From: an uncultured Bacilli bacterium
Lineage (GTDB): Bacteria; Bacillota_I; Bacilli_A; RF39; UBA660
Length of the DNA: 35,580 nt
NCBI GenBank assembly: GCA_947588765.1
Contig: CANPZG010000012.1
Coordinates: forward strand, 1-35,580
Direction: 5' to 3'
Part shown: positions 1 to 35,580 of the stretch, piece by piece
Layout of the letters: every line of letters begins with the position of its first letter
Numbering within the stretch: position 1 is the first letter of the stretch
Program-made: the position numbers and the translations under genes
The notes under the pieces: model-generated
What the model saw: the letters and a program-made list of their open reading frames with translations, nothing else
Told to the model about the DNA's origin: nothing
Database searches by the model: none

Positions 1-159
<159 letters not shown>

Positions 160-168
160 TGTGAAAAT

Positions 169-2241
169 ATGGCAAGAGATGTTAGCTTAGATAAATTAAG
201 AAATATTGGGATAATGGCTCATATAGATGCTGGTAAAACAACATTTACTGAAAGAGTATTATTCCATACTGGGATAACTCATAAAATTGGGGAAACTCAT
301 GATGGGGAATCTCAAATGGACTGGATGGATCAAGAAAAAGAAAGAGGTATTACAATTACCAGTGCGGCAACAACTGCCCATTGGAAAGGATATCGTCTTA
401 ATATCATTGATACCCCAGGACACGTAGATTTTACTGTTGAAGTACAAAGATCTTTAAGAGTACTAGATGGTTCTATTTGTTTACTTGATGCTAATGCTGG
501 GGTTGAACCTCAAAGTGAAACTGTATGGCGTCAAGCAACTGAATACAAAGTACCAAGAATGATTTTTGCTAATAAAATGGATAAAATCGGGGCTGATTTT
601 GAATTTACTTTAGGTACAATTAAATCTAGATTAGGGGTTAATTATGCTCCTATTCAATGGCCTATTGGTGCAGAAAGTGAATTTAATGGTGTAGTAGATT
701 TACTTACCAGAAAAGCTTATCACTATGATGGTGAAGAACATGAAAATGCAACTGAAATTGAAATACCTGAAGATTTAAAGACAATAGTCGAACAAAAGAG
801 AACTGAATTAATTGAAAAAGCAGTTGAATTTGATGATGAACTAATGGAAAAATATCTTGAAGGTGAAGAACTTGCAGTTGATGATATCAAAAAAGCAATT
901 CGTAAAGGTGTTTTAGCGGCTGAATTCTTCCCAGTTATGTGTGGTAGTGCCTTATCAAATATGGGTGTAAAACTTGCTTTAGACGCAGTTATCGATTACA
1001 TGCCAGCTCCAACTGATGTACCAGCAATTGAATGTTTTGATAAAAATGGTAATGATGTATGGCGTCATCCATCAGATTCTGAACCATTTACGGCTATGGC
1101 GTTTAAAATTGCTGCTGACCCATTTGTTGGTAAACTAGCTTTCTTTAGAGTTTATTCAGGACACTTAAGTAGTGGTTCTTATGTATATAACTCTACAAAG
1201 GGAGAAAAAGAAAGAGTTGGACGTATTTTACAAATGCATGCCAATACTCGTAAAGAAATTACCGAAGTATACTGTGGTGAAATTGCTGCTGCTGTTGGTT
1301 TAAAATACACTACAACTGCGGATACATTATGTGATGAAAAAAATCCTGTTATCATGAAAGGAATGGAATTCCCACTTCCTGTTATTGATGAAGCTATTGA
1401 ACCAAAGTCAAAAGCCGATCAAGAAAAAATGACAACAGCTCTACAAAAACTTGCAGATGAAGACCCAACATTTAAATTTAAAACTGATGCTGAAACAGGT
1501 CAAACTGTTATCAGTGGTATGGGTGAACTTCACTTAGATGTTCAAGTTGAAAGAATGAAAAGAGAATATGGTGTTGAAGTTAATGTTGGTAGACCACAAG
1601 TTGCCTATCGGGAAACTTTAACTCAAGCTGCTGAATGTGAAGGTAAATATATTAAACAATCAGGTGGACGTGGACAATACGGACATGTTTGGGTTAAATT
1701 TGAACCAAATCCTGAAAAAGGATATGAATTCGTTGATGCTATCGTTGGTGGGGTAGTTCCTCGGGAATATATTCCAGTAACAGATAAAGGCTTACAAGAA
1801 GCAATGGCTGGAGGTATTTTAGCAGGTTACCCTATGGTAGATGTTAAAGCAACATTATTTGATGGTTCTTACCATGATGTTGACTCTAGTGAAATGGCCT
1901 TCAAAATTGCCGCATCAATGGCTTTAAAAGAAGCTAAAAACAAATGTAAACCAGTACTTCTTGAACCAATAATGAAAGTTGAAGTTATTGTCCCAGAAGA
2001 ATATATGGGTAATGTTATGGGAGATTTAACTAGTAGAAGAGGTAAACCAATGGGTAATGAATCTCGTGGTAATGCCTTATCTATTAAAGCTATGGTTCCC
2101 CTAGCAGATATGTTTGGATATGCTACTAGCTTACGTAGTAATACTCAAGGTCGTGGAAACTTCACAATGGAATTAGACCATTATGAAGAAGTACCAAAAT
2201 CAATTGCTGAAGAAATTATTAAGAAAAACAGCATTAATTAA
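169..2241 (+). CDS. fusA: Translation elongation factor G
   Basis: EF-G is the GTPase that drives tRNA-mRNA translocation and, with RRF, ribosome recycling in the cytoplasm. The 690 residues match the usual EF-G length. The G1 loop (AHIDAGKTT) is near residue 17, followed by switch I (ERGITI), G3 (DTPGHVDF), G4 (NKMDK) and G5 (GSAL). Domain IV is recognisable from [10 protein letters not shown] and the C-terminal domain from [16 protein letters not shown] and [11 protein letters not shown]. The ATG at 169 is the only possible start, because an in-frame TAG lies at 157-159. No good Shine-Dalgarno precedes it, so translation is probably coupled to rpsG, whose stop is 9 nt upstream. Confidence 0.98.
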
Positions 2242-2249
2242 AATAATAC

Positions 2250-2278
2250 TTGAAAAATTTTCAAGCATTAGATAAAAT
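2250..2278 (+). promoter_or_regulatory. Candidate internal promoter for tuf
   Basis: In the 69-nt gap between fusA and tuf there is TTGAAA (2250-2255), a 17-nt spacer and TAAAAT (2273-2278). The -35 overlaps a small palindrome (CTTGAAAA/TTTTCAAG, 2249-2265). No T-run follows that palindrome, so it is not a standard terminator. This would let tuf be transcribed separately from the str operon. It is a sequence match only. Confidence 0.5.
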
Positions 2279-2310
2279 AGAATAGTAATAGGAAAAGGAG
2301 GAAAAATTCT

Positions 2311-3477
2311 ATGGCAAGAGAAAAATTTGATCGTTCAAAAGAACACGTTAATATTGGTACTATAGGTCACGTTGACCATGGTAAAACAACTTTAACAGCT
2401 GCGATCACAAAATACTTTGGTGAATTTGTTGATTATGCTGATATCGATAAAGCACCAGAAGAAAGAGAAAGAGGTATTACAATTAATACTGCTCACGTTG
2501 AGTATGAAACTGAAAAACGTCACTATGCTCACGTTGACTGTCCAGGACATGCCGATTATGTTAAAAACATGATTACTGGTGCTGCTCAAATGGATGGTGC
2601 AATCTTAGTTGTTAGTGCTGCTGATGGCCCAATGCCTCAAACAAGAGAACACATTTTATTATCACGCCAAGTTGGTGTGCCTAAAATTGTTGTTTATATG
2701 AACAAAACTGACCAAGTTGATGATCCAGAATTACTTGATTTAGTAGAAATGGAAATTCGTGAATTATTAGGTGAATATGAATTTGATTCAAATTGCCCTA
2801 TAATTCGTGGTAGTGCATTAAAGGCTCTTGAAGGTGATCCTGATGCTGTTCAAAGTATCAAAGACTTAATGGCTGCAGTTGATGATTATATTGACTCTCC
2901 AGTAAGAGATACTGATAAACCATTCTTAATGAGTATTGAAGATGTCTTCACTATTTCAGGACGTGGTACTGTTGTTACAGGACGTGTTGAAAGAGGACAA
3001 ATCAAACTTAATGAAGAAGTTGAAATTGTTGGTTTAAAACCTACACAAAAAACTGTTGTTACTGGTATTGAAATGTTTAGAAAATCTCTAGACTATGCTC
3101 AAGCTGGTGATAACGCTGGATGCTTACTACGTGGTATCGCTCGTGAAGACGTTGAACGTGGTCAAGTATTAGCTAAACCGGGAAGTGTTACACCTCATAC
3201 TAAGTTTAAAGCAAGTGTTTATGTTTTAACTAAAGAAGAAGGTGGCCGTCATACTCCATTCTTCACAAATTATCGTCCTCAATTCTATGTTAGAACTACA
3301 GACGTAACAGGTGTTATTGAATTACCTGCTGGTGTTGAAATGGTTATGCCTGGTGATAACGTTGATATGACAGTTGAATTAATTGCTCCAGTTGCTCTTG
3401 AAAACGGAACTAAATTCTCTATTAGAGAAGGTGGCCGTACAGTTGGTGCTGGTGTAGTTTCTGAAATTATCAAATAG
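2311..3477 (+). CDS. tuf: Translation elongation factor Tu
   Basis: EF-Tu is the GTPase that delivers aminoacyl-tRNA to the ribosomal A site. The protein has 388 residues, slightly shorter than the usual 393-397. Visible motifs are G1 [16 protein letters not shown]3 DCPGHADY, G4 NKTD (usually NKCD or NKVD) and G5 SALKALEG. Domain 2 has [18 protein letters not shown] and domain 3 has the [14 protein letters not shown] block. A strong ribosome site (AAAGGAGG) lies at a good distance before the ATG. It follows fusA in str-operon order and is closed by a hairpin terminator at about 3500-3530. Identification is secure. Confidence 0.98.
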
Positions 3478-3496
3478 TTAGAACTAATAATTATGA

Positions 3497-3530
3497 AAAA
3501 TATTGACTAGAAATAGCCAATATTTTTTTG
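3497..3530 (+). terminator. Rho-independent terminator after tuf
   Basis: An inverted repeat AAAATATTG (3497-3505) / CAATATTTT (3518-3526) with a 12-nt loop runs into a T-tract. It lies 20 nt after the tuf stop and closes the str operon. Confidence 0.8.
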
Positions 3531-3547
3531 TTTTTAAAAGTTTACTA

Positions 3548-3575
3548 TGGACTTTTTTTAAATATGAATTATAAT
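3548..3575 (+). promoter_or_regulatory. Possible promoter of the deacetylase gene
   Basis: TATAAT (3570-3575) is preceded at 16 nt by TGGACT (3548-3553), a weak -35 match. It sits between the tuf terminator and the deacetylase ribosome site (AGTAGGAG), so a promoter is expected here. The -35 is uncertain. Confidence 0.4.
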
Positions 3576-3600
3576 TAAATTAAAGTAGGAGTTAATAGTT

Positions 3601-4995
3601 ATGAGTAGTAAGAAAAGAAATATGATTATTATTTTAACATGTGTTTTGTTAATAATTTTTAATTCAATTTTTGTTTACTTTTTAGCATCTCCTTCAATAA
3701 CTTTAAATGGAAAAAAAGAAATTGTTGTGGGTATAAATGAAGAATATGTAGAAGTTGGAGCCTACGCCTCTTTTTTAGGTAATGATTTATCCAAAGATGT
3801 AAAAATAGATGGGACTGTTGATACAACTAAAAGAGGAACATATAACTTAACTTATACTTTTAAAAAAGGATTTGTTACAAAAGAAACGTCAAGAACAGTA
3901 ATAGTTAAAGATTTAGAGGCTCCAACTATAGAATTAAAAGGAAATAAGGAAGTTTTAGTGTGTCCGGGCAAAGATTATACAGAAGAAGGATATACGGCTA
4001 CGGATAATGTAATGGGTGATATTACTGATAGTGTTACAACTACTAAAGAAAATGAAAAAATAATTTATTCCGTGAGTGATGAAGATGGTAATAAGGCAAC
4101 AAACGAAAGAATAATTAAATATGGGGATGAAGAAGAACCTAAAATAACTTTAAAAGATGGGAATAGCTTAAATTATTATGTGACAGAATCCTTTAAAGAT
4201 CCAGGGTATACAGTAAGTGATAACTGTGATGGTGATTTAGCAAGTAAAGTTAAAGTAAGTGGTAGTGTAGATACTAGTAAAGTTGGTAAATATACTTTGA
4301 ATTATGAAGTTACTGATAGTGCTGGTAATAAAACGACAATTAATCGAGTAGTTAATGTGACGGAAAAACCTAAGGGTGGTGTTGTTTATTTAACATTTGA
4401 TGATGGCCCAGGGCAATATACGCAAGAAATTTTAAATATTTTAGCTAGAAATAATGTTAAAGCAACATTCTTTGTAACGAATCAATTTCCTAAATATCAA
4501 GATATGATTAAAAAAGAACATGAAGCCGGACATACAGTAGCAGTTCATACTTATTCTCATAGTTGGAGTGTCTATGATAGTTTAGATAATTATATAAATG
4601 ATTTTAATAAAATGAATGAAATTGTTTATCAACAAACAGGAAGTTATTCGAAATACTTTAGATTTCCAGGGGGAAGTTCAAATACTGTTAGTAAAAAACA
4701 TAAAACAGGTGTTGTAACCGAAATTGCTAATTATATGACTAATAAAGGCTATGTTTACTTTGATTGGAATGTCGATTGTGGTGATACTCATGCCAATAAT
4801 ACCGTTAATTATATAGTTAACAATATAAAGAAATATGTTAAAGGAGAAGGTAGTTATATTATCTTAATGCATGATATAAAGAAAAATACTTTAAATGCTT
4901 TACCATCAATAATAAATTATTTAAAAAGTATGAATTATACTTTTAAAGCAATTGATGATAATGCTCCAGTTAAACATTTTAAAATAGCAAATTAA
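3601..4995 (+). CDS. Membrane-anchored polysaccharide deacetylase (NodB fold) with Ig-like repeats
   Basis: This is probably a surface enzyme that removes N-acetyl groups from peptidoglycan or another wall polysaccharide. A transmembrane anchor covers about residues 8-29, after the positive start MSSKKRN. Three DUF5011/HYR-like Ig domains follow (about 33-102, 107-172 and 175-252), recognisable by repeated 'YTVSDNCDGDL' and 'GTYNLTY/GKYTLNYEVTDSAGN' patterns. The NodB domain covers about 260-455. It has motif 1 TFDDGP (D267, D268), motif 2 HTYSH (metal-binding H316 and H320), motif 3 RFPGGSS, motif 4 DWNVDCGD and motif 5 IILMHD, so the catalytic set looks complete. It is a single-gene unit between the tuf terminator and a bidirectional terminator. 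The substrate (MurNAc or GlcNAc) cannot be read from the sequence. Confidence 0.9.
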   Translation: MSSKKRNMIIILTCVLLIIFNSIFVYFLASPSITLNGKKEIVVGINEEYVEVGAYASFLGNDLSKDVKIDGTVDTTKRGTYNLTYTFKKGFVTKETSRTVIVKDLEAPTIELKGNKEVLVCPGKDYTEEGYTATDNVMGDITDSVTTTKENEKIIYSVSDEDGNKATNERIIKYGDEEEPKITLKDGNSLNYYVTESFKDPGYTVSDNCDGDLASKVKVSGSVDTSKVGKYTLNYEVTDSAGNKTTINRVVNVTEKPKGGVVYLTFDDGPGQYTQEILNILARNNVKATFFVTNQFPKYQDMIKKEHEAGHTVAVHTYSHSWSVYDSLDNYINDFNKMNEIVYQQTGSYSKYFRFPGGSSNTVSKKHKTGVVTEIANYMTNKGYVYFDWNVDCGDTHANNTVNYIVNNIKKYVKGEGSYIILMHDIKKNTLNALPSIINYLKSMNYTFKAIDDNAPVKHFKIAN

Positions 4996-5025
4996 AATAT
5001 CAGTGTAAATTAACTGATATTTTTT
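4994..5025. terminator. Bidirectional terminator between deacetylase and RHH gene
   Basis: A perfect 11-bp inverted repeat AAAATATCAGT (4994-5004) / ACTGATATTTT (5013-5023) has an 8-nt loop, with T-runs on the 3' side of both strands. It serves the converging genes. On the minus strand it overlaps the last codons of the small regulator. Confidence 0.8.
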
Positions 5026-5185
5026 CAACTTTAGGTTCTTTTTTATCTTTTTTATTTTCTTCTAAATACTTCATTAGAATCGTGTTAACTAAGTTGTTTA
5101 GACTACGATTTTCTTTTAGTGCAAGCATGTCTAATTCCTTTTTTATATCTTCATGAGTTCTTAAAGTAATTATTACTGTATTCAT
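5000..5185 (-). CDS. Small ribbon-helix-helix (Arc/MetJ-type) protein
   Basis: This 61-residue protein starts with an Arc-like pattern: a hydrophobic strand (NTVIITLRTHEDI), then helix A (KKELDMLALKENRS) and helix B (LNNLVNTILMKYLEENK), then a basic, charged tail. RHH proteins bind DNA as dimers through the N-terminal strand. They are usually transcriptional repressors, plasmid/chromosome maintenance regulators or antitoxins. The ribosome site on this strand (AAGGAAGGGAAC) is well placed before the ATG at 5183-5185. No toxin-like partner lies next to it. Two direct repeats overlap its own -10 region (see next entry), which fits autoregulation. Fold call good, function unknown. Confidence 0.75.
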   Translation of the reverse strand: MNTVIITLRTHEDIKKELDMLALKENRSLNNLVNTILMKYLEENKKDKKEPKVEKISVNLH

Positions 5186-5203
5186 AAGTTCCCTTCCTTT
5201 CAG

Positions 5204-5224
5204 TCAATTATACTATCAATTGTA
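5204..5224 (-). promoter_or_regulatory. Putative RHH operator and -10 box
   Basis: Read on the minus strand, TACAATTGA (5224-5216) and TATAATTGA (5212-5204) are 9-bp direct repeats, 8 of 9 identical, with a 12-bp period. The second contains a TATAAT -10 (5212-5207) for the RHH gene. Arc/MetJ-family proteins often bind tandem direct half-sites, so this is a reasonable autoregulatory operator. That link is inference. Confidence 0.4.
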
Positions 5225-5236
5225 TTCAAAATATAC

Positions 5237-5263
5237 TTGCAAATAGCATACAAATGATATAAA
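5237..5263 (+). promoter_or_regulatory. Possible promoter of the GLUG-repeat surface protein gene
   Basis: TTGCAA (5237-5242) is followed after 15 nt by TATAAA (5258-5263). The spacer is short. The same 13-mer ATACTTGCAAATA occurs at the -35 of the 1179-residue protein gene (9884-9896). Confidence 0.4.
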
Positions 5264-5330
5264 ATGTAATCATAGGATAGTAGAATAATAAGAAAGTTAT
5301 TGGCTAAACTATGTGTAGGAGTATATAAAA

Positions 5331-7508
5331 ATGAAGAATAAAAAAAGAGAAATAATTTTATTAATTATAGGAATATTAGGATTAGTTAGTTTGATGGTAG
5401 GAGCAACATATGCTTTCTTTAAAGCCCAAACTGGTCCAGCAGCTATTTCTGATATAACAACAACTACAGCTACAACTGATAATTTTACTTTTTCTACCGA
5501 TGGAGAAATAATCCTTAATATATCAAATGAAAATTTAGCAAATGGTCAAGGTAATGTTCAAGATTCTTCCATTGCTAAAGCCAGACTAATAGCTAATAAT
5601 AAAACAAATACAACAACCAAACAATATAATGTATATTTCTTAATAGAAGAAAATGATATAGAGTATTCAAGTTATACCAAAGATGGTACAACTCAAAGTT
5701 TTAAAACAAGTAAAGAAAAAGAAGATTTTGATTTAACTGGATATGAGCCAGTACCAGAAATGGTAATGAGTGTAAGAAAGAATAATGAAGTATATAATAG
5801 TGATATAAAAAGAATAAATAAACTAAGTGATAATACTTATGATATAACAGAAGAAGAAGGATTATATCTAATAGGAGAAAATGTACCAATAACATCAACA
5901 AAAGATGTAACAGATACATGGGAAGTAATAATAACATATAAGAACTTAAGTACAAATCAACAATTAAATGTAGGACATAGTTTAAAAGGAAAAATAATAA
6001 TAACAAGTGAAAAGCTATTATATGAAATAAATAATGATGATGAATTAAGGCAATTAAGTAGTGAGGTAAATGGAGGAGATAGTAAAGAAGGCAAATACTA
6101 TGTTTTAACTAACAACATAGATTTAGGGCCATATGAAGAAGGAGTAAGTAATTTTACCTCAATAGGAACAGATACCAATAGATTTAAAGGAAACTTTAAT
6201 GGAGATAATCATACCATAAGTAATTTATATATATATAATACAATAACTAGTGCTATGTTAGGCTTATTTGGTTATGTGACAGATGCAAGTGTAAGTAATT
6301 TAAAAGTAACTGGAAATGTAACTAGTAAAGTAACAGCAGTAGCAGGTGGAATAATAGGTAGTATTTCTGGAACAGGTAATATAAGTAATTTAATTAATAA
6401 AGTAAACGTTACTAGTGAAGTTAGTTCATGGGATGCAGGAGGAGTAGTAGGAGCTAATTATGGCACGGTTATAATACAAAATTGTCGAAATTACGGTAAT
6501 ATAGAAGGAAGTAATAATACTGGAGGAATAGTAGGATACAATAATGCAAATTTAACAATCGAAAATTCTGTAAATAATGGCGAAATAAATAATCAAATTG
6601 GGGTAATTGTAGGAGGATTAGTTGGATTAAGTAATTCAAGCACTGGCAATGTCAAAATTACTAATTCTTATAATGAAGGGACAATAGTCCAAAATTCAAC
6701 TAAAGGTAATACACGGGCAGGGGGTTTAATAGCACAAATTAATGGTAGTGCATTTATTGAAAATAGTTATAATAATGGTAATATAGAAAGTGATTTAAGA
6801 TTGTATTCAGCAAATTCTCAAAATATGTATGGTGGTTTAATTGGTAGAAAAGAAAATTCTGGGAAAGTTATAATTAATAAAAGTTATAATAAAGGAAATA
6901 TTGAAGTAATTGGAAATAGCTATACCGCTGTATATATAGGTGGAATAATAGGCGATTTATATGGCGATAACAAAAATGGGACAGCTGCTTATATAATAAA
7001 TAGTTATAACCTTGGTAATTTTACCAATGCTAGTGGTAGAACATCCCGAAAAAGTGGAATCATAGGAGAAATATATTTGTCATCTTCAGTGTGGGTATTA
7101 AATAGTTATAATAAGGGTAATATAACAGGAACAGATATAGGATTAGGAATATTACTTGATAATAGCAATGATGCGGTTAATAATATGTATTTAAACAATG
7201 TTTTTAATTTAGGAAATTTAAATTGTCCTATAAATTTGCAAATATATAGGCCAGTTTCGCTTGCGGCTGGGCAAGCAAATTTAGATTATAAAAATGTATA
7301 TTACATAAAGGGCTTAAATGCAACTAATCGTACAGATTTAGTTTTTACACCAAAAACCATAGATCAAATGAAAGCACAATTATTTGTTGATGAATTAAAC
7401 AATAATATTAAATCAATACACCTTGAAGAAATAGACCCAATATTAAAAGATTATACTTTAGTAAATTGGAAATTAGGTGACGATAGTTATCCAACATTAG
7501 ATTTTTAA
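5331..7508 (+). CDS. Surface protein with SipW-like signal segment and GLUG repeats
   Basis: This 725-residue protein is probably exported. Residues 1-35 form a basic start, a hydrophobic stretch (IILLIIGILGLVSLMVG) and then GATYAFFKAQTG. That resembles the signal segments of SipW-dependent TasA/camelysin-type proteins. Residues about 36-230 form a Thr/Asn-rich, probably beta-rich domain. From about 235 there is a run of GLUG-type units marked by GGIVGYNN/GGLVGLSN/GGLIGRKE/GGIIGDLY and by NSYNxGNI motifs (ENSYNNGNIES, NKSYNKGNIEV, LNSYNKGNITG). These units are typical of beta-helical adhesin-like surface proteins. The ribosome site GTAGGAG precedes the ATG and a strong terminator follows the stop. 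No sortase motif or C-terminal membrane segment is visible, so how it is retained is unclear. Ligand unknown. Confidence 0.8.
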   Translation: MKNKKREIILLIIGILGLVSLMVGATYAFFKAQTGPAAISDITTTTATTDNFTFSTDGEIILNISNENLANGQGNVQDSSIAKARLIANNKTNTTTKQYNVYFLIEENDIEYSSYTKDGTTQSFKTSKEKEDFDLTGYEPVPEMVMSVRKNNEVYNSDIKRINKLSDNTYDITEEEGLYLIGENVPITSTKDVTDTWEVIITYKNLSTNQQLNVGHSLKGKIIITSEKLLYEINNDDELRQLSSEVNGGDSKEGKYYVLTNNIDLGPYEEGVSNFTSIGTDTNRFKGNFNGDNHTISNLYIYNTITSAMLGLFGYVTDASVSNLKVTGNVTSKVTAVAGGIIGSISGTGNISNLINKVNVTSEVSSWDAGGVVGANYGTVIIQNCRNYGNIEGSNNTGGIVGYNNANLTIENSVNNGEINNQIGVIVGGLVGLSNSSTGNVKITNSYNEGTIVQNSTKGNTRAGGLIAQINGSAFIENSYNNGNIESDLRLYSANSQNMYGGLIGRKENSGKVIINKSYNKGNIEVIGNSYTAVYIGGIIGDLYGDNKNGTAAYIINSYNLGNFTNASGRTSRKSGIIGEIYLSSSVWVLNSYNKGNITGTDIGLGILLDNSNDAVNNMYLNNVFNLGNLNCPINLQIYRPVSLAAGQANLDYKNVYYIKGLNATNRTDLVFTPKTIDQMKAQLFVDELNNNIKSIHLEEIDPILKDYTLVNWKLGDDSYPTLDF

Positions 7509-7530
7509 CTTAAATTTGCTTAAATTAACA

Positions 7531-7557
7531 AAAAAGACTTTTTAAAGTCTTTTTTTT
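7531..7557 (+). terminator. Rho-independent terminator
   Basis: AAAAAGACTTT / AAAGTCTTTTT with a minimal loop is followed by a long T-run. It lies 23 nt after the GLUG-protein stop. Confidence 0.8.
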
Positions 7558-7595
7558 ATGATATGATTATGTTGATAATAAAAGGGTGATAGAAA

Positions 7596-8222
7596 ATGGA
7601 AAACAAAGAACCATTAATTAATGAGGAAGAAGAAAAGATTTCTATAGGTGGTACTACTGTTGAAACAAATGAAGTAATTCAAAGAAAACCAGTTGAAGAA
7701 AAAGAAAATTTTTCTAGTATTATTCAAAGAAAAACAACTGATGAACCAGAAACTAAGGAAGAAGAAAAAACTGATGTTAAAGTAGAGGATATAGTTATCC
7801 CTGATTTTAATAATGAAGAAAAGGTTGAAGAAAGTTCTAGTGAAGAAAATAAGGAAGTAGAAGTTGCTGAAGAAGAAACTCCAATAATTCCAGAACCTAT
7901 AGTAAATCCAGAACCTATTGAAGAACCAACAGAAGAAAACCAAGAAGAACAAAATGAAGAACCAATAGAACATGAAGAAGTAAAAAAAGAAAACGTGGAA
8001 GAAACTAATGATGATTTAGTAGTTGCACCAGTTGAAGAAAATCATGAAGTAGCTGAAGTAGAAAAATCTAAAGATACTAATAATATTGCTTCTTATATTG
8101 TAACAGGTATTCTAGCAGTTTTTGTTCTATATTTGTTATATGTTACATCCTTAGGTTTATTCTATGGTTTTAAATATAAAGATTATACCCCAACAAATAA
8201 TCAAACTGAAACTGGGCCTTAA
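7596..8222 (+). CDS. Acidic Glu/Pro-rich protein with one C-terminal membrane segment
   Basis: This 208-residue protein has no recognised domain. Residues 1-165 are low-complexity and very rich in Glu, Val and Pro (runs such as EEEEK, PEPIVNPEPIEEPTEE), so probably disordered. One hydrophobic segment follows at about 168-190 (IASYIVTGILAVFVLYLLYVTSLGLFYGF), then a short polar tail. With no N-terminal signal this predicts a cytoplasmic acidic domain tethered by a near-C-terminal helix. The ribosome site is AAGGGTGAT. Its last 4 nt overlap the convergent YolD-like gene, and its likely terminator lies inside that gene. Strong composition bias makes homology calls unreliable. It is real by codon structure, ribosome site and spacing, but its function is unknown. 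Confidence 0.65.
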   Translation: MENKEPLINEEEEKISIGGTTVETNEVIQRKPVEEKENFSSIIQRKTTDEPETKEEEKTDVKVEDIVIPDFNNEEKVEESSSEENKEVEVAEEETPIIPEPIVNPEPIEEPTEENQEEQNEEPIEHEEVKKENVEETNDDLVVAPVEENHEVAEVEKSKDTNNIASYIVTGILAVFVLYLLYVTSLGLFYGFKYKDYTPTNNQTETGP

Positions 8223-8536
8223 TATTCAATAGCAATTATTTGATTAAAAAATAATTTTAAATTGTTAGTTAAATAGATCATTTTATATACTTGATCTATT
8301 TTTATTATTTTAGATTTTATATTTTTAATAAAACCATCATTATAAAAGAAAATAGAAATGTTTTCTTTACAATAATAAGCTTCAATAATTTTATTTTCAA
8401 TATCAGTTATTTCTTCTTCCGAAAGTATTGGTTTAGCAATTTTACTTTTTTCTAATAATATGCTTTTAATAACAGCTTTGTTGGAAGTTAAAGATTCAAA
8501 TGGTTGCCATTTAATAATCCCACGATCAAATTTCAT
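8219..8536 (-). CDS. YolD-like family protein
   Basis: This 105-residue protein begins MKFDRGIIKWQPFESLTS, the characteristic YolD-like opening (RGxxKWxPFxSL). In Bacillota, YolD-like proteins are usually encoded directly after a UvrX-type Y-family polymerase, as here, and are thought to act with it in SOS mutagenesis. By analogy they have been compared with UmuD. The start overlaps the polymerase stop by 4 nt (ATGA), and a GGAGG ribosome site lies inside the end of the polymerase gene, so translation is coupled. The biochemical role of the family is not settled. Confidence 0.8.
   Translation of the reverse strand: MKFDRGIIKWQPFESLTSNKAVIKSILLEKSKIAKPILSEEEITDIENKIIEAYYCKENISIFFYNDGFIKNIKSKIIKIDQVYKMIYLTNNLKLFFNQIIAIEY
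8271..8310 (+). terminator. Terminator lying inside the convergent YolD-like gene
   Basis: A 10-bp inverted repeat AAATAGATCA (8271-8280) / TGATCTATTT (8292-8301) is followed on the plus strand by TTATTATTTT. It is about 50 nt after the stop of the acidic membrane protein and lies within the opposite-strand coding sequence. Confidence 0.55.
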
Positions 8537-9798
8537 TCGTGATGACCTCCAATTTTTTTATTTCTATCTATAGCTGTTGAATCGGGAAGTAAACTAGAAG
8601 CTTTAAGAATACTATTTTTGCCATATTTATTTTTAATTTCATCAATCGTAGTATTAACTTTTTCTTCCTCTTCCATTTTTTCTAAATCATTAAATAAATC
8701 TAATTGAATACCAGTTTTATTTTTTAAGCCTCCACAAGAAATACTTACTTTTCTGATGGGTAAAAATTCATAATATCGGTCAAAAATGATATCACAATAA
8801 CGATTTATTTCTAAAGGAGAGTCGGTTGGAGCATCAAGTTTCGTAGAATGATAAAAACCACCACCAATATTCTTAGAATAACCGATGCCTAAACCAATAA
8901 TGGTAGTTTGTTTTTTATTTTGACGTAAGCGTCTAGCGAGTAACTCAACCATTTCCGTGATAATTAATTTAATATTATTTTCATTATAATCTTTAAATAA
9001 TACTTGGGAATGACTAAAAGATTTATCTTTAGGTAGTTCTTTATAGTCATTAATTCTACTTAAATCTATCCCATTCGCGTGATTCCATAGTTCGGTTCCC
9101 ATGACGCCAAATTTGTCTTTTAATTTATTTCTTTCATAATTAGCTAAATCACCAATTGTATAGATATTTAAAGTATTTAAATTTTTTTCCATTCTCTTAC
9201 CAATTCCCCACATTTTAGATAAAGGGGTAATAGGCCATAATTTTGTAGCAATATCTTCATAAGTCCATTTTGCAATGCCATTTTTATATTTTTTAGCTTC
9301 GGTATCCATCGCTACTTTAGCTAGTAACATATTAGGTCCAATCCCGCAGTTGGCTGTTAGTCCGGTCTTTTTATAGATAGTTTTAAGAATTTCTTCGGCT
9401 AGCTCATAATCACTTTTTTTATAAAGTTTTAAATAATCAGTAACATCAAGAAAACATTCATCAATGGAATAAATATGTAAATCTTCTTCAGAAATATAAT
9501 CTAAATAAATATTGACAACTTCCTTACTTTTAGCTAAATATAATTTCATTCGTGGAGGTACAATCGTATATTTAATGTTACTCGGAATATCATATAATCT
9601 AGTTCGGGAGGCAATTCCTTTCTTTTTTAAAAAAGGAGTGATGGCTAAAGTAATTGCTCCATTACCTTGAGTTTTATTAGCCACTACCAAAGGAACAGAA
9701 AAAGGATCTAATCCTCGTTCTACGCATTCGCAGGCAGCAAAGAAACTTTTTAAATCAATGCAAAGAATATTTCTTTTGGGATATAATTCTTTTTCCAT
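8533..9798 (-). CDS. Y-family DNA polymerase, UvrX/UmuC-like
   Basis: This 421-residue protein is a translesion DNA polymerase of the UmuC/UvrX branch. The first catalytic motif is CIDLKSFFAACE (D15) and the second is YSIDECFLDVT (D114, E115). The steric-gate region is SFFAACE. A helix-hairpin-helix-like segment (PLSKMWGIGKRMEKNLNTLNIYTIGDLA) covers the thumb, and the little-finger region follows (KDKSFSHSQVLF). Length is normal. The start is supported by GGAGG 7 nt before the ATG and by a consensus promoter upstream. It forms a two-gene operon with the YolD-like gene. An SOS-box-like dyad in the promoter suggests damage induction. I give no gene symbol because dinB, uvrX and umuC usage differs between lineages. 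Confidence 0.92.
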   Translation of the reverse strand: MEKELYPKRNILCIDLKSFFAACECVERGLDPFSVPLVVANKTQGNGAITLAITPFLKKKGIASRTRLYDIPSNIKYTIVPPRMKLYLAKSKEVVNIYLDYISEEDLHIYSIDECFLDVTDYLKLYKKSDYELAEEILKTIYKKTGLTANCGIGPNMLLAKVAMDTEAKKYKNGIAKWTYEDIATKLWPITPLSKMWGIGKRMEKNLNTLNIYTIGDLANYERNKLKDKFGVMGTELWNHANGIDLSRINDYKELPKDKSFSHSQVLFKDYNENNIKLIITEMVELLARRLRQNKKQTTIIGLGIGYSKNIGGGFYHSTKLDAPTDSPLEINRYCDIIFDRYYEFLPIRKVSISCGGLKNKTGIQLDLFNDLEKMEEEEKVNTTIDEIKNKYGKNSILKASSLLPDSTAIDRNKKIGGHHE

Positions 9799-9809
9799 AA
9801 TTTTCCTCC

Positions 9810-9856
9810 AAACATTTGTTTAAATATATTATAGTTCATAAAGCTAAATAAAACAA
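9810..9856 (-). promoter_or_regulatory. Promoter with LexA-box-like dyad for the UvrX/YolD operon
   Basis: On the minus strand there is TTGTTT (9856-9851), a 17-nt spacer and TATAAT (9833-9828). Immediately downstream, over the expected start point, lies AAACATTTGTTT (9810-9821 on the plus strand), a dyad of the form AAAC-N4-GTTT. It differs from the Bacillus-type LexA box core GAAC-N4-GTTC only at the two outer bases. The promoter is convincing. LexA control is inference from position and from the operon's function. Confidence 0.55.
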
Positions 9857-9887
9857 TTATTAATATTGGGAAATTTTTACCAAATAC

Positions 9888-9915
9888 TTGCAAATATCGA
9901 AAAATATGGTATTAT
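9888..9915 (+). promoter_or_regulatory. Promoter of the 1179-residue repeat protein
   Basis: TTGCAA (9888-9893), a 16-nt spacer and TATTAT (9910-9915) place the start point near 9922. This rules out translation starts upstream of about 9925 and supports the ATG at 9942, preceded by AAGGGGGA. Confidence 0.6.
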
Positions 9916-9941
9916 ATACGCCAAGGGGGATTTTGGTTATT

Positions 9942-12900
9942 ATGGAATATGAGTATTTGCCAACCTATTTAAATAGCGATACGGAAACAATTGCTAATTT
10001 TATGGTAAGAATGCCGAAACAATATCAAAATCTTGCAATAAAATTATATGGTCCTAACTATACAAACAAAATAAATAAAAATAATTTAAGTGGAATAGAA
10101 AAATTAAGTTTTATTTCTGTTTTAAAGTCTATAAAAAAGTATTTTCAAGAAAAAGACTATTATATTTGGGATATGATTGGTTGTTCGAAAAAAGAATTTG
10201 CGAGTTTAATTAAAACAATTAATCCTAAATCTTATTATTATGCTGTTTTAGTTAAAACTTGTTCTCCAAAATTAACGCGTTTACCTAATTTAAGTAAATT
10301 AAATAATAGTGAATTAGGAGCTTTTAATGAAGTTATAAGAACATTACAAAGTAATTATCAAAAATTGATTTCTGATGAAGACAAAGAAGAAAATATTGGT
10401 GGAACACTTCAAGAAATATTAGATTGTTCCACTCCTGAATTAGAATTATTTAAAAGTGCTTTAAATGTAGCTGAAGCTGAAGTACGACGCGTATTTATGA
10501 TTATCTTTGGACCAAAATTAAACCATAAATGTAATTTATTTAATTTAACTGATGAACAATTAAAAATATATTATCGGTGGCTTGAAATTGGTAAATCATC
10601 AATTAATGATGTAAGAACTAAAGAAAAAGTTGAAGAAACTTCAAAGCCAAGAAAACCTCGTGAAAGAAAACCCAAGGTTAAAAAAGAAATAAAGAAATAT
10701 TTATATGAACAAGCTGAATGTAGCAGGGAAGAATTACAAATAGTTTTAGACAGTGGCTTTTTAAATAAAGAAGATAAATCATATCAAGAATTAACGAGAG
10801 TATATGGTCTTTCTTTGGATGAAGAATTAAAAGTCACGGAAGAAGAAATAAATAAGTCTTTATTTACTCAGGGCATTAACAAAATAAAAAAATTAAAGTC
10901 AGCAATTATTGATAATAAAATGTTACCCGAACATAAAATAGTAGTACCTAAAAGAGAAAGAAGAAATAGTAATAATTATTTATATGAGACTGTTGGTTGC
11001 TCTTTAGAGGAATATAAAATTTTATTAAAGACTCTTGATCCTAATGCTAAATATTATGAAATATTAAAAAAATTATATGGACCTAATTTATTAGAAAGAA
11101 AAAAGAGTTATTATTTTACGAGGGATGATAAAGAATTTTATGATTATGCGAAAAAAGCTTTAAAGAAAACTTATCATGAAGTTTTTCTTAAAAATGTTCC
11201 TCTACGAAAATACTTAAAAGCTAATTATTATTTATATGAATATTTAGATATACCTAAAGAAAGATTAATTGAATTAACGACTAGTGTTTATTTTGATGAA
11301 AGTACTAAATATTATCAATTATTCCAAGAATTATTTGGTTTGAATTTTTGTGAAATAATAGATTATGATAGATATAATAAAATGGATACTAATGAATATT
11401 GGACTTTTAAACATACTATTAGAAATTTAGATAAATTATATCAAAGCATATATATTGATAAAAAGATGAGTTTGGATGATGGTATTAAACAAAATTATCA
11501 TAATTCTCGTTATTTATATGAAATGGTTGATTGTTCTTATGAAACTTTAATGATTGTAATTAATAGTAACTATTTTAATAAAGATAAATACTTAAAAGCT
11601 CTTCAAAGTGAATTTGGCGAAAACTTAGACCAAGTTCAAGTAAAACAAAGTAGTAATGAAAGAGTAAATATAAGAGATATTTTAAAGCGAATTAGAAATA
11701 TTTTAGATGATGTTAATGCCGGTAAAAAAGAATTAACTAAACCAGAATATCTCTGGGAAAAAGTAAATATTCCTAAAGATGAATTAGATATTATCTTAAA
11801 TAGTGATTATATTAATAAAAAAGCTAAGTATTATCGATCTTTACAAGAAGGATTTGGTTACTCTTTAGACCAAGCATTTAATCCTTTTAATGTTAAAGAT
11901 AAAAATGCTTTATATACAGCTTTAGATAGATTAAATAAATTATATCAAGAAATATTTGTTGCTAAGACTTTAACTTTAAATGATATTGAAAGAAAGAAAA
12001 AGATGTCTAATACTAATATTTATCTATGGGATATTATTGGTTGTACGCAAGCTAAACTAGAAGAAATGGTTAATAGCGAGTATTATTCTAAAAAAACTGC
12101 TTATGCTGCTTCTTTACAAAAAGTTTTTGGCCCTAATTTAGATCAAGTAAGAAATAAAGAAGGATTAACTTTAGAAGAAGATAATGCTTATCAAATGGGT
12201 ATTGAAAGATTAAATAAAATTTATCATAATAGAGCTTCGACTGTTCCGAAAGATACTAAATTACATGAAAGAGTAGGTTGTACCTATGAAGAACTACTAG
12301 AACTAATAAACTGTAATCGTTTTCAAAAAGATAAAAAGGCATATAATGCTTTAAAGAAAGCTTGTGGAGAAAACTTTGACCAAGTAATTTGTATCAAAGG
12401 ATTATTAAAAAGTGAAAAAATGGCTGTTTATAATGGCATTAGATTTTTAAAGAAGTTAAATGAACGAAGAAAATCAAGTAATTATTCTTTAAATAAAGAA
12501 AAGCCTTATCTTTGGGAAATGATTGAATGTGAACCAAACGAATTATACTTAGTAATGCCTAAAATAAAACCAGAATCTAAAAGAGAAATAATCATGAAGC
12601 AAATGTTTGGGGAAAACTTAGATGAAAGAAGAAAAGATGTACCTGAAAATTTAAGTATGAATGCTTATGCACTAATAGCGGATTTAAAAGAATACTATCA
12701 AGTTTTAAAAACTTTTAGAGATGAAAAGCTAGAAATCCATGACTATTTAAATTGCCGTAAGGAAGATGCCCAAAGTATTTTGGAAGTATTAGATTATGAT
12801 TATCATAATTATTATGCAATATTAGTTAAAGCAACAAATAACTTTACTAGTTATGTGGATATTAATTTACTTAATCCAGATGAAAAACTAGAATTAAGAA

Positions 12901-13481
12901 ATATCATGAATTTATTAAAAAGAAGATTAGTAAATTTACAAGAAGAAAAACAAGAAAATAATATTTATGTTGGATTATGTTTAAATGAAATAATTGGTTG
13001 TGAAAAAGAAAAACTACCATTGCTAATGGAAAACTTAAGTACCGGAGAAGCTAATATTATTATGTTAGTATTTGGTTATAAATTAGATTTAACTTATCAA
13101 TTTCATGGCTTAAATAAAAACCACAAGAAGAGATTAAATGATGCTTTAATTAAATTACAAGAAATATATTTAAATAGCATTAAGACTTGCGAATGTGAAT
13201 TACTTTTGCCGGATGGTGTTACTTTAAGTAAGAAATTAAAAGTGTTAATTAGTAATTTAGCTACTCCATATAACACAATAGCCACTAGTTTAGTAATAGG
13301 GGAAGATTTAGAGACTATATCTAAATATTTAAATATGGACAAATTAGAAATAATTAAAATAAGTAGAATATTATATAATTGGTTAAGTAATATAAATGAA
13401 ATACATAGAATTCAAGAAAATAAGACTTTAGAAGATAGTGAATATGTTTTAAAATTACTTGCACAACCTAGTAAAAAGTGA
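9942..13481 (+). CDS. Large protein of about 13 related helical units, function unknown
   Basis: This 1179-residue protein is not one I recognise. It is built of a recurring unit of about 75-100 residues. Each unit opens with a motif like YLWEMIECxxxEL (YIWDMIGCSKKEF, YLYEQAECSREEL, YLYETVGCSLEEY, YLYEMVDCSYETL, YLWDIIGCTQAKL, KLHERVGCTYEEL, CLNEIIGCEKEKL). It continues with a helix containing Tyr/Leu, then an xFGxNLDQ-type turn (YGPNLLE, FGENLDQ, FGYSLDQ, FGPNLDQ, FGENLDE), and closes with a helix ending near LNKLYQ. I count 13 units, the first and last two degenerate. No signal peptide or membrane segment is seen, and Lys/Glu-rich helices suggest a cytoplasmic scaffold or nucleic-acid binder. 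The C-terminus (about 1085-1150, LETISKYLNMDKLEIIKISR) could be a helix-turn-helix. The ATG at 9942 is chosen because in-frame codons further upstream lie inside the promoter. It has its own promoter, and its end carries the thrS promoter. Confidence 0.8.
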   Translation: MEYEYLPTYLNSDTETIANFMVRMPKQYQNLAIKLYGPNYTNKINKNNLSGIEKLSFISVLKSIKKYFQEKDYYIWDMIGCSKKEFASLIKTINPKSYYYAVLVKTCSPKLTRLPNLSKLNNSELGAFNEVIRTLQSNYQKLISDEDKEENIGGTLQEILDCSTPELELFKSALNVAEAEVRRVFMIIFGPKLNHKCNLFNLTDEQLKIYYRWLEIGKSSINDVRTKEKVEETSKPRKPRERKPKVKKEIKKYLYEQAECSREELQIVLDSGFLNKEDKSYQELTRVYGLSLDEELKVTEEEINKSLFTQGINKIKKLKSAIIDNKMLPEHKIVVPKRERRNSNNYLYETVGCSLEEYKILLKTLDPNAKYYEILKKLYGPNLLERKKSYYFTRDDKEFYDYAKKALKKTYHEVFLKNVPLRKYLKANYYLYEYLDIPKERLIELTTSVYFDESTKYYQLFQELFGLNFCEIIDYDRYNKMDTNEYWTFKHTIRNLDKLYQSIYIDKKMSLDDGIKQNYHNSRYLYEMVDCSYETLMIVINSNYFNKDKYLKALQSEFGENLDQVQVKQSSNERVNIRDILKRIRNILDDVNAGKKELTKPEYLWEKVNIPKDELDIILNSDYINKKAKYYRSLQEGFGYSLDQAFNPFNVKDKNALYTALDRLNKLYQEIFVAKTLTLNDIERKKKMSNTNIYLWDIIGCTQAKLEEMVNSEYYSKKTAYAASLQKVFGPNLDQVRNKEGLTLEEDNAYQMGIERLNKIYHNRASTVPKDTKLHERVGCTYEELLELINCNRFQKDKKAYNALKKACGENFDQVICIKGLLKSEKMAVYNGIRFLKKLNERRKSSNYSLNKEKPYLWEMIECEPNELYLVMPKIKPESKREIIMKQMFGENLDERRKDVPENLSMNAYALIADLKEYYQVLKTFRDEKLEIHDYLNCRKEDAQSILEVLDYDYHNYYAILVKATNNFTSYVDINLLNPDEKLELRNIMNLLKRRLVNLQEEKQENNIYVGLCLNEIIGCEKEKLPLLMENLSTGEANIIMLVFGYKLDLTYQFHGLNKNHKKRLNDALIKLQEIYLNSIKTCECELLLPDGVTLSKKLKVLISNLATPYNTIATSLVIGEDLETISKYLNMDKLEIIKISRILYNWLSNINEIHRIQENKTLEDSEYVLKLLAQPSKK

Positions 13482-13487
13482 TAGAAT
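13459..13487 (+). promoter_or_regulatory. Promoter of the T-box/thrS operon
   Basis: TTGCAC (13459-13464), a 17-nt spacer and TAGAAT (13482-13487). The -35 lies inside the last codons of the upstream gene. The predicted start near 13494 fits the start of the T-box leader. Confidence 0.6.
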
Positions 13488-13490
13488 TTA

Positions 13491-13690
13491 ATTAAATCGA
13501 TGAGGAAAGATACGATTTTAACTTGGAGTTTAAAGAGAGTTAGTGGTTGGTGGAAACTAATAAAAAGAGTTAAAGTTACTACTTTCTAAGAGGATTAATA
13601 AATCCCGGTTCATAGCCGTTATCTAAATTAAGTGAAAAGAAGGATGGTACCGCATTATTTGCTCCTGTAAATAATGTGGTATTTTTTTAT
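13491..13690 (+). promoter_or_regulatory. T-box leader (tRNA-Thr-sensing riboswitch)
   Basis: The leader carries the T-box sequence AAGGATGGTACCGCA (about 13640-13654), close to the consensus AGGGTGGNACCGCG. It is followed by a strong terminator whose 5' arm overlaps the T-box, as required for the alternative antiterminator. The upstream half has Stem I features (GATGAGGAAAGA at the start, a GGTGGAAAC element) and a small GGATT/AATCC hairpin (13592-13605). Tandem ACT Thr codons at 13578-13583 are the likely specifier. Uncharged tRNA-Thr would stabilise the antiterminator and turn on the HD gene and thrS. The T-box call is firm. The exact specifier pairing needs folding. Confidence 0.92.
13649..13690 (+). 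terminator. Regulated terminator of the T-box leader
   Basis: ACCGCATTATTT (13649-13660) pairs with AAATAATGTGGT (13669-13680) with one G-U pair, across an 8-nt loop. A T-run follows. The 5' arm includes the ACCGC of the T-box sequence, so terminator and antiterminator are mutually exclusive. Confidence 0.9.
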
Positions 13691-13704
13691 AAGGAGGAAT
13701 TGTT

Positions 13705-14244
13705 TTGAAATTAACAGAAGAAGAAAGAAAGACATTGCAGCAATATTTTACTAAAGAAGAAATAGATGGATTGATTGCTAATGATGATTTATATAATAAA
13801 TGTGAAACTTTAGTCGAAAGATTATTTAAGGAAAGACGTGATAAAGCTAATGAACCATATATTGGCCATTTACAAAGAGTTAGTGCAAAACTTTATTCTT
13901 TAGAAGAAAAATGTGCAGGTCTTTTACATGACACATTAGAAGATATCCCGGGTATGACTCCTCAAATATTAAGTTATTTAGGAATACCTAATGAAGTAAT
14001 TAAAATGGTTATGTTAGTAACTAAAAGTGGAAACTTAACCTATGAAGAAGAAATATATAAAATAATTTTAAGTCAAAATTATGGCGCAATGAGATTAAAG
14101 ATTGCTGATATAAAAGATAATTCAGATCCTAAAAGATTAAGTAAATTAGATGAGGCAACCAAAGAAAGGTTAACTAATAAATATAGAGAACCAAAGAAAA
14201 TATTAGAAAGAACAATGGAAGAAAGAGGTAAGGAAAATGATTAA
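13705..14244 (+). CDS. HD-domain protein (RelA/SpoT hydrolase-like fold)
   Basis: This 179-residue protein has the metal-dependent HD phosphohydrolase pattern of the RelA/SpoT group. H55 is in PYIGHLQRVS, the HD pair H75-D76 is in CAGLLHDTLED, and a distal Asp is in RLKIADIKDNSD. There is no synthetase or TGS domain, so it resembles small stand-alone HD proteins that hydrolyse nucleotides. Its substrate is not known from the sequence. The start is TTG at 13705, supported by AAGGAGGAA 7 nt upstream. It is the first gene after the Thr T-box and overlaps thrS by 8 nt, so it should be induced with thrS on threonine starvation. A link to (p)ppGpp breakdown is tempting but is inference. Confidence 0.8.
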   Translation: MKLTEEERKTLQQYFTKEEIDGLIANDDLYNKCETLVERLFKERRDKANEPYIGHLQRVSAKLYSLEEKCAGLLHDTLEDIPGMTPQILSYLGIPNEVIKMVMLVTKSGNLTYEEEIYKIILSQNYGAMRLKIADIKDNSDPKRLSKLDEATKERLTNKYREPKKILERTMEERGKEND

Positions 14245-15988
14245 TATTAAAGAAAATGAAAAATTAAGTGTAATGAACCATTCTTGTGCTCATTTACTAG
14301 CCCAAGCTGTAAAGCATTTATATCCCGATGCTAAATTTTGGGTTGGACCAGTAATAGAAGAAGGTTTTTATTATGACATTGATTTGAATGGTAAAACTTT
14401 AACGATGGAAGATTTAGAGCCAATTGAAAAAGAAATGAAAAAATTAGTTAAGGATGGCAAAAGAATTTTTCGTGAAGAATTAAGTAGAGAAGAAGCTTTA
14501 GAAAAATTTAAAGATGACCCTTATAAAATTGATTTAATCAATAATATGAGTGATGATACGGTTATTAGTTGTTATACGCAAGGGGATTTCACGGATCTAT
14601 GTCGTGGACCACATGTTGAAAGTGTTAAGGAACTAAAGAACTTTAAGTTATTAAAAGTAAGTGGGGCTTATTGGAAAAATGATGCAAAAAATCATATGTT
14701 ACAAAGAATATATGGTATTTGTTTTGATAGTCCTGAAGCTCTAGAAGAACATCTAAAAGCCTTAGAAGAAGCAAAAGAAAGAGATCATCGAAAGATTGGT
14801 AAAGATTTAGATATCTTTATGACTCATGATTTAGTAGGTAAAGGCTTGCCTATGTATTTACCTAATGGTTATATCATTTGGGAAGAACTAGAAAACTATA
14901 TCAAGGGAAAAGAAAAGAAGCTAGGTTATAAACATGTTTTAACGCCACCTTTAGGTAATGTCGAACTATATAAAACATCAGGTCACTGGGAACATTATCA
15001 AGAAAATATGTTTCCTAAAATGGAAGTTGAAGGCGAAGAATTTGTTTTAAGACCAATGAATTGTCCTCATCATATGATGATTTACGCTAATGATATCCAT
15101 TCTTATCGTGATCTACCAATAAGAATCGGTGAAATTGCCAGAGATTGTCGTTTTGAAGCCAGTGGTGCTTTAAAAGGTATTGAAAGAGTTAGAACATTTT
15201 GTCAAAATGATGCGCACATATTTGTAACACCAGAACAAATTAAAGATGAATTTTCGCAAGTTGTTAATCTAATTCTAGACGTTTATAAAGAATTAAATAT
15301 CACCGATTATCGTTTTGAATTATCTTTAAGAGATAAAAATGATAAAGTAAAATATCATCCTGATGATGAAATGTGGAACAATGCTGAAGATACTTTAAGA
15401 AAAGTATTAAATGATTTAGGTATTGAATATATTGAAAAAATTGGTGAAGCAGCCTTCTATGGCCCAAAATTAGATGTTCAAGTTAAACCAGCTGTGGGAG
15501 TAGAATATACTTTATCAACTTGCCAACTTGATTTCTGTTTACCTGCTAAATTTAATTTATCTTATATTGATAAAGATGGTAATAAGAAAACTCCTGTGGT
15601 ATTACATCGCGCAATATTTGGTAGTATTGATCGTTTCATGGCTTATTATCTAGAAGAAACTAAAGGCGTATTACCTTTATGGCTTGCACCAGTTCAAGTT
15701 AATATTATTCCAGTTAATAATGAATATCATTTAGAATATGCCAAAAAAGTTCAAGAAGAGTTGGATAAATTAAATTATCGTACAAAGTTAGATGATCGAG
15801 AAGAAAAACTGGGCTATAAAATGCGTGAAAGTGTAATTAAGAAAATCCCTTTTGCTGTAATAATCGGTCAAAAAGAAGTGGATTCTAAGACTATAAGTTA
15901 TCGGAAATATGGTAGTGAAGAAACATTTAATCTATCAATGCCAGAATTTATTAATTATCTGAATGAATTAAAAGCAAACAAAAAGTAA
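14237..15988 (+). CDS. thrS: Threonyl-tRNA synthetase (without N-terminal TGS domain)
   Basis: ThrRS charges tRNA-Thr in the cytoplasm. The 583 residues are about 60 short of the usual 640. The missing part is the N-terminal TGS domain, since the sequence begins directly with the editing domain. Editing-site residues are present: HSCAH (H15, H19) and CRGPH (C122, H126). The class II core has RPMNCPHH (zinc-binding C276), the GEIARDCRFEASGAL/RVRTFCQNDAHIF motif 2 region, YGPKLDVQVK, and LHRAIFGSIDRF motif 3. The anticodon-binding domain starts near PLWLAPVQVNIIPV. Translation starts inside the preceding HD gene (8-nt overlap), and the stop is followed by a bidirectional terminator. Control is by the upstream T-box. 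No start further upstream could restore a TGS domain, because the HD gene occupies that DNA in another frame. Confidence 0.97.
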   Translation: MINIKENEKLSVMNHSCAHLLAQAVKHLYPDAKFWVGPVIEEGFYYDIDLNGKTLTMEDLEPIEKEMKKLVKDGKRIFREELSREEALEKFKDDPYKIDLINNMSDDTVISCYTQGDFTDLCRGPHVESVKELKNFKLLKVSGAYWKNDAKNHMLQRIYGICFDSPEALEEHLKALEEAKERDHRKIGKDLDIFMTHDLVGKGLPMYLPNGYIIWEELENYIKGKEKKLGYKHVLTPPLGNVELYKTSGHWEHYQENMFPKMEVEGEEFVLRPMNCPHHMMIYANDIHSYRDLPIRIGEIARDCRFEASGALKGIERVRTFCQNDAHIFVTPEQIKDEFSQVVNLILDVYKELNITDYRFELSLRDKNDKVKYHPDDEMWNNAEDTLRKVLNDLGIEYIEKIGEAAFYGPKLDVQVKPAVGVEYTLSTCQLDFCLPAKFNLSYIDKDGNKKTPVVLHRAIFGSIDRFMAYYLEETKGVLPLWLAPVQVNIIPVNNEYHLEYAKKVQEELDKLNYRTKLDDREEKLGYKMRESVIKKIPFAVIIGQKEVDSKTISYRKYGSEETFNLSMPEFINYLNELKANKK

Positions 15989-16010
15989 TGAATTGTAGCA
16001 TTACTTTTTT
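15981..16010. terminator. Bidirectional terminator between thrS and the wall-anchored protein gene
   Basis: AAAAGTAATG (15981-15990) / CATTACTTTT (15999-16008), a perfect 10-bp stem with an 8-nt loop and T-runs on both strands, lies between converging genes. Confidence 0.8.
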
Positions 16011-17365
16011 TAAACTAATTTATTATTTTTCTTACTCCAATAGTATATTCCAAATCCACCAGTAATTAATACTATAAGAGGTATTAAAGGAAGAAAACTT
16101 CCGGTACTAGGATTTTCTTCAGTATTTAAAGGACAAGCTTTAGTATATTCATCTTTACTAACAACATTCCCATCTTTATCATAATAAGTATCATCAATTA
16201 TTTCACAAGAATGTTTTTTACATTGTTTGTTATATTCATTTTCAGAGACTTCATTTCCATCTTTGTCATAATATTTATCATCAATTATTGTACAACTTTT
16301 ACATTGTTTATTGTATTCTTCTTCGGTAACAACATTTCCATCTTTATCATAATATTTATTATCAACTATTTCACATTTATGTTTTTCTTCTACAACAATT
16401 GGTTTACAAGAAGCATTGAATTCCGCTTCAGTTTCAACTTTTTTCCCATCTTTATCATAGTAATGACCATTTACAATAGAGCATACATGTTTTAAACAGT
16501 CTTCTTCATATTCACTTTTTTTAACATTTTCTCCAGATTTATTAAAGTAGTATTCAATTACTTTATTTTCATTACACCAATATTTATTACTATTTAATTC
16601 TCCATCAGTATTAGCGGTTTCACATGAATTTGTAGTATCCGGAATAAATGTACAATAATGGTTTTTACATTGAAGTTCAAACTTTTCTTTTGTCGTCTTT
16701 TCGCCATTTTTATCATAATAATCTTGACCTACTACTTCACAATAATGTTTAGTTTCTTTTTCACCACATTCGGCATCAAAGGCTTCTTTATTTTTTAGCT
16801 GAGTACCATTTTTGCCCCAATAAGTTCCATCAGAAAGTTGAACACAAATATTTACTTCACATTGTTTTTGATATGTTAATTTATCAGTTGGTTTACCACT
16901 GGCATCATAATAACTATCTTCTGTTTTAAAACATTTTAAATCTCCTACTGTAAAAGAAGGAATATATTTAGCTAAACATTCTTCAGCATAATTAATTTTG
17001 TTAAATTTGATAGTAGCAATCTTATGATATCCTACTTTAAAAACACTATCTGTATGAGTAAAGTTATAAGTTGTATCATTAGCTTTTGAATAATTCCAAC
17101 CAGTTTCTACAGTAATGTCACCATCATTAATAGTAAGATTTGTTAATTCTAATTTTTCATTAAAATTTTTAAGTAATACATCTTGATCTGTAATTTCAAA
17201 ACCTAAATCACATATCATATAAGCAGTTTGACTATTAGAATCTTTTACCATATCTTGACATTTTAATCCTATGCCATCTCCGAAAGATATTCCTGCTTTT
17301 ACTCCTTTTATATTAACTAATAAACATAAAGTCAAAATCATCAGACTAATAAATCCTTTTTTCAT
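16010..17365 (-). CDS. Secreted Cys-bounded repeat protein with sortase-type NPSTG anchor
   Basis: This 451-residue surface protein has a signal peptide at about 1-24 (MKKGFISLMILTLCLLVNIKGVKA). Residues 25-140 form a probable beta-sandwich domain (for example VGYHKIATIKFN). From about 150 to 415 there are eight units of about 28-35 residues with a Cys at each end and a central YYDKDGxxV core (CEIVDNKYYDKDGNVV, CTIIDDKYYDKDGNEV, CEIIDDTYYDKDGNVV). Those nearest the C-terminus are most alike. The C-terminus has NPSTG (418-422), a hydrophobic stretch and a KKNNK tail, which is a sortase cell-wall sorting signal with a non-canonical motif. The ribosome site on this strand is AGGTGAG. The paired Cys may form disulfides in each unit. 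Binding partner unknown. Confidence 0.85.
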   Translation of the reverse strand: MKKGFISLMILTLCLLVNIKGVKAGISFGDGIGLKCQDMVKDSNSQTAYMICDLGFEITDQDVLLKNFNEKLELTNLTINDGDITVETGWNYSKANDTTYNFTHTDSVFKVGYHKIATIKFNKINYAEECLAKYIPSFTVGDLKCFKTEDSYYDASGKPTDKLTYQKQCEVNICVQLSDGTYWGKNGTQLKNKEAFDAECGEKETKHYCEVVGQDYYDKNGEKTTKEKFELQCKNHYCTFIPDTTNSCETANTDGELNSNKYWCNENKVIEYYFNKSGENVKKSEYEEDCLKHVCSIVNGHYYDKDGKKVETEAEFNASCKPIVVEEKHKCEIVDNKYYDKDGNVVTEEEYNKQCKSCTIIDDKYYDKDGNEVSENEYNKQCKKHSCEIIDDTYYDKDGNVVSKDEYTKACPLNTEENPSTGSFLPLIPLIVLITGGFGIYYWSKKNNKLV

Positions 17366-17714
17366 ATTCTCACCTATCCTAAAATAAGTGTACCAAATTT
17401 CTAACGAAAAGTCTATAGTGCAAAATTATCAAAAATAAATTTTTGCAAAATAAAAAGTGTTGGATTATTATAAATCTCGCAAATTACTTTGTTTATAATT
17501 ATTGGTGATTAATAGGCGAATCTTTGATATAATAAATGTAACAAAAAAAGTATTTATGGTTGAGATAAAAGAAATTAATAAAAAATATTTTAGCAAAAGT
17601 CCAGCAATGTTAGTTGAATTTAAAAATATAATCAAAAATTTAAATGAATATATATAGTAATTTTAAAATGTTTATTATAATATTTGCTTAAAAATTAAGA
17701 TAGGAGATTTGTTA
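17366..17714. other. Intergenic region between divergent genes
   Basis: This 349-nt AT-rich gap separates the surface protein gene (minus) from the accessory cluster (plus). A 33-codon frame (17556-17657, MVEIKEINKKYF...) has no ribosome site and no recognisable similarity, so I do not call it. TATAAT (17676-17681) lies just before the AGGAG of the next gene, but I see no good -35. The boundary between housekeeping and accessory DNA is probably in this stretch. Confidence 0.4.
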
Positions 17715-18158
17715 ATGAAAGATTATGAGTTATATGAATTAAATTTAAAAAAGAATAATAAGAGAAATAAAAAATTTTTAAAAATATTTGCAGATTGGTT
17801 GAATGATCAAAAAATAGGTAAAAAAACTATTAGGAAACATTTAAATAATATTGATTTATATGTAAATGATTATTTAAATTATTATGAAATAACTGAGATG
17901 GAAAAGGGAGTGGGTATGGTGTATTCATTTTTAAATGATTGGTTTATTAGAAAATGTTTGTGGTCATCAGTTACTTCAATTAAAGAAACCGCGGCAAGTA
18001 TTAAAAAATTTTATCAATGTATGAGTGAAAAAGGATATATAAAGAATGAAGATTATAAGTTTTTATGTCGAGAAATCAAAGATAATATGGATATATTTAT
18101 ACATTCTTTAATGGAATATGATCAGTATGATGGTGAAGAATGGGAAGAATTTATTTAG
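17715..18158 (+). CDS. Integrase-type SAM-like (core-binding) domain protein without catalytic domain
   Basis: This 147-residue protein resembles the N-terminal SAM-like DNA-binding domain of tyrosine recombinases: FADWLNDQKIGKKTIRKHLNNIDLYVNDYL, then FLNDWFIRKCLWSSVTSIKETAASIKKFYQCM. No catalytic R-H-R-Y domain follows. I have seen such stand-alone domains next to pRiA4b ORF-3-like genes, as here. The ATG at 17715 is preferred over the TTG two codons upstream, because AGGAG (17702-17706) is 8 nt from the ATG but only 2 nt from the TTG. The stop is 12 nt before the next gene, so it heads an operon. It may be a DNA-binding relic of recombinase domestication. Exact role unknown. Confidence 0.65.
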   Translation: MKDYELYELNLKKNNKRNKKFLKIFADWLNDQKIGKKTIRKHLNNIDLYVNDYLNYYEITEMEKGVGMVYSFLNDWFIRKCLWSSVTSIKETAASIKKFYQCMSEKGYIKNEDYKFLCREIKDNMDIFIHSLMEYDQYDGEEWEEFI

Positions 18159-18170
18159 GAGGAAACAATA

Positions 18171-18767
18171 ATGGATAAAATATTAAAATTTAAAGTAGGA
18201 ATAGAAGGTTTAGAAGATAAAATATGGCGTGTTATCGAAATAACTGATCGAATGACAGTTGCCGATTTAGCTTATACAATATTAGCATCCTTTAATTCAC
18301 TTGCATATCATTTATATAAGATAAATTATAATGATAATATTTATGATTGTCGCATTAATCCCAAAGAAACTAAATATGATGAGGATAAAATAAGTGCTGT
18401 TGCGATAAGATTAAGTAGTCTTAAGTTAAAAGAAAATGATACTATAGAGATGGAATATGACTATGGATCTCCAACAACATTTAAAATTACATATTTAAGT
18501 TATGAAGAATTAAAAAATTATAATGATGCTAAAAATTATCCTTGTGTTTTAGTTGGTGAAGGATTAGGTATGTTAGATGATATGTCTTGTTATGATTTAA
18601 AAGATATAGTACTAGAAACTGACAAGTTAGGATATTCTAATAGTTATTTTACATCGGGGTATGGTACAAATAAAAAATATGATTATCGAAAATATAATAT
18701 AAAAACAGATAATAAAAATTTAAAAGGATTAATTCTTTTAATCAAGAATGGCTATGAAGTAAAGTAG
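18171..18767 (+). CDS. Plasmid pRiA4b ORF-3-like protein
   Basis: This 198-residue protein matches the pRiA4b ORF-3 family pattern. It has an opening beta segment LKFKVGIEGLEDKIWRVIEI, a helix MTVADLAYTILASFN followed by HLYKI, and the conserved central MEYDYGSPTTFKITYL (family consensus around YDFGDxWxHxI). The family is widespread in plasmids and accessory regions and has no proven biochemical activity. AGGAGG lies 9 nt before the ATG, and the gene is 12 nt after the SAM-like gene and 15 nt before the UPF0158 gene. Here the usual W/H in the YDFGD-W-H stretch is replaced by TTFK, which may mean divergence from the typical ligand site. Confidence 0.75.
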   Translation: MDKILKFKVGIEGLEDKIWRVIEITDRMTVADLAYTILASFNSLAYHLYKINYNDNIYDCRINPKETKYDEDKISAVAIRLSSLKLKENDTIEMEYDYGSPTTFKITYLSYEELKNYNDAKNYPCVLVGEGLGMLDDMSCYDLKDIVLETDKLGYSNSYFTSGYGTNKKYDYRKYNIKTDNKNLKGLILLIKNGYEVK

Positions 18768-18782
18768 AATAAAGGATAAGTT

Positions 18783-19187
18783 ATGAAAGTAAAATTAGAT
18801 GATATAATAGAAGCTTTAGAATTTGTTAATATGGGAATGGATACTTATGCTTATTTAAATCCCAAAACAGGTGAAATATCATATATTGATGATTACATGG
18901 ATATAAATGCCGAAGAAAAAGAAGATATTTATGAAGAAAATATAGATTTACCCACAAAATATGATATTGATGAATACAGTATGATGGAAGAATTTATTGA
19001 AACAATTGATGATGAAAGATTATATAATCAGTTATATATTGCACTAAATGGTAGAGGTGCTTTTAGAAGATTTAAAGATACTTGTATTAATTTTGATATT
19101 ATTGATGATTGGTATAAATTTAGAGATGAAAAATACAAAGAACTCGCCATTGAATGGTGTAAAGATAATAATATAGAATATATTTAG
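18783..19187 (+). CDS. UPF0158 family protein
   Basis: This acidic protein of 134 residues fits UPF0158: an N-terminal VKLDDIIEALEFVNMGMDTYAYLNPKTGEI, a central LPTKYDIDEYSMMEEFIETI, and a C-terminal GRGAFRRFKDTC...WYKFRDEKYKELAIEWCKDNNI. The GAFRRFKD and WYxFRDE blocks are the family hallmarks. No activity has been demonstrated for the family. AAAGGATAAG precedes the ATG. It lies in the middle of the co-directional accessory cluster and is probably co-transcribed. Confidence 0.8.
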   Translation: MKVKLDDIIEALEFVNMGMDTYAYLNPKTGEISYIDDYMDINAEEKEDIYEENIDLPTKYDIDEYSMMEEFIETIDDERLYNQLYIALNGRGAFRRFKDTCINFDIIDDWYKFRDEKYKELAIEWCKDNNIEYI

Positions 19188-19207
19188 TATAAATTAAGGT
19201 ATTAAAA

Positions 19208-19936
19208 ATGAATAGAGAAAATTTTAAAATAGAATTAAATAAAGAATTAGAAAATTTATCTATTGAAGAAATTAAAAATTTAATAAATGAATTTATTGAT
19301 AGAATACCTTCTAATTATTATGAATATATAATATGTAAAATTAAATATTTAAAAGGGGAAAAGTATAATTTAGATGACGATACTTTAAAGGAATATGAAA
19401 AGATACTTGCTGATTTTGAAAAAATAGAAAATGGAGAAATATGCTTTAAAAGTTATTCTTATGAAACAGGAACTTATAGTTACTATAGTGAGGATGTTGA
19501 TTATGTATTTTATCCTTCAAGTGAAATTAAAGAAGTTTTAGTTGCTAGTTATAACTTAATTAAAAAATTAATTTTATATAAAGAATATAGTAAAGTTATT
19601 ACTTTATTTGAATCTATTATTAATACTAGGTATACTTGTGAAGAAGGTGGTAATCCTGAGTATGATAATTCAGACGTAGTTTATGATACTTATGACGTTG
19701 ATTTTAATGATATAAAAGATAATTTAGGAATTGATTTAAATAAAACTTGTATATATGATATATATTCCTTAATAATGTTAAATAAATCTGACAAATATGA
19801 AAAAATTTGGGAATATAAAAAAATATGTAATGATATAAATATAAAAGAAGTTTTAAATGTTGGTCTTGAGAAAATAGATAATTTTGATAAAATTTATAAT
19901 GAATGGGTAAAATATGTAGAAAAAAAGAAACATTAA
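19208..19936 (+). CDS. Hypothetical helical protein in accessory cluster
   Basis: This 242-residue protein is acidic, Lys/Glu/Tyr-rich and mainly helical in appearance, with no recognised motif. The middle (about 70-100) has a Tyr/Ser-rich stretch (FKSYSYETGTYSYYSEDVDY), and helices (LVASYNLIKKLILYKEYSKVITLFESI) resemble a TPR-like solenoid. There is no signal peptide or membrane segment. The ribosome site is weak (TAAGGT). It lies 20 nt after the UPF0158 gene and 17 nt before the phosphoesterase gene, so it is probably part of the same transcript. I cannot assign a function. Confidence 0.6.
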   Translation: MNRENFKIELNKELENLSIEEIKNLINEFIDRIPSNYYEYIICKIKYLKGEKYNLDDDTLKEYEKILADFEKIENGEICFKSYSYETGTYSYYSEDVDYVFYPSSEIKEVLVASYNLIKKLILYKEYSKVITLFESIINTRYTCEEGGNPEYDNSDVVYDTYDVDFNDIKDNLGIDLNKTCIYDIYSLIMLNKSDKYEKIWEYKKICNDINIKEVLNVGLEKIDNFDKIYNEWVKYVEKKKH

Positions 19937-19953
19937 TTTAATTTAGGAGGTAT

Positions 19954-20880
19954 ATGATGATATATATAACGGGGGATACTCATCGAAATTTTACAAGACT
20001 TTTTAGTTTGGATAGTAATGAAGATGATATGTTAATAGTACTAGGAGATGCTGGAATAAATTATTTTCTAAATGAAGAAGATAAAAAATATAAAGAATAT
20101 CTAAAGAGATTTAAATTAAAATTATTTTGTGTAAGAGGTAATCATGAAGAACGACCAGAAAATACAAAAACATATAAAGAAAAAGATATGTTTGATGGTA
20201 AGGTATTTGTTGAAGAAGAATTTCCTAACTTAATATTTGCTAAAGATGGTGAATCTTATAATATAGATGGAAAAAGTGTTTTAGTTATTGGGGGAGCTTA
20301 TTCAATAGATAAAGAATATCGCTTGTTATATGGTAGTAAGTGGTTTAAGGATGAACAATTAAATAAAGAGGAACAAAAAAAGATTTTGAAGAAAGTTAAA
20401 GGCAAACATTTTGATATAGTATTAACGCATACCTGTCCTTTAAAGTATGAACCTAAAGAAGTATTTATGAAAGGGTTAGATCAAGCAAAAGTTGATAAAT
20501 CAATGGAAATTTTCTTAGATAAAATTGAAGAAAATATAGATTATAATAAATGGTATTGTGGTCATTATCATACGGAGAAAAAGATTGATAAATTAGAGTT
20601 TATGTTTGGAAGAATAAAAATATTTTTAAAAGATGAATTTGTTCCTAAGTATGATAATAATGGTTATGAAATAGTTAGAGACTATTGTAGTCAGGAATTA
20701 GTTCATAAAGGTAGTAAGGTATGTTGCCCTAAATGTAATGGTAATAATATAGTTATTGAAAAAGGTGATGGTGAAAATATTTATGGATTAGATGAAATTG
20801 CTATTATTTGTAATGATTGCAAAAAAGTATATGGATTTAGTGATGTTAGATACAAACCTAATTGTCCTAAAGAACTATAA
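19954..20880 (+). CDS. Calcineurin-like metallophosphoesterase with C-terminal zinc ribbon
   Basis: This 308-residue enzyme has a complete metallophosphoesterase motif set: GDTH (D8, H10), GDAG (D32), GNHE (N63, H64), LTHTCP (H159) and GHYH near 200. It should bind two metals and hydrolyse phosphomonoesters, phosphodiesters or nucleotides. The substrate is not evident. After the catalytic domain a zinc ribbon is seen at about 255-300: CCPKCNGNN ... IICNDCKKVYGF (two CxxC pairs), which may bind nucleic acid. AGGAGG is 3 nt from the ATG at 19954 and 6 nt from the ATG at 19957, so the second may be the true start. It is the last gene of the accessory cluster. Confidence 0.85.
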   Translation: MMIYITGDTHRNFTRLFSLDSNEDDMLIVLGDAGINYFLNEEDKKYKEYLKRFKLKLFCVRGNHEERPENTKTYKEKDMFDGKVFVEEEFPNLIFAKDGESYNIDGKSVLVIGGAYSIDKEYRLLYGSKWFKDEQLNKEEQKKILKKVKGKHFDIVLTHTCPLKYEPKEVFMKGLDQAKVDKSMEIFLDKIEENIDYNKWYCGHYHTEKKIDKLEFMFGRIKIFLKDEFVPKYDNNGYEIVRDYCSQELVHKGSKVCCPKCNGNNIVIEKGDGENIYGLDEIAIICNDCKKVYGFSDVRYKPNCPKEL

Positions 20881-20987
20881 CTATAGAGGAAAATAACTAA
20901 AGAATAAGATAATTAGAATAAAATTAATACTTAAAAAATTTTGTTCTGAACTAGGCAACAAATTAATGATTTTAAATAGTTGGAAGA

Positions 20988-21016
20988 TTGAAATATCATA
21001 TAGGCAATGATATAAT
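20988..21016 (+). promoter_or_regulatory. Promoter of coiled-coil gene copy 1
   Basis: TTGAAA (20988-20993), a 17-nt spacer, TATAAT (21011-21016). It is conserved unchanged in copy 2. Confidence 0.65.
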
Positions 21017-21045
21017 AATTACAGATTTGAAGGAGAAGTAAGAAA

Positions 21046-21996
21046 ATGAAAAAAGATGAAATAACTTTAAAAAACACTAAACAAGAAATACTTGATGCCC
21101 TAAACGCAGCTTTAGAAAGAGAAAAAGATATTGCTAAAATTAAATCAGACCCAGCTCAAGAAGAAAAAGAAAGAAAGATAAAAGCAGCAGTAGAAGAAAC
21201 GCAAAAAAATGTTGATGCTAATATTTTTTCTAATGAATTAATTAATAAATTTAAAGATTTAGAACTAGCTATTCAAGCCGAAAAAGAAAAATTAAAAAAT
21301 CTTTATGATATTGATAAAGAGTTACTTAATTTAACCTTAGTTATGAATGCGGGAAAAGAAGCTCTTGCAGAATTAGAAAAAAAGAAAGACATTGCTACAA
21401 AAGATTTAGAAGAAAAAATTAAAAATTTAGAAGATGAGTATAAAATTAAAACTGAAACTTTAAATAAAGAATATGAGTTAAAAACAAAAACTTTAAAAAT
21501 AGAAAGAGATAGAGAGGAAGAAGAATATAATTATAAAATAAACCGTGATAGAACTATTTCCAATAACGAATGGGAAGATGAAAAGAAAAATAGAGAAAGT
21601 GTTTTAAAAGCAATGGAAGAAGAAACTAAGAAGACTTTAGATGAAGTAAAAAACAAAGAAAAATTATTAAATGAATTACAAACTAAAGTTGATGATATAC
21701 CTAATCTATTATTAAAAGAAAGTGATAAAACAAGAAAAGAAGTTACAATAGAATTAGAAAAGGAACATAAATATTCGAGCGAGTTATTAAAAAAGGATTA
21801 TCAAAATACTATTGATAGACAAAATGATAAAATTGAAACTTTACAAGAAGAACTTACCAAATCAAATGCTTTAAATTCTTCTTTACAAGATAAAATAGAT
21901 AAAGCATATTTACAAATAAAAGAATTAGCATCAAAAACTGTTGAAGCTAATGGTGGAGTGAAAATATTAGGAAATAACCAAGTAGAAACTAAATAG
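21046..21996 (+). CDS. Long coiled-coil protein, copy 1
   Basis: This 316-residue protein is almost entirely Lys/Glu-rich heptad-like helix. The longest stretch is about 95-210 (LEEKIKNLEDEYKIK..., KTLKIERDREEEEY), with a second at about 240-296. The N-terminus (MKKDEITLKNTKQEILDAL) and the C-terminus (VEANGGVKILGNNQVETK) are less helical and may be specific ends. There is no signal peptide or membrane segment, so it is probably a cytoplasmic filament-like or scaffold protein. No family is recognised. Copy 2 differs at three residues (T265A, T271A, N311S). The ribosome site AAGGAG is 10 nt from the ATG. An amidase relic follows both copies, so the ancestral unit was probably coiled-coil gene plus amidase gene. 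Confidence 0.8.
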   Translation: MKKDEITLKNTKQEILDALNAALEREKDIAKIKSDPAQEEKERKIKAAVEETQKNVDANIFSNELINKFKDLELAIQAEKEKLKNLYDIDKELLNLTLVMNAGKEALAELEKKKDIATKDLEEKIKNLEDEYKIKTETLNKEYELKTKTLKIERDREEEEYNYKINRDRTISNNEWEDEKKNRESVLKAMEEETKKTLDEVKNKEKLLNELQTKVDDIPNLLLKESDKTRKEVTIELEKEHKYSSELLKKDYQNTIDRQNDKIETLQEELTKSNALNSSLQDKIDKAYLQIKELASKTVEANGGVKILGNNQVETK

Positions 21997-22011
21997 TTTT
22001 TACTTGGTTTT
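21976..22011 (+). terminator. Terminator overlapping the end of coiled-coil gene copy 1
   Basis: AACCAAGTAGAAAC (21976-21989) pairs with GTTTTTACTTGGTT (21996-22009), 14 bp with one G-U, loop TAAATA, then T's. The 5' arm encodes the last residues (NQVETK). Confidence 0.75.
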
Positions 22012-22116
22012 AAATAAAAAATATATTAGAAAAATATCAAAGATTTAATGAATTTGAAATTTACTAAATATGTTTAATTTACATAAATTTTCTGAATTTA
22101 TATTAGGTGATAAACT

Positions 22117-22404
22117 ATGGATAAGAGAGCAACTAAAAAGGTGGTTATAGATAGTGGTCGTGGGGACGACACCTCTGGAACTATTGCTAATGGAATAACT
22201 GAAAAAGACTATACTTTAAAGATAAGTAAATACATTTATGATAGGTTAAAAGATTTAGGTATAGATGCATCTTTATCAAGAGAAGATGATACAACTTTAG
22301 GACCAAATGATAGACCTAAAAAAATTCAAAGTTTTTATGGTAATGGATCAGATGTAATAGTAGTTTCTAATCACATAAATGCTGGAGGTGCTGCATACGC
22401 GTGA
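22117..22404 (+). pseudogene. Truncated N-acetylmuramoyl-L-alanine amidase (Amidase_3)
   Basis: These 95 codons match only the N-terminal half of an Amidase_3 domain. They show KKVVIDSGRGDD at the position of the usual VVIDAGHGG, then NGITEKDYTLKISKYIYDRLKDLG, SREDDTTLGPNDR and VIVVSNHINAGGAAYA, after which a TGA follows. The metal-binding His of the first motif is replaced by Arg (GRG instead of GHG). The second half with the remaining metal ligand and catalytic Glu is absent. Intact enzymes cleave the MurNAc-L-Ala bond in peptidoglycan, but this product should be inactive. A good ribosome site (AGGTGATAA) is kept. Four shorter relics of the same start occur downstream. Confidence 0.8.
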
Positions 22405-22492
22405 TGTGATTAGATTATAATGTTGAAAATTAAGGCGGATTACTTTTACTGCTTTTTATTTCAAATAGAATATCATTATATACCAATATTTT

Positions 22493-22518
22493 GAACGAAA
22501 ATTTCGTTCTTTTTATTT
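22493..22518 (+). terminator. Palindrome, probable terminator before the restriction operon
   Basis: GAACGAAAATTTCGTTC (22493-22509) has 8-bp arms around one base and is followed by TTTTTATTT. It fits a small intrinsic terminator. It also touches the -35 of the next promoter, so an operator role for the XRE regulator cannot be excluded. Confidence 0.5.
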
Positions 22519-22544
22519 ACAATATTTTTTTTAAATGGTAAAAT
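22516..22544 (+). promoter_or_regulatory. Promoter of the restriction-modification operon
   Basis: TTTACA (22516-22521), a 17-nt spacer, TAAAAT (22539-22544), 43 nt before the XRE gene start. It is the only promoter-like match upstream of the four co-directional genes. Confidence 0.55.
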
Positions 22545-22587
22545 AATTATAAAAGAGAATAAAAAGGTTTAAAAAAGAGGTGTAATT

Positions 22588-23109
22588 ATGGCATTAAATG
22601 ATTTTAAAGATATGGTTGAAAATGCTAGAAAAATAAAAGGTTATTCACAAAGAAAATTGGCTAAAATGATAGGAATGAGTCAAAGTACATATAATGATAC
22701 AATCAATGGAAAAATAAAAAAACCAGATATAGATATATTAAAAAGAATAGCTGAAGAATTAGATTTATCTTTAGATTTAATGCTTAAAGAATCTGGATAT
22801 GGTGAATCATTCTCTATATATGGAATTGATAAATATAAAAATAAATTCACTAAAGATTTAAAAAATTTAATTGATGAATATAAAAAGTCAGAATTAGATT
22901 TATTAGAATTCGATCATCAAAAAAGAAATGTTACAAAAAAAGTTAGGCAAAAAATGTTTACAACAATAGAAAAGATGAAAATAATGAAAGAGAATAAAGA
23001 TAGTCAATATACAATTGATAAAGCAATTGATGATGTTCAATCTTCATTTGATCAATTAGAAATAGTAGAAGAGAAATATGACTATAAAAAACTACCTAAA
23101 GACTTATAA
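22588..23109 (+). CDS. XRE-family regulator of the restriction-modification operon
   Basis: In this 173-residue protein, residues about 6-62 form a Cro/C1-type helix-turn-helix: ENARKIKGYSQRKLAKMIGMSQSTYNDTINGKIKKPDIDILKRIAEELDLSLDLML. Residues 75-173 form a Lys/Glu-rich helical, probably oligomerising region. It lies first in an operon with a C5 methylase, an McrB-like protein and a LlaJI-type nuclease, with a 14-nt gap to the methylase. This is the place where controller (C) proteins occur in restriction-modification systems. It is longer than classical C proteins (about 80-100 residues), so regulation may differ. GAGGTG precedes the ATG. Confidence 0.85.
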   Translation: MALNDFKDMVENARKIKGYSQRKLAKMIGMSQSTYNDTINGKIKKPDIDILKRIAEELDLSLDLMLKESGYGESFSIYGIDKYKNKFTKDLKNLIDEYKKSELDLLEFDHQKRNVTKKVRQKMFTTIEKMKIMKENKDSQYTIDKAIDDVQSSFDQLEIVEEKYDYKKLPKDL

Positions 23110-23123
23110 TCGGGAGGTACAGC

Positions 23124-24191
23124 ATGAAAAAAAAGAAAGTATTAAAAGTATTTGAAGGATTTGCTGGATATGGTGGAGGACATTTTGCTCTGGATAGATT
23201 AAAAGAAAAATATCCAAATTTTGAATTTGAAATTATTGGGTATTCTGAAATAGATAAATATGCTTGTGAATTATATGACTTAAATCACAAAGATAAAAAA
23301 GGAAATTGTATCAAAAATTTTGGCGATATAACAAAAATTAACCCAGATGATGTTCCTAATTTTGATATATTTATGGGCGGATTTCCTTGCCAACCATTTT
23401 CGACAGCCGGTATGCAAAAGGGAGTGGATGATCCATATGGAAGAGGAACATTATTTCAACATATTATGCGCATTTGTGATGCTAAAAAACCTAAATATAT
23501 ACTATTAGAAAATGTTAAAGGATTCTTTTCAAAAAAATTTGAATCGACAAGAAAACAAATGGAAAATATGTTAATAGAAATGGGATATTCAAGTGGAAAA
23601 GAAGATTCCCCATTAAGAGTAGCATTGTTGAATAGCAGGAATTATGGTGTTCCTCAAAATAGGGAAAGAGTTTGGATGTTTGCAAGATATGGTGGATTAC
23701 CAGAATCTTTCTCTATGACTCCCAAAGAAATTCATAATGGAATGTTAATGGCAGATTTTCTTGATCCTGAAGGTTTTGTCCCTAAGGGAATGTATTTATC
23801 AGATAAGCAAATAAAACATTTGAAAGAAAAACATAGTATTGATAGTTTCAGAGTAAAAAGAGCATTATGTTTTGATGTTTATAATAAGAAAATAAAGACA
23901 GATGGTTATTCAATAACAATAACAATGCCAGAGCATAATAGTTTAAGAGTCATAGAACCACATGGTAATAAAGAAGTTGTCAGAAAAATGTCAGTAACTG
24001 AACAATTTAGACTAATGGGACTTGAAGGGCTAGGTGATGTTGGTAGAAAAGTAGATATTGTATTTGGAAATCAATCATATACTCAGCTATCAAAAAGAGC
24101 TGGTAACGGATGGGATGTTAATTTAGTATATATATTATTAGATTACATTTTTACTCAATTGAAAGATATTGATGAGAACTGGTTAGATTAG
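23124..24191 (+). CDS. DNA (cytosine-5-)-methyltransferase
   Basis: This 355-residue enzyme transfers methyl from S-adenosylmethionine to C5 of cytosine in a specific DNA sequence. Motifs are in the normal order: motif I VFEGFAGYGGGHFAL (SAM binding), motif IV GGFPCQPFS with catalytic C89, motif VI LLENVKG (E129), motif VIII QNRERVW (Q178-R182), then the target-recognition region. Motifs IX/X are in TEQFRLMGL and GNGWDVNLV. GGGAGG lies upstream of the ATG. It sits between the XRE regulator and the McrB/LlaJI pair, so its likely job is protecting host sites from that nuclease. Recognition sequence not predictable here. Confidence 0.93.
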   Translation: MKKKKVLKVFEGFAGYGGGHFALDRLKEKYPNFEFEIIGYSEIDKYACELYDLNHKDKKGNCIKNFGDITKINPDDVPNFDIFMGGFPCQPFSTAGMQKGVDDPYGRGTLFQHIMRICDAKKPKYILLENVKGFFSKKFESTRKQMENMLIEMGYSSGKEDSPLRVALLNSRNYGVPQNRERVWMFARYGGLPESFSMTPKEIHNGMLMADFLDPEGFVPKGMYLSDKQIKHLKEKHSIDSFRVKRALCFDVYNKKIKTDGYSITITMPEHNSLRVIEPHGNKEVVRKMSVTEQFRLMGLEGLGDVGRKVDIVFGNQSYTQLSKRAGNGWDVNLVYILLDYIFTQLKDIDENWLD

Positions 24192-24205
24192 TAAGGAGGT
24201 ATATT

Positions 24206-26455
24206 ATGAAACTAGATATTGGGTCAATTGCTTTTAATATGAATATTGCTGATGGAGGCGGAACTCCATCTTGGGGTACTGCATTAGGGCAAAATACGGA
24301 TTATAAATTTTCAGTTCCAGGAGCGGAAGAATTAATTACTTCAATGGCATATTCGATTATAGATAAAAACTTAGTTTTTTGTCCTTTAGGAAAAGGAGGA
24401 CATTCGACTAAATATAACTACGAATTTGCTAGTTTATATGAGAAAGTATTTGTTAATGGAAAATTGATTCCAGGAGCTAAATTTGTTTTGCTTGTAGTTA
24501 AGCAAGTAGAAGGAGAAAATCATGTAGGCCGAAGAACATTAAAATATTCTCCTAAAATTACTTATATGGATCAAAAAATAAATGAAGACTGCATAAAGAA
24601 AATAATTCTGAATCTTGGATTAAAAGATGAAAGTGCATGGTTTGTATATTCTATTTATACAAAGAATCAAGATGAATTACATTTTGATGCAATAATTGCA
24701 GATTCTGATAAATCTTTAACATTTAATAGTACAGAAGAAAGAAAAAATTATATTTTAGAATTATTAAAAAATAGAGGTATATACATGAGCGAAACAATTG
24801 TTGAAAAATTAACAAATGATGATAGTGAATTAGAAAAATTCAGAAAATATTATCTTTCAAATTTACATAATTTAAAAAATGATATTGAATTATATGATGG
24901 GATTAGATTAAGAAAAGAATTTCAAGAAGAATATCCTTTAGAAAGATTAAAAAATTTACAATTAAGTGAATATGCTTTGGGCTATTCCGATGTTTCTTCT
25001 GATTCATTATCATATAAGCTTGAATTTGGCAAATATAAACATTGTGGAATGGGGATAGGCGGTGGATCAGCTGCAAAGCATGGTATATATAAGGGAAAAG
25101 ATGGAAACTTCCATGGTAAAAAAGAGGCTATAATTGAAAATCCAGAAGAATTCTGGAATACATTTAGAGGACAATTATATGATTTTCTATGTGAAGTTGG
25201 TAGTTCAGATAGTTTTCCTAATATTGAAGAAAAGTATCCATTGATTAAAAATATACCACTTGTTGCTACTAAATTATGTTATTTATATTTTCCACAAAAA
25301 TTTATAAATATTGGAACTAAGGGAAAATTATTAGAAATTGTTGATAAATTTGATATAGATTGCGATGAAGCAATTTCATCTAAAATGTCATATTCGATTT
25401 CTAAATATTTAAAAGAAAATATTTCAGAAATAAATAATGATGATCCTCAATGGATAGGGCATGCATTATGGAAATATATTGATACAGAAGACAAAGAAGA
25501 TGAAAAAAGTAGCTCGATTATAGATGATGTTGATAGAATAAGAAACGCATATAATAAAATATATTATGGAGTGCCTGGAAGTGGTAAAAGTTATATTGTA
25601 GATGACAAATTTAATGAAAAAGATTATAAAATTTATAGAACAACCTTTCATCCGGAGTATACTAATAGTGATTTCGTAGGACAAATTATTCCTATGGTAA
25701 AAGATAATAAAGTTGAATACGTATTTCATCCTGGTTCATTTACATTAGCTTTAAAGTATGCTTTAGAAAATAAAGATAAAAAAGTATGTTTAATTATTGA
25801 AGAAATTAATAGAGGAAATTCTTCTGCAATATTTGGTGATATATTTCAATTATTAGATAGGGAATCTAATGGAAAAAGTAAATATAAAATTTACAATGGA
25901 CCTATTATAGACTATTTAGAAGAAAATGGTATTAATATAGAACAAATATATATTCCATCCAATATGTGGATAGTTGCAACTATGAACACAAGTGATCAAA
26001 ATGTATTTACATTAGATACTGCATTTAAACGTAGATGGAAAATGGAATATATAAGGAATGTATTTGCAAATAATGATGAATCAAAAAAATTAAGAAATAA
26101 AATTATTCCTTTAGGAGATAAATATCCTAATGTCACATGGGAAACTTTTGTAAATAAAATAAATAAGCATATTATTTCAGATACATCTGGAATAAATGGT
26201 GAAGACAAACAATTAGGTATGTATTTTGTTACTATTGAAGAAATAGATAATCAAAAAGAATTTGCTGAAAAAATATTGTCTTATTTATGGGAAGATGTTG
26301 CAAAATTAAACACTTCATATTGGTTTGGATCTATTTCTTCATATGATGAATTAATTGATTCATTTAATAAATATTCTTTAGATATATTTAATTCTTTATT
26401 TGATGATGAAATACAAGTTATTGAAGATTATACAATTAAAAATATAGGAGAATAG
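24206..26455 (+). CDS. McrB-like AAA+ restriction subunit (LlaJI R1-type)
   Basis: This 749-residue protein is the motor and recognition subunit of a modification-linked restriction system. The McrB-type AAA+ module covers about 445-640, with Walker A GVPGSGKS (455-462), Walker B LIIEEINRG near 530-537 and the McrB-typical MNTSD sensor, then AFKRRWKMEYI. McrB-family modules hydrolyse GTP or ATP and drive DNA translocation with McrC. Residues about 195-430 (ERLKNLQLSEYALG, FGKYKHCGMGIGGGSAAKHGIY) form a segment common in McrB-like ATPases. Residues 1-190 (IADGGGTPSWGTALG, PGAEELITSMAYSI) are a separate domain I cannot name, probably DNA recognition. AAGGAGG precedes the ATG, and the gene ends 1 nt before the nuclease start. 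Confidence 0.88.
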   Translation: MKLDIGSIAFNMNIADGGGTPSWGTALGQNTDYKFSVPGAEELITSMAYSIIDKNLVFCPLGKGGHSTKYNYEFASLYEKVFVNGKLIPGAKFVLLVVKQVEGENHVGRRTLKYSPKITYMDQKINEDCIKKIILNLGLKDESAWFVYSIYTKNQDELHFDAIIADSDKSLTFNSTEERKNYILELLKNRGIYMSETIVEKLTNDDSELEKFRKYYLSNLHNLKNDIELYDGIRLRKEFQEEYPLERLKNLQLSEYALGYSDVSSDSLSYKLEFGKYKHCGMGIGGGSAAKHGIYKGKDGNFHGKKEAIIENPEEFWNTFRGQLYDFLCEVGSSDSFPNIEEKYPLIKNIPLVATKLCYLYFPQKFINIGTKGKLLEIVDKFDIDCDEAISSKMSYSISKYLKENISEINNDDPQWIGHALWKYIDTEDKEDEKSSSIIDDVDRIRNAYNKIYYGVPGSGKSYIVDDKFNEKDYKIYRTTFHPEYTNSDFVGQIIPMVKDNKVEYVFHPGSFTLALKYALENKDKKVCLIIEEINRGNSSAIFGDIFQLLDRESNGKSKYKIYNGPIIDYLEENGINIEQIYIPSNMWIVATMNTSDQNVFTLDTAFKRRWKMEYIRNVFANNDESKKLRNKIIPLGDKYPNVTWETFVNKINKHIISDTSGINGEDKQLGMYFVTIEEIDNQKEFAEKILSYLWEDVAKLNTSYWFGSISSYDELIDSFNKYSLDIFNSLFDDEIQVIEDYTIKNIGE

Positions 26456-26456
26456 T

Positions 26457-27722
26457 ATGAAATTTTCCGATAAAGTGATTTTTAAAAATGGTTATGAAGG
26501 AGATAGTTTTGTTGGTTTAAAATATAAGAAAGATAAAATTAATATCTTTTTACCTATCGGATATAATAAAGATTATTTTAATACAGACGAGGAATTAAGT
26601 TCAGAACAAAAAGTAGATTTGTTATTATTATTAGAAACTATTACATTAGTTAAAAATTCTAATAATGAAAAAACGGACTTTGGGGATGATATAGGAAATA
26701 ATGATGAGATTCCCTACAATTCATTAATATGGATTATTAACGATTATTTTAATAATGGATTATATCAAGAAATTGAAAAAAAGTATTCCCAAAAAAGCCA
26801 AGGTAAAATTAATTGGAAGAAAACACTTAACTCGGATCATTACTTTGAAAATAATAGTGTTACGTATATTAATCCTTATTATGAATCAAATGTACAAAGA
26901 AGTACGTTAATAACAGAATTAAATAATTATTGCGTACATAAAAGTTTTAAATATATAGGTTTCTTATTTGGAAAGGTATATCTTCCTGAATGCAATTTAA
27001 GAGAGGAATTAATCAAAGATAATATTAAATATTATATTGATGTTATCAATAAAGAATTAGCCAAGTCTTTTAATGATAGAAAAAAAATATTGCTGACTAA
27101 TATGAAAAGAATTCTTGAAATGACTTTTGAAGATAGTTTCGAGAATCAACCAACATATGGGACAAGAAGATATGAATATGCTTGGGAAAAAATGGTAAAT
27201 GGAACTCTTGGATCTAAAATTGATATTAGCAAATTTTTCCCTAATGCTTTTTGGAATATACAAGGTAAGATCGAAGAAGATAAATCAAAATTAAGACCAG
27301 ATTCAATTTTGATAGATAATAATTCAAGAAAATTATATATTCTTGATGCAAAATACTATAAATATGGAATTACTGGCAATATTTCTGATTTACCACATAC
27401 TGATTCAATTCAGAAGCAAATAACATATGGCGATCACATATCAAATAATCCTGAAACATATGGATTTGAAAAAAATAATATATATAATGCATTTATTATT
27501 CCATTTAATAAAAGTAGAGAACCATTTAAAAGTGAAGATAATATAAAATATATGGGATTTGCAAATAGCACTTGGAGAGATAAAAAAGAGACATATAACT
27601 ATGAAAGGATATCTTTATTATTAGTTGATACAAAATACATGATAGATTGTTTTTATCAAAAAGAGCGTGCTAATCTTAAACAATTGATTAAGTTAATAGA
27701 AAAATCTTCTTTTAATACTTGA
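26457..27722 (+). CDS. LlaJI-family restriction endonuclease (McrC-like subunit)
   Basis: This 421-residue protein is the nuclease partner of the McrB-like protein. The N-terminal half (FKNGYEGDSFVGLKYKKDKINIFLPIGY, SEQKVDLLLLLETI) follows the LlaJI/McrC-type pattern that docks on the AAA+ ring. The C-terminal half has a PD-(D/E)xK core: RPDSILI with D282, then YILDAKYYKY with D297 and K299, and QKQITYGDHI after it. The start is 1 nt after the McrB stop, with AGGAG in the end of that gene, so the two are translationally coupled. Together with the methylase it forms a complete-looking LlaJI-like type II/McrBC hybrid system. LlaJI itself has two methylases, but only one is seen here. Confidence 0.88.
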   Translation: MKFSDKVIFKNGYEGDSFVGLKYKKDKINIFLPIGYNKDYFNTDEELSSEQKVDLLLLLETITLVKNSNNEKTDFGDDIGNNDEIPYNSLIWIINDYFNNGLYQEIEKKYSQKSQGKINWKKTLNSDHYFENNSVTYINPYYESNVQRSTLITELNNYCVHKSFKYIGFLFGKVYLPECNLREELIKDNIKYYIDVINKELAKSFNDRKKILLTNMKRILEMTFEDSFENQPTYGTRRYEYAWEKMVNGTLGSKIDISKFFPNAFWNIQGKIEEDKSKLRPDSILIDNNSRKLYILDAKYYKYGITGNISDLPHTDSIQKQITYGDHISNNPETYGFEKNNIYNAFIIPFNKSREPFKSEDNIKYMGFANSTWRDKKETYNYERISLLLVDTKYMIDCFYQKERANLKQLIKLIEKSSFNT

Positions 27723-27798
27723 GTTACTTAAATATATTGAGGCACCTAAAAACAAGTGTTGTAATTGTCATAATAAATTAAAAAATCAACAAATATTT

Positions 27799-27830
27799 AA
27801 CATATATATTGAATGTATATATGTTTTTTT
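27799..27830 (+). terminator. Terminator after the restriction operon
   Basis: AACATATATA (27799-27808) / TATATATGTT (27816-27825), a perfect 10-bp stem with a 7-nt loop and a T-run. It is 77 nt after the nuclease stop. Confidence 0.75.
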
Positions 27831-27866
27831 ATATCAAAATTAAAAATATAAAATATTATAGTAATA

Positions 27867-27918
27867 TACCGATAGCGGTACATAGTTATTTGACAAATAC
27901 TACCGATAACGATATAAT
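27867..27918 (+). promoter_or_regulatory. Consensus promoter with two matching operators
   Basis: The promoter is TTGACA (27890-27895), a 17-nt spacer and TATAAT (27913-27918), a perfect sigma-A match. Upstream is the palindrome TACCGATAGCGGTA (27867-27880). A near copy, TACCGATAACGATA (27901-27914), lies in the spacer and overlaps the -10. The 34-bp spacing between them is about three helical turns. A repressor bound at both would block the promoter. The obvious candidate is the winged-helix protein encoded just downstream. Confidence 0.8.
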
Positions 27919-27936
27919 ATAAATAAAGGTGAAATT

Positions 27937-28128
27937 ATGAAATATTTGAATGAATACGATTCAGCAAGTAGAAAAGAAATTATTGTTTTATTAAATGATA
28001 AACTTCCTAAGTCATTAGATAATAAGAATAAAATTAGTAGAGTAAGATATTTATTGGATATTTTAAAAAAAGAGGGAAAAATTTATAATGATGCAAAATC
28101 AGGTGGATCATATTGGAAAGTAAAATAG
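27937..28128 (+). CDS. Small winged-helix DNA-binding protein
   Basis: This 63-residue protein closely resembles the C-terminal winged helix of the AlbA_2 protein at 28.8 kb. Here SASRKEIIVLLNDKLPKSL and VRYLLDILKKEGKIYN align with SATRQQINDFILPKLPSKL and VRYLLRKLKEENKIIN there. It starts with its own ATG after AAAGGTG at 5-nt spacing and a perfect sigma-A promoter. I therefore treat it as a functional stand-alone regulator, not only a fragment. Two operator-like palindromes in its promoter suggest it represses itself. A frameshifted piece of the same gene lies at 35278-35349 within a direct repeat. Alternative: the last exon-like remnant of a lost AlbA_2 gene. Confidence 0.65.
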   Translation: MKYLNEYDSASRKEIIVLLNDKLPKSLDNKNKISRVRYLLDILKKEGKIYNDAKSGGSYWKVK

Positions 28129-28344
28129 ATTTGCTGCTTTTTAATGATTTGTTAAAATAACTAGGATATTAATTTTTGGTTATATTAATAAAAATACAGA
28201 ACAAAGTTTCATCCTTTTCATATCTTATATTAGGTGATAAACTATGGATGAAAGAGCAACAAAAAAGGTTTTAATTGATGCCGGGCATGGAGGTATCGGT
28301 TAAATCCAAAAATAGAGGCAATGGCTATTTTGGTAAGTAAATAC
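28057..28344 (+). repeat. Direct repeat of about 290 bp, copy a
   Basis: This stretch runs from inside the winged-helix gene through its stop, an AT-rich linker (TTTGTTAAAATAACTAGGAT...) and an amidase relic. It recurs at 35278-35576. The copies are near-identical apart from scattered substitutions, a missing A in the coding part, and an extra GCTGCTTTTTT-type unit in the second copy. Confidence 0.85.
28244..28344 (+). pseudogene. Amidase start relic, copy a, fused to an unrelated 3' piece
   Basis: A 19-codon frame MDERATKKVLIDAGHGGIG ends in TAA at 28301-28303. It is the first beta strand and metal-binding GHGG motif of an Amidase_3 enzyme, after a conserved ribosome site (AGGTGATAA). Directly after the stop, in another frame, comes a conserved segment reading NPKIEAMAILVSKY. 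The same junction is found at 33.65 and 35.53 kb, and in degraded form at 32.41 kb. Confidence 0.75.
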
Positions 28345-28478
28345 CAAAAAATTTAAAGTACTGAAAAAAGTATCTTTTATATTTATTTATGGAAATAAAA
28401 AGATTATTCTTTGGATCTCTTTAAAAAAGCATAAATTTGTTATATAATAGGTTAACTTATTATTTTAAGGAGCACTTT

Positions 28479-28766
28479 ATGCAAAGAAATAAAATTATAA
28501 TTGCAACAAGTTCTTGTATTGGTGAGGGATTTGATGATTCTAGTTTAGAAGTTCTATTTTTAACTATGCCTATATCAAGTATACATAGAATAGTCCAATA
28601 TACGGGAAGACTGCATAGAAAAAATGAAAATAAAAAAGAGATAATTGTTTATGATTATATTGATGATAATTTTTCAATGATTAGAAATATGTTTTTAAAA
28701 AGAAAAAAAGCATATGAAAAAGTTGGATATGAAATTATTGAAAATAATCAACAAATATCATTATAA
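28479..28766 (+). pseudogene. C-terminal fragment of a superfamily II helicase
   Basis: Ninety-five codons cover only the end of a DEAD/DEAH helicase. They include motif V (IIIATSSCIGEGFDDSSLEVLFL) and motif VI (QYTGRLHR), then the tail VYDYIDDNFSMIRNMFLKRKKAYEKVGYEII. That tail resembles the helicases of restriction-like conflict systems (SSL2/TOTE-type). Motifs I-IV, including Walker A and B, are missing, so it cannot be a working helicase. A good AAGGAG sits 6 nt before the in-frame ATG at 28479, so the fragment may still be translated. It begins shortly after the amidase relic, which marks a recombination junction. Confidence 0.75.
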
Positions 28767-28778
28767 ATTTTAAATTTG

Positions 28779-28787
28779 TGGTACAAT
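28779..28787 (+). promoter_or_regulatory. Extended -10 promoter of the AlbA_2 gene
   Basis: TGGTACAAT (28779-28787) fits the TGn-TATAAT extended -10 form. It lies 17 nt before the ATG at 28805, and I see no good -35. The mRNA leader would be about 10 nt. Confidence 0.4.
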
Positions 28788-28804
28788 GAAATAGGGTGAT
28801 TATT

Positions 28805-30475
28805 ATGTATAAAAATGATGAAGAATTAAGTAAAATTTTAGATGAGTTATTATTAAATTCCGAAAATGAATGTGTAGAATTTAAAGCAGCAAAAACTGGA
28901 TTTGATATTGATGCTTTAGGAAAATACTTTTCTGCATTAGGTAATGAAGCAAATTTAAAAAATAAACAGTATTCATGGATAGTTTTTGGTGTAGATGATA
29001 AAACTCATCAATTAGTAAATACAAATTTTTATAAAGATAGCAATTTTAATAAATTAAAAAAGCAAATTTATGATAATACTACTGATAATATTGGATTTAT
29101 AGAAATATATGAATTGTTAAAAAATAATAAAAGAGTAATAATGTTTCAAGTACCAGCGGCATCAGGTACGCCTATTAATTGGAAAGGATTTCCTTATGGC
29201 CGGAATGGTGAATCTTTAGTGCCTTTAGCACCAAATAAAATTGAACAAATTAAAGCAACTGCAAATTATGACTGGTCAAGGCAAGTTATAAATGGGGCAA
29301 CTATAGATAATTTAGACAAAGATGCAATCGAAATGGCAAGAAAACAATTTAAATTAAAATATAAAGGGAAAAGCATTGCAGATGAAATTGATGATTTATC
29401 TGATATTGATTTTTTGAATAAGGCAAAATTAACTTTAAATAGTAAAATAACGATGGCTTGTATGTTATTATTAGGAAAAAACGATGATGATTACTTAATG
29501 AATGGCTATACCCCAAGAATGACTTGGAAATTGTATGATGAAGTTAATGTTATTGATTATGAACATTTTGGTATACCATTTATTATAAATGTTGAAAAAT
29601 TAAAAGCAAAAATTAGAAATTTAAGATATAGATATATGGTTAATGATAATACATTGTTTCCAAATGAAGTAGATCAATATGATAATTATATTCTTCGTGA
29701 GTTGATTAATAATTGCGTTGTTCATCAAAATTATAAACTTCATGGAAATATAAATGTCATGGAGTTTAAAGACAAATTGATAATAACAAACGAAGGTAAT
29801 TTTATTCCTGAAACAGTTGAAAATGTTTTAAAAGATGGCTTTTCATCTCCATATTATCGAAATCAATTTTTAGCTAATGCTATGGTTAATTTAAACATGA
29901 TAGATACCGTTGGAAGTGGAATAAGAAGAATATATAATATTCAAAAAGAAAAATATTTTCCTATGCCTGATTATGATTTGAGTGAAAATAATCGTGTAAA
30001 AGTTACTTTATATGGTAAAATAATAGATGAAAAATATAGTAAAATATTATTTGAAAAAACTAATTTAGGAATTGACAAAGTTATGTTACTTGACAGAGTC
30101 CAAAAGGGTTTTGAAATTACTAAGGAACAAAGTGATTATTTAAGAAAAGATAACTTGATTGAAGGAAAATATCCAAACATTTATATATCTTCAAATATTG
30201 CTAAAATAACTAATAAAGAATTAGATTATATAGAATCAAAAGGTTTGAATAATACATACTATAAAGATTATATATATGAATATATAAAAAAATTTGGTTC
30301 AGCAACTAGACAACAAATAAATGATTTTATATTGCCAAAGTTACCATCTAAATTAACTGCAGAACAACTTGATAATAAAGTTCGATATCTTTTAAGAAAA
30401 TTAAAAGAAGAAAACAAAATTATAAATGTTGGTAGCGATAAAATGCCAAAATGGATAATTAATGAAGTGCAGTAA
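28805..30475 (+). CDS. AlbA_2 (Schlafen-type) domain protein with RecG-like ATPase region and winged helix
   Basis: In this 556-residue protein the N-terminal AlbA_2/divergent AAA_4 domain (about 10-150) shows ECVEFKAAKTGF, SALGNEANL, WIVFGVDD and FPYGRNGESLVPL. A middle region similar to RecG-like/HATPase_c_4 proteins (about 275-400) has ILRELINNCVVHQNY and MIDTVGSGIRRIY. The C-terminus (about 490-550) is a winged helix paralogous to the small protein at 27.9 kb. Such proteins are usually annotated as putative transcriptional regulators or RecG-like ATPases. Some AlbA_2 (Schlafen) domains cleave or bind RNA. ATG 28805 is chosen over the GTG at 28796 because that GTG lies inside the ribosome site AGGGTGA. 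It ends at an 11-bp tandem repeat before a YkgJ gene. Confidence 0.82.
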   Translation: MYKNDEELSKILDELLLNSENECVEFKAAKTGFDIDALGKYFSALGNEANLKNKQYSWIVFGVDDKTHQLVNTNFYKDSNFNKLKKQIYDNTTDNIGFIEIYELLKNNKRVIMFQVPAASGTPINWKGFPYGRNGESLVPLAPNKIEQIKATANYDWSRQVINGATIDNLDKDAIEMARKQFKLKYKGKSIADEIDDLSDIDFLNKAKLTLNSKITMACMLLLGKNDDDYLMNGYTPRMTWKLYDEVNVIDYEHFGIPFIINVEKLKAKIRNLRYRYMVNDNTLFPNEVDQYDNYILRELINNCVVHQNYKLHGNINVMEFKDKLIITNEGNFIPETVENVLKDGFSSPYYRNQFLANAMVNLNMIDTVGSGIRRIYNIQKEKYFPMPDYDLSENNRVKVTLYGKIIDEKYSKILFEKTNLGIDKVMLLDRVQKGFEITKEQSDYLRKDNLIEGKYPNIYISSNIAKITNKELDYIESKGLNNTYYKDYIYEYIKKFGSATRQQINDFILPKLPSKLTAEQLDNKVRYLLRKLKEENKIINVGSDKMPKWIINEVQ

Positions 30476-30510
30476 AAGTGCAGTAAAAGTGCAGTAAAAG
30501 TGCAGTAAAA
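30467..30510 (+). repeat. Four tandem copies of an 11-bp repeat
   Basis: GTGCAGTAAAA is repeated four times without a change (30467-30477, 30478-30488, 30489-30499, 30500-30510). The first copy encodes the last two residues (VQ) and the TAA of the AlbA_2 gene. The last copy merges with AAAAGGAG, the ribosome site of the next gene. Copy number could change by slippage. Confidence 0.98.
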
Positions 30511-30520
30511 GGAGTAATTT

Positions 30521-31000
30521 ATGATTGAAATAAAAGAAATTAGTGAAGAAAAATTAGATGAAAATTATAGATTTAGAACATTTTTAAAAAGTCATGCCGA
30601 TGAGAAAACTTTAGATGAACAATTTAAAAAATTGCATAACAAATATTTTAAAACTTTTGATTGTAGTAAATGTCGAAATTGTTGTAAAGTTTTAGGTATA
30701 TCTATGAGTGATGATGAATTAAATAAAATTTGTAAACATTATCATTTAGATGTTAATGAGTTAAAAAATAATGTTTTAAAAGAACAATATGGTGAATACA
30801 TTGCTAAACCTTGTCCATTTTTAAATGAAGATGATAGTTGTAAAATAAAAGAATGCTTGCCAGAGTCTTGCCGAGATTATCCATATACCAATAAAGAAGA
30901 AAGACTATTTAGTTTACTTACAATAGTTAGTAATAGTAAGGTTTGTCCAGTAGTATATAAAATTTTAGAGGATTTAAAAGAAATATATAATTTTAGATAA
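30521..31000 (+). CDS. YkgJ-type Cys-cluster protein
   Basis: This 159-residue protein fits the YkgJ family of zinc- or iron-binding Cys-rich proteins. The metal motifs are CSKCRNCCKVLG (CxxCxxCC), then KPCPFLNEDDSCKIKECLPESCRDYPY, and a final Cys in SKVCPVV. Family members are small cytoplasmic proteins of unsettled function. AAAGGAG lies 9 nt before the ATG at the end of the 11-bp repeats. It may be co-transcribed with the AlbA_2 gene (45-nt gap filled by the repeats). No functional link between the two is apparent. Confidence 0.85.
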   Translation: MIEIKEISEEKLDENYRFRTFLKSHADEKTLDEQFKKLHNKYFKTFDCSKCRNCCKVLGISMSDDELNKICKHYHLDVNELKNNVLKEQYGEYIAKPCPFLNEDDSCKIKECLPESCRDYPYTNKEERLFSLLTIVSNSKVCPVVYKILEDLKEIYNFR

Positions 31001-31212
31001 TTAACTAAATACTTTAATACAAAATAAAAAGTAGAATGAAGGTATAATTAATTACAACTTAGAGAAGGAATCATAAAGAGCAACCTGATGATAAATTTGA
31101 CTATAATAAGGAACTCTTATAGTAAGAAAATAATTTATAAAGATAGTAATATTATTTATGGCATAGTAATAAGAACATTTTAAGATACGAAAACTTAAAT
31201 ATAGTTGGAAGA

Positions 31213-31241
31213 TTGAAATATCTTATAGGCAATGATATAAT
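31213..31241 (+). promoter_or_regulatory. Promoter of coiled-coil gene copy 2
   Basis: TTGAAA (31213-31218), a 17-nt spacer, TATAAT (31236-31241). Same as copy 1. Confidence 0.65.
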
Positions 31242-31270
31242 AATTACAGATTCGAAGGAGAAGTAAGAAA

Positions 31271-32221
31271 ATGAAAAAAGATGAAATAACTTTAAAAAAC
31301 ACTAAACAAGAAATACTTGATGCCCTAAACGCAGCTTTAGAAAGAGAAAAAGATATTGCTAAAATTAAATCAGACCCAGCTCAAGAAGAAAAAGAAAGAA
31401 AGATAAAAGCAGCAGTAGAAGAAACGCAAAAAAATGTTGATGCTAATATTTTTTCTAATGAATTAATTAATAAATTTAAAGATTTAGAACTAGCTATTCA
31501 AGCCGAAAAAGAAAAATTAAAAAATCTTTATGATATTGATAAAGAGTTACTTAATTTAACCTTAGTTATGAATGCGGGAAAAGAAGCTCTTGCAGAATTA
31601 GAAAAAAAGAAAGACATTGCTACAAAAGATTTAGAAGAAAAAATTAAAAATTTAGAAGATGAGTATAAAATTAAAACTGAAACTTTAAATAAAGAATATG
31701 AGTTAAAAACAAAAACTTTAAAAATAGAAAGAGATAGAGAGGAAGAAGAATATAATTATAAAATAAACCGTGATAGAACTATTTCCAATAACGAATGGGA
31801 AGATGAAAAGAAAAATAGAGAAAGTGTTTTAAAAGCAATGGAAGAAGAAACTAAGAAGACTTTAGATGAAGTAAAAAACAAAGAAAAATTATTAAATGAA
31901 TTACAAACTAAAGTTGATGATATACCTAATCTATTATTAAAAGAAAGTGATAAAACAAGAAAAGAAGTTACAATAGAATTAGAAAAGGAACATAAATATT
32001 CGAGCGAGTTATTAAAAAAGGATTATCAAAATACTATTGATAGACAAAATGATAAAATTGAAGCTTTACAAGAAGAACTTGCTAAATCAAATGCTTTAAA
32101 TTCTTCTTTACAAGATAAAATAGATAAGGCATATTTACAAATAAAAGAATTAGCATCAAAGACTGTTGAAGCTAACGGTGGAGTGAAAATATTAGGAAAT
32201 AGCCAAGTAGAAACTAAATAG
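31271..32221 (+). CDS. Long coiled-coil protein, copy 2
   Basis: This 316-residue protein is identical to the 21.0 kb copy except T265A, T271A and N311S. It has the same Lys/Glu-rich coiled-coil architecture, no signal peptide and no known family. Both copies keep full reading frames, promoter, ribosome site and terminator, so both are probably expressed. The nucleotide differences in the gene are confined to its last 140 nt or so. This fits a recent gene-conversion or duplication tract covering the 5' part. It is followed by an amidase relic and a broken glycosyltransferase gene. Confidence 0.8.
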   Translation: MKKDEITLKNTKQEILDALNAALEREKDIAKIKSDPAQEEKERKIKAAVEETQKNVDANIFSNELINKFKDLELAIQAEKEKLKNLYDIDKELLNLTLVMNAGKEALAELEKKKDIATKDLEEKIKNLEDEYKIKTETLNKEYELKTKTLKIERDREEEEYNYKINRDRTISNNEWEDEKKNRESVLKAMEEETKKTLDEVKNKEKLLNELQTKVDDIPNLLLKESDKTRKEVTIELEKEHKYSSELLKKDYQNTIDRQNDKIEALQEELAKSNALNSSLQDKIDKAYLQIKELASKTVEANGGVKILGNSQVETK

Positions 32222-32236
32222 TTTTTACTTGTTTTT
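32204..32236 (+). terminator. Terminator overlapping the end of coiled-coil gene copy 2
   Basis: CAAGTAGAAAC (32204-32214) pairs with GTTTTTACTTG (32221-32231), loop TAAATA, then TTTTT. The outer 3 bp of the copy-1 stem are lost, but the T-run is better. Confidence 0.7.
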
Positions 32237-32344
32237 AAATATATAAAAAATATTAGAAGAATATTAAAAATTTAATCAGTTTGAGATTTACCGAAGATTT
32301 TTAATTTATCCAAATTTCCTAACACACTCACATATTTACTGAGT

Positions 32345-32498
32345 TTATATTAGAAATATAAATTCAAGAACAACAAAGAAAGTCATAATTGCTGCTGCTA
32401 TGGGGAATCGGTTAAATTCAAAAATAGAGGAAATGGCTATTTTGATAAGCAAATATAAGAGTTTAAGGTACTTAATATACAAGTATCTTTTTAAATGA
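32345..32498 (+). pseudogene. Degraded amidase relic, copy b, with longer 3' piece
   Basis: The start resembles the other relics (TTTATATTAG, then ACAACAAAGAAAGTCATAATT for TKKVII), but the ATG and ribosome site are decayed. The junction GAATCGGTTAAAT is present. The 3' part stays open longest here: NSKIEEMAILISKYKSLR, then YLIYKYLFK and TGA at 32496-32498. It looks like the C-terminus of a separate protein, possibly a glycosyltransferase. A hairpin (AAGGTACTT/AAGTATCTT) lies over its end. Confidence 0.6.
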
Positions 32499-32528
32499 TA
32501 TAATTATCTAAAGGAGAAATTTAATAGC

Positions 32529-33527
32529 ATGAAAGTAAGTATTATTGTTCCAGTATATAATTCAGGAAAATATTTAAAGGATTGTTTAGATTCTTTAGTT
32601 AATCAAACTTTATAAGAAATAGAAATAATTGCAATTGATGATGCTTCTAGTGATAAAAGTTTAGAAATATTAAAAAATTATGAAAAGAAATATCCAAATA
32701 AAATTAAAGTTTATACTAATCCTAAAAATTTAGGACAAGGAGCTACTAGAAATAAAGGAATTAAACTTGCAACAGGAGAATATATTGGCTTTTTAGATAG
32801 TGATGATTATGTAAATTTTAATATGTATGCCAAAATGTATGAGATGGCTAAAAAGAATGATGATCCAGAGATTATAACGACCGGTTTAGTTTTTGTTAAT
32901 AATAATGACTATTTAGCAAATAGTTTTAAAGGAATATCCCAAACCAGTGGAAGTATTATAAGTGTTTTTGATAATCCTAGTGCAATATTAGATGAATCTC
33001 CATCTGTATGTAATAAATTATTTAGAAGTGATATGATTAAAAATTCTCCATTTATTGAGGAAAAAATGTGGGAAGATATTGCCTTTACTTATGCTAAAAT
33101 GTTTAAAGCTAATAAAATATTAAGATTTAATGATGCTGATTATTTTTATCGTCGTAGAGCAAATGAAGGTGTTTCTTCCCAAAATAATCAATTTAATATT
33201 CATTTATTTGATATTTTTGAGGTTAATGATTTTTTAGAAAAAGAATTAAGGGAAGCAAATAAATATGAAACATATGAATATTATATAAAATTTATTCAAA
33301 TAGCATATTCATTATATAGAGTAACTGAAATTTTTTCTTGGAATATAGATGAAAAAACAAAACAAGAATTAATTAATAAAATGTGTAAATTAATATTAGC
33401 AAAATATGGTAATTGGCGGGTTTATCCAAAAGAACTTTTATCAAGTAAAATCGGAATAATAGAACTTGAAAAAATAAATGAATATTTTATAAAAAATAAT
33501 CAATCTAAAGATATGAAAATATCTTAA
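32529..33527 (+). pseudogene. GT2-family glycosyltransferase interrupted by one stop codon
   Basis: The frame starts MKVSIIVPVYNSGKYLKDCL, the classic GT-A start. A TAA at 32613-32615 (codon 29) interrupts the usual LVNQTLxxIEIIAIDD stretch. Downstream the same frame continues intact for 304 codons, with DDASSDKS, NLGQGATRNKGI, the DxD-type LDSDDYV, then MWEDIAFTYAK and a helical C-terminus. These enzymes transfer sugars to wall or capsule polymers. One base change (CAA or AAA to TAA) would explain the stop. Restart at a later Met (32823) would lose the nucleotide-sugar site, so the gene is probably inactive. AAGGAG precedes the ATG. A sequencing error or rare readthrough is possible. Confidence 0.8.
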
Positions 33528-33570
33528 AAATTAATTTTAAAGCTTTCACCAAATAAGTAAATAAACATAC

Positions 33571-33690
33571 TTTATATTAGGTGATAAACTATGGATGAAA
33601 GAGCAACAAAAAAGGTTTTAATTGATGCCGGGCATGGAGGTATCGGTTAAATCCAAAAATATAGGAAATGGCTATTTTGGTAAAGAAATA
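33571..33690 (+). pseudogene. Amidase start relic, copy c
   Basis: The ATG at 33591 opens the same 19-codon frame as copy a, ending at TAA 33648-33650. DNA identity to copy a is complete from TTATATTAGG through CCAAAAATA. The 3' piece (NPKI, stop, EMAILVKKY) is shorter and diverges after GAAATATT. Confidence 0.75.
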
Positions 33691-33761
33691 TTAGTTTATT
33701 GTCAAAAAAATTTTAATTATAATTTATTTAACAATTCATATGTAAAAAAATAATATAAATA

Positions 33762-33790
33762 TTTTCAAATTTTTAATTATGGTATATAAT
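33762..33790 (+). promoter_or_regulatory. Promoter of the 384-residue protein gene
   Basis: TTTTCA (33762-33767), a 17-nt spacer, TATAAT (33785-33790). The predicted start near 33797 excludes the in-frame ATG at 33779 and supports the ATG at 33854. Confidence 0.5.
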
Positions 33791-33853
33791 TATAGTAAAT
33801 TAGTATGTAGTAAAAAAATTATGACACTATATTTTGAAAGAAGGTTATTATTA

Positions 33854-35008
33854 ATGAACAATACATTTTCAACACAAAATAAAACTTATGAAGAATTATT
33901 AGAATTTAAAAAAGAAAAAATTAATGAATGGTTAAATTATTTAAATATTAACAACGATGATGATTTTAATTGGAAATTGAAGAATCGAGTTTTTGTAAGC
34001 GGATTTCCTAATATTTTATATGCATTAAAAAAAATAAATAGTGATGAACTTATAGATACTCAAGAAAAAGTATTATCTTTAATAGGCACCTCTGTTAATG
34101 TATCCAATCGAGAAAAAGTTTATAGTTTGGTTAAACAATTGAAAGATTTAGAAGATGGTAATATAGTAAATCTTTCAATATTGGATGATAAATTAGATGA
34201 GAATTTAAACTATGATTTAGATGGAAATATTATTTTAACAAAAGCAGAATATGATAAATTAGAAAGTATTGAAAAAGAACATTTAAAAATGAAAAATTCA
34301 GATTTTGTTATTAAAATAAATAAGGGATTAATACTTCCAAAAATGCATCCTAATTATTATGATAATAGAATATTTATAAAAATTTTTGATGAAAAAAATT
34401 ACTTAATTCAAATTAATAATGATAGGTATGAAATTAAAACAAAATATTTTTATAATGAAATAAAAGAAACAATTGAAAATAATTTAGATAATTTGATTAG
34501 TATTGCAAAATTGCAAAATAAAAAAAATATTGATAAAAATTGGATTGACAATAATCAAATTTCAAAAATTACAATTAAATATAATGGGTTAATTATTTAT
34601 TTAAATGGTCAAGTTAGTGATGAAATAGGTAATTTTTGTAATTACTTTATAAATATTCTAAAAAAAATTGTAATTGAAGATGCTAATAAAGATGATTATG
34701 ATTTTTTGTTAAAAAAATTGAATGTAAATTTTAACAATACAGTTTTTAATGGTGAAAGCAATGTTGATAAAAAAGATTTAATTATTAAAAAATTATTAGA
34801 AAAAATTAAAAATTTACCTGATAATTCAGAATTTTCTTTTAAAGAATTATTAGGTGATGATTCTAATATTGTCTTTGATATAGCATTAGATACGTTAGCA
34901 AAAGTTGAAAGTAATGGCATAATTGTTCAATCAAAATATGGCCACAATTCTATAGTGGGTCTTCCTCAAAATATTACATATATTAAAAAAGGAAATATTG
35001 AAAAATAA
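33854..35008 (+). CDS. Hypothetical 384-residue protein
   Basis: I do not recognise a family. The protein is Lys/Asn/Ile-rich and soluble, with no signal peptide or membrane segment. The N-terminal part (about 1-130) is helical (EELLEFKKEKINEWLNYL, REKVYSLVKQLKDL). The middle (about 150-270) looks mixed alpha/beta (DFVIKINKGLILPKMHPNYY, ISKITIKYNGLIIYLNG). The C-terminal 60 residues (SEFSFKELLGDDSN, LDTLAKVESNGIIVQSKYG) could be a winged helix. ATG 33854 is chosen because AGAAGG lies 9 nt upstream and the promoter start point excludes the earlier ATG. It stands alone between amidase relics c and d and has its own terminator. Very low GC points to horizontally acquired DNA. Confidence 0.6.
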   Translation: MNNTFSTQNKTYEELLEFKKEKINEWLNYLNINNDDDFNWKLKNRVFVSGFPNILYALKKINSDELIDTQEKVLSLIGTSVNVSNREKVYSLVKQLKDLEDGNIVNLSILDDKLDENLNYDLDGNIILTKAEYDKLESIEKEHLKMKNSDFVIKINKGLILPKMHPNYYDNRIFIKIFDEKNYLIQINNDRYEIKTKYFYNEIKETIENNLDNLISIAKLQNKKNIDKNWIDNNQISKITIKYNGLIIYLNGQVSDEIGNFCNYFINILKKIVIEDANKDDYDFLLKKLNVNFNNTVFNGESNVDKKDLIIKKLLEKIKNLPDNSEFSFKELLGDDSNIVFDIALDTLAKVESNGIIVQSKYGHNSIVGLPQNITYIKKGNIEK

Positions 35009-35057
35009 TTATGATATTTAATTGTTTTATCTTTTTAATTTATTAATAAAAATGTCC

Positions 35058-35080
35058 GAATGCTTAAAGCATTCTTTGTT
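35058..35080 (+). terminator. Terminator after the 384-residue protein gene
   Basis: GAATGC (35058-35063) / GCATTC (35069-35074), loop TTAAA, then TTTGTT. It lies 50 nt after the stop. Confidence 0.6.
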
Positions 35081-35277
35081 ATGTCAAGAAATTGATTATA
35101 TAAAATTTAGCAAAAATAAAGAAAATGTTGGAATAAAATTATAAATATTAGTGATAAGAAAATGAAAATGTATAATAAATAAGAAGATTATTCCAAAATA
35201 CAAATGCTAATATTCCTGAAAAAATATTATTTACTAATGGCTAATTATATTGACTTCATTGGACAATTAAATTTTTA
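35081..35277. other. Non-coding AT-rich stretch
   Basis: No supported gene here. One frame (about 35189-35240) reads FQNTNANIPEKILFTNG before a stop, which looks like eroded coding DNA, but I cannot name its source. Confidence 0.4.
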
Positions 35278-35349
35278 GATATTTTAAAAAAGAGGAAAAA
35301 ATTTATAATGATGCAAAATCAGGTGGATTGTGTTGGAAAGTGAAGTAGA
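35278..35349 (+). pseudogene. Frameshifted 3' fragment of the winged-helix gene
   Basis: It corresponds to the last 24 codons of the 63-residue winged-helix protein (ending NDAKSGGLCWKVK and TAG). One A is missing in the poly-A run near 35286, and there are a few substitutions. The 5' half and promoter are absent, so it is a non-functional relic carried within the direct repeat. Confidence 0.75.
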
Positions 35350-35475
35350 TTTGCTGCTTTTTTGCTGCTTTTTTAATTATTTGTTAAAATAACTAGGATA
35401 TTAATTTTTGGTTATATTAATAAAAATACAGAACAAAGTTTCATCTTTTTCATATCTTATATTAGGTGATAAACT

Positions 35476-35580
35476 ATGGATGAAAGAGCAACAAAAAAGG
35501 TGGTTGTAGATAGTGGACATGGAGGTATCGGTTAAATCCAAAAATAGAAGAAATGACTATTTTGGTAAGTAAATACAAGA
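35476..35580 (+). pseudogene. Amidase start relic, copy d
   Basis: A 19-codon frame MDERATKKVVVDSGHGGIG is followed by TAA (35533-35535), then the same 3' piece NPKIEEMTILVSKYK running to the window edge. At a few bases in GGTGGTTGTAGATAGTGG it is closer to the 22.1 kb amidase than to copies a and c, which suggests exchange between copies. Confidence 0.75.

Follow-up and report, generated by a model that had tools for sequence, protein, structure and literature searches.

A protein of thirteen divergent repeats from an uncultured gut bacterium belongs to a lineage-specific family tied to sigma-70 factors

The sigma factor is the part of RNA polymerase that finds the genes to be switched on, its region 4 binds the -35 element and the beta-flap, and primary-type sigma factors are usually regarded as a fixed domain set. 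Among ECF sigma factors, C-terminal extensions have been described: ECF41 carries a SnoaL-like extension that is inhibitory, ECF42 carries a TPR extension that is needed for activity, and such extensions work through protein contact or conformational change (PMC8999054). The protein we analyze here (the array protein), from an uncultured gut bacterium, has relatives that are likewise sigma factors with a C-terminal extension, which in ECF42 is also repetitive and helical. These relatives differ from ECF41 and ECF42 in that the fusion hosts are RpoD-like rather than ECF and in that the extension consists of an unlisted bead, repeated from 1 to 11 or more times and followed by a second region-4-like domain; the array protein itself has no sigma core. 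Its tandem helical units recall the TALE, PPR, TPR, and mTERF repeats, but they are about twice as long, are predicted to form four-helix beads, and match no profile. A preliminary description of this DNA had already remarked that the protein fits no known repeat class, and the libraries we searched agree: the array protein has no convincing match in Pfam, NCBIfam, PHROGs, or PADLOC, and none in Pfam or NCBIfam to sigma-70 regions 2 and 4, which its array-fused relatives do have. Short, weak matches to Rsa3 (E 0.005), PipB2_N (0.16), and phrog_26698 (0.005; a family without assigned function) were not convincing, and identity as the anti-phage protein MzaA was rejected, the matches being confined to the shared sigma core and falling well short of the NCBIfam cut-off.

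The array protein (1179 aa) is encoded by an open reading frame at positions 9942-13481 on the forward strand of the window, by which we mean the whole 35,580-nucleotide stretch of DNA that was analyzed, with its ATG at 9942 and its stop codon at 13479-13481. A probable ribosome-binding site (AAGGGGG, 9923..9929, forward strand) is conserved in an intact ortholog, L109, from an uncultured Bacilli genome whose isolate name indicates rabbit gut; this site and the upstream sequence conserved in L109 favor the ATG over a TTG at 9888 as the start. A possible promoter (TTGCAA-16-TATTAT with TG before the -10, 9888..9915, forward strand) lies in the same conserved sequence and is a consensus match only, of a kind that shuffled sequences yield about as often. 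The two proteins are 77% identical over 1141 residues with a dN/dS of 0.30 (Nei-Gojobori), and thus the array gene is under purifying selection and maintained.

We found exactly 13 divergent units in the array protein with an iterated profile. Units 1 to 13 occupy residues 6-66 (9957..10139), 75-137 (10164..10352), 156-218 (10407..10595), 254-317 (10701..10892), 347-409 (10980..11168), 431-498 (11232..11435), 525-586 (11514..11699), 604-667 (11751..11942), 695-760 (12024..12221), 774-839 (12261..12458), 857-918 (12510..12695), 933-994 (12738..12923; the weakest match), and 1014-1074 (12981..13163), all on the forward strand. The count of 13 and the motif given in the preliminary description stand, and the repeat family is real, but the 75-100 residues taken there as the unit are its spacing (69-98 residues from start to start) around a core of 61-68 residues (about 64), and the array ends at residue 1074 rather than near 1050. 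A profile made from relatives only, leaving the array protein out, recovered 13 of 13 units (i-E ≤8e-6, best 9.8e-17) and found none in 200 shuffles of the array protein; a profile from units 1-7 alone detected units 8-11 at ≤1.5e-7 and, less strongly, units 12-13 (about 1e-2). Compared in pairs, the units are 23% identical on average, and their consensus reads L.EI(v/l)(G/N)C(S/T).EEL....L......Y..L...FG.NLD.......L...E...Y..(a)I..LKK, with the Cys conserved in 10 of the 13 and the Gly in almost every unit. We rejected the idea of a metal site at the Cys, since the residue is absent in 3 of the 13 units and in other genera. Positions L1, E3, C7, L12, Y25, L29, F33, G34, L37, L46, and L64 show zero changes against L109, and positions 5, 9, 13, 27, and 43 are among the most variable, a pattern that is, at the level of sequence, one of a conserved scaffold with free surfaces.

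AlphaFold predicts with confidence that each unit is an independent four-helix bead. The model of a single unit (unit 9) has a pLDDT of 95.6 and a pTM of 0.81, with helices at 2-6, 10-17, 27-36, and 51-69; in the model of units 8-10 (pLDDT 90.5, pTM 0.48) the units are confident and their mutual arrangement is uncertain. The preliminary description had suggested a solenoid, which these models of separate beads do not support. It had also proposed a Foldseek comparison, and searches with the three-unit and single-unit models against the PDB and viral models returned no significant match to a known fold. Tandem copies of sigma region 4 or helix-turn-helix domains, named there as what might overturn the idea of a novel repeat, were half borne out: the unit has sequence likeness to the start of region 4 (below), but the fold match is poor, with Staphylococcus aureus sigmaA domain 4 ranking 17th against the single unit (E 6.9, TM 0.32-0.34), which is not evidence.

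The bead surfaces bear on the idea that each bead reads DNA, so that the array, in the manner of TALE repeats, would spell out a long modular address. A tandem series of modular units that differ in surface would suit such an address, as would the basic linkers between units (53 K/R vs 38 D/E), the terminal helix-turn-helix, and the sigma linkage. The net charge of the units, however, ranges from -5 to +6 and sums to about zero, so that they are neutral on average, they show no conserved basic surface, and no pair of hypervariable positions stands out within them; we regard DNA reading by each bead as very improbable.

To place the family, we searched for the units in other genomes. A genus profile found them in 38 of 291 sampled genomes across the host's taxonomic family, and a broader profile applied to the order found them in 111 of 288 genomes, where all of the matches listed lie in the host's taxonomic family. 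Outside that family there were isolated matches at E above 1e-5 only, none above chance level. Phage records and viral contigs yielded no relatives of the array protein, and a phage origin was rejected on this ground. The unit family is peculiar to one bacterial (taxonomic) family, which upholds the earlier proposal of a new family in this lineage. Its members are known here from their sequences alone. At eight or more loci we found fusions, in which a complete sigma-70 factor (regions 1.2, 2, 3, and 4 above Pfam cut-offs) is followed by units and then by a second diverged region-4-like domain, and at several loci array and sigma genes are adjacent. The number of units per complete fusion runs from one (L124 and L125, each a sigma factor with a single unit and the C-terminal domain) to 11 (L025). 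Many long unit-only proteins also occur in the host's taxonomic family; the largest number of units detected in an array-only protein is 18 (L095). The array protein is recognized by the unit profile and shares its C-terminal domain with the sigma-array fusions; the sigma-70 fusion or adjacency that is common but not universal among relatives is missing for it in this genome.

At the C-terminal end of the array protein, about residues 1087-1158 (13200..13415, forward strand), the possible helix-turn-helix of the preliminary description can be linked to the sigma factors. Tails of the array-protein type match the C-terminal domains of the sigma-array fusions (E 8.6e-9), which in turn match sigma region 4 (E 7.4e-14); compared with region 4 directly, these tails match weakly (1e-3), so that the link runs through relatives. 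By this chain of matches the end of the protein is probably a diverged sigma-region-4-like domain, with a likeness to the whole of region 4.

The likeness of the unit itself to sigma-70 region 4 (PF04545/PF08281) is more partial: its two middle helices (...L......Y..L...FG.NL) resemble the first helices of region 4, but a matched helix-turn-helix and a significant fold match are absent. When 134 units were compared with 24,736 Pfam families, Sigma70_r4 was found for 9 units, Sigma70_r4_2 for 7, and the next family for 3. A region-4 profile made from the loci scored units above shuffles, with 27 of 142 above the 99th percentile (p = 1.6e-23, which overstates the independent evidence because the units are akin to one another). 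The best of these scores come from units of other genera; within the array protein only unit 13 stands out (8.6 bits vs a maximum of 7.6 in 2840 shuffles). Profile-profile comparison of unit and region 4 gave a score of 19.1 over 28-29 columns, where 100 column shuffles reached at most 13.0 and reversed rotations at most 7.8; we take this as moderate evidence because column shuffles lose helix periodicity and reversed profiles keep it only partly. The array-only proteins of L105 and L103 exceed the NCBI sigma70 cut-off, by summed repeats. We conclude that the bead is probably a duplicated and decayed copy of sigma region 4. Alternatively, unrelated helical repeats might have been fused to sigma factors by chance, the likeness to region 4 being convergence of amphipathic helices. 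Such convergence would fit the lack of a significant Foldseek match and the mere 28-29 alignable columns, but it leaves unexplained why region 4 tops 24,736 Pfam families and why diverged region-4-like copies also occur in the tails (residues 652-709 of the L096 protein, and the C-terminal domains); we find it rather doubtful.

Gene order in the window is dinB, array, HD-type gene, thrS. The dinB-like SOS polymerase gene (8533..9798, reverse strand) and thrS (14237..15988, forward strand) form the left and right borders of a conserved locus, and an HD-type hydrolase-like ORF (13705..14244, forward strand; named by eye) stands where relatives carry a sigma-70 gene. The order in L133 is dinB, array-only gene, sigma-70 gene, thrS, and in L023 dinB, array, sigma; across L023-L025, dinB occurs with an array, a fusion, and/or a sigma gene, and in L025 it adjoins a single 1626-aa sigma-array fusion. 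In L022, a fusion with >20 units (its 5' end off the contig) and two further sigma-like genes lie next to thrS. Because these same-genus loci hold array and sigma-70 genes or a fusion, the dinB-thrS interval in same-genus genomes is, judged by gene content, a sigma-array locus, and the position of the gene, which had at first been dismissed as uninformative, is anything but. The array protein looks like an array that remained after loss of the sigma gene. An array-type sigma gene is absent from the window locus, which is contiguous, and was not found elsewhere in the 92%-complete assembly, where its absence is unproven; an ordinary rpoD adjoins dnaG in the same assembly. A separate feature of the locus is a terminator-like hairpin at window positions 13646-13683, which begins with GGTACCGC and precedes the HD gene and thrS; it has no Rfam match at the gathering cut-off. 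Genes for thrS may have T-box leaders, which this hairpin resembles.

The missing sigma gene could mean that the array no longer serves transcription and has become a scaffold or nucleoid-associated protein with parts inherited from a sigma factor. That no array-type sigma partner was found in the genome is consistent with such a departure, as is the weak region-4 signal in the array protein's own units and C-terminal domain. The relatives nevertheless retain the sigma link, and the ends of the array are conserved, units 1-3 and 11-13 being 82-95% identical to L109 vs 61-73% for most middle units; we consider it quite unlikely that the array has left transcription.

Instead, we favor, at a probability of roughly 55%, the reading that the array protein is an orphan of a sigma-70-derived array family and most likely an accessory factor of transcription initiation that acts in trans. 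This reading is supported by the 13 units, the unit-bearing fusions, the shared locus order, the single-unit sigma factors, and the region-4-like C-terminal domain, as well as by the Pfam ranking, the region-4 profile, the profile-profile score, the array-only proteins of L105 and L103 that exceed the NCBI sigma70 cut-off, and the dN/dS. It is weakened because the search of this genome turned up no sigma gene of the array type, because the bead lacks a significant fold match, aligns over few columns, and scores in unit 13 only, and because the C-terminal domain is tied to region 4 through relatives only. The average neutrality of the units, which does not favor DNA contact, also counts against it.

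As a mechanism, we postulate that the ancestral layout was likely one polypeptide comprising an N-terminal domain, sigma regions 1.2-2-3-4, n beads, and a second region-4-like helix-turn-helix. This layout is still common in the taxonomic family, where complete genes have n = 1 to 11. The host's genus includes genomes in which the array stands as a separate gene beside the sigma gene, and in this genome the locus lacks the latter. Because the beads lie behind region 4 in the fusions, the tail should sit near upstream DNA and the polymerase flap; the C-terminal region-4-like domain may dock on RNA polymerase or upstream promoter DNA, and a free array protein with such an end could dock at the same site as the fusion tail. 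The flexible bead string would reach out to upstream DNA or to regulators as a multivalent arm, each bead presenting its own surface on a conserved core. Since the beads are neutral and the linkers basic, contacts with protein are no less likely than contacts with DNA.

Protein contacts would also suit a different role, in which the array regulates sigma factors and its sigma-like decoy beads titrate or inhibit sigma, anti-sigma, or the beta-flap of RNA polymerase. The likeness of the bead to the start of region 4, its neutral charge and unit-specific surfaces, and the precedent of the ECF41 extensions, which inhibit, and the ECF42 TPR extensions, which are required for activity (PMC8999054), are in keeping with decoys, but the arrays are fused to intact sigma factors, which makes pure inhibition odd. 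We consider decoy regulation possible, at well short of even odds.

Our searches of the open-access literature on region-4-repeat sigma factors and on this lineage found no description, and we conclude that this is a lineage-specific repeat family tied to sigma-70 factors, undescribed in the open-access papers found or the libraries searched. One bacterial family thus has sigma-70 tails of 1 to 11 or more beads together with free arrays, none of which the searched domain libraries cover. Should the arrays contact promoter DNA or polymerase, they would be a new route to diversify transcription initiation; if they do not, the family is an instance of a repeat scaffold descended from a promoter-recognition protein. 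In both cases, many long family-less proteins, or ones that pass a sigma-factor cut-off by summed repeats, become nameable. A tentative and, in our view, rather unlikely generalization is that the lineage might have made duplicated promoter-recognition domains into long, evolvable bead arrays that extend the reach of RNA polymerase upstream, on sigma or free-standing; were it true, array length and bead surface would form a new layer of transcription control.

Several further features of the relatives were observed. In the sigma factors of L021-L023, L025, L026, L094, L096, L097, L098, and L133, an N-terminal domain of some 150 aa lies ahead of region 1.2 or 2; those fusions that were scanned gave no convincing Pfam match for it. 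The L025 protein has a ParB-type helix-turn-helix (residues 458-553; PF17762, 42 bits) after sigma region 4 and before the array, and weaker matches to this segment lie behind region 4 in L022, L023, and L133, with Pfam confirmation in L025 only. A sigma factor of about 230 aa stands beside sigma-array genes in L026, L094, L096 (217 aa, at the stretch end), L134, and L138, and the host genome has a similar short sigma factor on contig C28, without arrays. In the arrays encoded by L105 (4063-8709) and L104 (4279-8292), units of about 85 residues hardly differ from one another and the linkers are basic, a pattern suggestive of recent expansion at the DNA level. With 42.6 bits against a cut-off of 37.3, the L105 array also exceeds the NCBIfam threshold for the Mycoplasma MG284/MPN403 C-terminal domain, probably by summed repeats, and a link to this uncharacterized mycoplasma protein is possible. 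Finally, in L095 (contig C13 of genome G197), five sigma and array genes are neighbors, and two of the arrays exceed 1500 aa.

What the first reader, a model, noticed from the sequence alone, without database searches (positions are those of the whole stretch)
17715..20880. Five-gene accessory cluster ending in a zinc-ribbon phosphoesterase
Seen: tight co-directional order of SAM-like integrase domain (no catalytic part), pRiA4b ORF-3-like, UPF0158, unknown 242-residue protein and metallophosphoesterase with C-terminal CxxC/CxxC. None of the first four has a proven activity, but a DNA-binding domain plus a nuclease-like or phosphatase enzyme in one operon next to a defence island could be an unrecognised conflict or nucleic-acid maintenance system.
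Basis: inference. Interest (0 to 1): 0.5.

Follow-up and report, generated by a model that had tools for sequence, protein, structure and literature searches.

The report
Modular UPF0158 operon near mobile island
Five intact, tightly packed accessory genes in a gut bacterium turn out to be a decayed version of a larger modular operon built around a small protein of unknown function (UPF0158) that keeps swapping its partner genes; it may be an undescribed defence-like module, but no function has been shown.

Summary
In detail: five intact same-strand genes at 17715-20880, gaps 12-20 nt, all under purifying selection. The exact five-gene set is unique to the window among 44 compared loci; parts recur. 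Rabbit-gut Bacilli MAGs share an order [PRiA4] > SWIM > [SAM] > [PRiA4] > UPF0158 > gene 4. The window has lost the SWIM gene except its last ~41 codons, just upstream. UPF0158 is the constant part; its partners change (SWIM-helical protein, PRiA4, two unnamed large families, DUF6904), at least 17 switches on a weakly supported tree of 60 sequences. The SWIM-UPF0158 link reaches other families: near in Sedimentibacter, fused in one 670-aa protein in another Bacilli family. The PRiA4-UPF0158 link is narrow: no genome-level co-occurrence in an even family sample. The metallophosphoesterase is loosely attached. UPF0158 loci often lie beside AbiE, HipA and RhuM genes and serine-recombinase elements. 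Best reading: a modular, exchangeable-partner cargo operon, probably conflict-related; function inferred only. The neighbouring restriction genes sit in a separate element that splits an amidase gene. UPF0158 gives a confident model without a PDB match by Foldseek.

The parts
17532..17657 (+). 3' remnant (last ~41 codons) of a SWIM zinc-finger/helical-repeat protein gene; the rest is deleted
   Evidence: tblastn of five 552-556-aa SWIM proteins of relatives matches window 17532-17654 (three of them from 17565) at 57-61%; DNA match in L074, L076, L079, L081, L082
17715..18158 (+). lone SAM-like (integrase N-terminal, core-binding) domain protein, 147 aa, no catalytic domain
   Evidence: PF13102: 8 of 8 family members, window copy 20.7 bits vs cut-off 22.3; start codon from alignment A4
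18171..18767 (+). PRiA4_ORF3 (pRiA4b ORF-3-like) protein, 198 aa
   Evidence: PF07929 66 bits vs cut-off 26.6; solved relative 2i1s, E 0.0011
18783..19187 (+). UPF0158 protein, 134 aa; the constant member of the module
   Evidence: PF03682 34.9 bits vs 21.1; 64 related loci; AF2 model pLDDT 91.5
19208..19936 (+). gene 4, 242-aa helical protein; short form of a family that also has a ~545-aa form
   Evidence: homologues of 240-244 aa in L078, L079, L083 and 545-548 aa in L087, L088, L090; AF2 pLDDT 89.9, helical-repeat matches up to Z 9.3
19954..20880 (+). metallophosphoesterase with C-terminal zinc-ribbon-like CxxC/CxxC
   Evidence: PF00149 48 bits vs 21.5; phrog_1649 3.1e-30 and phrog_5602 3.1e-5 over the C-terminus
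22117..22404 (+). 5' half of a split N-acetylmuramoyl-L-alanine amidase gene = left junction (core GAGGTG at 22385-22390) of the neighbouring element; boundary, not part of the module
   Evidence: PF01520; 3' half at G000:C13:1573; junctions

Best explanation
The cluster is a decayed copy of a modular accessory operon whose constant member is UPF0158 and whose other members (SWIM/helical-repeat protein, PRiA4_ORF3, SAM-like protein, gene 4 and others) are exchanged between copies. Shown: intact genes under purifying selection, partial gene-order conservation in related MAGs, loss of the SWIM gene in the window, many partner switches, a SWIM-UPF0158 gene fusion in another Bacilli family, and frequent proximity to toxin-antitoxin-type genes and serine-recombinase elements. 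Inferred: UPF0158 works in a complex with its partner; the zinc-finger or SAM-like members contact nucleic acid and UPF0158 acts as adaptor or regulator; the module is conflict cargo (anti-phage or addiction-like) that profits from swapping partners. The phosphoesterase is probably a separate, phage-type cargo gene that came to lie at the end of the operon.
For: Order and partner table: of 65 distinct UPF0158 sequences, 18 have SWIM, 12 PRiA4, 5 gene 4, 5 F460 and 5 DUF6904 as immediate same-strand neighbour. Collinear DNA: window vs L082 1.6 kb at 79% (SAM-PRiA4-UPF0158), vs L083 1.8 kb at 84% (PRiA4-UPF0158-gene 4), vs L079 1.2 kb (UPF0158-gene 4) plus 0.9 kb (phosphoesterase) at 83%. Fusion: one 670-aa ORF in L182 matches the SWIM family over residues 2-536 and UPF0158 over 539-668, next to a PLD-helicase-DUF3427 gene. 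Near SWIM in Sedimentibacter (L129), PRiA4 in a Tissierellia MAG (L136), F508 in a Mollicutes MAG (L125), SEC-C/TPR in Lachnospiraceae (L128). Partner labels change at least 17 times on the UPF0158 tree; L083 and L085, on one contig, have sister UPF0158 copies with different partners. AbiE, HipA or RhuM within the fetched stretch in 31 of 51 UPF0158 loci vs 1 of 37 random stretches.
Against: No member has a shown activity; PADLOC gives nothing convincing. In the even family sample UPF0158 (15 of 145) and PRiA4 (12 of 145) are both present only in the window's own genome, no more than chance (about 1.2 expected). Of 20 loci outside the family examined, one (L184) had no UPF0158 ORF called and 14 had none of the partners nearby. 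The TA enrichment uses models built from the UPF0158 loci themselves and related loci, so it is inflated; in the 15 family genomes with UPF0158, AbiEii lies within about 1 kb in one (G186) and about 14 kb away in one (G105). The window copy lacks the SWIM gene, so the best-supported pair is broken here. The UPF0158 tree is weakly supported (8 of 57 branches starred).
Confidence: 0.45

Rival explanations
1. Hitch-hiking: the five genes are unrelated cargo that piled up beside an integration hot spot; recurrent neighbourhoods reflect shared hot spots and recent common descent, not joint function.
For: Partners change constantly; the phosphoesterase stands in unrelated neighbourhoods in G193, G110, G202 and others; the exact five-gene set is unique; no genome-level co-occurrence of UPF0158 and PRiA4 in the family sample; most loci outside the family lack partners.
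Against: Tight operon spacing, fixed sub-orders with DNA collinearity at 79-84%, a SWIM-UPF0158 fusion, and links in other classes are not expected from mere hitch-hiking.
Confidence: 0.3
2. Element-maintenance module: UPF0158 and its zinc-finger, SAM-like and PRiA4 partners help mobile elements (recombination control, replication, repair), not defence.
For: In one element family the order is amidase junction > UPF0158 > SWIM > RhuM > peptidase > large serine recombinase; the SAM-like domain is the DNA-contacting part of tyrosine recombinases (recalled); PRiA4_ORF3-like genes ride on ISAzba1-group transposons (passage of PMC3942029); a SWIM-helical protein of Porphyromonas, PG1037, binds 8-oxoG lesions and lies between uvrA and pcrA (passages of PMC3747172).
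Against: Many copies are not beside a recombinase: LSR in 12 of 51 UPF0158 loci (fetched stretches are short, so a lower bound); the window cluster lies outside the left junction of its neighbouring element; partner swapping is unusual for a core maintenance function (inference).
Confidence: 0.2
3. Ordinary housekeeping or stress module (for example DNA-damage response) that by chance sits in an island.
For: PG1037 precedent; some distant UPF0158 copies stand alone among housekeeping-type genes.
Against: Patchy occurrence: 15 of 145 family genomes and 12 of 392 phylum genomes have UPF0158.
Confidence: 0.05

Closest known systems
SWIM zinc-finger/helical-repeat proteins such as PG1037 of Porphyromonas gingivalis (PMC3747172, passages read)
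   Same: N-terminal SWIM motif followed by helical repeats in a 500-600-aa protein, as in the SWIM partner of UPF0158
   Different: No UPF0158 in the passages read; PG1037 sits with uvrA and pcrA and is reported as probably essential, whereas this SWIM gene is accessory and deleted in the window; sequences were not compared
pRiA4b ORF-3-like proteins on ISAzba1-group transposons (PMC3942029, one passage read)
   Same: PRiA4_ORF3 family as passenger of mobile elements
   Different: No transposase was named by Pfam among the window genes scanned; here the gene is in an operon with UPF0158
Type IV toxin-antitoxin AbiE and HipA-like kinases
   Same: Frequent neighbours of UPF0158 modules (AbiEii beside UPF0158-PRiA4 in L089, L093, L118; HipA-type and F460 genes beside UPF0158 in L077, L080, L085, L086)
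   Different: None of the five window proteins belongs to these families; gene 4 gives only a weak partial AbiEi hit, E 0.0056
Large-serine-recombinase elements that insert into a host gene (attachment sites surveyed in PMC10083194, search listing only)
   Same: The neighbouring element splits an amidase gene at a short core, and relatives carry an LSR at the other end
   Different: The five-gene cluster is outside the left junction, and no LSR over cut-off was found in the window's genome

Membership tests
UPF0158 (PF03682) | Profile match over curated cut-off | tested here: met
   34.9 bits vs 21.1
PRiA4_ORF3 (PF07929) | Profile match over curated cut-off | tested here: met
   66 bits vs 26.6
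Calcineurin-like metallophosphoesterase (PF00149) | Profile match and metal-ligand motifs | tested here: met
   48 bits vs 21.5; GDTH, GNHE, GHYH present
Calcineurin-like metallophosphoesterase (PF00149) | Enzyme activity and substrate | not testable with these tools
   needs an assay
Integrase SAM-like domain (PF13102) | Profile match | tested here: met
   8 of 8 family members at E <= 0.01 (best 2.5e-7); window copy itself below the curated cut-off
Tyrosine recombinase | Catalytic domain | tested here: not met
   protein ends after the SAM-like region; no catalytic family found
Known anti-phage system (PADLOC-DB) | Members match the system's proteins | tested here: not met
   best hits of the five proteins: phosphoesterase vs PDC-S10 1.1e-6 over residues 1-87, gene 4 vs AbiEi 0.0056, SAM-like vs DrmMII 0.066; of the partner proteins of relatives scanned, SWIM gave a marginal DpdE hit, 0.0047, and the SEC-C/TPR protein of L128 C-terminal hits to E2 and PDC-S12 models, best 1.7e-6
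UPF0158-SWIM pair | SWIM protein beside or fused to UPF0158 | tested here: not met
   in the window the SWIM gene is reduced to its last ~41 codons
Cargo of the LSR element in the amidase gene | Lies between the two element junctions | tested here: not met
   left junction at 22385-22390, right junction on contig C13; the cluster is upstream of the left junction

The most novel reading that the evidence does not exclude
UPF0158 is the invariant core of an undescribed, modular prokaryotic conflict system: a small adaptor of a fold without a Foldseek match in the PDB, coupled or fused to interchangeable large effector or sensor proteins (SWIM-helical, PRiA4_ORF3, F508, F460, DUF6904) that are swapped between mobile islands.
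Probability: 0.3. Interest if true: 0.75.

Novelty: new variant of a known kind. Interest (0 to 1): 0.45.

Why it matters
UPF0158 and PRiA4_ORF3 are old 'unknown function' families. The full-text library held one paper with 'UPF0158', where the passage is a table entry of transposon hits. A recurrent association with a gene fusion, exchangeable partners and toxin-antitoxin neighbours gives these families a concrete, testable hypothesis, and the fuller operons in rabbit-gut MAGs (L076, L079, L082) are small enough to clone.

Tried and rejected
Viral origin: four scans of viral contigs with gene 4, phosphoesterase, SAM-like and UPF0158 found no relative; UPF0158 had no match in 50,697 phage records; the phosphoesterase has phage relatives, at most 49% identical over its first 218 residues. 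The contig scans find close relatives only, so distant ones are not excluded.

Common ancestry of the large partners: HMM-HMM comparison found none among SWIM, gene 4, F508, F460, PRiA4, DUF6904, HipA-type, SAM and UPF0158; only short and long gene 4 match each other.

Gene 4 as a fragment unique to the window: rejected, 240-244-aa forms exist in three other MAGs.

Fold: UPF0158 model (pLDDT 91.5) best Foldseek E 0.62, best VIA Z 3.5; gene 4 best Foldseek E 0.38, VIA Z 9.3 to a designed binder and 8.1 to APPBP2. This does not prove a new fold.

Solved relatives by sequence: none for the phosphoesterase (E <= 0.01) or UPF0158 (E <= 1); a profile of the SAM-like family gave nothing below E 0.07.

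RNA: no Rfam hit and no tRNA in the window. Promoter-like sites in 17300-21200 little above shuffles (45 vs 35.9, sd 4.8), no terminator-like site.

Plasmid search with PRiA4 found only distant pRiA4b ORF-3 proteins, 24-29% identity.
Full report
What is there. Searches show five intact same-strand ORFs at 17715-20880 with 12-20 nt between them. Pfam names four: PF13102 (weak, below cut-off), PF07929, PF03682 and PF00149. The SAM-like assignment is firmer for the family: 8 of 8 members match PF13102, best 2.5e-7. pN/pS of 0.19-0.57 in 25 comparisons shows all five are maintained as genes. The window is the whole contig C12 of a 1.27-Mb genome in 58 contigs; its relatives include 'Lapin' (by the name, rabbit) Bacilli MAGs.

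How the genes occur elsewhere. I fetched stretches of relatives and 64 named UPF0158 loci, called ORFs and clustered them. Among 65 distinct UPF0158 sequences the immediate same-strand neighbours are SWIM 18, PRiA4 12, amidase 10, gene 4 5, F460 5, DUF6904 5 and others (clusters named by Pfam; F460 and F508 have no family and are my labels). One search lists the 44 loci with two or more of the seven families; no other locus has the window's five genes in a row. Pair orders on non-duplicate loci: SAM before UPF0158 5:0, SWIM before SAM 4:0, UPF0158 before gene 4 8:0, PRiA4 before gene 4 8:0, but PRiA4/UPF0158 10:7 and SWIM/UPF0158 9:15. L074 and L081 come from one MAG and are not independent.

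The window copy is decayed. DNA upstream of the SAM-like gene matches the end of the SWIM gene in L074, L076, L079, L081 and L082; by protein, window 17532-17654 matches the last 30-41 residues of the 552-556-aa SWIM proteins at 57-61%. So the window lost the SWIM gene and, presumably, the operon's own promoter. L079 reads PRiA4 > SWIM > UPF0158 > gene 4 > (F508) > phosphoesterase; L082 reads SWIM > SAM > PRiA4 > UPF0158; L083 reads PRiA4 > UPF0158 > gene 4.

Partner exchange. On a tree of 60 UPF0158 proteins the partner label changes at least 17 times ('none' counted as a state); presence of SWIM changes 9 times, gene 4 8, PRiA4 6. Support is low (8 of 57 branches starred), and loci cut by contig ends may hide partners. 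L083 and L085 lie about 16 kb apart on one contig (positions), have sister UPF0158 proteins, yet one has PRiA4 + gene 4 and the other F460 + a HipA-type gene.

Beyond the family. In 392 phylum genomes UPF0158 occurs in 12 and PRiA4 in 51; 9 have both, but only the window's genome has them on one contig. In 145 family genomes UPF0158 occurs in 15 and PRiA4 in 12, both only in the window's genome. So PRiA4-UPF0158 adjacency is mostly a feature of the window's genus and its near relatives. Of 20 loci outside the family looked at (L184 had no UPF0158 ORF called), five have a link: SWIM fused to UPF0158 (L182), SWIM two genes upstream (L129), PRiA4 upstream (L136), an F508-like gene downstream (L125) and a SEC-C/TPR gene overlapping (L128). 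The fusion covers the SWIM family at residues 2-536 and UPF0158 at 539-668 and lies beside a PLD-helicase-DUF3427 gene. Pfam itself gave only a weak TPR hit for it; the domains rest on profiles built here.

Neighbourhood. AbiE, HipA or RhuM occur in 31 of 51 UPF0158 loci and 1 of 37 random stretches of family genomes; LSR 12 vs 2; amidase 22 vs 3. The profiles were built from families first seen at UPF0158 loci, and loci are related, so these contrasts are inflated. AbiEii itself is common: 58 of 145 family genomes.

The neighbouring element. In the window's genus (30 genomes) the amidase gene is intact in 9, split in 14 and not found in either form in 7 (my count). Intact genes run on from ...HINAGG to GDGAEV...; 5' halves diverge right after the GG(A/T)GG that encodes this GG, and 3' halves resume at GGTGGCGAT or the like. 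In the window's genome the halves are window 22117-22404 and contig C13 from 1573, sharing GAGGTG. Relatives G003, G027 and G016 carry methylase-type cargo and an LSR between or behind the 5' half. Thus the LlaJI-type restriction genes are probably cargo of such an element, while the five-gene cluster lies outside its left junction. No LSR over cut-off was found in the window's genome, perhaps an assembly gap. A second element family (UPF0158 > SWIM > RhuM > peptidase > LSR) sits in the LysM part of the same gene, for example L149.

The island's left side in this genome is unusual: most relatives whose contig shows it have another block (cwlD-like amidase to cluster c17) before the amidase, and in G014 the ThrRS-surface-protein pair is followed by a different gene block. 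Rearrangement or a misjoined MAG contig cannot be told apart here.

Structure. UPF0158: pLDDT 91.5, no PDB match by Foldseek (best E 0.62) and VIA Z at most 3.5. Gene 4: pLDDT 89.9, helical, repeat-like at best.

Literature. 'UPF0158' occurs in one held paper (passage read). 'SWIM zinc finger' with 'defense island' in none. PG1037 (PMC3747172, passages) is the nearest studied SWIM-helical protein I found. PRiA4_ORF3-like genes on transposons: PMC3942029, one passage. PMC5512222, one passage, mentions SWIM-associated SNF2 ATPases in conflict systems. Other papers were seen only in search listings.

Verdict. The cluster is real and is one version of a modular UPF0158-centred operon. A conflict role is the most likely reading (0.45), with hitch-hiking (0.3) and element maintenance (0.2) open. 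The phosphoesterase is not its defining member.

Noticed in passing
window 22117-22404; G000:C13 from 1573; L149-L167: A cell-wall amidase gene is a recurrent integration site: split at the same codons in 14 of 30 genus genomes, intact in 9, with large serine recombinases and restriction genes between halves in some.
   Followed up: yes
window 28138-28344, 32404-32459, 33485-33691, 35370-35576: Further truncated amidase starts, each followed by the same short sequence and then different accessory genes, suggest tandem accretion of several elements; the contig ends in one copy.
   Followed up: partly
window 20976-22081 and 31201-32308: A 316-aa coiled-coil-like gene (phrog_29668) with flanks is duplicated at 98% over 1.1 kb, each copy just before an amidase start.
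   Followed up: partly
L149, L094, L100, L108, L110, L113: A second element family (UPF0158-SWIM-RhuM-peptidase-LSR) inserts in the LysM part of the same amidase gene.
   Followed up: partly
window 22588-27722: LlaJI-type restriction set with only one C5-methylase; L155 shows two.
   Followed up: no
window 16010-17365: Minus-strand surface-type protein with about five internal repeats and a hydrophobic C-terminus; no Pfam family.
   Followed up: no
L083 and L085: Two UPF0158 modules with different partners about 16 kb apart on one contig.
   Followed up: partly
L182 3266-8099: SWIM-UPF0158 fusion directly after a PLD-ResIII helicase-DUF3427 gene.
   Followed up: partly
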